Below are positions 1-64,000 of a stretch of 64,000 nt of DNA, piece by piece. Both the position numbers and the translations under genes were made by a program. The stretch is from the NCBI GenBank assembly GCA_003130815.1, contig QFDA01000001.1:980631-1044630 (forward strand), written 5' to 3'. The first letter of the stretch is position 1, and each line of letters opens with the position of its first letter. Under the pieces are notes generated by a model. It was not told where the DNA came from. It worked only from the letters and a program-made list of their open reading frames with translations, and did no database searches. Source of the stretch: Bacteroidetes bacterium SCGC AAA795-G10. Its GTDB lineage: Bacteria; Bacteroidota; Bacteroidia; Flavobacteriales; Flavobacteriaceae.

Positions 1-1
1 T

Positions 2-337
2 AAATCTTTTGGGGAAATTCAAGGAATAAGTCCGATGGAGTTACTTCTTATGGGTATTGCTGGATGTAGCAGTATAGACATTATTGCAATTCTTGATAAG
101 CAAAAAATTAATCCAATATCGTTAAAAATGGATGTGAAAGGGCACAGACATGAAAACCAAGTTCCAGCTTTATTTTATCAAATTGATATTAATATTTACC
201 TTGAAGGAAGTTTTTCACCTGAAAAAGCAAAGCGGGCTGCGAAACTCTCTTTTGAAAAATATTGTTCGGTTTCTAAAACTTTAGAATCCACAGCTAAAAT
301 TAATCATAAAGTATACTTAAACGGTACCGAGGTTTAA
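2..337 (+). CDS. OsmC family protein (5'-truncated by window edge)
   Basis: Frame is open to the window start; PMELLLMGIAGCSSIDI...L..Q.....L.MDVKG is typical of OsmC/Ohr-like proteins. Confidence 0.8.
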   Translation, partial: KSFGEIQGISPMELLLMGIAGCSSIDIIAILDKQKINPISLKMDVKGHRHENQVPALFYQIDINIYLEGSFSPEKAKRAAKLSFEKYCSVSKTLESTAKINHKVYLNGTEV

Positions 338-388
338 ATCTTATAATAGAATTTTAAAACGCTATAATTAAGGCTTAACAATAAGATT

Positions 389-1282
389 CTATTTAGTCAA
401 ACTATTAAAAAGTTCTTCTAAACTCTCATTTTTTTGGTTTAAACTTAATATTTTTAAACCGTTCTCATTAGCGAAATCAAATATAGCTGAGCGTTTATCT
501 TTATTACCTTTAGTTTCTATTTCATAACTAAAACCCCCTATATTTCTGACATGTTTTACATCCTCGATTTTAAGTAAAGCAACAGTTTCAACACGGTAAT
601 CAAAACTAACTAGGATGATTTTCTTTTTATTTTTTCTAAGATTTTTTAATTTTTCGTCGAGAACAATTTCACCCTGATTAATTATTAATACTCTATCACA
701 AATTGCATCTACTTCCTGTAAAATATGAGTAGAGAGTAAAACAATTTTTTTATCACCCAATTCACGAATTAGTTTTCTGATTTCAAGGAGTTGGTTTGGA
801 TCTAAACCTGTGGTAGGCTCATCAAGAATTACTAATTTAGGATCGTTAATTAGTGCAGCTGCAATTCCTACTCTTTGCTTATACCCTTTGGAGAGAAATC
901 TAATTTTTTTGTCATAATGACTTAATAACCCCGTTTTTTTTATTAATTGATTAATAGGAGCCTTTTTACGTCTAAATAATTCAGCGACATATTTTAAATA
1001 TTCTATTACATACATATCGGCATATAGTGGATTATTTTCAGTCAAATAACCAACCTCATTTTTGATACTTTTTAGATGATTTCTATAACTTTTTTCGAAA
1101 AAATTTACATCTCCATCCCAATTTGTGTAGTATCCTGAAAGTATTCTCATTAATGTTGATTTACCTGCTCCATTTGGACCAAGAAGACCCACAACTTCTC
1201 CTTCCTTTAGGGTGAAACTTATTCCTCTTAGGGCTTTTGTAGCACCAAAACTTTTTGCAACTTTCTTTAATTCAAGGCTCAT
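389..1282 (-). CDS. gldA: ABC transporter ATP-binding protein, gliding motility GldA-like
   Basis: Walker A GPNGAGKST, signature LSKGYKQRVGIAAAL, Walker B LVILDEPTTGLDPNQ; YLTENNPLYADMYVIEYL matches GldA-type proteins. ATG at 1282 preferred over TTG at 1285. Confidence 0.8.
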   Translation of the reverse strand: MSLELKKVAKSFGATKALRGISFTLKEGEVVGLLGPNGAGKSTLMRILSGYYTNWDGDVNFFEKSYRNHLKSIKNEVGYLTENNPLYADMYVIEYLKYVAELFRRKKAPINQLIKKTGLLSHYDKKIRFLSKGYKQRVGIAAALINDPKLVILDEPTTGLDPNQLLEIRKLIRELGDKKIVLLSTHILQEVDAICDRVLIINQGEIVLDEKLKNLRKNKKKIILVSFDYRVETVALLKIEDVKHVRNIGGFSYEIETKGNKDKRSAIFDFANENGLKILSLNQKNESLEELFNSLTK

Positions 1283-1305
1283 CAAGAATAAATATACATT
1301 TTATA

Positions 1306-2178
1306 TTAGGATTTTTTTTCTTTTGATTTTATGCTTTCAATTACTACTGTGCTGAGAATTATAATTCCACCTACAACATTTTTAAAATTTGGAATTTCAT
1401 TTAACAAAATTACACTCATAATGATACCAAAAAGTGGTTGGATACTACTTATAATACTTGCAGTACTGATACTAAAATGTGAGAAACTTGAAAGAAAAAG
1501 CGTGTGGCCTAATGCTGTTGTAATAAATCCTAACATAAGTAGATAAGGTAAATCAGGTTGAATTTGATAGTCAGAATAAATAAAAAATACAGGTAATAAA
1601 ATTATTATAACGACAAAGAGTTGATAAATCATTTGTATTGATCCATCTGCCATAGAGTTGTGTTTCTTTAAAATTAAGTTTCTTAAAGAGTACGCGAGAG
1701 CAGAAAATAGTCCCATTAATAAACCTTGAGTAGCTTTATTATTAAAATCAAAATTGGGTACCAAAAAGAATACACCAATTAAAATTAAAATTCCAAAAAT
1801 AATATGTCTTGCTTTTAATTTTATAGATATAAATAATGGTTCTAGTAAAACTGTAATAATAGGGTAAGTAAAAAGAGATAACATACCTACAGTGACATTG
1901 CTCCATTGCAAAGCAAAAAAATAAGTAATCCAGTGAATACTCATAAATAGTCCGCTAAGTAATAAAGCTAAGCCATGATTAGTTAAGTTTATTTTAAATG
2001 AAGTTTTTTTTAATAAGGCATAAATAATTAAACATAAAATAGCAATCAATGAACGAAACCATATTGTGATTGGAGGCGGGAGAGAAATATATCTTCCCAA
2101 TGGGCCTGAGGTACTTATAAACAACATAGCCAGATTTAAAATTATGATATAATAAAGATTATTATTTTTTATGTTCAA
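1306..2178 (-). CDS. EamA/DMT family transporter
   Basis: About 10 TM segments, EamA-like repeats (LLSGLFMSIHWITYFFALQWSNVTVGML...). Confidence 0.85.
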   Translation of the reverse strand: MNIKNNNLYYIIILNLAMLFISTSGPLGRYISLPPPITIWFRSLIAILCLIIYALLKKTSFKINLTNHGLALLLSGLFMSIHWITYFFALQWSNVTVGMLSLFTYPIITVLLEPLFISIKLKARHIIFGILILIGVFFLVPNFDFNNKATQGLLMGLFSALAYSLRNLILKKHNSMADGSIQMIYQLFVVIIILLPVFFIYSDYQIQPDLPYLLMLGFITTALGHTLFLSSFSHFSISTASIISSIQPLFGIIMSVILLNEIPNFKNVVGGIIILSTVVIESIKSKEKKS

Positions 2179-2223
2179 TGCGATAAATTAAGATAACGTA
2201 ATATTAAAAAAAAACTTCAAAAG

Positions 2224-2254
2224 TTTGTTTTTGAAAAAAGCAATAGTAATTTTG
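2224..2254 (+). promoter_or_regulatory. Putative Bacteroidetes-type promoter of the aromatic operon (TTTG 2224-2227, N19, TAATTTTG 2247-2254)
   Basis: Matches the TTTG/TAnnTTTG consensus of Bacteroidetes primary sigma promoters, about 19 bp upstream of the leader ORF. Confidence 0.6.
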
Positions 2255-2272
2255 TCGATAAATTATTAATTA

Positions 2273-2338
2273 ATGAAATTATATTCATACTACAATAACT
2301 ACTATTACTTCTGCGTTGAAGAGACCAGGTCTGTTTAG
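2273..2338 (+). CDS. Leader peptide MKLYSYYNNYYYFCVEETRSV* (attenuator leader, Tyr-rich)
   Basis: ATG AAA TTA TAT TCA TAC TAC AAT AAC TAC TAT TAC TTC TGC GTT GAA GAG ACC AGG TCT GTT TAG read directly; six Tyr codons and one Phe codon in 21, followed by a terminator and pheA. Confidence 0.8.
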   Translation: MKLYSYYNNYYYFCVEETRSV

Positions 2339-2372
2339 TATTATGAAAACATTTTATATAAAGTCCTGATCT
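2322..2372 (+). promoter_or_regulatory. Candidate antiterminator: AGACCAGGTCT (2322-2332) pairing with AGTCCTGATCT (2362-2372)
   Basis: 9 of 11 positions can pair (mismatches at 2325/2369 and 2330/2364); mutually exclusive with the terminator 5' arm; 5' segment lies in the last codons of the leader ORF. Confidence 0.6.
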
Positions 2373-2390
2373 GTTCAGGACTTTTTTTTT
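2361..2390 (+). terminator. Rho-independent terminator/attenuator upstream of pheA
   Basis: AAGTCCTGA-TCTGT-TCAGGACTT perfect 9-bp stem followed by TTTTTTT; pheA ATG is at 2394. Confidence 0.85.
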
Positions 2391-2393
2391 ATA

Positions 2394-3227
2394 ATGAAAA
2401 CTAAGAAAAACATAGCAATACAAGGTAAGAGGGGATCCTTTCATCATATTGTTGCTGAAAGATATTTTGGGGAAAACCTTTCTTTAATATTATGTGACAC
2501 TTTTGATAAAACTGTAACTAAACTCATCAAAGGAGAGGCTGATTATGTTGTAATGGCGATTGAAAATTCAATAGCAGGTTCCATAATACCAAATTATGCA
2601 CTAATTGATCAGAATAATGTAAAAATTATTGGAGAATACGGATTAAGTATAAGCCATAATTTTATGGGGTTAAAGGGACAGCAAATTAATGACATTAAAG
2701 AAGTTTACTCTCACCCTATGGCATTATTGCAGTGCAAAAGTTTTTTTAATAATTATCCTCATATACGTCTTGTTGAATCAGAAGACACCGCCGAAGAAGC
2801 ACAAAGAATATTTAAAAATAACATGAAAGGTATTGGCGCTATAGCTAGCAAGGAAGCTGCTGAAATGTATAATTTGTCAATTTTCGCTTCCTCAATACAG
2901 ACAATTAAAAATAATGTCACTCGATTTGTCATTCTTAACAATGATGGTAATTTAATTTCAAAAGAAAATATCAATAAAGCTGCCCTTAAATTTATTTTAG
3001 ATCATCAAAGGGGTAGTTTAGCAGCAATATTGAATGTTATGAGTGATTGTCAGCTCAACTTAACAAAAATTCAATCCTTACCTGTAATTGAGACTCCTGG
3101 CAAATATGCTTTTTTTGTAGATGTTACCTTTGACGAGCTTGTACATTATTTAAAAGCAAAAAAATTAATTTCAATAATGGCATCAGAGTTTAAAATTCTT
3201 GGGGAATTTACCCAGCATCAAAAATGA
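2394..3227 (+). CDS. pheA: Prephenate dehydratase with C-terminal ACT domain
   Basis: IAIQGKRGSFHHIVAERYF, AIENSIAGSI, SHPMALLQC, NNVTRFVIL; ACT region GSLAAILNVMSDCQLNLTKIQSLP. Confidence 0.92.
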   Translation: MKTKKNIAIQGKRGSFHHIVAERYFGENLSLILCDTFDKTVTKLIKGEADYVVMAIENSIAGSIIPNYALIDQNNVKIIGEYGLSISHNFMGLKGQQINDIKEVYSHPMALLQCKSFFNNYPHIRLVESEDTAEEAQRIFKNNMKGIGAIASKEAAEMYNLSIFASSIQTIKNNVTRFVILNNDGNLISKENINKAALKFILDHQRGSLAAILNVMSDCQLNLTKIQSLPVIETPGKYAFFVDVTFDELVHYLKAKKLISIMASEFKILGEFTQHQK

Positions 3228-4372
3228 AAACGGCTAAAAGATTAAATAATATAAAAGAATACTATTTCTCAAGAAAACTGAGAGAGGTAGGAGAAATGAT
3301 AAAGGTCGGAAAACCAATAATTAATATGGGAATCGGCAGTCCAGATTTGGATCCTCACCCTGATATAGTAAAAGCTCTTGAAAAATCAATATTTGAGCCT
3401 AAGGCCCACATGTACCAAAATTATAAGGGAATACCAGAACTTAGAAAATCTGTAAGAGAATTTTACAAGACCCATTATGATGTAGATTTGGATCCAGATT
3501 CGCAAGTTCTACCGCTTATGGGTTCTAAGGAAGGAATAATGCATATATCTATGGCTTATCTTAATCCTGGAGATGAAGTTTTGATTCCTAATCCTGGTTA
3601 TCCAACCTATGCCTCTGTAACAAGATTAATGCAAGCTAAAGCAATTACATATGACTTAAAACTTTCTAATGATTGGCAACCTGATTTTAAGGAATTAGAA
3701 AATTTAGATACTACAAAAGTAAAAATCATGTGGCTAAACTACCCTCATATGCCAACAGGAGCTGAATTTTTAGAATCTACTTTTAGTTTTTTGGTTAAAT
3801 GGGCTTATGAACGTAATATTCTTTTAGTAAATGATAATCCATATAGTTTTATTTTAACTAAAAAACCAAAAAGTATATTATCCATACCTGGTGCTGAGTC
3901 AGTTGCAGTTGAATTAAATTCTTTAAGTAAGTCTTTTAATATGGCTGGTTGGAGAATAGGAATGTTATCTGGAAAAAAATCAGTTATAAGTGAAGTCCTC
4001 AAAGTTAAAAGCAATATGGATTCAGGAATGTTTTTTGGTATTCAAAAAGGTGCTATAGCTGCATTAAAAATGAAACCTGAATGGTTTGAAAAATTAAATG
4101 AAGTCTATAATAAAAGAAAGGAGCTTATTTTAATACTAATTAATAAAATTGGGGCTAAAATCGAGTCAAAAAGTGTTGGTTTATTTTTGTGGGCTAAAAT
4201 TCCCGAAGGTAATATTAGTTCGGAAGAATTCGTAGATAAAATACTTTATGAAAAAAATATATTTATAACACCAGGAACTGTATTTGGTATGCAAGGTGAG
4301 GGCTATATTCGTTTTTCACTTTGTGTTTCAGAAGAAATTATAATTGAAGCTATAAATCGTTTTAAATCATGA
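3224..4372 (+). CDS. Class I/II PLP-dependent aminotransferase (probable aromatic aminotransferase)
   Basis: LMGSKEGIMHISMAYLNPGDEVLIPNPGYPTY, VELNSLSKSFNMAGWRIGM (PLP Lys); ATGA overlap with pheA. Confidence 0.88.
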   Translation: MKTAKRLNNIKEYYFSRKLREVGEMIKVGKPIINMGIGSPDLDPHPDIVKALEKSIFEPKAHMYQNYKGIPELRKSVREFYKTHYDVDLDPDSQVLPLMGSKEGIMHISMAYLNPGDEVLIPNPGYPTYASVTRLMQAKAITYDLKLSNDWQPDFKELENLDTTKVKIMWLNYPHMPTGAEFLESTFSFLVKWAYERNILLVNDNPYSFILTKKPKSILSIPGAESVAVELNSLSKSFNMAGWRIGMLSGKKSVISEVLKVKSNMDSGMFFGIQKGAIAALKMKPEWFEKLNEVYNKRKELILILINKIGAKIESKSVGLFLWAKIPEGNISSEEFVDKILYEKNIFITPGTVFGMQGEGYIRFSLCVSEEIIIEAINRFKS

Positions 4373-5217
4373 AAATAGGTGTAATTGGTCTTGGATTAAT
4401 TGGAGGCTCATTTGCTTTATCAGCAAAAAAAAGTATAAGAGATTGTAGTTTATTTGGGATGGATAATAATCCTGAACACTTAAGTCAAGCATTTGAATTA
4501 GGAATTATAAATCAATCCTTGACACCTTTAAATTACTCTCGTATGGATGTAATTATTTTAGCGATACCTGTTAATGCAGTTTTAGAAATAATTTTGACAC
4601 TTTTAGACCAAATAAATGATAACGCCCTTTTAATTGATGTTGGATCAACTAAGGAAATGATATGTGAAAAAGTAAAACTGCATTCTAAGCGTAGTCAATT
4701 TTTAGCAACTCACCCAATTGCAGGAACAGAGTTTTCTGGACCTTCAGCTGCAAACAAAAATCTATTCAAAGGGAAAGCTCAAATTTTGTGTGAAGTAAAT
4801 AAAACAAGACCTGATCTATTGGAATGGGCAGTCCAATGGTTTAAAAATATGGAAATGAAACTTCAAGAGATGGATCCTATTGAACACGATCAACACATAG
4901 CATATGTCTCACATATTTCTCATATTTCTTCATTTATGCTTGGTAAAACTGTAATGGAGAAAGAAAAAGATGAGAAAGCAATTTTTGATATGGCTGGAAG
5001 TGGTTTCGCCTCTACTGTGAGATTAGCAAAAAGCTCTCCCTCTATGTGGGCACCAATTTTTATTCAGAATAAAAAAAATATTTTAGACGTATTGACAGAA
5101 TATATTTCAAATTTGGAAGAATTTAAAAAATTAATACAGGCAAATGATTACAAGTCAATATATGAGAAAATTGAGCAGACGAATGCCATCAAAGGAATTT
5201 TAGAGGGAATAAAATAA
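4369..5217 (+). CDS. tyrA: Prephenate dehydrogenase
   Basis: GVIGLGLIGGSFALSAK NAD motif, THPIAGTEFSG, HDQHIAYVSHISH. Confidence 0.9.
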   Translation: MKIGVIGLGLIGGSFALSAKKSIRDCSLFGMDNNPEHLSQAFELGIINQSLTPLNYSRMDVIILAIPVNAVLEIILTLLDQINDNALLIDVGSTKEMICEKVKLHSKRSQFLATHPIAGTEFSGPSAANKNLFKGKAQILCEVNKTRPDLLEWAVQWFKNMEMKLQEMDPIEHDQHIAYVSHISHISSFMLGKTVMEKEKDEKAIFDMAGSGFASTVRLAKSSPSMWAPIFIQNKKNILDVLTEYISNLEEFKKLIQANDYKSIYEKIEQTNAIKGILEGIK

Positions 5218-5241
5218 ATCAAATAAAAAAGACAGAATAAA

Positions 5242-6327
5242 ATGGAAAATAAAAAGAACATGCGCAATTGGTTAAATGATTTTGAACTTAGTCATCCCCT
5301 GGTTATAGGTGGTCCATGTAGCGCTGAAACAGAAGAGCAAGTGCTAAAGATCGCAAATCAGTTGAAAGATAGTGATGTTAGCGTATACAGAGCGGGAATT
5401 TGGAAACCAAGAACACGCCCTGGTATGTTTGAGGGCGTAGGAGCAATAGGGTTGAACTGGCTAAAAAAAGTAAAAGAGCAAACAGGTTTATTAACTGCTA
5501 CAGAGGTAGCAAATAAAGATCATGTTAAATTAGCTATTGAAAATGACATTGATATTTTATGGATTGGAGCCCGGTCTACAGTTAGTCCTTTCATTATGCA
5601 AGAATTAGCTGACGCTTTGGAAGGAACTGAGAAAATTATTTTGGTAAAAAACCCAGTTAATCCAGACTTAGCGCTATGGTTAGGAGGCGTTGAACGTCTT
5701 TATAGCGCAAAGATTAGAAAGTTAGGTCTAATTCACCGCGGATTCTCAACTTATGAGAAAACTAAATACCGAAATAATCCTGAATGGCAAATAGCAATTG
5801 AGGTAAAAAATCGTTTTCCAGACCTTCCAATGATATGCGACCCTTCACATATTTCAGGACGCAGAGATTTGATTTTTGATATTTCACAAACAGCTTTAGA
5901 TCTCAACTTTGATGGATTGATGATAGAATCTCATTGGGATCCAGATAATGCTTGGAGCGATGCTAAACAGCAGGTTACCCCTTCGCGTTTAATTGAGATT
6001 ATGCGAGATTTAAAAGTGAGAAATAAAACAACTGAAGAAGAGGCATACAAAAATAAGCTAGGTTCTCTAAGAGCTCAAATTGATGTTGCTGATCAAACAC
6101 TTCTTAATGCATTAGGAAAGCGAATGAAAATTGCAAAGGAAATAGGATTATTGAAAAAAGATAATAACGTTGCTGTTCTCCAAAATAAGAGGTGGAATGA
6201 AATATTAGGTAAAATGATTTTAGATGGACAAGAGCGTGAATTGTCTGAAGAATTTATATTGAGAGTTTTTAAAGCAATTCATCAGGAATCAATTAATAAA
6301 CAGGATAAAATTTTAAATAAAAATTAA
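5242..6327 (+). CDS. Bifunctional DAHP synthase (type I beta) / chorismate mutase (AroQ)
   Basis: GGPCSAETEEQ, RAGIWKPRTRPGMFEG, WIGARSTVSPF, CDPSHISGRRD; C-terminal LRAQIDVADQTLLNALGKRMKIAKEIGLLKK chorismate mutase. Confidence 0.9.
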   Translation: MENKKNMRNWLNDFELSHPLVIGGPCSAETEEQVLKIANQLKDSDVSVYRAGIWKPRTRPGMFEGVGAIGLNWLKKVKEQTGLLTATEVANKDHVKLAIENDIDILWIGARSTVSPFIMQELADALEGTEKIILVKNPVNPDLALWLGGVERLYSAKIRKLGLIHRGFSTYEKTKYRNNPEWQIAIEVKNRFPDLPMICDPSHISGRRDLIFDISQTALDLNFDGLMIESHWDPDNAWSDAKQQVTPSRLIEIMRDLKVRNKTTEEEAYKNKLGSLRAQIDVADQTLLNALGKRMKIAKEIGLLKKDNNVAVLQNKRWNEILGKMILDGQERELSEEFILRVFKAIHQESINKQDKILNKN

Positions 6328-6339
6328 ACATAATAATTT

Positions 6340-6930
6340 GTGAATTTGTCAGAATTAATCTACAATTCAAGAAATCAACTTAAGCCTAGTTGGCTATTAT
6401 CTTCAGTCATTTGTATTTTTTATGCGTTAATTATTTCAGTTCCTTCTGAGTTAAATGCCTTTGGTGAATTACTATCAATTTTATTGGCAGGTCCGTTGCA
6501 GTTGGGTTTATGTATATACTTTTTAAAAATTTCTAAAGGATCTAATCCATCTTTTAATTACATATTTGACGGCTTTAAACCATTATTAAATATTTTATTG
6601 GCTTTTTTATCAATTAACTTAATTACTTTGATTGGATTATTTTTTTTTATTCTTCCAGGCATAATATTGAGTTTGGGATTATCTATGACGTACTATATAA
6701 TTGCTGAAAACCCTGAAATTTCCTTTCACAAGGCTATAGAGAAAAGTTGGAAAATTATGGATGGACACAAAATGCAGCTATTTAAGTTGCATCTATATTT
6801 TATACCGTGGTATATTCTTGGTATTCTGTTTTTTATTGTAGGAGTTTTTGTAGTGATGCCATGGCATAATCTCAGCTTAGCAAACTATTACAAAGTAATT
6901 AGTGAAAATAATTTTGAGCTTACTAATTAG
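6340..6930 (+). CDS. DUF975-like integral membrane protein
   Basis: LPGIILSLGLSMTYYIIAENPEISFHKAIEKSWKIMDGHKMQLFKL resembles DUF975 proteins; GTG start. Confidence 0.6.
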   Translation: MNLSELIYNSRNQLKPSWLLSSVICIFYALIISVPSELNAFGELLSILLAGPLQLGLCIYFLKISKGSNPSFNYIFDGFKPLLNILLAFLSINLITLIGLFFFILPGIILSLGLSMTYYIIAENPEISFHKAIEKSWKIMDGHKMQLFKLHLYFIPWYILGILFFIVGVFVVMPWHNLSLANYYKVISENNFELTN

Positions 6931-7882
6931 CTACAGCTCTTTTTAATCTATCATTAATCGTTTTCCCTAACCCTTTTTCTGGTAAAAGTGTTGTTATAAT
7001 AATATCCAAGTTCTTACTATCTAATGAGTGAAGGGCTGAATAAAAATTTTTAGCAGCCTCATTAATATCACCGCTTTTAGAAAGTATTTCATGTTTAGTA
7101 CCTAATGTAAAGCCTTCCTTATTTTCAAAGCTTAAAACACCTATTTTTTTATGTTTATTTTCATAAATGTACTTGGATAAATTGTTGACTAGAATTATAG
7201 GAGTTCTCGGGGAATAGTGTCGCGAAAACATACCTGGTGAACTGGGATTAAGATCATTTTTAATCTTTTTACCTATTGTTCCGATACAATCTTCTAAATC
7301 ACTAATTGGAATTGCACCATGGCGATAAAGTATTGGATTATCATCTTCAAAACCTATAATTGTTGATTCTAAACCTTTACTACATAATCCACCATTTAGA
7401 ATTACATCAAGACCATCTTTAAAAAAATTTGAAACATGTGAGGCAGATGTTGGACTTATGAATCCAGAGAGATTTGCACTTGGAGCAGCAACGGGGAAGT
7501 CAATAGAATTTAATAATTTCAGCGTTAAAGGATGATTAGGGACTCTTACAGCAATAGTTGATTTTCCAGCCGAAACAGTATTTGAGATTTTATTTTTCTT
7601 TTCAAGTACCAAAGTTAGTGGGCCTGGCCAAAACTTTTTTGCTAGTTTTTTCGCCTTAAAAGGTATATTTTTTACAATTTCTTGAAGCTTCTCATACCTT
7701 GAAATATGCAAAATTAATGGGTTGTTTTTAGGCCTTTTTTTTAGAATAAATATTTGCTCTACTGCTTTTTCGTTTAATGCGTCTCCAGCTAATCCATAAA
7801 CAGTTTCTGTTGGTATTGCAACAAGTTTTCCAATTTTTAAAGAATTTATTGCAAGATTTATATTAGTAGTTATTTTTTGCAT
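6923..7882 (-). CDS. L-threonylcarbamoyladenylate synthase (Sua5/YrdC/YwlC)
   Basis: GKLVAIPTETVYGLAGDALNEKAVEQIFILKKRPKNNPLILHI, PVAAPSANLSG, STIIGF, SPGMFSRHYSP (Sua5 C-terminal domain). Confidence 0.92.
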   Translation of the reverse strand: MQKITTNINLAINSLKIGKLVAIPTETVYGLAGDALNEKAVEQIFILKKRPKNNPLILHISRYEKLQEIVKNIPFKAKKLAKKFWPGPLTLVLEKKNKISNTVSAGKSTIAVRVPNHPLTLKLLNSIDFPVAAPSANLSGFISPTSASHVSNFFKDGLDVILNGGLCSKGLESTIIGFEDDNPILYRHGAIPISDLEDCIGTIGKKIKNDLNPSSPGMFSRHYSPRTPIILVNNLSKYIYENKHKKIGVLSFENKEGFTLGTKHEILSKSGDINEAAKNFYSALHSLDSKNLDIIITTLLPEKGLGKTINDRLKRAVAN

Positions 7883-7919
7883 TTTCAATTTTAAAAAACT
7901 GTATAACTAGAATTAAATT

Positions 7920-9104
7920 TTATTTCAATGCTGATGAAATTCTTTCAATAGCTAAGCGAATTTTTTCTTCAGACGCAGCGTATGAAATTCTAATACAATT
8001 TCCATTTCCAAATGCTTCACCAGTTACTGTTGCAACGTGTGCTTTTTCCAAAAGGTATAGAGCAAAATCAGTGGCATTTTTAATTTTTTTACCATTTAGA
8101 ACTTTTCCAAAATAAGAAGAAACATCTGGAAATACATAAAAGGCTCCACTAGGTTTATTTAATTTTATTCCAGGAATATCTTTAAGTAATTTGATAATAA
8201 TTTCTCTTCTTTTTGCAAATTCATCTATCATGTATTGAATTTTTGTTATTGGTTCGTTGAGAGCAGTAATGGTAGCCCTCTGAGCAATACAATTGGCTCC
8301 AGATGTAATTTGACCTTGCATCTTATTACATGCTTTAGCGATCCATTCGGGTGCCCCAATGTATCCAATTCTCCAGCCAGTCATTGCAAAAGCTTTTGCA
8401 ACTCCATTTACAGTAATTGTTCTATCGTAAAGGTCGGGTATTCCTGCAATACTAAAATGAGGAGTACCGTAATTTATATGTTCGTAAATTTCATCGGAAA
8501 GAATATAAACATCTGGATATTTTTTTAAAATTTCACCCATAGCTTCAAGTTCTTTTTTAGTATAAATTGTTCCGCTTGGGTTATTTGGTGAGTTAAACAT
8601 TACAAGCTTAGTCTTTGAATTAATAGATCCTTCCAATTGTTCTGGTGAAATTTTAAAATCATTTTCAATAGTTGAGGGAATTATAACTGATTTTGCTTCT
8701 GCAAGTGTAGCTATTGCAGAATAGCTGACCCAATATGGTGCTGGTAATAAAACCTCATCTCCAGGATTTAAAAGTACCATACAGACATTAGCAATTGATT
8801 GTTTGGCACCAGTAGAAACTACTATTTGAGATGGTTTATATTGGATGTTATTATCCCTTTTAAATTTTTTACATATCGCTTCTTTTAAATCAGCATAACC
8901 GTCAACTGGAGAATATGAATTCCAATTTTCTTCAACAGCATTTATTGCAGCTTGCTTTATAAATTCAGGTGTGTTGAAATCTGGTTCACCAAGACTAAGA
9001 CCGATAACATCAACTCCCTTACTCTTCAATTCTCTTGCTTTAGAAGCCATTGCAAGGGTTGCAGATACTGGTAAACTATTAATTCTTTCTGATAGTATAT
9101 CCAT
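7920..9104 (-). CDS. Aspartate/aromatic-type class I aminotransferase
   Basis: GLSLGEPDFNTPEFI, SYSPVDGYADLKEAI, NSPNNPSGTIY, NGVAKAFAMTGWRIGY. Confidence 0.88.
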   Translation of the reverse strand: MDILSERINSLPVSATLAMASKARELKSKGVDVIGLSLGEPDFNTPEFIKQAAINAVEENWNSYSPVDGYADLKEAICKKFKRDNNIQYKPSQIVVSTGAKQSIANVCMVLLNPGDEVLLPAPYWVSYSAIATLAEAKSVIIPSTIENDFKISPEQLEGSINSKTKLVMFNSPNNPSGTIYTKKELEAMGEILKKYPDVYILSDEIYEHINYGTPHFSIAGIPDLYDRTITVNGVAKAFAMTGWRIGYIGAPEWIAKACNKMQGQITSGANCIAQRATITALNEPITKIQYMIDEFAKRREIIIKLLKDIPGIKLNKPSGAFYVFPDVSSYFGKVLNGKKIKNATDFALYLLEKAHVATVTGEAFGNGNCIRISYAASEEKIRLAIERISSALK

Positions 9105-9107
9105 ATT

Positions 9108-10205
9108 TTAAAAACTTTTTTTTGCTCCCATTTTTTTTAAAAATTTAAAGTGTGAAAATAAGGCACTTCTAGTTGTTTTATGTTCATTATAAGGGAGATT
9201 AAATTCTGCTGCAGTTTTTTTTACAATTATACTAATTTCAGAGTAGTGAATATGGCTTATATGTGGGAAAAAATGGTGTTCAATTTGATGATTTAAACCT
9301 CCGGTAAACCAGTTGATTAAACTATTATTTGTTGAAAAATTTACAGTTGTCATAAGTTGGTGTATTGCCCAAGTATTTTTCATTGTACCAGTTTCATGAG
9401 CCTTAAACATTTTAGTATCCTCCATAACGTGGGCAAGTTGGAATACTAAACTCAAAATAAGACCTGCTGTGTAATGCATCAAGATGAATCCAAGCACAAT
9501 GCTCCACCATTTGATTTTTAAAAAAATAATCGGGAGTATTAACCAGAATAAAAAATAAAAAATTTTAGAAATTATTAAACCGATCCATTGCAGATTAGGA
9601 GATTTACTGTCAGTATAGGTTATTTTTCTTGAAGTGTAATTCTTCAATTGATGAAAATCGTCGTAAACTGCCCATTTTAGTGTTAAAAGCCCGTATAAAA
9701 AAATGAAATAAAATTGTTGGAATCTGTGAAAAGGAAACCACTTAGAGTATTGTGAAAACCTTAAGATGCCACCAGTATCAATATCCTCGTCATGACCATG
9801 AATATTTGTATATGTATGGTGTAAAATGTTATGTTGCACCTTCCAATTAAAAACATTTCCAGCTAAAATATAAATGCTACCACCCATAATTTTGTTTACC
9901 CATTTATATTTTGAGTAGGAACCATGATTTCCATCATGCATGACATTCATACCAACACCTGCCATTCCAACACCCATCAAAACACACATGAAAAATTTGA
10001 TCCATAAGCTAAAATCGATTAGATGAAATAAAATATATGGTGTAAAAAGTATTGAAAACATAATTAGTGTTTTTAAATGTAGTTTCCAATTCCCTGTTTT
10101 TTGTATTTTCTTTTTTTTAAAATAATCATTAACCCTATTATTTAAAGTTTTAAAAAATTTTTTGGGATCTTCGCGAGAAAAACGTAGACTTTGCTTAGAG
10201 TTCAT
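9108..10205 (-). CDS. Fatty acid desaturase (acyl-CoA/linoleoyl-type membrane desaturase)
   Basis: Three His boxes: HDGNHGS, HHTYTN (HNILHH), HQIEHHFFP. ATG 10205 preferred over TTG 10226. Confidence 0.88.
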   Translation of the reverse strand: MNSKQSLRFSREDPKKFFKTLNNRVNDYFKKKKIQKTGNWKLHLKTLIMFSILFTPYILFHLIDFSLWIKFFMCVLMGVGMAGVGMNVMHDGNHGSYSKYKWVNKIMGGSIYILAGNVFNWKVQHNILHHTYTNIHGHDEDIDTGGILRFSQYSKWFPFHRFQQFYFIFLYGLLTLKWAVYDDFHQLKNYTSRKITYTDSKSPNLQWIGLIISKIFYFLFWLILPIIFLKIKWWSIVLGFILMHYTAGLILSLVFQLAHVMEDTKMFKAHETGTMKNTWAIHQLMTTVNFSTNNSLINWFTGGLNHQIEHHFFPHISHIHYSEISIIVKKTAAEFNLPYNEHKTTRSALFSHFKFLKKMGAKKSF

Positions 10206-10271
10206 ATATTTTTTAGTTTCATACAAATTAAATTAAAATTTAATTTCTAATAAGCATAAATAAAAAAAGTT

Positions 10272-10889
10272 GTGGAAAACATTATTAATTACTTTCCAAA
10301 TTTATCTGAGAAACAGCTTTTTCAATTTAGAGCTCTTTTACCATTATATTCAAAATGGAATTCTAGAATAAACCTGATATCAAGAAAAGATATGGATCAT
10401 TTTTACATACGTCATGTTCTTCACTCATTAGGAATTTCAAAAATTATTTCCTTTATACCACAGACCAAAATTTTGGACTTTGGCACTGGAGGTGGATTTC
10501 CTGGAATTCCTTTAGCAATTTTGTTTCCTGATGTGATATTTTATTTAGTTGATAGTGTTGGAAAAAAAATAAGTGTAGTTCAAAAAATATCAGACGAAAT
10601 AGGATTACAAAATGTTCATATACAAACCATACGCGGAGAGCAATTTTCAAAAAAAACTGATTTTATTATATGTCGTGCAGTTTCAAGAATGGATATTTTT
10701 GTGCCATGGGTTAAAAATAAAATAAACTCAAAAAGTAAAAATAAGATTAATAATGGCATACTCTATTTGAAGGGAGGCGACTTAAAGGATGAATTAGCAC
10801 TATTTCCAAGATCAATTGTATATAATTTAAATACTTATTTTGATAATTCATTTTTTGAAACAAAAAAGCTTGTGTACTTACCCCTCTGA
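10272..10889 (+). CDS. rsmG: 16S rRNA (guanine527-N7)-methyltransferase
   Basis: KWNSRINLISRKD, HVLHSL, ILDFGTGGGFPGIPLAILFPDV; GTG start. Confidence 0.9.
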   Translation: MENIINYFPNLSEKQLFQFRALLPLYSKWNSRINLISRKDMDHFYIRHVLHSLGISKIISFIPQTKILDFGTGGGFPGIPLAILFPDVIFYLVDSVGKKISVVQKISDEIGLQNVHIQTIRGEQFSKKTDFIICRAVSRMDIFVPWVKNKINSKSKNKINNGILYLKGGDLKDELALFPRSIVYNLNTYFDNSFFETKKLVYLPL

Positions 10890-10907
10890 AAAAACGATAT
10901 TTATCGA

Positions 10908-12533
10908 TTAATCCAGAAACGGATATCTATAATCTGATGCAGGAACAAATGTTTCTTTTATAAGTCTTGGTGAAACCCATTTGATAAGATTAAAAATTGA
11001 ACCTGCTTTATCGTTTGTTCCTGATCCACGAGCACCCCCAAAAGGTTGTTGTCCAACAACAGCTCCTGTTGGTTTGTCATTAATATAGATATTACCGGCA
11101 CTGTTTTCTAAAATAGATAAGGCTTCGTTTAACGCATATCTATCTTTTGAATATATAGCTCCAGTTAACGCATATTCTGAAGTTTGATCAATAATTTTAA
11201 GAGTTTGAATCCAATTTTCATCGTCAAAACAGTAAATTGTAACAAGAGGTCCAAACAATTCCTTGGTCATTGTTTCATATTGATGATCTTCAGTTAATAC
11301 AACAGTAGGCTCAATAAAAAAACCTTTAGTGTCATCATAATTACCCCCAACTATAATTTTAGCTTCTTTGTCATTTTCTATCTTTTGTATAGTTGCAACT
11401 ATCCTGTCAAATGCTTCTTTATGAATTACTGCTGTAATAAAGTTTTTAAAGTTTTCAGGTGGGCCCATTGAAATAGTTTTTAAATCAGATTTAATAAGTC
11501 TGATTATTTCATCAGCGATTGATTTTGGAATATAGATTCGTGACGCAGCTGAACATTTTTGACCTTGAAATTCAAAAGCACCTCTAACTATACTGGTGGC
11601 AACTTCTTTCGGGTCAGCCGAAGGGTGTGCTACAATAAAATCCTTTCCACCTGTCTCACCAACGATTCTCGGATACGATTTATATTTACCAATATTTTCA
11701 CCTATTTTTTTCCAGATACCTCTAAAGACATTTGTTGATCCTGTAAAGTGAAGGCCAGAAAAATCTTTATTTTCAATTATAGTATCAGTTATCATCTCAG
11801 GATCTCCAAAAACCATATTAATTACTCCATCTGGCAAACCTGACTCTCTAAAAATATCCATTATAATTTTTGCAGAAAAAATTTGATAATCGCTAGGTTT
11901 CCATACAACTACATTACCCATCAATGCTGCACTCGCAGGCAAATTACCGGCAATAGCTGTAAAATTAAATGGACTTATCGCATAGACAAAACCTTCTAAA
12001 GGACGGTACTCTAATCGATTCCAAACCCCAGAGGTATTTTCTGGTTGTTTATCATAGATATCACGCATAAACTGAACATTAAATCTTAAAAAGTCAATAA
12101 ATTCGCAAGCAGCGTCAATCTCAGCCTGATAAATAGTTTTTGATTGTGCGATCATAGTAGCGGCATTTATTTTATAGCGATAAGGTCCTGCAACTAAATT
12201 TGCGGCTTTTAGAAAAATAGCAGCCCTTGATTCCCATGGCATTTTACTCCACTTTTTCTTTGCCTCTAAAGCACAATCAATTGCAGTTTCAATATTTTTT
12301 TTATTCGCTTTATGATAAACGCCCAGTTTGTGTTGATGATTGTGTGGGGGGCACATGAAGGAAGTATCACCTGTTTTCACATCTTTATCTCCAATTCTCA
12401 TTTTAATTTCTACTGGATTTTCTAAAAGAGTTTTATATTGTTCTAAAACTTCTTTTTTTTCTTTACTTCCCGGTCTGTAGGTTAAAATAGGTTCGTTTTT
12501 AGCTATCGGAACTTTTGAAATAATATTTGACAT
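10908..12533 (-). CDS. pruA: L-glutamate gamma-semialdehyde (1-pyrroline-5-carboxylate) dehydrogenase
   Basis: ALDH family; NFTAIAGNLPASAALMGNVVVWKPS, ETGGKDFIVAH, FEFQGQKCSAASRIYIP, GQQPFGGARGSGTNDKAG. Confidence 0.92.
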   Translation of the reverse strand: MSNIISKVPIAKNEPILTYRPGSKEKKEVLEQYKTLLENPVEIKMRIGDKDVKTGDTSFMCPPHNHQHKLGVYHKANKKNIETAIDCALEAKKKWSKMPWESRAAIFLKAANLVAGPYRYKINAATMIAQSKTIYQAEIDAACEFIDFLRFNVQFMRDIYDKQPENTSGVWNRLEYRPLEGFVYAISPFNFTAIAGNLPASAALMGNVVVWKPSDYQIFSAKIIMDIFRESGLPDGVINMVFGDPEMITDTIIENKDFSGLHFTGSTNVFRGIWKKIGENIGKYKSYPRIVGETGGKDFIVAHPSADPKEVATSIVRGAFEFQGQKCSAASRIYIPKSIADEIIRLIKSDLKTISMGPPENFKNFITAVIHKEAFDRIVATIQKIENDKEAKIIVGGNYDDTKGFFIEPTVVLTEDHQYETMTKELFGPLVTIYCFDDENWIQTLKIIDQTSEYALTGAIYSKDRYALNEALSILENSAGNIYINDKPTGAVVGQQPFGGARGSGTNDKAGSIFNLIKWVSPRLIKETFVPASDYRYPFLD

Positions 12534-12582
12534 ACAATTTTGTTAAAAAGCTTATTTTAAAAATAAATTTGAAAAAATTTTA

Positions 12583-12969
12583 TTAGTTTAATATGTGCGG
12601 AGCATTTAATTTAAAGTATGGAATGTGGACGTTAAACCTTTGTGCAGTACTAAAATTAATCATCGTAAAAATACCAGACATAACAGCCATTGGTGATGTG
12701 AGTAAACTTCCTGATTGGTATTTGTGAATATCTCCCGGCTTAAGTATGGGTTTTTTACCAACAATGCCTACCCCATTAATGTAAGAGGGTCTAATTATAG
12801 CTTCATTTATTTTCCAATGTCTTGTCAGGAGTTGAACGACATGCTTACTTTGATTCTCAATAGTGATGTAATATTTAAATGCATAATTTAGGATGTTTTC
12901 TTTTAGAAAACTGCCCTCAAATTTAGTCTGAACTGAAACCTTAATACCAGCTGTAATTTGTTGTATCAC
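12583..12969 (-). CDS. apaG: ApaG family protein
   Basis: YYITIENQSKHVVQLLTRHWKI, GVVG-like GVGIVGKKPILKPG, YQSGSLLTSPMAVMSGIF. Confidence 0.9.
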   Translation of the reverse strand: MIQQITAGIKVSVQTKFEGSFLKENILNYAFKYYITIENQSKHVVQLLTRHWKINEAIIRPSYINGVGIVGKKPILKPGDIHKYQSGSLLTSPMAVMSGIFTMINFSTAQRFNVHIPYFKLNAPHILN

Positions 12970-13023
12970 TAATATTTACCATAAGAATAATATTAAAGGT
13001 AACAAAAACTCTATTAAAAAATA

Positions 13024-14268
13024 TCAATTTTGAAGGTTAAAAGAATTGCACTCGCTAACACCAATTAAAGAGTCATATTGTGCCCCAATATTCCTGTAAT
13101 AGGCAAGTACCAAATACTCATTTTCAGTCAAAGCATATGAACCACTTATGCCATTTAGTAAAATTCTTTCTTTTTCTCGTATTATGTATTTGTAATTATA
13201 AAAACCTTGTTTTAGTAAAATTATACCCTCATATATTCCTAAAGAAGGATTAAAGTACATACGATTTAAGTCACTAATTTTATAGTTATTAAATCCCCCA
13301 TAAACATATATTTCACCATCACTAATCTTTCTGTCACTTGCTAAACTAAAATAAACATAGCTATAATCTGCCTCATTATCTGGATTGCTTGGCCTCATAG
13401 TGTTTCTTATTTCAAAACCTCCATTTATATCTTGACTGTACGAATAATTCTTATAAATCCGAGGGATGTCAATATTGAGATATATTTCATAAAGTTCTGA
13501 CTTATTTGTATAGCTAATATTTGGTGTAGATATCCTTAAATCTTTGGAGTCAAAAAAATAAAATTCATTACCTCCTTCAAATTGAGAGGGACTTTCGTAA
13601 AAATATTGAAGAGTTCTACCTGACAAATATTGAGGTTTTAATCCTTGAATTTGATTATACCATTGCCTGTTTTGAATTAAATGCACAAACAAGTTTTTTT
13701 CTGGATTTCTAAAAGTGCCCTTTAACGGGGTTATTGAAAAATGAATTGACTGGTGAGTATTGAATCGGTCCATGTTTTGTGGACGATTTACAGATGAACT
13801 TACACTTGCCAATTCTTCATAAATACAAAATCTTCTTGAAAACACAAGCTCGTCGTATGAGTTAAAAACTTTAATAAGATAATTTCCACTAATAATCAGA
13901 CTAACATTTTTATTTGGGATTTCTAAACGGTAATGAGTGTAGCTTTGTAAAGTATTGAAAGAATTAATATGGTTGTCTATTCTTACATTGTCGTATCCAT
14001 TTAAATACTCACTTTTTAAAAGGTTTGAGGTCGTCCAGTCGTGATTGAAATGTTCTATTTTATAGTAATAATCGTTTTCGTTGCCGTTCAGATCATCAAA
14101 TACTAGGGTTATTTTTTCTCCTAATTTAGCTACTGGAAAGTTGTCAGTAATTTTTGCTCCGAAAAATTTTACAGTCTTTATGTTGTCTGGTTCGGGTAGC
14201 TCATAAATAATTTGGGAAATACATTGACTGAATATAAATGAACTAAAAAAAAAAAGTGTTTTTCTCAT
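13024..14268 (-). CDS. DUF5103 domain-containing secreted protein
   Basis: Signal peptide; VTLVFDDLNGNENDYYYKIEHFNHDWTTSNLLKSEYLNGYDN pattern typical of flavobacterial DUF5103. Confidence 0.7.
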   Translation of the reverse strand: MRKTLFFFSSFIFSQCISQIIYELPEPDNIKTVKFFGAKITDNFPVAKLGEKITLVFDDLNGNENDYYYKIEHFNHDWTTSNLLKSEYLNGYDNVRIDNHINSFNTLQSYTHYRLEIPNKNVSLIISGNYLIKVFNSYDELVFSRRFCIYEELASVSSSVNRPQNMDRFNTHQSIHFSITPLKGTFRNPEKNLFVHLIQNRQWYNQIQGLKPQYLSGRTLQYFYESPSQFEGGNEFYFFDSKDLRISTPNISYTNKSELYEIYLNIDIPRIYKNYSYSQDINGGFEIRNTMRPSNPDNEADYSYVYFSLASDRKISDGEIYVYGGFNNYKISDLNRMYFNPSLGIYEGIILLKQGFYNYKYIIREKERILLNGISGSYALTENEYLVLAYYRNIGAQYDSLIGVSECNSFNLQN

Positions 14269-14382
14269 TACAAGTAAAATTATATGTTCATCCTCTGACC
14301 ACCAAATTGCATGTTATTTAAAAAAAGATTGAACACTTATTTAGAATTAATATAAATAAGCTATTTCCCTGGTTATTTGTTT

Positions 14383-14411
14383 TTTGTAGAAGTGTTTAGT
14401 TATTAAATTTG
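14383..14411 (+). promoter_or_regulatory. Putative Bacteroidetes-type promoter of the nqr operon (TTTG 14383-14386, N17, TAAATTTG 14404-14411)
   Basis: Consensus match, 25 bp upstream of nqrA ATG. Confidence 0.55.
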
Positions 14412-14435
14412 ATATGATTTTATGAATTAGATTTA

Positions 14436-15794
14436 ATGGAAGTGATAAAGGATATTCGAACACGTAAAGGTGCGAATCTCAACTTAAAAGGTGGTGCAGA
14501 AAAAATTTTAGATAAAACTATTTCACCTTTGAATTTTGCCATAAGGCCTGACGATTTTTTTGGAATAGCACCAAAACTTATTTTAAAGGAAGGCGCTCCT
14601 GTAAAATTAGGATCTCCAATTTTCTTCAGCAAAAAAAATCCAAACATAAAGTTTGTTTCACCTGTAGCTGGAACTATAACGAATGTTGTACGAGGTCCCA
14701 AAAGAAAAATAGAGAATATCATTATAAAGGCTTCTACTAAACAGGATTCTATCAAACATTCCGTTTCAGGGTGGGATAAAAAAAATCGTGATGACTTAAA
14801 GTCTTTACTTACTGGTAGCGGAAATTGGCCATTCATTCATCAAAGACCTTATGGCACTATTGCCAATCCGACAGATACACCGAAGGCTATTTTTGTATCG
14901 ACTGTTAAAACAGACCCGTTACATGGTGATTTACAGTTTATTTTGAAAGATCAAAAAAATGATTTTCAGTTAGGTATCAACTTATTAAACAAATTGGTGG
15001 ACGAACCAGTTTTTTTAGGCGTAGATAAAGAATTTTCAGATTATTTCGAATCAATAGAAGGTGTTCAGCATTATACAGTTAGGGGCCCACACCCTGCTGG
15101 CAACTTAAGTTTACATATTCAAGAATTAACTCCACTAAATATTGGAGAACGTATTTGGACTGTAAACGCGGAAGATGTTGCTAATTTAGGTAGATTTCTA
15201 AATTCAGGAATTTTTTGTCCTAGGCGAACTATAGCAATATCTGGTAATGCAGTTGAAAATCCCAAATATTTCCAAACAACAATAGGTGCTGAGCTACAAC
15301 CATTTTTAAGAAAAGTTGGAACAATAGATAAAAAAATAAGAGTTATTAACGGTGACGTACTTACAGGAGACGATTCGACTTTTAACTGTTTTCTGGGATA
15401 TTTTAATAATCTAGTTACTGTAATACCTGAGGGTGATGAATACAGAATGTTTGGATGGCTTCCATTTGTAGATAACAATATTTTAAGTTTGTCTAACACA
15501 TCATTTTCAAGAGTTTTTAATAGAAAAGGATTTGATGTTAATACAAATTCAAATGGAGAGGAAAGGGCTTTAGTTGTTACAGGTGAAATGGAAAAATTAT
15601 TTCCATTAGAAATTTATCCAATGCAACTTTTAAAAGCATGTATGGTGGGTGATATTGAAAAAATGGAAGCTCTAGGAATTTATGAAGTTGTACCTGAGGA
15701 CTTTGGATTGATAGATTATTCAAATACTTCAAAGATCGAAGCTCAAGAAATTATTAGGGAAGGAATAGAGTTAATGATTAATGAGGTAGATTAA
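14436..15794 (+). CDS. nqrA: Na(+)-translocating NADH-quinone reductase subunit A
   Basis: Position and sequence: RPDDFFGIAPKLILKEGAPVKLGSPIFF, HPAGNLSLHIQELTPLN, ALGIYEVVPEDFGLI. Confidence 0.95.
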   Translation: MEVIKDIRTRKGANLNLKGGAEKILDKTISPLNFAIRPDDFFGIAPKLILKEGAPVKLGSPIFFSKKNPNIKFVSPVAGTITNVVRGPKRKIENIIIKASTKQDSIKHSVSGWDKKNRDDLKSLLTGSGNWPFIHQRPYGTIANPTDTPKAIFVSTVKTDPLHGDLQFILKDQKNDFQLGINLLNKLVDEPVFLGVDKEFSDYFESIEGVQHYTVRGPHPAGNLSLHIQELTPLNIGERIWTVNAEDVANLGRFLNSGIFCPRRTIAISGNAVENPKYFQTTIGAELQPFLRKVGTIDKKIRVINGDVLTGDDSTFNCFLGYFNNLVTVIPEGDEYRMFGWLPFVDNNILSLSNTSFSRVFNRKGFDVNTNSNGEERALVVTGEMEKLFPLEIYPMQLLKACMVGDIEKMEALGIYEVVPEDFGLIDYSNTSKIEAQEIIREGIELMINEVD

Positions 15795-15804
15795 AAAAAT
15801 ACAT

Positions 15805-16968
15805 ATGAATTTAATAAGAAAAAGTTTAGATAAAATAAAAAAACCATTTGGAAAAGGACAAAAGCTAGAAAAGTTTGCGCCTGCAATAAATGCTTTTGAC
15901 ACATTTTTATTTGTTCCTAACCATACAACAAAAAAAGGGGCCCATATACGTGATGCCGTTGATCTCAAAAGAACTATGGTTACTGTTATAATAGCACTTT
16001 TACCTGCGCTATTATATGGTATATATAATACAGGATACCAATATTTAATTCAAACTGGGAGTCCTTTTACATTTCTAGAAGCTTTTATCCATGGAAGCTG
16101 GAAAATCGTACCAATGATAGTTGTTTCTTATGTTGTAGGATTATCAATAGAGTTCGGCTTTGCAGTTTATAGGGGCCATGAAGTAAATGAAGGCTATTTG
16201 GTTACAGGACTATTAATACCAATGATAATGCCTGTTGACATACCCCTTTGGATGGTTGGTTTATCAACTGCTTTTGCTGTATTGGTGGCTAAGGAGGCTT
16301 TCGGAGGAACAGGTATGAATATACTTAACCCGGCTCTCACAGCTAGAGCATTTGCATTTTTTGCTTATCCAACGTACATGTCGGGTAATAAAGTATGGGT
16401 TTCTGAAGCTACAAATATAGATGCAATTTCAGGTGAAACCATACTAGGAACTCTAGCTGCTGGAGGAAAAGTAAATTATTCTGCTATGGAAATGTTTCAA
16501 GGTTCAATACCAGGTTCGATAGCAGAAACTTCGACCTTATGGGTAGCTGTTGGTGCATTAATCTTAATTCTAACAGGTATAGGAAGTTGGCGAATAATCG
16601 TTGGGGGTATTTTAGGTGCGTCATTCATGGGCTTTTTATTTAATCTTTGGGCAGCAAATGAATTAATGAGCTTTTCTTGGATTAATCATCTTATAGTTGG
16701 AGGTTTTGCTTTTGGTATTGTATTTATGGCTACAGATCCAGTGTCAGCTGCCCAAACAAATCAAGGAAAATGGATATACGGTGTTTTGGTAGGAATTTTT
16801 TGTATAATGATTCGCGTTTTTAATCCTGCTTATCCAGAGGGAGTTATGCTTGCAATTTTGTTAATGAATGTATTTGCACCAACTATTGATCATTATGTAA
16901 TAAATAGAAATATTAAAAAGCGAAGGAAACGTTGGGAAACTTCTGTAAACCAACTTAAAACAATATAG
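15805..16968 (+). CDS. nqrB: Na(+)-translocating NADH-quinone reductase subunit B
   Basis: HIRDAVDLKRTMVTVIIALLPA, GLLIPMIMPVDIPLWMVGLSTAFAVLVAKEAFGGTGMNILNPALTARAF. Confidence 0.95.
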   Translation: MNLIRKSLDKIKKPFGKGQKLEKFAPAINAFDTFLFVPNHTTKKGAHIRDAVDLKRTMVTVIIALLPALLYGIYNTGYQYLIQTGSPFTFLEAFIHGSWKIVPMIVVSYVVGLSIEFGFAVYRGHEVNEGYLVTGLLIPMIMPVDIPLWMVGLSTAFAVLVAKEAFGGTGMNILNPALTARAFAFFAYPTYMSGNKVWVSEATNIDAISGETILGTLAAGGKVNYSAMEMFQGSIPGSIAETSTLWVAVGALILILTGIGSWRIIVGGILGASFMGFLFNLWAANELMSFSWINHLIVGGFAFGIVFMATDPVSAAQTNQGKWIYGVLVGIFCIMIRVFNPAYPEGVMLAILLMNVFAPTIDHYVINRNIKKRRKRWETSVNQLKTI

Positions 16969-17700
16969 ATGAATAGAGACAGTAACGTTTATACCTTTTT
17001 ATTTGCAACATTAATGGTTCTTATTGTAGCCTCTTCATTAGCTTTTACAGCAAGTTCACTTAAAGAGCGTCAAATATCAAACGTGCGTAAAGAAAAAATG
17101 CAAAATATCCTGGCTACAATTGGAATTGAAACTGAAAGAGAGGAGGCCGAGGCACTATATAATAAGTACATAACTGAAGAACTTACCCTGAAAGAAGATG
17201 GGAGTATTGATCCAGAGATAAATGCTTTTGACATCAAATTAAATAATGAATTGAGAAAGAGTTATTCGGACCAACGATTTCCTATTTATGTAGCTTCGGT
17301 TGAAGAAGAAAAATACTATGTTATCCCTTTGCGTGGAAAGGGACTTTGGGATGCAATATGGGGATATATCGCTTTAGAGGAAGATAAAAATACAATTAAA
17401 GGTGCAGTGTTTGATCATAAAGGTGAAACTGCTGGTCTTGGAGCTGAAATTACTCAGCAATGGTTTCAAAACCGTTTTTTGGGTGAAAAGGTTTTTGACC
17501 CTCAAGGCAATTTGGTTGGAATAAATGTATCTAAAACAAATAATGACCCCAAGGACTTAGACAAAGATGATCACGAAGTAGATGCAATATCTGGTGCAAC
17601 AATTACAGGTGACGGTGTAACAGATATGATCAAGGAGAGGTTGACACATTATCTGCCCTATTTGAAACAAGAAAAAAGCATTGTTGCATTATATAATTGA
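16969..17700 (+). CDS. nqrC: Na(+)-translocating NADH-quinone reductase subunit C
   Basis: GKGLWDAIWGYIALEEDKNTIKGAVFDHKGETAGLGAEI; flavinylation motif DAISGATITGDGVTDMI. Confidence 0.95.
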   Translation: MNRDSNVYTFLFATLMVLIVASSLAFTASSLKERQISNVRKEKMQNILATIGIETEREEAEALYNKYITEELTLKEDGSIDPEINAFDIKLNNELRKSYSDQRFPIYVASVEEEKYYVIPLRGKGLWDAIWGYIALEEDKNTIKGAVFDHKGETAGLGAEITQQWFQNRFLGEKVFDPQGNLVGINVSKTNNDPKDLDKDDHEVDAISGATITGDGVTDMIKERLTHYLPYLKQEKSIVALYN

Positions 17701-17704
17701 GTTA

Positions 17705-18400
17705 ATGAAAAATAAAAAAAGATTAAAAACAGAAACGACAAGTATTTTTTTTGTTAGTAAAGAGAAAGAGCCTCTTTTATCAAAAAAAAATCGGAAGCTG
17801 CTAACAGACCCAATGGATGACAACAATCCAATAACTGTTCAAGTATTAGGTATCTGTTCAGCACTTGCTATAACAGTTCAGTTAAAACCAGCATTAGTAA
17901 TGAGTATATCGGTTATGGCAGTTATGGCTGCGAGCAATGTAATCATATCCTTGCTAAGGAATCTTATACCAAACAGAATTAGAATAATTGTTCAGTTAGT
18001 TGTAGTTGCTTCTATGGTTATTCTAGTAGATCAAATTTTGAGAGCTTTTGCTTACGATGTAAGTAAAGAGCTATCCATCTTTATTGGTTTAATAATAACA
18101 AATTGTATTGTAATGGGAAGACTTGAAGCATTTGCTTTAGGTAACGGTGTTTGGAAATCATTTCTTGATGGTATCGGGAATGCAGCTGGATATGGTTTCA
18201 TTTTAATACTTGTTGCCTTTTTCAGAGAGCTGTTCGGTTCAGGAAAACTATTTGGCTATCAAGTTATCCCTGATTCATTTTATGAAATGGGCTATGTAAA
18301 TAATGGTTTAATGTTACTTTCTCCTATGGCACTAATTACTGTAGGTCTAATTATTTGGATTCAAAGATATCGTAACAGGATACTTATTGAAAAAAACTAG
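17705..18400 (+). CDS. nqrD: Na(+)-translocating NADH-quinone reductase subunit D
   Basis: [54 protein letters not shown] at 17705 preferred over TTG 17681. Confidence 0.95.
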
Positions 18401-18405
18401 AGAAA

Positions 18406-19023
18406 ATGGAATCATATTTAAATCTATTTGTAAAAAGTATTTTTGTTGAAAACATGATCTTTGCCTATTTCTTGGGAATGTGTTCCTATTTAGCTGTTTC
18501 TAAAACCGTTAAGACAGCAGTAGGTTTAGGCTTTGCAGTAATATTTGTTTTAGCAATAACAGTACCCATAAATTTTTTACTGGATACATACCTTCTAAGG
18601 CCAGGTGCTCTTTCTTGGTTTGATAAGAGCTATGCTGATCTGGATTTAAGTTTTCTAAGCTTTATTATGTTTATAGCTGTTATTGCCTCTATGGTTCAGT
18701 TAGTCGAGATGGTTGTTGAAAAATTTGCTCCTGCCCTATATGGAGCTTTAGGAATTTTTTTACCACTAATTGCAGTTAACTGCGCCATACTTGGAGGGTC
18801 ATTATTTATGCAGCAAAAAGATTTTTCAGGAATAACAGAATCGGCAATTTATGGATTAGGTTCTGGTGTAGGGTGGTTACTTGCAATTCTAGCTATAGCT
18901 GCTATTCGAGAAAAAATTACCTATTCAAATGTACCTGCACCCTTAAGAGGCCTGGGTATTACTTTTATTATTACGGGACTTATGGCCTTGGGATTTATGA
19001 GTTTTATGGGAATTAAAATATAA
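18406..19023 (+). CDS. nqrE: Na(+)-translocating NADH-quinone reductase subunit E
   Basis: [37 protein letters not shown]. Confidence 0.95.
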
Positions 19024-19030
19024 TTTAAAA

Positions 19031-20326
19031 ATGGAATTTACAGTTGTTTTTGCGAGTATTATAGTTTTTTTAGTAGTTACCTTTGTTCTGGTTGGAATGC
19101 TTTTAGGAGTTAAAGCAAAACTGCTACCATCCGGTCCTGTATCACTTTTGATTAACGGTGAAAATAAAGTAGAGGTCTCATCTGGGAGTACACTGCTGAG
19201 TACTTTAGGGAACAACAAAATATTTTTACCCTCAGCTTGTGGAGGTGGTGGGACATGTATTCAATGCAAATGCCAAGTTTTAGATGGAGGAGGAGAAATC
19301 CTTCCGACTGAAACACCACATTTTTCAAGAAAAGAGGTTGCGGATGGTTGGCGTTTGGGCTGTCAAGTTAAAGTCAAACAAGACATGGTAATCAAAGTAC
19401 CAGAAGAAATTTTTGGAATTAAAAAGTATGAAGCAACTGTTGTGAGAAATTGGAATGTTGCCTCATTTATAAAAGAATTTGTCGTTGAAATCCCTGAAGA
19501 GATGGACTATAAGGCTGGAGGCTATATTCAAATAGAAATACCACAGTGTGAAGTTAAATATGAGGACATTGATATTTCTGCTCACCCTGATGAGCACCCC
19601 GGAGACCCAGACAAATTCAAGTTAGAATGGGATAAATTTGATTTATGGCCATTAGTGATGAAGAACCCAGATATAGTCGAACGTGCTTATTCAATGGCTT
19701 CATACCCAGCTGAAGGCAAAGAGATAATGTTAAACGTACGTATTGCAACACCACCTTTTGATAGGGCTAAAAACACCTGGAGTGACCTTAATCCTGGAGT
19801 AGCTTCTTCATATATATTTTCAAAAAAACCTGGGGATAAAGTTACAATATCAGGTCCTTATGGTGAGTTCTTCATAAATGAATCAGACTCAGAAATGCTC
19901 TATGTTGGTGGAGGAGCTGGAATGGCACCAATGCGGTCACACCTTTATGAACTTTTTAGGACATTAAAAACTGGAAGAAAAGTCACTTTTTGGTATGGAG
20001 GGCGATCTAAAAGAGAGTTATTTTATATTGATCATTTTAAAGCTTTGGAGAAAGATTTCTCGAATTTTAAGTTTTACATAGCCCTTTCTGAACCCCTAGA
20101 GGAGGACAATTGGACAGAAAAATCTTCTTTAGATTCTAAAGGTGATGGGTTTACGGGGTTTGTTCATCAAGTAGTTATTGATCAATATCTTTCTAATCAT
20201 GATTCGCCTGAGGATATTGAAGTTTACTTTTGTGGACCACCACTGATGAATCAAGCTGTAGAAAAAATGGCTGAAGATTTTGGTGTTCCACCTGAAAATG
20301 TAAGATTCGACGATTTTGGTGGTTAA
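19031..20326 (+). CDS. nqrF: Na(+)-translocating NADH-quinone reductase subunit F
   Basis: 2Fe-2S CGGGGTCIQCKCQV, FAD RAYSMASYP, NAD YVGGGAGMAPMRSHLYEL, C-terminal VRFDDFGG. Confidence 0.95.
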   Translation: MEFTVVFASIIVFLVVTFVLVGMLLGVKAKLLPSGPVSLLINGENKVEVSSGSTLLSTLGNNKIFLPSACGGGGTCIQCKCQVLDGGGEILPTETPHFSRKEVADGWRLGCQVKVKQDMVIKVPEEIFGIKKYEATVVRNWNVASFIKEFVVEIPEEMDYKAGGYIQIEIPQCEVKYEDIDISAHPDEHPGDPDKFKLEWDKFDLWPLVMKNPDIVERAYSMASYPAEGKEIMLNVRIATPPFDRAKNTWSDLNPGVASSYIFSKKPGDKVTISGPYGEFFINESDSEMLYVGGGAGMAPMRSHLYELFRTLKTGRKVTFWYGGRSKRELFYIDHFKALEKDFSNFKFYIALSEPLEEDNWTEKSSLDSKGDGFTGFVHQVVIDQYLSNHDSPEDIEVYFCGPPLMNQAVEKMAEDFGVPPENVRFDDFGG

Positions 20327-20351
20327 TTATATTCTTGTTTTTTTACTTTAG

Positions 20352-23303
20352 TCAAAATCCAAAGAGTGTTTCAAGAGAAACCTCTCTTATTGTACCATAT
20401 TTTTTTAAATTTTTAAAATTTATATTATCACGATTTCCTATCAACAATATGTTGTGAGGCTTTTCCTTAATATATTTTTCATGAAATCTTTTTAGTTTTT
20501 CAAGTGTCATAATTTTGACCTCATCATAAATCTTTTCTCTTATATCATAATCAACACCTTTTTTTTCTGCACTTAAATAGTATGATAAAACGGATGATTT
20601 AGTAATGCGCTCACTTTCTATTTTATTGCAAATAGCTTTTTTTGCTATTTCAAACGCTTGCTCCGATATAGGTAGTTCATTAATCAACCCAAACATAGAG
20701 GATAAAGCTTCACTTTGCTTATCATTTTGAACACCCACGTATGATAATAGATAATCTGATCTGTCAGTTTTACTTGCCTGGCTGTAATTAGAAAAAACAG
20801 CATAAGCTAAGCCTTGAGCTTCTCTAATTTCCTGAAAAACTATAGAATTCATTCCACCACCAAAGTATTGATTAAATAAATTAACTGCTGCTGTTTTTTC
20901 ATTATCTAAAGGCTCAAGCCTAGAGAGAAGTATAATTTCAGTTTGTACCATGTCAAAATTTGTCCAGAAAACATAATTTTTTTTGTAATCTTTTTCCTGG
21001 TATTTTTTAATTTTATTTTTTACCTCCAAAAATTTGAGTGGTATTTTGTGATACTTTTTAAGAAGAGATGTCAATGATTTTCTATCCTTATTACCGTAGT
21101 ATAAAATACGATGGGGATAGTTGGGTAATGATTTGATCAACTCAGTTAATTCTTCTTGTTTGATTTTTTTTAACTCAGAAGGTGTTAATACATCAGAAGC
21201 TGGATTTTTTTCACCATAAATACTATAAGACAACAATTGTCTCCTATGAATTATATTTTTGTCCTTTTTTGCATCTAATCGAGATTTAATCAAACGTTCT
21301 ACCAATTTATCAACAACATCTTGTGTTGTAATAGGATTAATTAATAAATTTTCAAAAAGTTTAATGGAAGCTTCCATATTTTCACTGAGTCCACTTAAAG
21401 TAACTGAGGTCTCTTCACCATCGGAGGATGTTTGAAAACTATATTCTGCACCGAGGTTATAAAATGCTTTTTTTAAATTATCTGGACTTAAGCTGTCAAC
21501 TCCCACATAATTCATTAATCCCGCAGCCAATCCAATTTTAGGATTTAGATTTTTACCAAAATCAAATTGATAAGTCAATTTAAATAAATCGTTTTCTTTA
21601 TTTTCTTTAGCAATAACTTCCATAGGACCAATATTATAAAAATCTAAGTCGGTTTTAAAGTCAAGAAATTTTGGATTTAATTTTTTAATAGCAGTATTTG
21701 CGATAGCTTCATGGGTTTTTGATCGAACCTCTCTATTTAATGGGACTTTAGTGATCGATGGTTTTTCAATTTTTTTAACAGAATTATCTTTTCCAGTATT
21801 TTTATAAACTACAGCATAATTACTTTTGTAATATTTGTTTGTAAATTTTATGATATCCTTTTTATTTATTTCTGAAAGTCTTTCTAAGTATGAAACTTTT
21901 TCACTCCAGTCCTCGTCTCTTGTAAAAGCCTGAACCATCGCATCAGCTCTATAATAATTTGCAGCGTCTGAATCATCTTTTTGCATGACTGTTTTTTTCA
22001 AGTCATTTAATACAGCTATCAAAAGTTCATCGTCAAATAATCCTTTTTTAATATTATCTATTTCTGCTAAAAGTAAATTTTCAACTTCTTTTAGACTTTG
22101 CCCTTCCTTTGGTGTTCCACTTAAAATATGAATTGAATAATCATTCATTTCTTCAATAGTGGCAAATGCCCCTAAAACTTTTTGTTTCTGAACTAAATTT
22201 AAATCAATTAGTCCTGCAGCACTATTTGAGAGTAACATGTCGATTAATTCAACATGCATTAATCCCTCTTTATCTTTACCATTAAATCTGAAACCCAAAA
22301 GAACAGATTCTTTTTCTGGACCCATAACTTCTCTTCTAATCGGACTTTCAATTTCTTTCAAGGGATCATATTTTGTTTTTTTAAGTTCTAAGTTTGGTTT
22401 CCAATCCCCAAAATGCTTATCAATTAACGATATGGTTTTATCAAAATCTAATTCACCACTCATACATATCGCAACGTTGTTAGGCTTATAATACTCATTG
22501 AAATATTTACGAATTTCAGTTATAGAAGGATTTTTTAAATGGTCAACAGTGCCTAAAACTGATTGTTTACCATATGGATGAGAGGGGAAAAGACTTTCAA
22601 ATAGTGCCCTATACTGTTTTCTTAAGTCATTATCTAAAGCCCTATTTTTTTCCTCATAAACTGCTTCAAGTTCTGTATGAAATAGACGATTAACAATTTG
22701 CTTAAATCGTAAACCCTCAATTGTTAAAAAGCGTTCTAACTCATTTGAGGGTATATCAACTGTATAAACAGTTCTGTCCTCTGTTGTATATGCATTTAAC
22801 GACTTACCTCCAATTAATGATATCATTTTGTCATATTCATTTGGAATGGCGTACGACGCTGCTTTATTTGATATAGCATCAATTTTTTTATAAAATCTTT
22901 TACGTTCCTCATTGTTTGAAATTTCAGCATATCTGTTAAATAAATTTTCTATAGAATCTAGAAGTGGCTTTTCTTTTTCGTAGTCTTTTGTGCCGAAAAA
23001 TTTATTGCCCTTAAACATTATATGTTCGAGATAGTGAGCCAAACCTGTATTATTTTCTGGGTCATCTTTTCCTCCCGCTTTTACCGCAGTAAAAACATGT
23101 ATTCTTGGGGCATTTTCAAATTTGCTTAAATAAACCTTCAACCCGTTATCTAAGGTATATATTCTTGTTTTTGTTGGGTCAGCAGTAACATATTCATAGC
23201 TATATTTTCCTGAAGAATTGGTTAGAGTTTGAAATGGTTTTGTTGAACAACCTATTGATAATAATATAAAAGTAACAACAAAGAAAAATTTTCTATAATG
23301 CAT
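20352..23303 (-). CDS. M16 family zinc metallopeptidase (pitrilysin-like, two-domain, lipoprotein)
   Basis: HXXEH zinc motif in GLAHYLEHIMFKG; lipobox-like LLSIGCSTK; second M16 domain with FNQYFGGGMNSIVFQEIREAQGLAYAV. Confidence 0.92.
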   Translation of the reverse strand: MHYRKFFFVVTFILLSIGCSTKPFQTLTNSSGKYSYEYVTADPTKTRIYTLDNGLKVYLSKFENAPRIHVFTAVKAGGKDDPENNTGLAHYLEHIMFKGNKFFGTKDYEKEKPLLDSIENLFNRYAEISNNEERKRFYKKIDAISNKAASYAIPNEYDKMISLIGGKSLNAYTTEDRTVYTVDIPSNELERFLTIEGLRFKQIVNRLFHTELEAVYEEKNRALDNDLRKQYRALFESLFPSHPYGKQSVLGTVDHLKNPSITEIRKYFNEYYKPNNVAICMSGELDFDKTISLIDKHFGDWKPNLELKKTKYDPLKEIESPIRREVMGPEKESVLLGFRFNGKDKEGLMHVELIDMLLSNSAAGLIDLNLVQKQKVLGAFATIEEMNDYSIHILSGTPKEGQSLKEVENLLLAEIDNIKKGLFDDELLIAVLNDLKKTVMQKDDSDAANYYRADAMVQAFTRDEDWSEKVSYLERLSEINKKDIIKFTNKYYKSNYAVVYKNTGKDNSVKKIEKPSITKVPLNREVRSKTHEAIANTAIKKLNPKFLDFKTDLDFYNIGPMEVIAKENKENDLFKLTYQFDFGKNLNPKIGLAAGLMNYVGVDSLSPDNLKKAFYNLGAEYSFQTSSDGEETSVTLSGLSENMEASIKLFENLLINPITTQDVVDKLVERLIKSRLDAKKDKNIIHRRQLLSYSIYGEKNPASDVLTPSELKKIKQEELTELIKSLPNYPHRILYYGNKDRKSLTSLLKKYHKIPLKFLEVKNKIKKYQEKDYKKNYVFWTNFDMVQTEIILLSRLEPLDNEKTAAVNLFNQYFGGGMNSIVFQEIREAQGLAYAVFSNYSQASKTDRSDYLLSYVGVQNDKQSEALSSMFGLINELPISEQAFEIAKKAICNKIESERITKSSVLSYYLSAEKKGVDYDIREKIYDEVKIMTLEKLKRFHEKYIKEKPHNILLIGNRDNINFKNLKKYGTIREVSLETLFGF

Positions 23304-23386
23304 AAGTTTTTTTTAAGTTCGCAAATTAATTATTTTAAAAGTGATATGGCAACAAATTAAGCTTTTCATTTAATTTTGTTTTAATT

Positions 23387-23746
23387 ATGCAACCACTTAA
23401 TAAACAAGAAATTCATCAGCTTGCGATGCAAGAAGTAGGAAACTTTTTAGAAGAAAATGGATATGAATTTTTAGCAGTTAATTCTAAAAGAAATCGATCA
23501 CCACAATTTGTATGTGTTAAAGATAAATTGCTGTTCTTTATAGTAGTAAAGGGATCTTTATACCCACAATCTCCAAAACATTATGATATTGAATCAATGG
23601 AAAAAGTAAAAATACATGCGAAGAAAAATAATGCTAAACTTTATTACGGTGGTGTAGGATTTGCAAATGCAAAAGATTATGATATGCCTTTAAAAAAAAA
23701 TAATCCTTATGTTGTCAATTTTAATGGTCTTGAGAAAATTTTATAG
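23387..23746 (+). CDS. Conserved hypothetical protein between nqrF and apbE (possibly degenerate YraN/PD-(D/E)XK-like fold)
   Basis: 119 aa; ALxxVGNFLEENGYEFLAVNSKRNR...DKLLFFIVVKG...HAKKNNAKLYYGGVGF; promoter-like TAATTTTG at 23371-23378. Confidence 0.55.
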   Translation: MQPLNKQEIHQLAMQEVGNFLEENGYEFLAVNSKRNRSPQFVCVKDKLLFFIVVKGSLYPQSPKHYDIESMEKVKIHAKKNNAKLYYGGVGFANAKDYDMPLKKNNPYVVNFNGLEKIL

Positions 23747-24746
23747 TGTTTTTATTTTTTTACTACTTGTCAATTGTAAAAACAATCAAAAAGATGATTT
23801 CAATCAATTAAGAGGTTATGCATTAGGTACAACATACTCAATATCTTATTCAAGCTCCAAACTAACTAAGAATTTATTGTCACAGAAAATTGATTCAATT
23901 ATTAATGTCATAAATGTTTCAATGTCTACTTATGACAAAGATTCAGATATTTCAAAAATTAATAAAGGTGACAGTTTACTTGAAGTTGATACTCATTTTA
24001 TAAAAGTCTATAATAAAGCAACTGAAGTTTGGAAAAAAACTAAAGGTTATTTTGATCCCACAGTTGGAGCTCTTGTAAATGCATATGGATTTGGTCCAAA
24101 TAGAACTCATAAAACTGTTTCTCCATATCAACTAGAACAGATTTTAAAATATACAGGATGGGATAAAGCAAAATTGACATCAAAGAACACTATTCAAAAA
24201 AAACATCCAAACCTTTTTTTTGATTTCAATGCAATAGCTAAAGGCTACGCAGTTGATTTAATATCTGAATATTTAAGGTTAAATCAAGTTTCTTCTTTTT
24301 TAGTAGAAATAGGAGGTGAGATAGTAGCTCAAGGAGTTAGTCCAAAATCAAATTTACCTTGGAAAATTGCTATTGATAATCCAAAACAAGATGAAGAAAA
24401 AAAGTTTATTCAAACAATTTTTTTGAATAATCAAGCATTAGCAACATCAGGAAATTACAGAAAATACAAATTAGATAAAAAAACAGGAAAACGTCATGTA
24501 CATTCTATAAACCCCAAAACTGGTAATTCTTTTCCTAGTGAAGTTTTAAGTGCCTCAGTTATTGCACCAAGTTGTATGGTTGCAGATGCTTTTGCCACAG
24601 CACTTATGGTTATGCCTTTTGAAAAAAGTAAACTCCTAATTGAGAAAGAACTGACACTAGAAGCCCTTTGGATTATTGAAAATAAAAAAGGTGCAGTTGA
24701 ACAACACTTTTCTAAAGGGTTCTATAAAAATTTGTCAGAAAATTAG
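23724..24746 (+). CDS. apbE: FAD:protein FMN transferase (ApbE family, lipoprotein)
   Basis: GYALGTTYSISY, MSTYDKDSDISKIN, DFNAIAKGYAVDLISEYL, VEIGGEIVAQG, HSINPKTG, VADAFATALMVM. Start ATG 23724 gives lipobox LLLVNC. Confidence 0.92.
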   Translation: MVLRKFYSVFIFLLLVNCKNNQKDDFNQLRGYALGTTYSISYSSSKLTKNLLSQKIDSIINVINVSMSTYDKDSDISKINKGDSLLEVDTHFIKVYNKATEVWKKTKGYFDPTVGALVNAYGFGPNRTHKTVSPYQLEQILKYTGWDKAKLTSKNTIQKKHPNLFFDFNAIAKGYAVDLISEYLRLNQVSSFLVEIGGEIVAQGVSPKSNLPWKIAIDNPKQDEEKKFIQTIFLNNQALATSGNYRKYKLDKKTGKRHVHSINPKTGNSFPSEVLSASVIAPSCMVADAFATALMVMPFEKSKLLIEKELTLEALWIIENKKGAVEQHFSKGFYKNLSEN

Positions 24747-25495
24747 TTTTTGTAAGCTAAAGGGATGTGATCAGTTTGAAGACTAAATTTTTTAATCTCA
24801 TGTTTTGAAAGCTTCTCTGTGAAACTGATACAATGTGACTCAAAACCGGCGCTATCTAATAAGTTGAAATAATCTTTTCCATAAATACGGACATGATCGT
24901 ATTGACCAAAAACTTTTTTACGTTCTGCTTTATCAATTATAGAAGGGTCCTCAAATGTCATCTTACGATTAAGATCCAAGGGGACTTGTGCGATTAATAC
25001 CCCACCTTTTTTGAGAACTCTAAATAATTCCCTAATAGCTAATTTATGATTTAAAACATGCTCTAGTACGTGATTACAAAGGACAAGATCATACGAGTTA
25101 TTTTCAAATGGTAAATCACATATATCTGCTTTAATTTCCGCCAAAGGAGAGTTAAGATCACAAGTTTTATATTCCCAATGTTTAAATTGTTTAAATTTTT
25201 TATAAAGTGGTTGTTCAGGAGCTATATGTAAAACTTTTGATGCCTTTTCAAAGAATTTGGTTTCTCTTTCAAGAAAAAGCCAAAGTAGACGGTGTCTTTC
25301 TAGAGATAGGGTTCCAGGACAAAGTGCATTTTCTCTTATTTTATGGTAACCGTACGGAAGAAATTTTCGGTATGAACTACCGTCAATTGGGTCTGTCAAA
25401 ATATTTCCTTTATATATTTGTTTTAATATTGGCCTAAACCATATGCTGATCTTTATTAACCATACTCTTGGAAAATTATTTAAAAGCCATTTCAT
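24743..25495 (-). CDS. Class I SAM-dependent methyltransferase
   Basis: Methyltransf_11-like: VLHIAPE..., LPFENNSYDLVLCNHVLEHVLNHKLAIRELFRVLKKGGVLIAQVP. Confidence 0.85.
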   Translation of the reverse strand: MKWLLNNFPRVWLIKISIWFRPILKQIYKGNILTDPIDGSSYRKFLPYGYHKIRENALCPGTLSLERHRLLWLFLERETKFFEKASKVLHIAPEQPLYKKFKQFKHWEYKTCDLNSPLAEIKADICDLPFENNSYDLVLCNHVLEHVLNHKLAIRELFRVLKKGGVLIAQVPLDLNRKMTFEDPSIIDKAERKKVFGQYDHVRIYGKDYFNLLDSAGFESHCISFTEKLSKHEIKKFSLQTDHIPLAYKN

Positions 25496-26316
25496 AAAGC
25501 TAAATACTCTTTTCTAAAAGGCCTCTCCTCAGAACTACTTAAACCAAGAGCTTTGTAGATATAATCAAAAGTAGATAATAATTCAGGCTTGCCATTTATA
25601 AGAGCGACATTATGCTCAAAATGCGCACTTACTTTTCCATCTGCAGTGAGAATTGTCCATCCGTCATCAAGTTGGTTAATTTTGTGAGTTCCCAGGTTTA
25701 TCATTGGTTCAATTGCTAATACCATACCATCTAATAATTTTTTACCTCTTCCTCTACGTCCATAATTTGGAATTTCAGGACCCTCGTGCATAGTCTTGCC
25801 CAATCCATGTCCTACAAGTTCTCGCACAACACCAAAACCTTCTTTTTCACAATAATTTTGAATTGCATACCCTATATCACCAACCCTATTTCCTTTCTTA
25901 AAATTTTTAATTCCCTCGAAAAGAGAAGCCTTTGATACTTTAAGCAATTTTTCAATTTTAGGATCAATTTCACCAACTGCAAATGTATATGCATGGTCAC
26001 CATAAAACCCATTTTTAATAGCACCACAATCTATAGAAATAATATCACCTTCTTTTAGAGGTTCATTATTAGGAATTCCGTGTACAACTTGAGCATTAGG
26101 ACTCATACAAAGTGTGTTTGGGAATTCATAAAGGCCAAGAAAACCGGGTTCGGCTCCTAAATCACGAATATGGGTTTCTGCAATTTCATCTAATCTAAGG
26201 GTAGAAATACCGGGTTTTATTTCTGACGCCAAGATGCCTAATGTTTTTGAAACTATTAATGCACTTTCGCGTATCAACTCAATTTCTTCCTCAGTTTTTA
26301 AAATTATCTCTGCCAT
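25492..26316 (-). CDS. map: Type I methionine aminopeptidase
   Basis: SPNAQVVHGIPNNEPLKEGDIISIDCGAIKNGFYGDHAYTF, ELVGHGLGKTMHEGPEIPNYG, LAIEPMINLGT. Confidence 0.93.
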   Translation of the reverse strand: MAEIILKTEEEIELIRESALIVSKTLGILASEIKPGISTLRLDEIAETHIRDLGAEPGFLGLYEFPNTLCMSPNAQVVHGIPNNEPLKEGDIISIDCGAIKNGFYGDHAYTFAVGEIDPKIEKLLKVSKASLFEGIKNFKKGNRVGDIGYAIQNYCEKEGFGVVRELVGHGLGKTMHEGPEIPNYGRRGRGKKLLDGMVLAIEPMINLGTHKINQLDDGWTILTADGKVSAHFEHNVALINGKPELLSTFDYIYKALGLSSSEERPFRKEYLAL

Positions 26317-26417
26317 CTAAAAATTTATTAACGTTGATTTATATTGACTATTTTAAAATGATGTAAAAAAAAATACTAAAATGAAAATTGACATAGAAAA
26401 GTTTAATTTTAATAATT

Positions 26418-27941
26418 CTAGATTAAGATTAGGGAATTTTGAGTCATTTTTTCTGGTACTTCAATTTCAAGCAAATCCAATATAGTTGGTGCAATATCAC
26501 TTAAAATACCTGACTTGATTTTTCTTTTTTTTGCATCAACTAAAATAATAGGCACAGGGTTTTTGGTATGAGCTGTATTTGGGCTTCCGTCAGGATTGAT
26601 CATAGTTTCACAATTTCCATGATCTGCAATAATAAGTGTAACGTAATTTTTTTCTAAAGCTTTTTTTACGACTGCAGCGGTACACTCGTCGACTACTTCA
26701 CAAGCACGTATTGCAGCTTTAAAGTTTCCAGTATGCCCAACCATATCTGGGTTCGCAAAATTTAAACATAAAAAATCAGGGGTATCTGATTCAATTTTTG
26801 CTATAGTTGAATCACGAATTTCATATGCGCTCATTTCAGGTTTGAGATCATAAGTAGCTACTTTTGGAGATGGGCACAGGATTCTTTCTTCTCCTTGAAA
26901 AGGATTCTCTCTTCCTCCATTAAAGAAGAATGTCACATGAGGGTACTTTTCTGTCTCTGCAACTCGAACCTGTGTTTTTCCTGCATTAGATATTACTTCT
27001 CCAAGAGTTTTATCTAAATTATCTTTATCAAATATAACTTCGATATTTTTAAAGGAATCGTCATAATTTGTTAAGGTTAAGTATTTTAATTTTTTTGGAT
27101 ACATATTATATTCAGGGAACGAACTCTGAGAAAGAACCTGAGTTAGTTCTCTACCTCTATCTGTGCGAAAGTTTAAAAAAAATACAATATCTTCATCTTC
27201 AATTTTTGTTATCGCTTTTCCTAAATTGTCCTTTTTGTAAAGTGGTTTGATAAATTCATCTGTCACTCCTTCATCGTAACTTGATTTAAGAGATGATACA
27301 AAGTTATCGCTAGCCTCACCTATCCCATGAATCAGAAGATCATAAGCTTCTTTAATTCTTTCCCATCTTCGATCCCGATCCATAGCATAGTAACGACCAA
27401 TTAAACTTGCAAGCTTTCCATTTGTATTTAACATTTTTTTTTCAATACTTTCTACGAAATGGATTCCAGATTGAGGATCAACATCTCTTCCATCAGTAAA
27501 AGCATGAAGGTAAAATTCTTTTAATTTATATTCTTCTATAATATCAATAAATCCCTCAATATGTTTTATGTGTGAATGAACTCCACCATCTGAAAGTAAT
27601 CCTAAAAGATGTATCTTTTTATTCGTTCTTTTAGCATATTCGAGACAATTTCTCAAGACAGTTTTTTTTCTCAGCGTATTTTTTTCTAAAGCTTGATTTA
27701 TTTTTGCTAAATCTTGATAAACAATTCGACCCGCACCCAAATTCATATGTCCTACTTCGCTGTTACCCATTTGACCTTCAGGTAATCCAACATGTTTTCC
27801 GTCAGTTCTAAGAGTACTATGTTCGTACTCGTCATATAAGAAGTCAATATATGGAGTATTTGCTTGATCAACAGCAGATACCTTTCGATTTTCTGACTTA
27901 CCCCAGCCGTCTAGAATAATTAGGAGTGTTTTTTGAGCCAT
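26418..27941 (-). CDS. gpmI: 2,3-bisphosphoglycerate-independent phosphoglycerate mutase
   Basis: LLIILDGWG, GQMGNSEVGHMNLGAGRIVYQDL, HAFTDGRDVDP, FNGGRENPFQGEER, IIADHGNCE. Confidence 0.95.
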   Translation of the reverse strand: MAQKTLLIILDGWGKSENRKVSAVDQANTPYIDFLYDEYEHSTLRTDGKHVGLPEGQMGNSEVGHMNLGAGRIVYQDLAKINQALEKNTLRKKTVLRNCLEYAKRTNKKIHLLGLLSDGGVHSHIKHIEGFIDIIEEYKLKEFYLHAFTDGRDVDPQSGIHFVESIEKKMLNTNGKLASLIGRYYAMDRDRRWERIKEAYDLLIHGIGEASDNFVSSLKSSYDEGVTDEFIKPLYKKDNLGKAITKIEDEDIVFFLNFRTDRGRELTQVLSQSSFPEYNMYPKKLKYLTLTNYDDSFKNIEVIFDKDNLDKTLGEVISNAGKTQVRVAETEKYPHVTFFFNGGRENPFQGEERILCPSPKVATYDLKPEMSAYEIRDSTIAKIESDTPDFLCLNFANPDMVGHTGNFKAAIRACEVVDECTAAVVKKALEKNYVTLIIADHGNCETMINPDGSPNTAHTKNPVPIILVDAKKRKIKSGILSDIAPTILDLLEIEVPEKMTQNSLILI

Positions 27942-28030
27942 TGTTTTATTTATATAAAGATATGAATAACTCTGCTCTACTGATAAACATAAAGGCTTAA
28001 AAAAAAACTGTTTCTTTGTAAATAAAATTT

Positions 28031-28960
28031 TTGAAAAAAGGACTTATTTATCGCTCAACTGGAAGCTGGCACATAGTCGAGTCCGGTGGGGTTTTTTATT
28101 CATGCCGAATTAAGGGAAATTTGAGACTTAAAGGAATAAAAAGTACTAATCCTGTTGCCGTTGGTGATCGTGTAATTTTTGAGGTTGAAAACAACTCAAT
28201 TAAACAAGAGGGAAGGATAATTGAGATAGAAGAGAGAAAAAATTATATTATTAGGAAGTCAGTTAATCTATCAAGACAAACTCATATTATTGCATCGAAT
28301 ATTGATCTGGCTTTTTTAATGATTACGATTAATAATCCCCCAACTTTTACAGTCTTTATTGACCGATTTTTAGTTACAGCGGAGGCTTATAAAATTCCAG
28401 TAATTTTATTATTTAATAAAATTGACACCTACATAAAGAAAGATCTAAATACCATTAGCTCACTTAAAAAAATATATGAGGATATTGGTTATACAGCTTA
28501 CGAAATATCAGCTAAAACGAGCCAAAATTTAGAAAATGTAAAAAAACTAATGCAAAATAAAATAATAATGATATCAGGGCATAGTGGTGTTGGAAAATCA
28601 ACATTTATTAATGCAATAGACCCAGATGTTGATATAAAAACTTCTGCTATTTCAGATCAACATATGCAAGGAAAACATACAACTACTTTTGCAGAAATGC
28701 ATAAATTGAAAGGAGGTATTAGAATTATCGATACACCTGGGATTAAGGGATTTGGGATAGTAGAAATGGGACCTCAAGAAATTGGGAATTATTTCCCTGA
28801 ATTTTTTCAAAGAAAAGATAAGTGTAAGTTCAACAATTGTCTTCATCATAATGAACCTAATTGCGCTATTAAAAGCGCTGTTAAGGATGGTTCAATAGCA
28901 CAGAGTAGATTCAATAGTTATACTCAAATACTATCTGAAGACAGTAATTATAGGAATTAA
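28031..28960 (+). CDS. rsgA: Ribosome small subunit-dependent GTPase A
   Basis: Permuted GTPase: LLFNKIDTY, ISGHSGVGKSTFIN, RIIDTPGIKGFG; Zn site CKFNNCLHHNEPNCAIKSAV; TTG start. Confidence 0.93.
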   Translation: MKKGLIYRSTGSWHIVESGGVFYSCRIKGNLRLKGIKSTNPVAVGDRVIFEVENNSIKQEGRIIEIEERKNYIIRKSVNLSRQTHIIASNIDLAFLMITINNPPTFTVFIDRFLVTAEAYKIPVILLFNKIDTYIKKDLNTISSLKKIYEDIGYTAYEISAKTSQNLENVKKLMQNKIIMISGHSGVGKSTFINAIDPDVDIKTSAISDQHMQGKHTTTFAEMHKLKGGIRIIDTPGIKGFGIVEMGPQEIGNYFPEFFQRKDKCKFNNCLHHNEPNCAIKSAVKDGSIAQSRFNSYTQILSEDSNYRN

Positions 28961-28961
28961 T

Positions 28962-29414
28962 ATGAGAGCTGTAATACAAAGAGTTAAATATGCTCATGTT
29001 ATTATTGACAGAAAAGAAAAAAGAACATCTGGCCCTGGTTTGATGATATTGTTAGGAATAGGACATTCTGATAATCAAGACGATGTAAAATGGTTAGCAA
29101 ATAAAATTTTGAATTTGCGGATATTTAATGACGTAAAAGGTATCATGAACCAGTCTATTAAAGAAATAAAAGGCGAGATTATGGTAATTAGCCAGTTCAC
29201 TCTTATGGCTCAAACAAAAAAAGGAAACCGCCCTTCATATGTGAATGCTGCTAAACACGAACATGCGATTCCATTATATAATCTATTTAAAGCCGTTACT
29301 CAAAATGGCCTTTCAAAGCAAGTTATATCAGGCAAATTTGGATCAAATATGGAAGTAGAAATTGTTAATGATGGCCCAGTAACGATTTGTATTGATACAA
29401 AAAATCGGGATTAA
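28962..29414 (+). CDS. dtd: D-aminoacyl-tRNA deacylase
   Basis: MRAVIQRVKYAHVIID, GLMILLGIGHSD, ISQFTLMAQTKKGNRPSY, NDGPVTICIDT. Confidence 0.95.
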   Translation: MRAVIQRVKYAHVIIDRKEKRTSGPGLMILLGIGHSDNQDDVKWLANKILNLRIFNDVKGIMNQSIKEIKGEIMVISQFTLMAQTKKGNRPSYVNAAKHEHAIPLYNLFKAVTQNGLSKQVISGKFGSNMEVEIVNDGPVTICIDTKNRD

Positions 29415-29421
29415 ATTATAA

Positions 29422-30423
29422 TCATAATAAATTTACTTCAAAGTCTAATCTAAGCCCATAAAAGTTAAATATCTTTTCTTTGACTTCTTCTGCTAGAGCC
29501 AAAATCTCTAAACCTTTTGCACCTCCGTAATTCACTAATACTAAAGCCTGTTTTTTGTGAATTCCCGCATCACCTTTCCTTTTTCCTTTGTATCCAATTT
29601 TTTCTATAAGCCAGCCTGCAGGCAACTTAAAATGATTTTTGCTTTCTTTATAATAGGGTATTTCAGGAAATTCTTTTTTAAGTGCTAAAAGTTTTTTTTG
29701 GGTCACAATAGGGTTTTTAAAAAAACTTCCACCGTTTCCAATTTTTTCTGGATCAGGTAGTTTTGATTTTCTAATCGATATAACTTCAGCTGCCACATTT
29801 TGTATAGTGTTTTCTTTTCCAATCATTAATTTTTGAAGTTCACCATAGCTAACATTTATTTTATGAGGTTTTTTTCTCAACAAAAAACAAACACTAGTTA
29901 TTATAACTTTTCCTTTTAGCTCTTCTTTGAAAATTGAAGACCGATACTTAAATTTACAAGATTCCTTTTCATAATTTTTAAATTTTAATGAACTTATTTC
30001 AAGAGCTCGACAGCTTTTAAATACTGAACTTAACTCTACTCCATATGCACCAATATTTTGAATAGGTGCGGCCCCTACGCTGCCGGGTATCAACGCTAAG
30101 TTTTCAATTCCAGAGTAGTCATTTTTTAAAGCCCATAAAACTAGGTCATGCCAAACCTCACCGGCACCAACTTTAATCAATACCTCTTTTTTTGTTTGCT
30201 CTTGAACCTCTATACCTTTGTTTTTCATTATTATGGTATGCCCATCATAATTTTTAGTTAATAAAATATTACTTCCTGATCCTAAAACTCTGAAAGGCCC
30301 TTTTATTCTTGACTTTAATTTTTTTAGAAGTTCATCTTCGGAGAAAATCTCCACGAGGAATTTTGTTTTAACGTCAATACCAAATGTATTGTGGTTTTTT
30401 AGAGAAACATTTTCTTTAATCAT
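29422..30423 (-). CDS. murB: UDP-N-acetylmuramate dehydrogenase
   Basis: NTFGIDVKTKF, VLGSGSNILLTKNYDG, GSVGAAPIQNIGAYGVEL, GNGGSFFKNPIV, AGWLIEKIGYKGKRKGDAGIH. Confidence 0.94.
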   Translation of the reverse strand: MIKENVSLKNHNTFGIDVKTKFLVEIFSEDELLKKLKSRIKGPFRVLGSGSNILLTKNYDGHTIIMKNKGIEVQEQTKKEVLIKVGAGEVWHDLVLWALKNDYSGIENLALIPGSVGAAPIQNIGAYGVELSSVFKSCRALEISSLKFKNYEKESCKFKYRSSIFKEELKGKVIITSVCFLLRKKPHKINVSYGELQKLMIGKENTIQNVAAEVISIRKSKLPDPEKIGNGGSFFKNPIVTQKKLLALKKEFPEIPYYKESKNHFKLPAGWLIEKIGYKGKRKGDAGIHKKQALVLVNYGGAKGLEILALAEEVKEKIFNFYGLRLDFEVNLL

Positions 30424-31631
30424 ACAGCTGGTGATGCGTATATTTTGTTGTATTCTTTAATTCCTTTTTTAATAATTTTTGTTGCCCTTAGAAGTTTTTT
30501 TTCATTTAAAACAAATGCAACACGAACTTCATTTTTACCATAACCTGGAGTGGAATAAAAACCTGTAGCGGGAGCCAACATTACAGTCTGGCCTTCATCT
30601 TCAAATGAGGTTAACAAAAATTTAGAAAAATTCTCAGCATCATCAATGGGAAGTTTAACCATGCAATAAAATGCCCCCATTGGATGAGAAACTTTAACGT
30701 CAGGAATTTCCTCTAATGCTTTAATTAATATGTTTCTTCTTTTGCTATATTCACTTATCACCTTTTTAAGATAACTGTCTGGTGCATCTATTGCAGCTTC
30801 ACTTGCTATTAGAGCATACGTGGGAGGAGAAAGACGAAGTTGAGCAAATTTTAATAAATTTTGAATTAACAATTTATTTTTAGAAACGATACATCCAACC
30901 CTAGCACCACACAAGCTATAACGTTTTGATACTGAATCTATCATAATGGTATGTTTATGACCTTCTTGGTTTCGTAAAACTGAATAATGTTCTATATCTC
31001 CATGAATAAATTCTCTATAAACTTCATCGACTATAAGGAATATATTTTTTCTGATTGATAATTCACAAAGAGTGTTGATTTCAAGTTTACTGTAAACATA
31101 GCCTGTTGGATTACTAGGATTACATAGTAATATGGCTTTGGTTTTGGGAGTAATTTTACTGTCTATATTTTCCAAAGAAGGTAATTGGAATTGATTGTTA
31201 AATTCAGAGGCAATCGGAACTACTTTGACGCTAGACGCACTTGCAAAACCATTATAATTTGCGTAGAAAGGTTCAGGAATAATTATTTCATCTTCAGCAT
31301 CACAAATTGAGTTTAAAACAAAGGTCAGTGCTTCACTAGCTCCTGTGGTTATTAAAATGTCCTCAGCGTTTATATTAATATTATGTTTAGAGTAATATTT
31401 AGATAGTTTTTTACGATATGAGAAATTACCTTGAGATGGGCCATATGGCAATAATTTAAGATTAGAGTTTTTGACTGCATCTATAGCTACCTTTGGAGCT
31501 TTAATATCTGGCTGTCCAATGTTAAGATGTAAAACTTTAACACCTCTTGCTTTTGCTTGTTCAGAAAAAGCGACTAATTTTCTAATTGGTGAAACTGGAA
31601 TATTAATTCCTTTTTTTGATAATTTGGGCAT
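30420..31631 (-). CDS. Class I/II PLP-dependent aminotransferase
   Basis: HLNIGQPDIKAP, YGPSQGNFSYRKKLS, CNPSNPTGYVYSK, DSVSKRYSLCGARVGCIVS. Confidence 0.9.
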   Translation of the reverse strand: MPKLSKKGINIPVSPIRKLVAFSEQAKARGVKVLHLNIGQPDIKAPKVAIDAVKNSNLKLLPYGPSQGNFSYRKKLSKYYSKHNININAEDILITTGASEALTFVLNSICDAEDEIIIPEPFYANYNGFASASSVKVVPIASEFNNQFQLPSLENIDSKITPKTKAILLCNPSNPTGYVYSKLEINTLCELSIRKNIFLIVDEVYREFIHGDIEHYSVLRNQEGHKHTIMIDSVSKRYSLCGARVGCIVSKNKLLIQNLLKFAQLRLSPPTYALIASEAAIDAPDSYLKKVISEYSKRRNILIKALEEIPDVKVSHPMGAFYCMVKLPIDDAENFSKFLLTSFEDEGQTVMLAPATGFYSTPGYGKNEVRVAFVLNEKKLLRATKIIKKGIKEYNKIYASPAV

Positions 31632-31815
31632 TTTTGAATTAAAATGTAAAAATGCTAAAAAATACTATTAAACGCAATCATTGTATTGCTTGTGACGAAA
31701 CTTTAAATTTATATTTGAGCATTTATGTTAATCTTTTTTTCAAATTTGAAACTCAATTTTTATTATAGAGTAAGTGTCCCTACTTTTATAGGATAAAATA
31801 AACCAAAAGGTTTTT

Positions 31816-34443
31816 ATGAATATTCCTTCCAAATTCAAATCTCAAAGTATTGAGAGTAAATGGTACAAATACTGGCAAAAAAACGGTTATTTCAGATCTA
31901 AACCTGACAAAAGGAAACCTTATACCATAGTAATTCCACCGCCAAATGTTACAGGTGTTTTGCATATGGGACATATGCTAAATAATTCACTACAGGATAT
32001 AATTATACGAAGGGCACGTATGAAAGGTTTCAATGCATGTTGGGTTCCAGGCACAGATCATGCGTCTATAGCAACAGAAGCTAAAGTTGTAGCAATGCTC
32101 AAAAAAAAGGGAATTGAAAAAAATAATATAAGTAGAGAAGAATTTTTGAAGCATGCATGGGAATGGACTCATGAATATGGAGGTGTAATTTTAGAACAAC
32201 TTAAAAAATTAGGTTGCAGTTGTGACTGGCACAGAACAAAATTTACCATGGATAAAGATTTATCTGAATCGGTTATAAGAGTTTTTGTTGATCTATATGA
32301 AAAGGGTCTTATTTATCGTGGTTATAGAATGGTAAACTGGGATCCTGAGGCTGAAACGACACTTTCAGATGAGGAAGTTATTTATAAAGAAGTAAATGGA
32401 ATGCTCTACCATATAGCTTATAAAATTGATCAATCAGATGAAAAAGTTATCATTGCTACTACACGCCCCGAAACACTCCTAGGCGATACTGCGATTTGTA
32501 TTAATCCTAATGACAAACGATACTCGCATTTAAAAGGGAAAAAAGTTTGTGTTCCTTTTACCAAAAGAAAAATTCCGATAATTCAAGATGAGTATGTGAG
32601 TATGGATTTCGGAACAGGCTGTTTGAAAGTAACCCCTGCACACGATATTAATGATAAAATACTTGCAGAAAAACATGATTTAGATTTTATAGATATTTTT
32701 AATTCTAATGGGACTTTGAATAAAAATGGTTTAAAATATGAAAATTTAGATCGTTTTACTGCTAGAAAAAAAATTGTTCAAGATTTAGAGAAACAGGGTT
32801 TTCTCATAAAAACAGAACCTTACCAGCATAAAGTTGGAACATCTGAGCGAACTAATGCAGTTATTGAACCGAGACTTTCTGATCAATGGTTTTTATTAAC
32901 AAAAAAAATTGCTAATCCCGCTATTCACGGTGTATTAAATTCTAAAGAAATTGAAATAATTCCTAATAAATTCAAAAATATATATCGACATTGGATGGAA
33001 AACATACAGGATTGGAACATTTCAAGGCAACTATGGTGGGGCCACCGCATTCCAGCATATTATTATGGCGATGATAAGAAAGATTTTGTTGTAGCAATTA
33101 ATCCCCAACAAGCGATTGAAAAAATAAGAAAATTAACTAAAAATAGTAATCTAAATATATCAGATATTTCTCAAGATGAAGATGTTTTAGATACTTGGTT
33201 TTCTTCATGGCTTTGGCCAATCTCTGTTTTTGACGGAATACGTAAACCCAATAATGAGGATATCAAATACTACTATCCAACTCAAGATTTGATTACAGGA
33301 CCTGATATTTTATTTTTTTGGGTAGCAAGAATGATAATGTCAGGTTATGAATATCGAAAGTCACCACCTTTTTCAAGGGTATATTTAACAGGTCTAGTAA
33401 GAGATAAAAAAGGGAGAAAAATGTCGAAACAACTTGGTAATTCTCCAGATGCTTTAAAATTAATTGATAATTATGGAGCAGATGCAGTAAGGGTTGGCTT
33501 GATGTTAAGCTCCTCTGCTGGGAATGATTTACTTTTTGATGAAAGTCTTTGTCAGCAGGGGAAAAACTTTGCAAATAAGATTTGGAATTCTTATCGCTTA
33601 ATTGAGGGTTGGGAAATAGATGACCTTAAACCAACCTCAAAAGTATCAAATGAGGCAATATTATGGTATGACAATCAGTTTCAAAAAACACTAAACTTTG
33701 TAAATGAAAATTTTGAAAAATATAGGATTTCGGATGTTTTGATGTCAATCTATAAATTAATTTGGGACGATTTTTGTTCTTGGTTTTTAGAGTTGGTCAA
33801 ACCTTCTTATAAAGAAAGTATTGATAAACACACTTATGATAAAATAAAAACCATGTTTGAGAATAACTTAAAAATTTTACATCCCTTTATGCCATTCTTA
33901 AGTGAAGAAATATGGCACTTTATTGCTCCTAGAAATAAAGAACAAGCCTTAACAATAACATCATGGCCAAAAAATAAAAAATTTGATCAAAGGCAGATTG
34001 AATTATTTTCTTTAGCAAAAAATGTAGTTGCAGGTATAAGAAATTTTAGAAAACAATACAATATACCTTTTAAACAAACTATAGATATTTACGTTACAAA
34101 AAACAAAAATTCCTTACCCTTTGAAGAAACTATTAAAAAGTTAGGCGGAGTTGATTCAATTATTTATGACACACCTAATGATATATCTGGGGGCACCTTC
34201 CGTATTGACAACTTTGAGTTTTTAATTCCCTCTAAAAATATTAATGATATCAATTCAGAAAAAAATAGACTAACGGACGAATTAATATATATAAAAGGGT
34301 TTCTAGCTTCCGTGGAAAAAAAGCTATCTAACAAAAACTTTGTTGAAAATGCTCCAAAGCAAATTGTATTAAATGAAAAGAAAAAAGTATCAGATGCAAA
34401 AGAAAAAATTAAGATACTTGAACGAAGTCTTGCAGCTCTCTAG
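31816..34443 (+). CDS. valS: Valyl-tRNA synthetase
   Basis: PPPNVTGVLHMGHML (HIGH), GRKMSKQLGNSPD (KMSKS), RQLWWGHRIPAYY, C-terminal coiled coil. Confidence 0.96.
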   Translation: MNIPSKFKSQSIESKWYKYWQKNGYFRSKPDKRKPYTIVIPPPNVTGVLHMGHMLNNSLQDIIIRRARMKGFNACWVPGTDHASIATEAKVVAMLKKKGIEKNNISREEFLKHAWEWTHEYGGVILEQLKKLGCSCDWHRTKFTMDKDLSESVIRVFVDLYEKGLIYRGYRMVNWDPEAETTLSDEEVIYKEVNGMLYHIAYKIDQSDEKVIIATTRPETLLGDTAICINPNDKRYSHLKGKKVCVPFTKRKIPIIQDEYVSMDFGTGCLKVTPAHDINDKILAEKHDLDFIDIFNSNGTLNKNGLKYENLDRFTARKKIVQDLEKQGFLIKTEPYQHKVGTSERTNAVIEPRLSDQWFLLTKKIANPAIHGVLNSKEIEIIPNKFKNIYRHWMENIQDWNISRQLWWGHRIPAYYYGDDKKDFVVAINPQQAIEKIRKLTKNSNLNISDISQDEDVLDTWFSSWLWPISVFDGIRKPNNEDIKYYYPTQDLITGPDILFFWVARMIMSGYEYRKSPPFSRVYLTGLVRDKKGRKMSKQLGNSPDALKLIDNYGADAVRVGLMLSSSAGNDLLFDESLCQQGKNFANKIWNSYRLIEGWEIDDLKPTSKVSNEAILWYDNQFQKTLNFVNENFEKYRISDVLMSIYKLIWDDFCSWFLELVKPSYKESIDKHTYDKIKTMFENNLKILHPFMPFLSEEIWHFIAPRNKEQALTITSWPKNKKFDQRQIELFSLAKNVVAGIRNFRKQYNIPFKQTIDIYVTKNKNSLPFEETIKKLGGVDSIIYDTPNDISGGTFRIDNFEFLIPSKNINDINSEKNRLTDELIYIKGFLASVEKKLSNKNFVENAPKQIVLNEKKKVSDAKEKIKILERSLAAL

Positions 34444-35096
34444 TTTTTATGACCTATGATTTGAATCCCACCTTTGACCGAGTCATTAAGTTTAATATCA
34501 AGTGGAGTGTTCAAGGGCAAAAACATATCTAATCTAGAGCCAAATTTTATAAATCCTGCGTCCTCTCCTTGAATAACATTACTACCCTCTTGTGCATAAT
34601 TAATTATTCTACGTGCTACGGCTCCAGCTACCTGCCTGTAAAGAATTTCACCGAAAACATTATTACTAATAACAATGGTTGTTCTCTCATTAAGCTCGGA
34701 TGACTTTGGATGCCAGGCTACCAAATATTTACCTGGATGGTACTTACTAAACTTTATTTTACCACTCACACAATATCGAGTCACATGAACATTAATGGGT
34801 GACATAAAAATGGATACTTGAAGCCTCTTGTCTTTAAAATATTCTTTTTCATAAACCTCTTTTATAATAACAATTTTTCCATCTACAGGAGCAATTATAT
34901 GATTTTTATTTCTTATTGTTTTTCTTTTTGGATTTCTAAAAAATTGCAGGATAATGATCAATTGAAATAGAGCTAGTAGTTGAATTATAATTTTGAAAAC
35001 AAAAGTATTACTTAATCCAAATTCTGCTAAAAGACAAGTTATAGTTGCTAAAAAAAATGAAATGATTATTATGTTGTGTCCCTCCTTATGAAACAT
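34440..35096 (-). CDS. psd: Phosphatidylserine decarboxylase family protein
   Basis: APVDGKIVIIKEV, SIFMSPINVHVTRYCVSGKI, AGFIKFGSRLDMFLP with GS pyruvoyl site. Confidence 0.9.
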   Translation of the reverse strand: MFHKEGHNIIIISFFLATITCLLAEFGLSNTFVFKIIIQLLALFQLIIILQFFRNPKRKTIRNKNHIIAPVDGKIVIIKEVYEKEYFKDKRLQVSIFMSPINVHVTRYCVSGKIKFSKYHPGKYLVAWHPKSSELNERTTIVISNNVFGEILYRQVAGAVARRIINYAQEGSNVIQGEDAGFIKFGSRLDMFLPLNTPLDIKLNDSVKGGIQIIGHKN

Positions 35097-35889
35097 AATT
35101 TAAAAGCATTAAAAATAAAAAAACAAATGGTGCTGAAAATAAAACGCTATCCATCCTGTCATAAAAACCACCATGTCCAGGAATAAGTATTCCACTATCT
35201 TTTTTTAAAGCTAGGCGTTTGAATTTTGATTGAATTAAATCACCAGTTGTAGAAGTTCCAACGATAATTAGAGATAATAATGGGAATGTCCATTCAGGAT
35301 ATCCTGGATGAAACTTTACTAATAAAAAACTACTTAAAAAACATAGAACACCACCTCCCAACATTCCTTCCCACGTTTTTTTTGGTGAAATTGAAGGGAA
35401 GAGATTTTTTTTACCAATTAGCTTACCAACTATATAGGCAAAAGTATTGTTTACCCATACCATCATAAATAAACTTATCGAAATTCCATTCTCAATATTT
35501 GATTTTAAAGAAGATGTTGCAATTATAAAATAACACGAAGAAACTGGATAAAATAATGTAAGAGCAGTTTTTTGTAAGGGATTAATTTTAATATTTTTAT
35601 TTGAAAACAAAAAGAAAATTAGCAAAATGGATATTGAGGTGCTAAAAGCTAATAAAGATAAATGTAGGTAAGGGTTTAGTTTTTGGTTATAAAATTGATA
35701 GATTATAACACTGAATAAAATAAATGGTACGGGACTTTTATATTCAATAAGTTTTTGAAATTCATACAATGTGAAAGAAGAGAAAATAAAAATCAAAATG
35801 ATGTAGCTCAAATCAGAATATAAAGCAGTGCTAATAATCAAAGCAGAATATATGATGCCAGAAATAGAACGTATGACAAAGTTTTTCAA
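35086..35889 (-). CDS. cdsA: Phosphatidate cytidylyltransferase
   Basis: AYIVGKLIGKKNLFPSISPKKTWEGMLGG, GDLIQSKFKRLALKKDSGILIPGHGGFYDRMDSVLFSAP. Confidence 0.93.
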   Translation of the reverse strand: MKNFVIRSISGIIYSALIISTALYSDLSYIILIFIFSSFTLYEFQKLIEYKSPVPFILFSVIIYQFYNQKLNPYLHLSLLAFSTSISILLIFFLFSNKNIKINPLQKTALTLFYPVSSCYFIIATSSLKSNIENGISISLFMMVWVNNTFAYIVGKLIGKKNLFPSISPKKTWEGMLGGGVLCFLSSFLLVKFHPGYPEWTFPLLSLIIVGTSTTGDLIQSKFKRLALKKDSGILIPGHGGFYDRMDSVLFSAPFVFLFLMLLNYVS

Positions 35890-35950
35890 TAATTTATATT
35901 TTAATTGATAGACTAAAAGTAAAAATCATAAAGGTATAAATGGCACTGTT

Positions 35951-36544
35951 TTAAAAATCTTCAAGTAACAAATATATGTTTTTTGAATCGGTCGTTTGAC
36001 TAGTTATTTTTTCATTCTTTTCATTTTTTGAAATTGCTTTTAAAGTGGTAATATTTATTGGAATATTTTTTTTGTATTTATTTTTAAGATTAGACATAGC
36101 CTCACTGACGTCTTTTGCAAATTGACTGATTTTGGCAGAAATTAAAATTGTTTCTGGAAGGTCAATCAACTTCAGATGTTTTATTTGTTGGTCACTCAGT
36201 AAAATTTTACCGGAATTTGATATCAGGTATTCACACTTAATTAATAGGGCTTTGAATTTATTTAGTTTTGCAAAAGTTTCATTTAAATAGCTTACACCTA
36301 ATATTTCTGAAATTTCTTTATCAAGACAGACTATTTGCTCCAACGTCCAACTATTTTCAAGACAAATTTTATCAAGATTAGAAAAAACAAGTTCTTTAGA
36401 ATCGTTGTATAAGAAAAACCCACCATTTGATGTGAAATTCTTTACAAATTTAATGTCTAATGGATCTTCTGTTTCAGGAAGGTATGGACTTTTTTTGGGT
36501 TTATCTGAATGTTTTTTTCCGAAAAAAAAATCCCAAAGTACCAT
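35951..36544 (-). CDS. LUD-domain-like protein (LutC-related)
   Basis: NGGFFLYNDSKEL..., CEYLISNSGKILLSDQQ..., LPETILISAKISQFAKDVSEAMSNLKNKY consistent with flavobacterial LUD proteins next to ftsH. Confidence 0.65.
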   Translation of the reverse strand: MVLWDFFFGKKHSDKPKKSPYLPETEDPLDIKFVKNFTSNGGFFLYNDSKELVFSNLDKICLENSWTLEQIVCLDKEISEILGVSYLNETFAKLNKFKALLIKCEYLISNSGKILLSDQQIKHLKLIDLPETILISAKISQFAKDVSEAMSNLKNKYKKNIPINITTLKAISKNEKNEKITSQTTDSKNIYLLLEDF

Positions 36545-36552
36545 ACTTGAAT

Positions 36553-38505
36553 TTATTTCTTTTCTTTTGAAGCCTTAAATTCTTCTATTTTCTCGTCATT
36601 TGTCTTATAGGGTCTTTTACCCAAGATTGTTTCTAAATCATCTTTGAAAATCACCTCTTTTTCCAAGAGGCGATCTGCCAGTTTTTTCAATTTATCTTTC
36701 GAGTTTTTTAAAAGCGTGATTGCTCTATTATACTGTTTTTCAATAATTTTCGAAATCTCTTTATCAATAACTTGAGCAGTTTGCTCTGAATAAGGCTTTG
36801 AAAAATTAAAATCAGTTTGTCCTGAAGAATCATAATACGTTATGTTACCTAATGTGTCATTCAATCCATAGATTGAGACCATCGCCTTTGCCTGTCTAGT
36901 TACTTTTTCAAGATCACTTAAAGCACCAGTAGAAATCTTATTAAAAATTATTTTTTCTGCTGCTCGTCCACCTAGCGCAGCACACATTTCGTCAAGCATT
37001 TGTTCTGTTCTAACTATTTGTCGTTCTTCAGGTAAATACCATGCTGCTCCTAGGGATTGACCTCTTGGAACAATTGTCACTTTTACAAGTGGAGCGGCAT
37101 ATTCTAAAAGCCAACTTACAATTGCATGACCAGCCTCATGATAAGCAATTGTTTCTTTTTCCTCAGGTGTAATAATTTTATTCTTCTTTTCTAATCCGCC
37201 GACTATTCGGTCTACGGCATCAAGAAAGTCTTGCCTACCAACCGATTTTCTATTTTTTCTCGCAGCAATTAAAGCTGACTCGTTACAAACATTTGCGATG
37301 TCAGCTCCTGAGAATCCTGGGGTTTGTTTTGCCAAAAAATCAATATCCAAACTTTTAACTACTTTAAGAGGCTTTAGATGTACTTTGAAAATCTCCTTCC
37401 TTTCCCTTAAATCTGGTAAATCAACATAGATTTGTCTGTCAAAACGCCCAGCTCTCATTAAAGCCTTGTCAAGAACATCAGCTCGATTTGTAGCTGCAAT
37501 TACAATCACATTTGTATTTGTACCAAATCCATCCATTTCCGTAAGTAATTGATTGAGTGTATTTTCACGCTCATCATTAGATCCAGTAATATTACTTTTA
37601 CCTCTTGCTCTACCTATAGCATCAATTTCGTCAATAAAAATTATAGAGGGAGACTTATCTTTTGCTTGCTTAAATAAATCTCTAACTCGCGAAGCACCCA
37701 CACCAACAAACATTTCAACAAAATCTGATCCTGAAAGAGAAAAAAATGGAACTTTTGCTTCTCCAGCAACTGCTTTTGCTAAGAGTGTTTTTCCAGTTCC
37801 TGGCGATCCAACAAGTAATGCTCCTTTTGGTATTTTACCACCAAGTATTGTATATTTTTTTGGATTTTTAAGAAAATCAACTATTTCTTGAATTTCTTCT
37901 TTAGCACCTTCGAGGCCTGCTACATCTTTAAAAGTTACTTTAACATCTGTGTTTTTATCAAATAGTTTAGCTTTAGATTTGCCAATACTGAAAATTTGGC
38001 CTCCAGGTCCTCCTGCTCCACCACCAGACATTCTTCTCATTAAAAAAATCCAAACCCCAATTATAATAATAATGGGTAAAAAACCAATAATGGTATCAAG
38101 CCATCTATTTTCAATTGTTATAAACTCTAACCGAAAATTAATACCGTTGCTTCTCGCTTTCTCCAATTTTTCTTCAAACAATTCTAAACTTCCTACTTCG
38201 AACTGATAATGAGGACCTTTGATATTTTCCTGACCTAAAATATTTTTACCAACAACAGCTTGGTGTTCACTGCTTCTTAATGCATCAGGAGTGAGTGTTA
38301 CCCTAACACTACTTTTGTTTCGAATTACAATTACTTCACTTACCTCTCCAGAATTGAGATATTTTTCAAAGTTAGAAATGTTGGTTTTACTCATTGTTTG
38401 CCAATCATTTCCACCAAAAAGGCTAAGCCCTAATAATACAAAAATGACGGCGCCATATATCCAGTAGATATTAAATTTAGGAGGGGTTGTTTTCTTTTCT
38501 TTCAT
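36553..38505 (-). CDS. ftsH: ATP-dependent zinc metalloprotease FtsH
   Basis: [63 protein letters not shown] zinc motif. Confidence 0.96.
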
Positions 38506-38510
38506 AGTTT

Positions 38511-38882
38511 TTAATAATTCGAAGCAATAGGGGTGTTTATTGCATCACCCCAAAGTTCTTCGATGTTATAAAATTTTCTTGTTTTTTTTTGGAATATGTG
38601 AACAACAATATTTACATAATCAATTAGTACCCATTCAGCAATCCTCAAACCTTCAATATGTGTAGGTTTTTCCTTTAGGATTTTACTTACAGATTTACTT
38701 ATTGAGTTTACAATTGAAGAAACTTGAGTGTTTGAATTGCCGCTACATATTACAAAAAACTCACAAGGACTATTATCTATTTCTCTTAGATCAATTTTAT
38801 TTATATCTTCTCCTTTCATTTCTTCAATACCCTTAATAATTTGATTTAAAAGGGCCATTGTGTTTTCATTTTTATTTACCAT
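38511..38882 (-). CDS. rsfS: Ribosome silencing factor RsfS
   Basis: GEDINKIDLREIDNSPCEFFVICSGNSNTQVSSI, AEWVLIDYVNIVVHIFQKKTRKFYNIEELWGD. Confidence 0.94.
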   Translation of the reverse strand: MVNKNENTMALLNQIIKGIEEMKGEDINKIDLREIDNSPCEFFVICSGNSNTQVSSIVNSISKSVSKILKEKPTHIEGLRIAEWVLIDYVNIVVHIFQKKTRKFYNIEELWGDAINTPIASNY

Positions 38883-38938
38883 TAATATATGCTCTTATCT
38901 ACAAATTTATTACATTTTGTGTCGATCAACTATCATAT

Positions 38939-39676
38939 ATGAGCAATTTTAAAATAATCAAACTTAATGCCACAACATCGACTAATGATTATTTAAAAAA
39001 AAGATATAAATCTGGTAAAGTTCTTGACGGTGATTTAGTGTGGACTGAAAACCAAACCTCAGGAAGAGGCCAGCTAAATAAAAAATGGATTTCAGAACCT
39101 TTTAAAAGTCTTACTTTTAGTGTTTATAGGCAATTCAACGGTCTTTTAATTAAACCTTTCAAATTTAACGCTGTTGTTTGTTTGGGAATTATTTATGCTT
39201 TAAAAAAACTAGGCATACCAGGATTGTCAATAAAATGGCCTAACGACATTTTGTCAGAAAACAAAAAAATTGGAGGTATATTAATCGAAAACTTTTTTAA
39301 TAGAAGCAGAATAAATGCCTCCGTAATTGGTATTGGATTAAATTTAAATCAAGAAAAATTTGAAAAATTACCCAAAGCAACCTCTTTGAAAATAATTACA
39401 GGAAAAAAATGGTCTTCTAAAATTATTTTAGATGCTCTAGTCCCTTTACTCGATGAATACCTTTTCATGTTTGATTTTAAAGATTCATCAATTTTAGATC
39501 AATATCAGAAAATACTATGGAAAAGAAACAAAACTATCTTATTTGATATGGACGGAAAATTGTATAAAGGAAAATTGAAAGGTGTTGATGAATCAGGAAT
39601 GATAATTTTGCAAGATCAAGAAAAAATGATTAGAAAGTTTAACAATTCACAAATATCAATTCAATATGGTGACTAG
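38939..39676 (+). CDS. birA: Biotin--[acetyl-CoA-carboxylase] ligase
   Basis: TTSTNDYLKKRY, TENQTSGRGQLNKKWIS, LSIKWPNDILSENKKIGGILIE, VIGIGLNLNQ. ATG 38939 preferred. Confidence 0.92.
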   Translation: MSNFKIIKLNATTSTNDYLKKRYKSGKVLDGDLVWTENQTSGRGQLNKKWISEPFKSLTFSVYRQFNGLLIKPFKFNAVVCLGIIYALKKLGIPGLSIKWPNDILSENKKIGGILIENFFNRSRINASVIGIGLNLNQEKFEKLPKATSLKIITGKKWSSKIILDALVPLLDEYLFMFDFKDSSILDQYQKILWKRNKTILFDMDGKLYKGKLKGVDESGMIILQDQEKMIRKFNNSQISIQYGD

Positions 39677-39681
39677 TCAAA

Positions 39682-40323
39682 TCAATTATTCCACGCCGAA
39701 GGATCTTTTCTCCAAGTTTTTAATCTTTCTTTTTGAAATGCTGAAATTTCACCTTCACTTTCAGCTACACTCAATAAATGTTCATAATCGCACAAGGTTT
39801 TTACATTTACATTTGCCTTTATAAAAGCTCTTTCAGCCATTTCGAATCCATAAGTAAAAAGGGCAATCATCCCAATAACATTTGCTCCAGCATTTTTGAT
39901 TGAATTAACTGCATTAAGACTACTTTTACCAGTACTAATTAAATCTTCAATTACCAATACAGGTAGCTTTAAGTTTAAATGGCCTTCTATTTGGTTTTTT
40001 TGTCCGTGTTTTTTTGGCTCAGGTCGAATGTAGATGAAAGGTAATTTTAATTTATCTGCTACAAGCATTGAGATACCAATTGCACCTGTAGCTACCCCAG
40101 CAATAATTAGTGGATCACTATGATCCTGAGCAATTTTTTTTGATATAATATCACTTAAATGAGATCTAATTTTAGGGTACGAGAGTATAATTCGATTATC
40201 GCAATATATAGGAGATTTCCAACCACTAGCCCATGTGAAAGGATTTTCAAGATTCAATTTTATTGCATTAATTTGCAGAAGATGTTTAGCTGTTTGTAGA
40301 GCTAAGTTTTTATTGAAAATCAT
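39682..40323 (-). CDS. pyrE: Orotate phosphoribosyltransferase
   Basis: PFTWASGWKSPIYCDNR, GVATGAIGISMLVADKL, PVLVIEDLISTGKSSLNAV. Confidence 0.93.
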   Translation of the reverse strand: MIFNKNLALQTAKHLLQINAIKLNLENPFTWASGWKSPIYCDNRIILSYPKIRSHLSDIISKKIAQDHSDPLIIAGVATGAIGISMLVADKLKLPFIYIRPEPKKHGQKNQIEGHLNLKLPVLVIEDLISTGKSSLNAVNSIKNAGANVIGMIALFTYGFEMAERAFIKANVNVKTLCDYEHLLSVAESEGEISAFQKERLKTWRKDPSAWNN

Positions 40324-40329
40324 ACACAA

Positions 40330-40926
40330 ATGTATAAAGTTTTTTATAATCAGAAACCCATTTATTTTACTTCAGATTTAAGTAAAAACTCATCTGTCAC
40401 CCCACTTTTTTTTCTAAAATACACTGATTCAAGGTCAATTATAAATGCACTAAAAGACAGTGCTGTGGAGCAAGTCTACTTATATCATCAAAATGAAAAA
40501 AAAATAGAGAAACATTTTTTTAAAATTTTCAAAATTGTTGAGGCTGCAGGAGGACTAGTTAAAAATTCAAATGGTTCTTATTTATTTATTTTTAGAAATA
40601 AGAGATGGGATTTACCCAAAGGGAAGGTTTTAAAAAACGAAATTATTAATAAAGCTGCAATTCGAGAGGTTATTGAAGAAACTGGAGTTAAAAATCTGAG
40701 AATTAAAAAAACTTTACCTACAACATATCATGTGTACAAAGCAAATAAAAAGTTTAAGCTAAAAAAAACTTACTGGTTTCTTATGGAAACTTCTTATACT
40801 GGTAATTTAGTTCCACAGATTGAAGAAAACATAGAACTAGCTATTTGGAAGTTCCCAGAAGAAATTCCGAAACTAATGAAAAATGCATATGAGAATATCA
40901 AACTTTTAATCAATAAACTTGTTTAA
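40330..40926 (+). CDS. NUDIX hydrolase
   Basis: Nudix box-like GKVLKNEIINKAAIREVIEETGV. Confidence 0.88.
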   Translation: MYKVFYNQKPIYFTSDLSKNSSVTPLFFLKYTDSRSIINALKDSAVEQVYLYHQNEKKIEKHFFKIFKIVEAAGGLVKNSNGSYLFIFRNKRWDLPKGKVLKNEIINKAAIREVIEETGVKNLRIKKTLPTTYHVYKANKKFKLKKTYWFLMETSYTGNLVPQIEENIELAIWKFPEEIPKLMKNAYENIKLLINKLV

Positions 40927-40927
40927 T

Positions 40928-41386
40928 TCATCTACTATTTTTTACAGCCTCAGGGACAAGTGACGAATAATCTCCTTTATGAAAAATGATTTCTCGTACA
41001 ATGCTACTACTTATATACGAAAAGTCAGCAGCAGTTAAAAGAAAAAGAGTCTCAATACCAGAGAGTCTACGATTAGTTTGCGCTACACTTTTCTCAAACT
41101 CAAAGTCAGCAGGATTTCTGAGGCCTCTTACAATTGCAGTCGCATCTACATCTTTACAAAAATTTATTGTTAAACCTTGAAATGACAAAACTTTAATCTT
41201 TGGTTCTTTATTATGGGTTTCTGAAATAAAGTTCATCCTTTCATCTAGACTGAATAAATAATTTTTTTCTGAATTTTGACCTACTCCAATTATTAATTCA
41301 TCGCACATTGGTAAGGCCCTTTCAATTATATCTTTATGTCCCAATGTCATAGGATCAAAGGATCCAGGAAATACAAATCGTTTCAT
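40928..41386 (-). CDS. coaD: Pantetheine-phosphate adenylyltransferase
   Basis: FPGSFDPMTLGHKDIIERAL, GLRNPADFEFE, YISSSIVREI. Confidence 0.95.
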   Translation of the reverse strand: MKRFVFPGSFDPMTLGHKDIIERALPMCDELIIGVGQNSEKNYLFSLDERMNFISETHNKEPKIKVLSFQGLTINFCKDVDATAIVRGLRNPADFEFEKSVAQTNRRLSGIETLFLLTAADFSYISSSIVREIIFHKGDYSSLVPEAVKNSR

Positions 41387-41395
41387 TTATTATTT

Positions 41396-42373
41396 TTATT
41401 CTAGTGCTTGGATTAAAATTTTAGATAAGAAATCAGATAAATCCATTTTCATAGCTTTAATTTGTTGAGGAATTATACTTTTTTCAGTCATTCCAGGTAC
41501 TGAATTAACCTCAAGTAAATGCGGGATTTTGTCAACAATTATAAATTCTGTTCGTACGAACCCTTTAAGCCCTAACTTTAAGTAAATTTTTTTTGATAAA
41601 TCAACTAACTTTTTTTCTAAACTTTTTTCGATTCGAGCAGGTGTTATTTCCTCAGATTGCCCCTCATATTTTGCAGAATAATCAAAAAAATCGTTATTAG
41701 ATATTATTTCAGTAATTGGAAATACTTGAATTTCGTTTTCATATCTTGCGGTGCCAACTGACACCTCCAGACCATTCAAGTTACTTTCTATTATGAGTTG
41801 AGTGTCATATTTTAATGCTTTTTTAATTGAAGGGAGTAAATTTATTTTATCATATACTTTAAAAATACCAAAACTACTTCCAGATCTGTTTGCTTTAACA
41901 AAACATGGAAGTCCTAATTTTTTTATAATTAAGTCTACATCAATATCATCATCTTTATCGATTGCAAAATATTTTGCTGTTGGAATTTTCAATTCTCTGA
42001 GAATCGAAAGACAATCTCTCTTATTGAATGTTAAAGCAGCACTATAGCTATCACAACTAGATAATGGAATATCAAGAATTTCACAAAGTGCAGCTAACTG
42101 ACCATTTTCACCTAACGACCCATGTATTAGATTTAATATTAAATCAATTTTTACAGTCTTTCCATTAGATGTAAGTTTAAGGTCACCCTTTGAGACCTTG
42201 TAAATATTCCCTCTATCGTCCTTTCCTGTCCATTTACTTTTTTCAATAATAATTAAAAAAGCTTCCCATTTGTTTCTATCTAGATTTGAAAAAACCGTCT
42301 TTGCACTTTGAAGTGATATTTTATGTTCGGATGAATAACCCCCACAAACTACTCCTACTTTTTTCCTAATCAT
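41396..42373 (-). CDS. ddl: D-alanine--D-alanine ligase
   Basis: VVCGGYSSEHKISLQSA, IHGSLGENGQLAALCEILDIPLSSC, LPCFVKANRSGSSFGIFKV, LLEVNSVPGMTEKSIIPQQ. Confidence 0.95.
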   Translation of the reverse strand: MIRKKVGVVCGGYSSEHKISLQSAKTVFSNLDRNKWEAFLIIIEKSKWTGKDDRGNIYKVSKGDLKLTSNGKTVKIDLILNLIHGSLGENGQLAALCEILDIPLSSCDSYSAALTFNKRDCLSILRELKIPTAKYFAIDKDDDIDVDLIIKKLGLPCFVKANRSGSSFGIFKVYDKINLLPSIKKALKYDTQLIIESNLNGLEVSVGTARYENEIQVFPITEIISNNDFFDYSAKYEGQSEEITPARIEKSLEKKLVDLSKKIYLKLGLKGFVRTEFIIVDKIPHLLEVNSVPGMTEKSIIPQQIKAMKMDLSDFLSKILIQALE

Positions 42374-42458
42374 TTAAATAGAATATAATGCAAATGTATG
42401 TGATTTCAAGTCAACCCAAAAGTATCGGTTTTATTATCTTAGTGTTTCAAATCACTCT

Positions 42459-43010
42459 ATGAATTTATTAAGATTTTTATTTAGTAAATCTTTTTTTAAA
42501 CAATTGTTTTTTGCAGCATTATGTTCAGTATTTCTTTTTTTGGTTATTTACTTTGGACTGAAGATTATCACAAAACATAATAATTATCAAAAGGTACCTG
42601 AATTACGAGGTATATCTCTTATAAAATTGTCTGATATTCTAGAAAAAGAAGGATTACGCTTTGAAATAATTGATTCTTCAAGATACATGCCTTTAATGAA
42701 GCCTTTGACAGTAATATCTCACATACCTTTTGCTGGAAGAGAGGTTAAAAAAAATCGTAAAATATACTTAACTGTGAACCCATCAGGTTATAGGAAAATT
42801 ACACTTCCTAACATAATACAGATAACGAAAAGAAATGCTGTTTCATTATTAAAATCAGTTGGTTTTGAAGTTGGTGAATACACTTACAGAGATAACATAG
42901 GAAAAGATATGGTATTAGAAGTTATGCATGATGGTGAGAAAATTGAGCCGGGAGTACTTTTACCAAAAACTACTAAAATTGATTTGGTATTAGGAAATGG
43001 AAAACGATAA
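42459..43010 (+). CDS. PASTA domain-containing membrane protein
   Basis: N-terminal TM helix then repeated PASTA-like units (VPELRGISLIKLSDILEKEGLRFEII; LPNIIQITKRNAVSLLKSVGFEVGEY). Confidence 0.85.
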   Translation: MNLLRFLFSKSFFKQLFFAALCSVFLFLVIYFGLKIITKHNNYQKVPELRGISLIKLSDILEKEGLRFEIIDSSRYMPLMKPLTVISHIPFAGREVKKNRKIYLTVNPSGYRKITLPNIIQITKRNAVSLLKSVGFEVGEYTYRDNIGKDMVLEVMHDGEKIEPGVLLPKTTKIDLVLGNGKR

Positions 43011-44037
43011 AACGGTTATAAATGAAATTGAAAATATTTCAGATGCAATATTTGAACATTTTTCATTTGTTGTTGACAAGGGGCAATCTCCATTGAGAAT
43101 TGATAAATTCTTGATGGCAAGAATCGAAAACGCTACTCGTAATAAAATTCAACAAGCTGCTAAAGCGGGATATATATTTGTTGGTGAAGAACCTGTCAAA
43201 TCTAACTACAAAGTAAAAAAAGGAGATAAAATTAAAGTTCTTTTTGACCACCCTCCCTACCAAAATTTACTAAAACCAGAACCTATAGGTCTCGAAATTA
43301 TTTATGAAGATGATGCTTTAATAGTTCTTAACAAACCTCCTGGAATTGTTGTTCATCCGGGACACGGAAATTATTCAGGTACTTTATTAAACGGATTACT
43401 TTACCATTTTAATCAATTGCCAAAAAATCAAAATGACCGTCCAGGTATAGTTCATCGCATTGATAAGGATACTAGTGGACTTTTAGTAATAGCAAAAACT
43501 GAATTTGCAATGACTAATCTTGCAAAGCAATTCTTTGATAAAACTACTGAAAGAATTTACAACGCAATTATTTGGGGGGATATCAAAGAAGATAAGGGTA
43601 CTTTTGAAGGAGCAATTGGCAGACACCCAAAAAATCGTTTACAAATGACTGTTTACGAGGATAATTCAAAGGGAAAAGAAGCGATTACTCATTTCAAAGT
43701 ATTAGAACGTTTTAGATATGTTACACTTGTAGAATGTCAACTGGAAACTGGCCGTACACATCAGATTAGGGCTCACATGAAACATTTTGGTCACACCCTT
43801 TTTAATGATTCTCGTTATGGAGGAGACTCAATTTTGAAAGGAACAAGCTTTTCAAAATATCGACATTTCATAGAAAATTGTTTTAAAATTTTACCACGTC
43901 AAGCATTACATGCTAAAACACTTGGCTTCAAACATCCAGTTTCGGGTGAGCATTTAACCTTTGATTCACAGCTACCTGAAGATTTTTTGGGTGTACTTAA
44001 AAAATGGCGAAGTTATATTGCTAGTAAGGGTATTTAA
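42997..44037 (+). CDS. rluD: RluA/RluD family 23S rRNA pseudouridine synthase
   Basis: S4-like N-term; NKPPGIVVHPGHGNYSGTLLNGLL, GIVHRIDKDTSGLLVIAKTE, LETGRTHQIRAHMKHFGHTLFND. Confidence 0.92.
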   Translation: MENDKTVINEIENISDAIFEHFSFVVDKGQSPLRIDKFLMARIENATRNKIQQAAKAGYIFVGEEPVKSNYKVKKGDKIKVLFDHPPYQNLLKPEPIGLEIIYEDDALIVLNKPPGIVVHPGHGNYSGTLLNGLLYHFNQLPKNQNDRPGIVHRIDKDTSGLLVIAKTEFAMTNLAKQFFDKTTERIYNAIIWGDIKEDKGTFEGAIGRHPKNRLQMTVYEDNSKGKEAITHFKVLERFRYVTLVECQLETGRTHQIRAHMKHFGHTLFNDSRYGGDSILKGTSFSKYRHFIENCFKILPRQALHAKTLGFKHPVSGEHLTFDSQLPEDFLGVLKKWRSYIASKGI

Positions 44038-44115
44038 AATTTTAAATAGCAATAATTATACACTTCTTGTTTAGACAATTAAAACCTTGTAAATTTATTC
44101 AAAATTAGCTGTTAA

Positions 44116-44877
44116 ATGAAAATAGTAATATCTCCTGCAAAATCTCTTGACTTTCAAAAGCCATTACCTACTCATGAATACACGATACCTGTATTTGTTA
44201 ATGATGCAGAAAAAATTAACAATTTACTCAAAAAAAAGTCACCAGAATCACTACAAAAATTAATGAATATTTCTGAAAAATTGGCTAATCTTAATTGGAA
44301 TAGGAATCAAGCTTTTCTTAACTCTAACAATAAGAATAATAACAGAGCAGCAATTTATACTTTTAATGGAGATGTCTATGAGGGTTTAGACGCACACACA
44401 CTAGAAGATAATAAAATAGATATTATGCAAAAAAAACTTCGCATTTTGTCTGGACTTTATGGCATTTTGAAACCTCTTGACCTTATTCAGCCATATCGAC
44501 TTGAGATGGGAACCAAGCTTTCGGTTGGTAACTCAACAGACCTATATCAATTTTGGAAAAAAAAGGTTACCGATAAATTGGTAAATGAACTAGAAAGAAA
44601 TGAATTATTGGTAAATCTTGCCAGCAAAGAATACTTCAGTGTTGTTGACGCTAAGGTTATCAAGTCTCCAATTGTTAGTCCAGAATTTAAAGACTTTAAG
44701 AATGGAAAACTTAAGATAATTTCATTTTATGCTAAAAAAGCAAGAGGTATGATGGCGCGATATCTTATCGAAAAAAATGCAAAATCTTTAGATGATATTA
44801 ACTCATTTGAAATTTCTGGGTATAGACTCAGCAATGAAGAGACGACAAATAAATTCAATCCTGTTTTTATTCGGTGA
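44116..44877 (+). CDS. yaaA: Peroxide stress protein YaaA (DUF328)
   Basis: MKIVISPAKSLDF, LSGLYGILKPLDLIQPYRLEMGTKL, NLASKEYFSVVD, ARGMMARYLIEK. Confidence 0.93.
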   Translation: MKIVISPAKSLDFQKPLPTHEYTIPVFVNDAEKINNLLKKKSPESLQKLMNISEKLANLNWNRNQAFLNSNNKNNNRAAIYTFNGDVYEGLDAHTLEDNKIDIMQKKLRILSGLYGILKPLDLIQPYRLEMGTKLSVGNSTDLYQFWKKKVTDKLVNELERNELLVNLASKEYFSVVDAKVIKSPIVSPEFKDFKNGKLKIISFYAKKARGMMARYLIEKNAKSLDDINSFEISGYRLSNEETTNKFNPVFIR

Positions 44878-44918
44878 CTCCAAAAAAGTTTTCGATCTAA
44901 AGTCATTTTTATAATAAC

Positions 44919-45650
44919 TTAAAATTCAGCTGAGTTTTTAAAATCTTTTAGTTTTGGATTTATACCTAACACATTTTCATTGATATAAGATTCAATAAAT
45001 TTTTTGTCTATACAACTTTTGCCACTTAGATCATTTGGAGTAAGAAGATTAATTAAATCCAATTTCAAATACTCTTCAAGCATTGGTATTGATAGCGGAG
45101 CAAAACTATAGTGCCAAGGCTCATAATTAAATCCTTCTCTTTTTCGACTGTCCGTATAAGGAAGGTAAAAACCAAATCGGATTGCATTTTTTTCCATCCA
45201 TTCTCTGAGTTTTACGTAAGGTCCATTTCCATGAAATTTTTCCTCAAGAAGCAGATCACCTTCCTTTGGTTTTTTCCCATCAATTATATCAATATCAGTC
45301 CCCCAGTGATGTCTTGAAGTACCTGGGAGTGTTGAGTATTCGATTATTTTATTTATGTTCTCCTTAGGATTAATTCCTTTTTCAGCATTTGAGTAAAACT
45401 TTCTGTTCCAAATAAATTTTTGCCTTTCATATGATCGATATGCTGAAACAATCTCAATTTTAATACCTTCCTTAAGTGCAGCCTCTCTCATTGCTACGAA
45501 TGCTTTTCCAGCCTCAGGGAGAAGTCTTATAGATTCGTCATAAAAATTTAGTTTGCTCTGGCCTAATAAATCTTCTTTTTTAAACCTTGTCTGATTCAAA
45601 AAAGTTAGTGAGGTTAGAGCTATAAATAAATAAGTAAATCTAGTTATCAT
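44919..45650 (-). CDS. M15 family D-alanyl-D-alanine carboxypeptidase
   Basis: IVSAYRSYERQKFIWNRKF, PGTSRHHWGTDIDI, FNYEPWHYSFAP. Confidence 0.88.
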   Translation of the reverse strand: MITRFTYLFIALTSLTFLNQTRFKKEDLLGQSKLNFYDESIRLLPEAGKAFVAMREAALKEGIKIEIVSAYRSYERQKFIWNRKFYSNAEKGINPKENINKIIEYSTLPGTSRHHWGTDIDIIDGKKPKEGDLLLEEKFHGNGPYVKLREWMEKNAIRFGFYLPYTDSRKREGFNYEPWHYSFAPLSIPMLEEYLKLDLINLLTPNDLSGKSCIDKKFIESYINENVLGINPKLKDFKNSAEF

Positions 45651-46096
45651 CAAGATATCATTTTTATAAAGCGTTGGTGAATGCCAATGGTATTAATCTC
45701 AAACGGATTACCAATTGGTTTGAAACCTATACCCAAGTAAAGCATATTAGCAGAAATACGACCATTAAGCCATATGTATTTTGGATTTATCCTTTTTATT
45801 GTTTCTTTTTGAGCATAATTAATAAGTTTTGATGCAACTCCCTTACGTTGATATTTTGAAGCCACAGCAATACCTCTAAATTGAGCACCTTTTGAATTTT
45901 TAAATTGAGATAAGTCCTTTTCATAGATACTTATTATACCAATTATCTCTTTATCAAGAAGTGCTCCTAGATGAAATGTTCCTTTAAAATTATCCCCACC
46001 AAAATGACAAGTTTCCAATGGTTTACCTTCCCTAAGCATTTTATGTCTTAGAGGATAACACTTTGAAACTTCTATATTCAAGATCTCAACTTTCAT
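45650..46096 (-). CDS. GNAT family N-acetyltransferase
   Basis: QFRGIAVASKYQRKGVASKLINYAQKET acetyl-CoA motif. Confidence 0.85.
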   Translation of the reverse strand: MKVEILNIEVSKCYPLRHKMLREGKPLETCHFGGDNFKGTFHLGALLDKEIIGIISIYEKDLSQFKNSKGAQFRGIAVASKYQRKGVASKLINYAQKETIKRINPKYIWLNGRISANMLYLGIGFKPIGNPFEINTIGIHQRFIKMIS

Positions 46097-46243
46097 TATA
46101 TATAATTATCACTCAAGTGTTAGTTATCAAATATAAATTATCTTTAATGTAAGAATTACTAAAATTAAGATCTGGTCAAATAAAGCGAAAACATTAATTT
46201 AATTTTGTGCATATAACGTCAATACTATATTAAGTAATTTATA

Positions 46244-46975
46244 ATGAAACAACTTTTTATTTTAGTTTTTTTTATTAAATCATCTTTTGTGGCTGTTTGT
46301 CAAGAGCGAAGACCTATTAAAGGACAACTACTTTACAAAAACACAAAAGTTGTAGCTGCGAATGTGGTAAATAATACTGCTCAAACTAACACCATCACAG
46401 ACAGTGATGGTGCTTTTGAAATTGATGTTTTGTTAGGTGATGAAATCATTTTTTCATCTGTTCAATATAGAATACGTTCTGTAAAAATAACTGAAGAGAT
46501 TTTGTCTAAAAACAGACTTGTAGTCTCAGTAAATGAAAATATTAATGAATTGAAGGAAGTAGTAGTAACAACTGATGATGTTGAAAAGTTTTTAGATTTA
46601 AAAGAGGAGGAGTTCAAGGGGTTTGATTACGAAAAAGATAAATCAACACAACTTGTTAATAGGGCATTTAACGATCGACAACTTTCCGATGGCATTGATT
46701 TTGTAAATATAGCAAAGCTTTTAGCAAGAGCATTTGGGAATAAATCATCTGATGAGCAAATGCGAATGAAACCGAGTGAGGTTTTACCGCTTGTTTTTGA
46801 AGATAGTTTTTTTGAAGTTGATTTGGGATTAGATAAAAGTGACATAATTTCTTTTTTAGAGTTCATAGACAATAGAATGAAGACTGGAGAACTTCTAAAA
46901 AAAGATAAAGAATTTCAATTGATTGATTTCCTAATAAATGAAAGTAAGGAATTTAAAAACGACATGGAGAATTAG
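46244..46975 (+). CDS. Secreted carboxypeptidase-regulatory-like domain protein
   Basis: Signal peptide; RRPIKGQLLYKNTKVVAANVVNNTAQTNTITDSDGAFEIDVLLGDEIIFSSVQY; promoter-like TAATTTTG at 46200-46207. Confidence 0.75.
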   Translation: MKQLFILVFFIKSSFVAVCQERRPIKGQLLYKNTKVVAANVVNNTAQTNTITDSDGAFEIDVLLGDEIIFSSVQYRIRSVKITEEILSKNRLVVSVNENINELKEVVVTTDDVEKFLDLKEEEFKGFDYEKDKSTQLVNRAFNDRQLSDGIDFVNIAKLLARAFGNKSSDEQMRMKPSEVLPLVFEDSFFEVDLGLDKSDIISFLEFIDNRMKTGELLKKDKEFQLIDFLINESKEFKNDMEN

Positions 46976-46980
46976 TATTT

Positions 46981-47481
46981 ATGAATCTATTATCAATTTT
47001 TTTATTTTTTGTGTGCAGTATTTTCATTCCAAAAAAAATAGAACACAAATTTTATGTTAGTACAACAACAATTGAATTTAGAGAAGAGAAAAACATAATT
47101 CAAATCACATGTCAACTATTTATAGATGACGTTGAAAAGTCACTAAATAGATATCAAGAGGGCATTAAATTAGCCCCTGACTCAAACAAGCAGGGTATAG
47201 ATAAGCTTTTAAAAAAAAGCTTAAAAAAAAGTATACTTATTTCAATTGATGGGGAAACCACTGATTTAATTTATATAGGGAGAGAGTATAAAAATGACAT
47301 TTTGCAATGTTATTTTGAAGCAAATGCACCAGCATCTTCACAAAATTTATCAATTGAAAACAGAACTTTTTTTGATTTGTTTGAAGATCAACAGAATATA
47401 ATTCACTACAAAAATAAATCTATTAGAAAAAGTTTTTTGCTTTATAGTGAAAATGATAGTACTACTTTTTCATTATTTTAA
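46981..47481 (+). CDS. DUF6702-like protein
   Basis: HKFYVSTTTIEFREEKNIIQITCQLFIDDVEKSL, typical of the small secreted protein upstream of an M1 peptidase in flavobacteria. Confidence 0.65.
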   Translation: MNLLSIFLFFVCSIFIPKKIEHKFYVSTTTIEFREEKNIIQITCQLFIDDVEKSLNRYQEGIKLAPDSNKQGIDKLLKKSLKKSILISIDGETTDLIYIGREYKNDILQCYFEANAPASSQNLSIENRTFFDLFEDQQNIIHYKNKSIRKSFLLYSENDSTTFSLF

Positions 47482-47524
47482 CTCTGAAATTACTTTGTAT
47501 ATTTGACCAACTTAAAAAAATGGT

Positions 47525-49813
47525 ATGAAAAAACTTAATATTCATCTAATTTACCTTATTGCTTTTAATCTGATCTTACTTAAAAGCCTTTTTGCACAAG
47601 CTCAACAGGGACATACCAATGAAAATAAATTCAGACAGCTATATGATGAGTTTGCTGAACCAAACAAATATCATAATGCTTCTGGTGCACCCGGGGTAGA
47701 GTACTTTCAACAAAAGGTAGACTACGTTATGGATATTGAATTAGATGATAAAAACTCCAAATTGTATGGGGAAGAGATAATAACATACACTAATAATTCT
47801 CCTGACAATTTAACTTATTTGTGGCTACAGCTTGATCAAAATATTAGAAAAAAGGATGCACCATCCTTATATAAAAACAGTTCGGGAAACTCTGTTACTC
47901 AGAGGCCCTCCTCGTTTTTGAAAAATTATATAAATGAATCCTTTGATGGTGGTTTTAATATCGAATGGGTTTTGGATACTCAAGGTAATCCTTTAAAATA
48001 TACTATCAATCAGACCATGATGCGAGTTGATTTACCAGAATCTCTAACCCCAAACGGAATTTTTAAATTTAAAATTAAATGGTGGTATAATATAAATAAT
48101 CGATTGGAATATGGTGGTCGTTCAGGTTACGAGTATTTTGAAGGTGATGGAAATAAAGTTTTCACTATAGCACAGTTTTTTCCAAGACTTTGTGTCTATA
48201 ATGACGTTGAGGGTTGGCAAAATTATCAATTTTGGGGTAACGGAGAATTTGCATTGGAGTTTGGAGATTATCAGGTTAATATAACAGTTCCGTCAGATCA
48301 TATTATGGAGGCTACAGGAACGTTACAAAATCCTAAAGAAGTCCTTACCAAAGAGGAATACAAAAGATTTGTTGCTTCCAAATCAAGTTTTGAAAAACCC
48401 ATTATAATTGTCAATCAAGATGAAGTAAAACTAAAAGAGTCAGCTTTCTCAAAAAAGAAAAGTACTTGGCGATTTAATGCAAAAAACGTGAGGGATTTTG
48501 GATTTGCTACATCTAGAAAATTTATTTGGGAAAGACAAGCTTTAAAAGTAGGGAATCAAAAAGTGATGGCAGTTTCAATTTATCCAAAAGAGGGTAATCC
48601 ACTATGGGAAGAATACTCGACCAAAGCCGTTATACAAACATTAAAAACATATTCAAAGTTTACTTTTGATTATCCATATCCAAAAGCAGTTTCAGTACAT
48701 GCAAGAAACATAGGAATGGAATACCCTATGATATGCTTTAATTTTGGGAGACCAGACGAAGACGGTACATATTCGGATAGAACTAAATTTGGAATGATAA
48801 GTGTTATTATACATGAAGTAGGACACAATTATTTCCCGATGATTGTTAATTCTGACGAACGCCAATGGGGCTGGATGGATGAAGGGCTTGATACTTTTGT
48901 TCAGTACTTGACTGAACAAGATTTTGGTGTTTCTTATCCAGATGCTATTGGTGATTTAGAAAGATATCCTTCTAGAAGAGGTGATCCAAAAAAGATTGTT
49001 CCCTACATGGCCGGGAATCAAAATTTTATCGCTCCAATTATGTCTAATCCTGAAAATGTTTATCAATTAGGTCCCAATGCATATGCTAAACCAGCCACTG
49101 CTCTAAATATTTTGAGAGAAACTGTTATGGGCAATGAAGTTTTTGATCATGCATTTAAAACCTATGCTCAGAGATGGATGTTTAAGCATCCTACACCAGA
49201 AGATTTTTTTAGAACCATGGAAGATGCATCAGCCACTGATTTAGATTGGTTTTGGAGAGGCTGGTTTTATTCAACAGATGTAGTTGATATAGGAGTAAAA
49301 AATGTCAAAAGATTTTATTTCTCAGATACTCCAGATGAAAAAGCTTCTAATAGGCTTAAAGAATTTGGTTATGATTTAAATAATCTACCAGATATGGTTT
49401 TTAAAATAGATCAAGAAAGTGATATGTTTGATTCAGATTTAGCTAATGAGAGTGCAATAACAGGTTCACAAATACTTAGGGATTATTTAACGGAAGAGGG
49501 CATTGATCCTAAAACCAAATCACCAAAATATTTTTATGAAATTGAATTTGAAAAACCAGGTGGATTAGTTATGCCTTTAATTGTTGAGTATAATTATGCT
49601 GATGGAACGTCTGAACGAGTTTCATATCCTGTTCAGATTTGGAGAAAAAATGATTCAAGCGTAAAAAAAGTTATTGCGTCAGATAAAGAGTTGGTTGGAG
49701 TAACCGTTGATCCAGACCTTGAAACAGCAGATGTAAATTTAGATAATAATAATTGGCCAAAGCGGGAGACACCGTCAGATTTTGAAAAATTTAAAGAGAG
49801 AATAAAGGGATAG
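47525..49813 (+). CDS. M1 family metallopeptidase
   Basis: HEVGHNYFPMIVNSDERQWGWMDEGLDTFVQYL zinc motif; TATATTTG promoter-like element at 47498-47505. Confidence 0.92.
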   Translation: MKKLNIHLIYLIAFNLILLKSLFAQAQQGHTNENKFRQLYDEFAEPNKYHNASGAPGVEYFQQKVDYVMDIELDDKNSKLYGEEIITYTNNSPDNLTYLWLQLDQNIRKKDAPSLYKNSSGNSVTQRPSSFLKNYINESFDGGFNIEWVLDTQGNPLKYTINQTMMRVDLPESLTPNGIFKFKIKWWYNINNRLEYGGRSGYEYFEGDGNKVFTIAQFFPRLCVYNDVEGWQNYQFWGNGEFALEFGDYQVNITVPSDHIMEATGTLQNPKEVLTKEEYKRFVASKSSFEKPIIIVNQDEVKLKESAFSKKKSTWRFNAKNVRDFGFATSRKFIWERQALKVGNQKVMAVSIYPKEGNPLWEEYSTKAVIQTLKTYSKFTFDYPYPKAVSVHARNIGMEYPMICFNFGRPDEDGTYSDRTKFGMISVIIHEVGHNYFPMIVNSDERQWGWMDEGLDTFVQYLTEQDFGVSYPDAIGDLERYPSRRGDPKKIVPYMAGNQNFIAPIMSNPENVYQLGPNAYAKPATALNILRETVMGNEVFDHAFKTYAQRWMFKHPTPEDFFRTMEDASATDLDWFWRGWFYSTDVVDIGVKNVKRFYFSDTPDEKASNRLKEFGYDLNNLPDMVFKIDQESDMFDSDLANESAITGSQILRDYLTEEGIDPKTKSPKYFYEIEFEKPGGLVMPLIVEYNYADGTSERVSYPVQIWRKNDSSVKKVIASDKELVGVTVDPDLETADVNLDNNNWPKRETPSDFEKFKERIKG

Positions 49814-49853
49814 TAACTTTTGGTAATCTATGAGCTTTTAGAAATTTTTTTAG

Positions 49854-50150
49854 ATGTTATATTTGTTTGAAATCAATCACATTTTGTTTATCAGTGGGGC
49901 AGAAATTGTTTTTGTCTTTTTTATAGTGTTACTAGTTTTTGGTGCTGATAAGATTCCGTCAATTGCTAAAACCCTAGCAAAAGGGATGACTCAAGTAAGA
50001 AGAGCTACTAATGACATAAAGAATGAAATACAAAATAGCGTAGATGTAGAAAGCCCAACAAAAAAACTTACCCAAGATTTTAAAGAAGAAGTAGACAAAG
50101 TAAAAAAGGATTTCGATGATCTTGGGGATTCTATCAAAAGAGAACTTTAA
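49854..50150 (+). CDS. tatA: Twin-arginine translocase TatA/TatE subunit
   Basis: FISGAEIVFVFFIVLLVFGADKIPSIAKTLAKGMTQVRRATNDIK. Confidence 0.92.
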   Translation: MLYLFEINHILFISGAEIVFVFFIVLLVFGADKIPSIAKTLAKGMTQVRRATNDIKNEIQNSVDVESPTKKLTQDFKEEVDKVKKDFDDLGDSIKREL

Positions 50151-50821
50151 ATTACCAAGCTTAATGATAATCCATCTCTAAAGGGAAGCAATAAGGTTTT
50201 AATTCTAGAGTCTTTTTTTAGTTTATCATTATATTTCTGAAGTGATATTGTACTCTCATCATTGGGGTCAGCTTTATTAATTACTTTTCCATCCCACATT
50301 ACATTATCAGAAATGATTAAACTTCCAGGTTGAGTTTTATTAATAACTTGCTCGAAATAATTGATGTAATTTATTTTATCAGCATCAATAAAAACTAAAT
50401 CGAATGGGCCATCAATTTTTGGTATTATTTCTAAAGCATTCCCAAGATGAGAATGAATTTTATTCTTAAATATACTTTTTTTAAAATATTTTTGTTGAAT
50501 CAAAACCAGTTCCTCATTATGATCTATTGTATGAAGTTCTCCATTTTCACAAAGTCCCTCAGCCAAACATAGTGAAGAATATCCCGTGTAAGTTCCTATT
50601 TCTAGTATTTTATTAGGTCTTAAAATATTTGAAATAAAACTTAGAAGTCTTCCTTGCAAAGGGCTACTCATCATTCTAGGTTGTAAAATTTTTTGATGGG
50701 TTTCTTTTTCTAGATCTAACAATAGATTAGGAATTTCGTCACTATTATCTAGTGCATAATTTGTCCATCGCTCATTGAAAAAAAGGTCTATATAATCATT
50801 CTGATCTTTTAGGTCTTGCAT
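50147..50821 (-). CDS. O-methyltransferase family 3 (CCoAMT-like)
   Basis: ILEIGTYTGYSSLCLAEGL, FDLVFIDADKINYINYFEQ, ISDNVMWDGKV. Start ATG 50821 preferred. Confidence 0.9.
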   Translation of the reverse strand: MQDLKDQNDYIDLFFNERWTNYALDNSDEIPNLLLDLEKETHQKILQPRMMSSPLQGRLLSFISNILRPNKILEIGTYTGYSSLCLAEGLCENGELHTIDHNEELVLIQQKYFKKSIFKNKIHSHLGNALEIIPKIDGPFDLVFIDADKINYINYFEQVINKTQPGSLIISDNVMWDGKVINKADPNDESTISLQKYNDKLKKDSRIKTLLLPFRDGLSLSLVI

Positions 50822-51419
50822 ATTTGAATCTACTAAGAAGTTTAGTTTCGGAATAGCCATCCAAACCATTAATTGTAACTATACCTGCTTTGTCAAGTTG
50901 AACCCAACCATCATCTAAAAGCAAAGTTTGAGAAACAAAAATATGTTCAATACTAGCAATAATTAAAATGGTATCATTTTCCTTAATGTGGTATTCGTTT
51001 TTAAAGCTGCAACCCATTTGCAAAGGAGATTCTTTAACAAAAGGAGCCTGCCAGTTTTCTTTTTTTTCTACCTCAAAATTTGTCTTATCAAATTCTGATA
51101 TAAAATCTGGGTATTTGGCAGAAGTATGATGAGCGTCAGAAATCACTTTTTTTGTTACTGCATTTAATGTGAATATGCCTGTTGACTTAATGTTACTATA
51201 AGTGTGTCTTGGAACTGTGGTTGGTCTTAAGATAAAACCTATTAGAGCTGGGTTGCTTCCAAGATGTATAACTGAACTGAAGATTGCTAAATTTTCTTTA
51301 CCATCTAATGATTGAGAACCAATAAGATTTGCAGATTTATATCCAGTCACACTATTTATTAGATTAAGACGATAAACTTTGGAAAAATTTTTAAAGTCAC
51401 TTGAATTGAAATGATGCAT
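50796..51419 (-). CDS. Flavin reductase family protein
   Basis: NSVTGYKSANLIGSQSLDGKENLAIFSSVIHLGSNPALIGFILRPTTVPRHTYSNIKSTGIFTLN. Confidence 0.88.
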   Translation of the reverse strand: MHHFNSSDFKNFSKVYRLNLINSVTGYKSANLIGSQSLDGKENLAIFSSVIHLGSNPALIGFILRPTTVPRHTYSNIKSTGIFTLNAVTKKVISDAHHTSAKYPDFISEFDKTNFEVEKKENWQAPFVKESPLQMGCSFKNEYHIKENDTILIIASIEHIFVSQTLLLDDGWVQLDKAGIVTINGLDGYSETKLLSRFKYARPKRSE

Positions 51420-51456
51420 TAATCAGAAATAAATTTGATTGAACTTTAATGTCAGA

Positions 51457-51663
51457 TTATGAATTTATTTTTTTATCGAATTTTAAAACAATAAATATTA
51501 TTATACTGATAGCAATCACTAAGGAACCTATATATAAATAATGGTCTGAAATTTGATTTGTAGAAAGGAAACCAGAAATAATCTTTTTATCTAAGAAAGA
51601 AATAAATAAACCAACTGGAATAAGAATTAAAATAATTATTAATGGTTTTGAAAAGTATTTCAT
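51457..51663 (-). CDS. Small two-TM hypothetical protein
   Basis: 68 aa, two hydrophobic segments; position between oppositely oriented genes. Confidence 0.5.
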   Translation of the reverse strand: MKYFSKPLIIILILIPVGLFISFLDKKIISGFLSTNQISDHYLYIGSLVIAISIIIFIVLKFDKKINS

Positions 51664-51729
51664 TGTTTATTTTTTAGATGCTAAATACTAGAGTTTTCAT
51701 AAATTTAGTAAAAATATCAAAAGATAAAC

Positions 51730-52158
51730 TTGATGATTACAATTAACATTTTTGTATACATGTGGGCAATATTTTTCTACCAAAACCAAGATGTTCAGGG
51801 CTTGTGGATTACAGAAGATGATGAAACAGGAAAGAAAAAATCTGAGGTTTTAATTTATAAAGAGGGAAATAAAGTCTATGGTAAAATAATTAATCTCATA
51901 TTACCCGAAGATAAAGGTAAACTTTGCCTTAAGTGTAAAGGTGAAAATAAAAATAAACCTATAGAAGGACTTGTGATTTTAAAAGACTTAATTTTGGAGG
52001 ACGATACATGGGATAGTGGTACAATTTTAGACCCAAAATCTGGAAAAATTTACGACTGTTATATTTCACTTGAAGATGACAATACACTTAAAGTAAGAGG
52101 CTTTTTAGGATTTTCTCTTTTAGGTAGAACACAGATTTGGAAACGCAAACTTGATTAG
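51730..52158 (+). CDS. DUF2147 domain protein
   Basis: VQGLWITEDDETGKKKSEVLIYKEGNKVYGKI...LKVRGFLGFSLLGRTQIWKR. Confidence 0.88.
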   Translation: MMITINIFVYMWAIFFYQNQDVQGLWITEDDETGKKKSEVLIYKEGNKVYGKIINLILPEDKGKLCLKCKGENKNKPIEGLVILKDLILEDDTWDSGTILDPKSGKIYDCYISLEDDNTLKVRGFLGFSLLGRTQIWKRKLD

Positions 52159-52246
52159 TTCTATTTAAGAGTTATATATATGATTAGTAAAAAGTTTTGT
52201 TATTCTTATTTGTATATTGTTAATTGTTAATCAAAAACCAAATATT

Positions 52247-52672
52247 ATGAATGAATTTGAAATTTTTCAAAATGCAAATTTAAACTTTATAAATAATGCT
52301 ATTTATCTTTTATGTGTTATTATAATGACAGCTTTAGCATTTTATCTTATTAGAAGAACCAGAGAATTAAATTTACCTACTTATGCGAAAGGTGTAATGA
52401 CCTTGTTTTGCGTTTGTGTAATCTTTTTTGGCTTACAAGTATCGTCTTACCTAGTTTTAGCTCAGAAGGGGATGTCATTACAATTATCTGAGTTACAAAA
52501 TTCCGGTGTAGAATTGTCTTCAAGTGCAATAGCTACTATAGAACGTTATGGGCATACTGCCGATATGGGTCCTGTCAGTTTGGCTCCAGACATACCCTCA
52601 ATTGTTATTTGGGCAACAATCGGCTTCATGTTTATTGGTGGGATTTGGTTTAAATATCCTGATCAGAAATAG
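52247..52672 (+). CDS. Hypothetical membrane protein
   Basis: Three hydrophobic segments; ATG 52247 preferred over upstream alternative start; followed by terminator. Confidence 0.6.
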   Translation: MNEFEIFQNANLNFINNAIYLLCVIIMTALAFYLIRRTRELNLPTYAKGVMTLFCVCVIFFGLQVSSYLVLAQKGMSLQLSELQNSGVELSSSAIATIERYGHTADMGPVSLAPDIPSIVIWATIGFMFIGGIWFKYPDQK

Positions 52673-52677
52673 TATTT

Positions 52678-52704
52678 AAAAACCCTTCACATGAAGGGTT
52701 TTTT
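52678..52704 (+). terminator. Rho-independent terminator
   Basis: AAAAACCCTTC-ACAT-GAAGGGTTTTT, 11-bp stem with T run, 6 nt after the upstream stop. Confidence 0.85.
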
Positions 52705-52741
52705 ATTTACATCGTATATTTATTAATATTTTAATTTTTAG

Positions 52742-53248
52742 GTGATTTCACAATTAAGTAAATTTTCTACATGCTCTGAAATATTAATTAACTCAGAGGT
52801 AGACAAAGTGTGGACTCTTTTAACAAAAACTTCGCATTTAGAATTAGTTCATCCATTTTGTAAATCACACAAAAAATTAGTTTGGGATGATAAAAGTAAA
52901 ATAGATCAACTTACTTACATAAATGGATTAACATATGAGCGTAATTTCTACAATTTTGAAAAAAATAAGGGGTTTAAATTAATGATTGGGAAAAAAGACG
53001 GGAAGAAGTCTAGAGTAGTTTGGAGATTAAACCCTTTAAATGAAAAAACACATCTATCAATAAGAGTCACCCCTTATATCTCTGAAAAATATCATTTAAT
53101 TACATATAATTTTTTATTAATATTTTATGTTCTCCCTTTGCTAAAAAAGTATTTAAATAGTGTTACCAAAGGGATTAAATTTTATTTAGAAGAAGGAATT
53201 TCAGTAAAACAAAATCAGTTTGGAAAACATAAATGGTTTTCTAGCTAG
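52742..53248 (+). CDS. SRPBCC-like (START/Bet v1) family protein
   Basis: SEILINSEVDKVWTLLTKTSHLELVHPFC...; GTG start. Confidence 0.6.
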   Translation: MISQLSKFSTCSEILINSEVDKVWTLLTKTSHLELVHPFCKSHKKLVWDDKSKIDQLTYINGLTYERNFYNFEKNKGFKLMIGKKDGKKSRVVWRLNPLNEKTHLSIRVTPYISEKYHLITYNFLLIFYVLPLLKKYLNSVTKGIKFYLEEGISVKQNQFGKHKWFSS

Positions 53249-54929
53249 ATTTAATTTTTTTAAGTGTATGGTTTTTCAATACCCACATGTTAGGATCAAT
53301 AATAACATTCAATGGCTCTTTATCAGTTTTAATCTTGTATAATTTACTTAACTCTTTTAGGTTAATTTTTTCAATTTTATATTCATTTTCACCATAATCA
53401 ATACCAATTTCGATAGGCATTTCAATTATAACATTGCCTTTTTGAACCTGTTTAAGTTCTAGAGCAATTTCTTGTAGATTTTTTTCATATTTCCATACCC
53501 CTTCTAAAACTAAGTTGCCCGGTTTATAGAGCCACTGATCAAAAAACTTAGTCAAATCTTTTCCTGAGACGTCCTCCATAATAGTTTTGAAATCTTTTGT
53601 TGATGCATTTAAATCTTTATATTTTAAGTAATATGCTCTGATGCCTTTCCAAAATATTTTTGTCCCTAGGTGTCCTCTTAACATATGTAATATCCAACTC
53701 CCTTTTTGGTATGTTTGAACACTAGTAACATCTTTCATGTCCTTTAAATCATTGTGTATAACAGTATAATTAGGATTTTTTTGGTGAAAATTATCTACTG
53801 TTTTTTTACTAGATTTTAACCCTTTAATAAATTCATCTCGACCATATTCATGTTCAATAAATAATAATGTAAAATAAGTAGCAAAACCTTCACTAAGCCA
53901 AATATCGTCCCAACTAAATTCTGTAACAGAATTACCAAACCACTGATGTGCTATTTCATGAATAATTACATTTCTCCATCTTTCATTTCTGTCTCCTACA
54001 ACCGATTTATCACTATACAAAATAGCTGATGCTGCTTCCATTCCTCCACTTACACTATTGGACTGAATATTTGCTAGTTTTTCATAAGAGAATGGACCTA
54101 TATTGGTTTCATAAAACTCAAGGGCATTTTTAGTTGGGTACGAATAATCGTAAAAACCAGCATCTCTATCTTGTTTAAAAACCCAGGTTTGAAGTGATTT
54201 ACCTTTAAATTCGTCAAAATATTGAATAGCAAATTCTGCAACACCCAAGACATAGAGCCACGGGGCAATAGGAACTGATTGTTTCCAATGAGTTAGTAAT
54301 TTATTATCATCTAAATGTGTCTCTTCGATTTTTAAACCATTTGAAATTACTTGATAATGGTCTGGAGCGGTTACAACGAATTCACATTTAGCTTTATCAG
54401 ACGGATGATCAATTAATGCAAGCCAATGTCTTGCTCTGTTTGGCCAATTATCACTAAAAAAAGTTCTATCACCATATTTATTATTTCCTATATAGAGTCC
54501 CTCTTGTGGTATTCCTTTATAATTGATTTTAAACTGAACTCTGTCGTTTATTTTTGACGCGGTACTTAGAAAGATATACAAATTATTATTCTCATGAATA
54601 AACTTTAGTTTTTTATTATTAGAAAATAAATCAATAACCTTCATACCTTTTCCATTACTTTCATTTGATGAATTAACTAAATCCAATCTTATTTTCTTTA
54701 TACCATCTTCTTTAAACCTGAGATCAATAATTTCTTCACAGTAAATTTCATCTTTTTCATCAGATAAGGTGATGTTAAAGATGTAATTCAAAACATCTAT
54801 TTTCTGATTCTTTGGATATGGATCTGAATTCGCATAACAAGTTCTGTAAGGAGTTGAAATAATCAAAAACAAAAACAGAAGTATAATTTTATTGAAGATT
54901 GGAATAATATTTACTTGTTTATTTTTCAT
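53241..54929 (-). CDS. M1 family aminopeptidase
   Basis: SVSGGMEAASAILY (GxMEN-like), IHEIAHQWFGNSVTEFSWDDIWLSEGFATY zinc motif. Confidence 0.93.
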   Translation of the reverse strand: MKNKQVNIIPIFNKIILLFLFLIISTPYRTCYANSDPYPKNQKIDVLNYIFNITLSDEKDEIYCEEIIDLRFKEDGIKKIRLDLVNSSNESNGKGMKVIDLFSNNKKLKFIHENNNLYIFLSTASKINDRVQFKINYKGIPQEGLYIGNNKYGDRTFFSDNWPNRARHWLALIDHPSDKAKCEFVVTAPDHYQVISNGLKIEETHLDDNKLLTHWKQSVPIAPWLYVLGVAEFAIQYFDEFKGKSLQTWVFKQDRDAGFYDYSYPTKNALEFYETNIGPFSYEKLANIQSNSVSGGMEAASAILYSDKSVVGDRNERWRNVIIHEIAHQWFGNSVTEFSWDDIWLSEGFATYFTLLFIEHEYGRDEFIKGLKSSKKTVDNFHQKNPNYTVIHNDLKDMKDVTSVQTYQKGSWILHMLRGHLGTKIFWKGIRAYYLKYKDLNASTKDFKTIMEDVSGKDLTKFFDQWLYKPGNLVLEGVWKYEKNLQEIALELKQVQKGNVIIEMPIEIGIDYGENEYKIEKINLKELSKLYKIKTDKEPLNVIIDPNMWVLKNHTLKKIKSS

Positions 54930-55004
54930 TTAAAAGTTCAAATATGTTGGCTTTAGAAGAATTTTAATAAAGTTAGATTGAATAAAAAAAATATTTTTTA
55001 TTCA

Positions 55005-57128
55005 CTATTTTTTGTCAATTATTTTAAAAGTAGTTTTTCTGTTTAGACTATGAAAATGCTCTGGTCTTTTTGAACATTTAATCTCTTTAATTTTAGCATT
55101 TAAAATTGATTTTTTTACTTCATTTAATTTTTCAGCTGCCTCATTATAAGTATCGAAAATTCCAAGGTTAACTTGGTAATATATATTAACTTTTATTATT
55201 TCGACTGATTTAGGATCTAATGATTTTTTTGTCACAAAATTTTCAGCACTAATTTTATTGCTGAAAAGTCCAACTGCTATAGTAAATTGATTTATAGAAC
55301 TTCCCTCCACCATACTTTCACCGAAAGCTTTTTCTTCAATTACTGTTTTAATATTTAATCTTGTTTTTATGTAATCACTTACAGTTTTTGTTCTTCGCTC
55401 ACTCAACTTTTGATTATATGTTCTTTTACCTTGACAGTCAGTGAATGAAGAAATTTCAATTTTTAAATTTGGATTATTATTTAAAATTTCAGCAATTGAA
55501 TCTAGTCTGGGGAAAAATTTCTCTTTCAATTCGTATTTATCAAAATCGAAATATATAGGTTTTAATAGATTCTCGTAGTTTATTAATTTTTGAAAATTCT
55601 TATTTTCTAAAGTAACTTTTATTTCCTTAGACTTCCCAAAATCACTAATAATCCTGTAAGAAAATGAATCTTTTTTAAATTCATTAGAATTTGCTCTATA
55701 CCAAAAAGTACCATTTGGATTTAAATTTAATTTTCCATGATTAACATCACTAACCATTCCGATTTTTAAAGGGATAAGTAGAGTTAAAGGATCATTTTTT
55801 TTCATTTTTACCCTATCATTTTTCAAAATGATATTAGATCCTACTACAAGAGTATCGGTTCCGAAAAAATTGTATAAATCTTCTTCCCCTTCAATTTTAG
55901 GCATAAACTTAAAGGCATAAATATCATCATCACCTTTGCCGCCTTTTCTATTAGAACTTATGAAACCAGTTTTTGTTTTTATATCTATTGAGAAAGATGT
56001 ATCGTCATATTCTGAATTAAAGGGCTCACTCAAAATAATATTCTCCCAGCGATTATAAATTTTATTTGTTGCTAAATAAATATTAAACTTTTGATCAGAA
56101 CCTTTGTTGGAGGAATAAAAAAGATACTTATCTGAAAAAATGAAGGGAAAAACTTCATCGTTTTTAGTATTGATATCTGGTCCCATATTCATTATTTCAC
56201 CTGCAATCTTATCATCTTTTATGTTGACGTAGTAAAGATCCATACCACCATATCCTCCAGGACGATCACTTGAGAAATACAATACCTTACCATCGGCTGA
56301 AATTGTTGGATGAATTGAAGAGTAGCCATCAAAATTTAATTCCATAAGTTTTGGCATTTCTTTTCCAAATTTATCAAGGGGAATTTGAAAAATTGCTAGT
56401 TGAATATTTTTAGTTTTTCTAACCTTACTTGTAGTCCTTGTCAGATATAACATTTTAGTTTCAGGGTTTAATGAAATAGGACCGTCTTGATAGATAGAAT
56501 TAAATCTTATTTTAAGTTCTTTAGCTGACTTAGTTTCGAATGTTGAGGTATCAATTTCGGTTTTATATAAATTGTAAATCTGATTTATTGATTTAATTTT
56601 TTTCCGTATGTATTTTTGATTACCTAAATAGAAAATTGATCCCTTTGCTGGGTCAACCATAAATGCACCGAACTCAGATTTTTGAGTATTTAGGTTTAAA
56701 TTTAAAACTTGATAATTTTTTGAATTTATATTCGTTTTTAGTTCAGTATTATTAGTAAGGGGTATTCTTTTGGCCTTTTCAATATATTCTTTAACCAACT
56801 GTTTATTTTCTGGAATTAAAGAAATGTAGTCATAATAATCAGTGACATTTGCGTAATCTGATTGAACCAATGGGTCTAAAACCTCCGCTGCCTCTTTAAT
56901 CCTTTTTATATTTTTTAATGACTTAGAGTAAATTCTTATAATATTTGGAAAAAGTGAGTCCTCAATGTTAGATAACCTCTCAACAACTTTTTCGAAATCT
57001 TTATTTTCAAAAAAATATTCTGCCCATCGGATATTATAATTTAAATCATTGTCAATTTTATCTGATTTTTTTTGACCCAGACTATAAAAACTTATTAAAA
57101 TTGAGATTATAAAAGCTGCTTTTTTCAT
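55005..57128 (-). CDS. OmpA family protein with TPR-like, PD40 and C-terminal SPOR-like regions
   Basis: FSSDRPGGYGGMDLYY PD40 repeats; PIYFDFDKYELKEKFFPRLDSIAEIL...SERRTKTVSDYI OmpA; FTIAVGLFSNKISAENFV / YYQVNLGIFDTYNEA SPOR-like. Confidence 0.85.
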   Translation of the reverse strand: MKKAAFIISILISFYSLGQKKSDKIDNDLNYNIRWAEYFFENKDFEKVVERLSNIEDSLFPNIIRIYSKSLKNIKRIKEAAEVLDPLVQSDYANVTDYYDYISLIPENKQLVKEYIEKAKRIPLTNNTELKTNINSKNYQVLNLNLNTQKSEFGAFMVDPAKGSIFYLGNQKYIRKKIKSINQIYNLYKTEIDTSTFETKSAKELKIRFNSIYQDGPISLNPETKMLYLTRTTSKVRKTKNIQLAIFQIPLDKFGKEMPKLMELNFDGYSSIHPTISADGKVLYFSSDRPGGYGGMDLYYVNIKDDKIAGEIMNMGPDINTKNDEVFPFIFSDKYLFYSSNKGSDQKFNIYLATNKIYNRWENIILSEPFNSEYDDTSFSIDIKTKTGFISSNRKGGKGDDDIYAFKFMPKIEGEEDLYNFFGTDTLVVGSNIILKNDRVKMKKNDPLTLLIPLKIGMVSDVNHGKLNLNPNGTFWYRANSNEFKKDSFSYRIISDFGKSKEIKVTLENKNFQKLINYENLLKPIYFDFDKYELKEKFFPRLDSIAEILNNNPNLKIEISSFTDCQGKRTYNQKLSERRTKTVSDYIKTRLNIKTVIEEKAFGESMVEGSSINQFTIAVGLFSNKISAENFVTKKSLDPKSVEIIKVNIYYQVNLGIFDTYNEAAEKLNEVKKSILNAKIKEIKCSKRPEHFHSLNRKTTFKIIDKK

Positions 57129-57130
57129 AA

Positions 57131-58078
57131 TTAGAAAATTCTAGGGGATCTAAGCACACCAAATGCTCTTGGATTAAATTCATAACGGAGTAGAAACTCG
57201 TGGGAATAAGTATCTGTAAAATTCCTTATCCCTATTGAATTTGAAAACACATAACCAACACTAAAACTATTGCTAATGTGAATTCCTGCGATTAGACCAA
57301 TTCCAGCTCCTGATTGAATGACATCATTTGATATGCTCACAAGGTTTTTTAACTGAGGACCAAACCAAATAGATTTGTTAAAGTAGAGTAAAGTACTGAA
57401 ATCATAAGAAATAGGGCTTCTACTTGTAAATTTTAGCAAAAGACTTGGCTTTAATTCAATTGAATTAGACAATGATATTAAACCACCGGTAATAAAGTAG
57501 TTGTGTCGGATTAAAAAATATTTTTCGTCTTGAATCATTCTAGGTATAGAATATCCAAAATAAAACCTTGGTGTGTGATAGTAAAACCCAAAACCAATAT
57601 TTGGTTCTAATGATTCGGGGATATCATTTGTATATAGAGTATAATCTTGCTGTTGCTGCGGGGAGAGTATATCACTATTAAAATCGAAAAGTGATGCTGA
57701 TAACTTTAAACCAAGACCTAAATAATGTTTTTTTTCATTCAATTTTAGTTGATAAGCTAAATCTGCTGCAAACTGTGAGCTCTCTAATGGTCCAATCCGA
57801 TCGACAAGACCGGTTATGGAAAAGCCAAGGTTTTTATTATTTCTAGAGCCATTATAAGCAAAACTGTGGGTTACAGGGGCTCCCTCAAAACCAACCCATT
57901 GGGATCTCGATAAAAATGTAAATGAAGAATAGTTTTTTGAGCCAGCGTAACCTGAATTAAAGCTCTGGTGATTAAACATATACATATTAAAACTTGATTC
58001 TTGCTGACTAAAAATAACAAGAGGGAGCATCAAAAAAATTGAGCTAAAAAATTTTAATACATTTTTTCTCTTTATCAT
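57131..58078 (-). CDS. Type IX secretion system membrane protein PorP/SprF
   Basis: QQESSFNMYMFNHQSFNSGYAGSKNYSSFTFLSRSQWVGFEGAPVTHSFAYN. Confidence 0.92.
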   Translation of the reverse strand: MIKRKNVLKFFSSIFLMLPLVIFSQQESSFNMYMFNHQSFNSGYAGSKNYSSFTFLSRSQWVGFEGAPVTHSFAYNGSRNNKNLGFSITGLVDRIGPLESSQFAADLAYQLKLNEKKHYLGLGLKLSASLFDFNSDILSPQQQQDYTLYTNDIPESLEPNIGFGFYYHTPRFYFGYSIPRMIQDEKYFLIRHNYFITGGLISLSNSIELKPSLLLKFTSRSPISYDFSTLLYFNKSIWFGPQLKNLVSISNDVIQSGAGIGLIAGIHISNSFSVGYVFSNSIGIRNFTDTYSHEFLLRYEFNPRAFGVLRSPRIF

Positions 58079-61000
58079 CTTTTAATATAAATAAACCCTT
58101 TATGTAATTTTCCTCCTTCACTTTCCTCAAAGAAATAAAAGTAAACACCTTCTGGAAGTAATTTCGAATTATCTCCATAGCTCATGTTAGGTGAACCATC
58201 CCAATCATTTTGATAATTTTTTGTTTCATATACTTTTTGTTCCCATCTATTATAAACAATTAATCGGTGGTCTGGAAAAGCATCTATACCTGAAATAACA
58301 AATAGATCGTTTATTCCGTCGCCATTTGGACTAAATGAATTTGGAATAAAGAGTTCCTGAAAAACAAGTTCTATTGATTCTGTTAATACTGGAACTGGAC
58401 ATGAGCTCAACAATTGCTCAACTTTCAGTCTAAATTTATATCCAACATAATTTTTGTTTGGATTTGTAAGTTCTAATTTTGGAGTATAAACTCCTCTGAA
58501 ATCTATATCCTCACTTAAATCAGTCCAATCTTCAAAATCTCTTTTTATCTGCCACCTAAAATAGTAGGAAGAAGCAGAATAAGGATAGCTTAGCCTTGCA
58601 GACTTACCTGGCTCTATTTCAATAAAACTTTGATCTGGTGATAAAATTTCAGGTAAATCTAAGACCTCTAAAAAGTCATAAATACCATTATTATTTAAAT
58701 CTTGAGGTATTTCGTTATATGAATCTTGATTCAACACGAGTCCATTACTATCTACAAATAATATAGAATCACCAATAATCCCATCATTATTTTGATCAAT
58801 AAAACCAGCTTCAACGACATCAAAACATCCATCATTATCGCTATCTGGGTCAATACTGTTCGGTATACCGTCTCCATCAGTATCTTCATCAGTTTCTATT
58901 TCATCTTTTATACCGTCGTTATCGTCATCTTGATCTATACTATTTTCAACACCATCTGAGTCACAATCAGGAGAACTTGTAACAGGCTCTGTAACGCTTT
59001 CGGATTTGAAACTACAATTATTCTCAGGGTCTGTGGAATCCTCACTCTCTTTCGAATTTATAACACCGTCTCCGTCTATATCATTATCGCACACATCTCC
59101 TATACCATCCTTATCTAAATCAGATTGATCATAATTGCTAGTAAGATAGCAGTTATCAAGATCATTTCTTATGCCATCTCCATCAAAATCATCGTTATCT
59201 TCATTAATTACAACAACTGATGTAGGTAAAACAGTTCTATATGTAATATCTGAGCGAACATCATCTATAGAAATTATAATTTCCGAGCCAATATCTCCGT
59301 CAATTATTGGATCGTCTTTGCCAGTCACAATTATCTCTTGACTAATATTCCAATTATCTTTTGTAAAGACTAATTCTGAAAAATTGATTATCAGTTCTGT
59401 ATTATCTGCAACAGTAAAGTTTAAAAATACATCTGTATTTATTGCTGAAGTTAAACTTACACTTAGTATTGAAGTTGTTCCATTTTCAGAAACATTATCA
59501 GACAAGTTAAAAACAACTTGGGCAACGTCATCATCCTCATTTGTTAGAGTTGGATTTGAAACATCATCTGCTCCTATAGCATCGTAAAAAGGACTCACAG
59601 ATGTAGGATCTCCTGTAATAAGAACTAACTCTTGGTTTCCATCTGCAAAAAGTTCATCTATTCCAGTAATTGTAACCACATTTGAACTAGGATTATCCCA
59701 ATTATCAGCTAGTATAGTAATACTATCTGCAGATAAGTCCATCTCATTTGCTGGGCCATCAAGACTCAGAGGTATTGTTACACTTTCTCCACCATCAGGT
59801 TTTGATAGAAGACTAAATTGAACAACAACATAATCTCCAGATTCACTAGTTGAGAAATCATCATTTAAAACTGTTAAAATTATTCCAGGAGAATCGTTAT
59901 CCTGATTTGACATGTTAACATCATCTACCGTTGACCCATCCAGTAGACCGTAATTGTCATCAGTTGATGATACATTACCTGTAACAATAATATAATCAGC
60001 AGCACCATCACTCACGGGAGGATCGTCATCCACACCAGTGACAGTTACTACTTGTGGAATATTCCAGTTTGTTGCATTGAAGGAAATAACAGAAGTAGAT
60101 AAAACTCCCTCCAATTCATTAGTCGAAGTTAATTCTATAAATACATCACTTAAGGGTTCAGTAGTTAAATTAATTTCAAATGAACCTGTGTCTCCAGATT
60201 CACTAGTCAAATTATCTAAAACATTTACTATTATATCTACTACCTCATTATCTTCAGTAATCACATCTACAGATTTGTCTGCGGCTCCTGTAAAAGAAGC
60301 ATCAGAACTTGAGCTTACCGAACCAGTGATAGTAGAGGTTTGATTTTCATCGAAAATAAAGTCATCTACAACTTGTAGATTTATAGTTTGTGGAATATTC
60401 CAATTAGTAGAATTAAAAGTGACAGTAGGATTAACAATTGTTGCTTCTGTAGAATCATTCCCAGAAAAGTCAATAATAACATCAGTGGAAGGAATAGCAG
60501 TTAACGAAACTGTAAACGTAACAAGGTCACCAAGTACTTCTTCTTTTAGATTTCCACTAACATCACTTATGGTGAAGTCACCTATATCGTCATCAATTGT
60601 TAAAACTTGTCTGTCTTCTGGAGGTAGTGATAAAAATGCAGGATCAGAAGCGGCATTTATTCTGGCCGTAATTGATGTGTTTTGATCGCCATCAATTAAA
60701 AAATCATCTGCACTATTAATAATTATTGTTTGTGAAACATTCCAATTGGAATTTGTAAATGTTAAACTAGTATCGCTTAAAGTTTTTTCTGTTGAATCAT
60801 TATTTATTATATCTACAAAAACATCATTTACAGGCTGAGCTGTTAAAACGATTGAGAATTCTGCTGTAGCAGGATCATTTTCAGTCACAAAGGCGGGATC
60901 TACTATACCCCTTTTTCCAGTTGAAATTGTTGTAGACTCTGAATCAGTAGGTAGTTCAACGCCACCCTCTCCAGTTGTTACTTCATCTTCAACTGTTCTA

Positions 61001-64000
61001 ATAACCTGTGAAACATCCCATCCAGGAATATCATTGTTAAAAATTGTCACACTATAAGTAGAAGTTCCAAGAGGAATAAAACAATCATCGCTAGAAGGGT
61101 CAAAATCTAGAACTAAAGTAGCAGTCACTGTCCCATCAACCAGAGGTTCGTCTATAGCATCAAGATTTATTGATTGCGGAGTATTCCAGTTAGAATTATT
61201 AAAAACGACAAAATCTTGGCTTACAACGTAATGTCCTGTTGGGCTGACAGTAAAATTAATTTGAACTGTGTCACTTGGAGTATCTGATAAAACGATTGTG
61301 AAGGTATCATTTGAAACACCTTCATTTAAGACCAATGGCATCCCGCTAGGTGTAATACCAGGGTCAGACAAATCAAGTGTAACTGATGTGGAAAATGTAG
61401 CACATACATATTCATCCTTTGTTATAACAGCTCTAAATAAAGAATTATCCATCGCAAAAGGAGGGGAGGTTAGATTTAAAATATTTGATGTAACACCAGA
61501 GTACAATGCATTATTTGATAAATTCTCCCAGTTACCACTTGTAGTATTTAATTTTTGCCACTGGTAATTTAAATTTGTTTGAGTACTTGAAACAGTGAAC
61601 GAAGTGTTGTCTCCATTACAAACTAAAACATCGAGTGGTTCTAGTGAAAAAGAAGGCGCCTCAGAGAATTCTAAAAAATCTCTTACAGCATTTGAATTTC
61701 CGTCTCTAGGAGTTGTATAGCCTTCACCTTGATTGTTTACTCTACCGGGTTCTGCGCTCAGTTCATTTTCTACAGTCACTGGATCTGTGCCTAAATACCC
61801 ATTAGAATCTCCATCAGTAAAACCCGCTTCTCTTGTATCAAAACAAGCATCTTCATCACTGTCGTGATCATAAGCATTCGAAATAGTATCTGAATCTGTA
61901 TCTGTATTTAGATATTCTATAGAAAAAACACCGTTAAATACCACATTACCTGTAGCTGTTGGTGCGCCCACTTGTGTTAAGGTAATTTCTCTTACTCCAT
62001 CGGCTTGGAATGAGAATCTATTAGAATTATCGGCAGCTCCGTCAAAAGTGAAAAGTATTTCACTTGAGGTATATGTAACGACTCCAGAATCATACACGTT
62101 ATTTTGATTTGTGTCAACTGCTAACTCATCACCCGGGTCAAGCATTGTTAGAGTTAATGAGGTTGGAAATACGCTCACCTTATAAGTGTCTCCTGTAATA
62201 AAGGTGTGGGCAAAATTAATATCCTCAAATAATTTAATATTTACAGGTTCTGTAAACGAAAGTTTGTACGCCCCTGATTCCCCTGGTGGAACAGTCAGTT
62301 GAAAAGCACCTGAGGTTTGCCCTGTCATATTTACCGTTCCAGGGTTACTTCTTGTAAATGTTGATGAAGGAATGGAATTGTTAGTTGATAAATCTGGAAA
62401 AACCAAAGTAGGGTCATTTATATCAGAAAGATTAAGTGAACTTACCAGTCTTGATTCAACTGTATTATATATACCATCATTATCAATGTCAACATCTATA
62501 TTATCGTAAATACCATCAGAGTCAGTATCTACAGGACAATTACTCACTTTTTTGGGATTTGATTCTAATCGATAAGGATCACTTCCAGAACAGGTTATTA
62601 CACCTATTGCTTTATAAAAGCCTACTTGTGTAGGAGTAACAGTCTGAGTGTCCCATCCTGCAACAGTATTGTAGTTAACTGCTCCTTCACCATTCCAATA
62701 TTCCCATTCTATAGAATCAAAATCAGAAAAATTTGTAAGGCTTAAACTTACAAATGGAATACAGTCATTTAAACCTGTTGCACCTGCTTCATTAAAACTA
62801 CTATCTGGTGGAGATGGAAATCCAGAGTAAAAAGCGCCTGCTGTTGCAACACCAGAAGAATTATAATAGGCTGCATATAATTCAGCTTTACTTCCGTCAG
62901 GGTAATTTGAGAATATAGAAACGTTACTTTGTAATCCTTGAATTTTATATGTTGTATAGTTTGGATTTCCTATAACTGTTCTTCCAAAGCTTTTTTCGGT
63001 TCCGGTTGCTGCTCCGGCAATATTATTTATTGTTACGCCAGCGTGAGTAAAATTACCAGTCCAAGTTGGAGTTGGAGTGTTAGCATCACTAATAGTAACT
63101 GAGGCTGTTGCTGGAGCTACAATTGTTAAAAAAGTATTCGCAGGTTGCCCTGCATTATCTCTTATATTTGGAATGGTTTCAATTGTTTCAATACTTGTAC
63201 AGCTAAGCGGTGGTGCAAACCACAAATCTGTATTAGCAGAACTTCCATTTGAAATAGCTTGATAAGCATAGGCTTTTCTTGAGGTTCTAACATAAATATT
63301 TCCATTACCAGAATATTCATCTCCTTCTATAGAATGATACTCTCCTGCTGCAAGTGTTGCAGTAGCTACGGTTTCACCGTTTAAAAAAACTTCTGTATTA
63401 TCTTCATGGGCAACAATAATCGCATTGTCATAATCGTTCCCGTCGTTAGGATCTCCTTTTATAAAAATAAATTCAGTACCTGCTTTATCATAACCTACAA
63501 TTTGGTCTATTCCGTGATCGCGACCGGTTTTTGTCTCTGACATGCTTCCATTAGCACCACCAGATATAACAGCTATATTTTTACTAGATTCAATTGACAT
63601 ACCAACAAGCGCATCTCTATTTGCTATTGGGTATGGGAGACCTGGATTACCGGTCCCAGGATCTTCTTCATCTCCCGATTTAGCTGCTTTCATAGCTACA
63701 ACAAAAGTTTCAAATTGATCGAGTTCTACAACAATATCATTAATATTTCCCGCAGGATCATAGGTTTCATCATATTCTTCAATATCTGGATAACCGCTTG
63801 CTTCTGGTATCATACTGAATATATCGCTAAAAGTTACTGTAGTAGTTCCTGCTTCCACTGCCATAACTGATGCAAAGTTTAAATAATAATCAGTTGATGG
63901 ATTTCCATTGGTAAAGCCTCCATTTCTAAAAGATTTTCCTAATGCAGCCTCACCTTTACTTACCAGACCACTACCTTGAGCACTCGCTCTATACCTAAGA
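58075..64000 (-). CDS. Giant secreted adhesin: IgGFc-binding-like N-region, about six Calx-beta-like repeats, Asp-rich TSP3-like repeats, T9SS type B (CHU_C/gliding motility) C-terminal domain; 5' end beyond window
   Basis: C-term [40 protein letters not shown]...[10 protein letters not shown]; frame remains open through the window edge ([28 protein letters not shown] upstream of listed Met), so 63864 is not the true start. Confidence 0.9.
   Translation of the reverse strand, partial: [1974 protein letters not shown]
59200..61350 (-). repeat. Six tandem protein repeats of roughly 110-145 aa in the adhesin
   Basis: Recurring NWNxPQ/NWNxSQ...DD motif near 59346, 59695, 60060, 60391, 60737 and 61178 (minus strand), spacing about 330-440 bp. 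Confidence 0.8.

Follow-up and report, generated by a model that had tools for sequence, protein, structure and literature searches.

The pheA-AT-tyrA-aroG/CM operon of this flavobacterium is in all probability controlled by a classical ribosome-mediated attenuator of the trp/his/phe type, which would sense mainly the charging of tRNA-Tyr and secondarily that of tRNA-Phe. The attenuator lies at the head of the operon, within the 64-kb stretch of DNA that was analysed (the window; Table 1), and is itself very likely real, its type of switch being the classical one. Ribosome-mediated transcription attenuation is strongly supported by the conservation of the elements, by the co-variation of two mutually exclusive pairings, by a constant spacing between the control codons and the antiterminator, and by modelling of the ribosome states. 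The switch would probably keep the operon off unless tyrosine (or phenylalanine) is scarce.

Table 1. Positions in the window of the leader elements and of the genes that follow them, with the evidence for each.
Feature	Position	Strand	Evidence
Putative promoter TTTG (2224-2227)-N19-TAATTTTG (2247-2254), Bacteroidota-type -33/-7 element	2224-2254	+	Same element in same-genus leaders
Predicted leader peptide ORF, MKLYSYYNNYYYFCVEETRSV	2273-2338	+	Sequence; aromatic-rich leader at homologous place in 33 same-genus loci and 56+ others
Control codons: Tyr 2282, 2288, 2291, 2300, 2303, 2306; Phe 2309	2282-2311	+	Sequence; stall modelling
Region 1, protector helix 5′ strand TTCATACTAC, over Tyr codons; partner 2337-2347	2284-2293	+	MFE fold; 1:2 swap test
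Protector inner hairpin, CTTC (2308-2311) with GAAG (2318-2321)	2308-2321	+	97.6% of cells paired in 31 same-genus sequences
Region 2, antiterminator 5′ strand AGACCAGGTCT, mimic of terminator 3′ arm	2322-2332	+	2:3 duplex in 89/89 loci; swap tests
Stop codon and protector 3′ strand TAGTATTATGAA	2336-2347	+	MFE fold; swap test; same-genus pairing
Region 3, terminator 5′ arm (2360-2369) and loop bases; alternative partner region 2	2360-2372	+	Pairing analyses
Region 4, terminator 3′ arm (2375-2384) and T run (2382-2390)	2375-2390	+	10-bp helix 99.7% paired in 31 same-genus sequences
pheA, prephenate dehydratase (PDT + ACT)	2394-3227	+	Pfam PF00800, 193.6 bits
Class I/II aminotransferase	3224-4372	+	PF00155
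tyrA, prephenate dehydrogenase	4369-5217	+	PF02153, PF20463
DAHP synthase fused to chorismate mutase	5242-6327	+	PF00793 + PF01817

The leader ORF runs over 21 codons from the ATG at 2273 to the TAG at 2336-2338, a length below the reach of usual ORF calls. It contains a run of codons for end products of the operon, and its translation is predicted from the sequence: six of its 21 residues are Tyr and one is Phe, Trp codons are absent, and Phe 2309 is the final codon of the control run. The start codon, the six Tyr codons and the Phe codon given in an earlier, sequence-only reading of this DNA were all borne out. The promoter-like TTTG-N19 element of that reading is also present, and is conserved in the genus, since TTTG-N19-TANNTTTG takes up the corresponding position in 30 of the 31 leaders from the genus, which is every one whose sequence extends that far. 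Transcription would then start at about 2260.

Between the leader and the first gene sits a predicted intrinsic terminator, with a loop at 2370-2374 and a run of nine T. The hairpin and T run had been described as a perfect 9-bp terminator; both are there, but the helix has 10 pairs when the basal A-U pairs are counted. The proposed pairing of region 2 with 2362-2372 holds at 9 of 11 positions, as described, and 10 nt separate the Phe codon that closes the control run from the start of region 2. The sequence-only reading had overlooked the protector (1:2) helix, which is the third element of a classical attenuator. This helix joins the Tyr codons to the segment around the stop codon; its pairing is borne out by swap tests and is weak in the subclade of the window (-9.8 kcal/mol, compared to a genus median of -14.3 kcal/mol).

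We then examined whether this arrangement could be due to chance. No second Tyr/Phe-rich mini-ORF followed by a terminator occurs anywhere in the window on either strand (128 kb of strand sequence), dinucleotide shuffles of 2179-2393 gave a leader with a terminator in 0 of 5000 cases (a leader alone in 11 of 5000), and a slightly looser detector found no match when run on 400 segments of 500 nt drawn at random from the window. By these controls, the arrangement is not a chance occurrence. The leader transcript is also more stably folded than its shuffles (z = -2.73). A phage origin of the leader DNA was considered as well, and gave no match. The antiterminator of the window is the weakest of its subclade (-9.9 kcal/mol, with 122 of 2000 shuffles equally good), whereas those of its three closest relatives range from -11.7 to -15.1 kcal/mol, with only 4 to 21 of 2000 shuffles equally good. 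This is because the window has a C at 2325 where the three relatives have a T, at a cost of 2 to 5 kcal/mol to the duplex. Hence, the 2:3 pairing is unconvincing from the window sequence alone, and it is the relatives that supply the conviction. C2325 may mark an attenuator that is slightly impaired, be a natural variant or stem from an error of assembly, and leaves the conclusion at the level of the family unaffected.

Within the genus (31 sequences), no covariation was obtained for the terminator and 2:3 helices, both of which are nearly invariant, while the protector showed modest compensatory change. As the terminator and antiterminator vary too little inside the genus, the analysis turned to comparisons between genera: 89 leaders were analysed in detail and their segments exchanged between 34 genera or families. 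In all 89, a sequence that imitates the terminator 3′ arm, and could capture the 5′ arm, lies between the last aromatic codons and the terminator. True 2:3 partners paired at a mean of -14.4 kcal/mol, compared to -9.6 kcal/mol for the swaps, and none of 20000 swaps was as good; the same result (0/20000) was obtained within the Flavobacteriaceae only and after stratification by GC content, which rules out GC content as the cause. For the protector, the own 1:2 pairs reached -19.3 and the swaps -13.1 kcal/mol, with 0 of 5000 swaps as good across groups and 0 of 20000 within the Flavobacteriaceae only. Hence, an antiterminator that excludes the terminator is supported, and the covariation suggested as a check on the helices is found between genera for both the 2:3 and the 1:2 pairings, but not within the genus for the terminator or the 2:3 helix.

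The distance from the last aromatic codon to region 2 is nearly constant (median 10 nt, interquartile range 8-11; 10 nt in the window). This spacing fits the leading half of a ribosome footprint, whose dimension is general knowledge, as the classical trp/phe model requires. To model the ribosome states, a 28-nt footprint was masked at each codon of the window leader. The modelled probability of the 2:3 pairing, P(2:3), was 0.65 with the ribosome stalled at the last Tyr/Phe codon, compared to 0.10 at the stop codon. By stall codon, it was about 0.65 for codons 2-13, 0.54 at Cys14, 0.27 at Val15 and, for Glu16 through the stop codon, 0.01-0.11, so that the drop falls between codons 14 and 16, directly past the Tyr/Phe run, and stalls beyond 2315 fail to free region 2. 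The model thus predicts that a ribosome at the control codons frees region 2 and that one at the stop codon masks it, in agreement with the stall geometry that the sequence-only reading had proposed. At equilibrium, the modelled terminator was favoured in every ribosome state of the window leader (P about 0.96), which implies that the switch must be kinetic, like classical attenuators.

Transcription would begin near 2260, with a ribosome trailing the RNA polymerase along the leader ORF. When Tyr-tRNA and Phe-tRNA are ample, the ribosome would reach the stop codon and cover region 2, leaving region 3 to pair with region 4, and the RNA polymerase would stop in the T run. When Tyr-tRNA (or Phe-tRNA) is scarce, the ribosome would wait at the control codons with its leading edge just short of 2322, and region 2 could capture region 3 before region 4 is made, allowing the operon to be transcribed. 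Without translation, the protector would be expected to favour termination in most relatives, and less so here, where the helix is weak.

As the operon encodes PheA, TyrA and a DAHP synthase/chorismate mutase, it serves the synthesis of Phe as well as Tyr and also supplies the common aromatic pathway. The order pheA, aminotransferase, tyrA, DAHP synthase/chorismate mutase is common to 12 named loci (L002-L013). Divergent from the operon lies an EamA (DMT) transporter gene (1306-2178, minus strand), which could encode an amino-acid exporter; an ABC ATPase gene stands behind it, and the arrangement is syntenic across the genus. The source genome is a 1.9-Mb draft, and the named relatives in the public collection are assemblies from uncultured Flavobacteriaceae/Bacteroidetes, of which several are marine to judge by their names.

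We next looked at which amino acid is sensed, the physiological specificity being predicted here from the codon make-up. Among the 89 leaders, the share of Tyr in the aromatic codons peaks at 0.86-0.88, in the window and the three relatives closest to it. Other leaders of the genus mostly have about 0.5-0.6, those of genus g22 have 0.25-0.44 and the remaining ones 0.17-0.67. In codon numbers, this four-species subclade has 6-7 Tyr to 1 Phe and the genus about 5 Tyr to 4 Phe, while leaders of g22 lean to Phe (2 Tyr to 6 Phe in the short type). We infer that g22, the largest genus sampled, is Flavobacterium, from its size and its number of species. The description of the leader as tyrosine-sensing thus captures the Tyr-rich extreme that this subclade represents, but the system at its root is a mixed one, reading Phe and Tyr and sometimes Trp, and one Phe codon is kept even here. 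Many Flavobacteriaceae leaders carry one Trp codon beside Phe and Tyr (g28, g33, g35, g37, g38, g44, g47 and others, for example MNTRYFWNGFYFYFFKRG in L076), as if they read all three aromatic amino acids, which would fit the presence of DAHP synthase in the operon. We think it rather more likely than not that a dual Phe/Tyr attenuator of pheA is ancestral to much of the class Bacteroidia and was retuned by codon swaps, leaning towards Phe in the Flavobacterium type and becoming Tyr-dominated, and hence tyrosine-sensing, in one marine subclade of the Flavobacteriaceae. The leaders from Phe-rich to Tyr-rich on one scaffold form a natural series on which to test how a cell picks the end product, of two, that an operon senses.

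Somewhat short of an even chance, in our estimate, is the alternative that the leader is a true dual sensor of Phe or Tyr, in which the Tyr dominance of the subclade has no regulatory meaning and a shortage of Phe acts equally well, through the conserved Phe 2309 that directly precedes region 2 among the control codons. All 89 leaders contain both Tyr and Phe, the F of the YYF position is retained in nearly all same-genus leaders, including that of the window, the modelled P(2:3) does not differ between a stall at F13 and one at Tyr, and the operon makes both amino acids. However, with six or seven Tyr codons against one for Phe, a delay would be likelier under a mild shortage of Tyr, and the summed stall index is 4.14 for Tyr and 0.64 for Phe here, compared to 3.03 and 2.33 in the rest of the genus.

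Two further explanations would take the sensing away from the leader codons. It is very improbable that the leader is a decoy, in which a fixed partial terminator accompanies a short translated ORF and the aromatic residues either result from the demands of RNA pairing or belong to a functional micropeptide. The RNA helices do overlap the ORF, so pairing also constrains the codons, but the aromatic runs persist across families whose RNA sequences differ in regions 1-4, the C-terminal residues of the leader are not conserved between families, and region 2 tracks the terminator and not the peptide. That a riboswitch, a T-box or an RNA-binding protein operates the terminator seems to us scarcely credible, even though the position of the terminator directly before the first gene is as in such systems: an Rfam scan found no family at the gathering score in the window, at the site or in 16 related loci, the distance of about 12 nt from the putative start site to the leader leaves no room for an aptamer or a T-box, and the sensing part is already filled by the leader ORF. 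The ribosome-mediated attenuator thus remains the preferred reading.

Conservation of the Tyr/Phe run and the terminator, on which the sequence-only reading had staked its proposal, extends well beyond the closest relatives. The leader and terminator occur at the same place upstream of pheA in 33/33 readable same-genus loci, with the promoter wherever the contig reaches. Outside the genus, 76 pheA loci of Flavobacteriaceae, Flavobacteriales and Bacteroidia were sampled: a leader rich in aromatic codons and followed by a terminator is present in 58, one is marginal and 17 are without. Eight of these 17 belong to one Flavobacteriales family, f7 (L110-L112, L144-L148), in which neither an aromatic leader nor a terminator was found before pheA. 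The start sequence of PheA also differs at several f7 loci (e.g., MKIAFLGP). The sequences suggest that pheA of f7 represents a different lineage without the attenuator.

Much of Bacteroidia thus has a complete four-part attenuator before its Phe/Tyr operon. In this group, promoters are unusual, initiation proceeds without a Shine-Dalgarno sequence, and leader-peptide control has, to our knowledge, been little described. In our search for earlier work on such leaders in Bacteroidetes, which covered freely readable papers, only one report was directly relevant. This study of F. psychrophilum (ISME Commun. 2021, PMC9723704) lists in its main text a structured 5′ element before pheA that has no Rfam match and is shared by further genera of the Flavobacteriaceae. 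It also reports that operons for amino acids show strong clues for upstream leader-peptide attenuation. The gene, position and taxonomic range agree with those of the window, the element itself being compared by its main-text description, which does not specify the leader, codons or helices; in our data, the attenuator is present in 12/12 loci of g22, the genus taken as Flavobacterium. Hence, the pheA 5′ element is already in print at the level of a list and is not first noticed here. Its four-part anatomy, class-wide range and retuning to Tyr were not found in the papers searched (freely readable ones and the main text of PMC9723704), and the conservation across the class Bacteroidia and the drift towards tyrosine appear to be undescribed.

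The enterobacterial pheA leader (Rfam Phe_leader, RF01859) is alike in having an aromatic-codon leader peptide, a protector, an antiterminator and a terminator before pheA, and it works in the same way. It is rich in Phe and is not known to contain Tyr, Tyr control in E. coli being through TyrR, and its operon differs in content from that of the window. The comparison with this family, suggested by the sequence-only reading, gave no membership: the window leader scored 21.0 bits (E = 0.31) against a cut-off of 55. Thr_leader (RF00506) gave 28.7 bits (E = 0.0015), also against a cut-off of 55, a likeness of layout only. Bacteroid-trp (RF01692), likewise a peptide leader RNA of Bacteroidetes, differs in its Trp codons and trp genes and did not match the pheA leader up to E = 10. 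Since Rfam lacks the element and standard ORF calling passes over so short a leader, both a new family in Rfam and an annotation rule would follow.

Finally, we looked for such leaders elsewhere in the same genome. No attenuators were found before thrA and ilvD. Upstream of trpE (L158, G000:C56:23200-24100, minus strand), a leader MENFIYNINWWYAKQQNLV (WW) is followed by a strong terminator, and scores 35.6 bits against Bacteroid-trp, below the cut-off of 49. Upstream of hisG (L157, G000:C69:70700-71500, minus strand), a leader MKILLHHAHQFKNYSNEM (HHAH) is followed by a terminator, with a possible mimic of its 3′ arm, TCAAACGAG. With leaders before pheA, trpE and hisG, leader-peptide attenuation appears to be a general device in the source genome.
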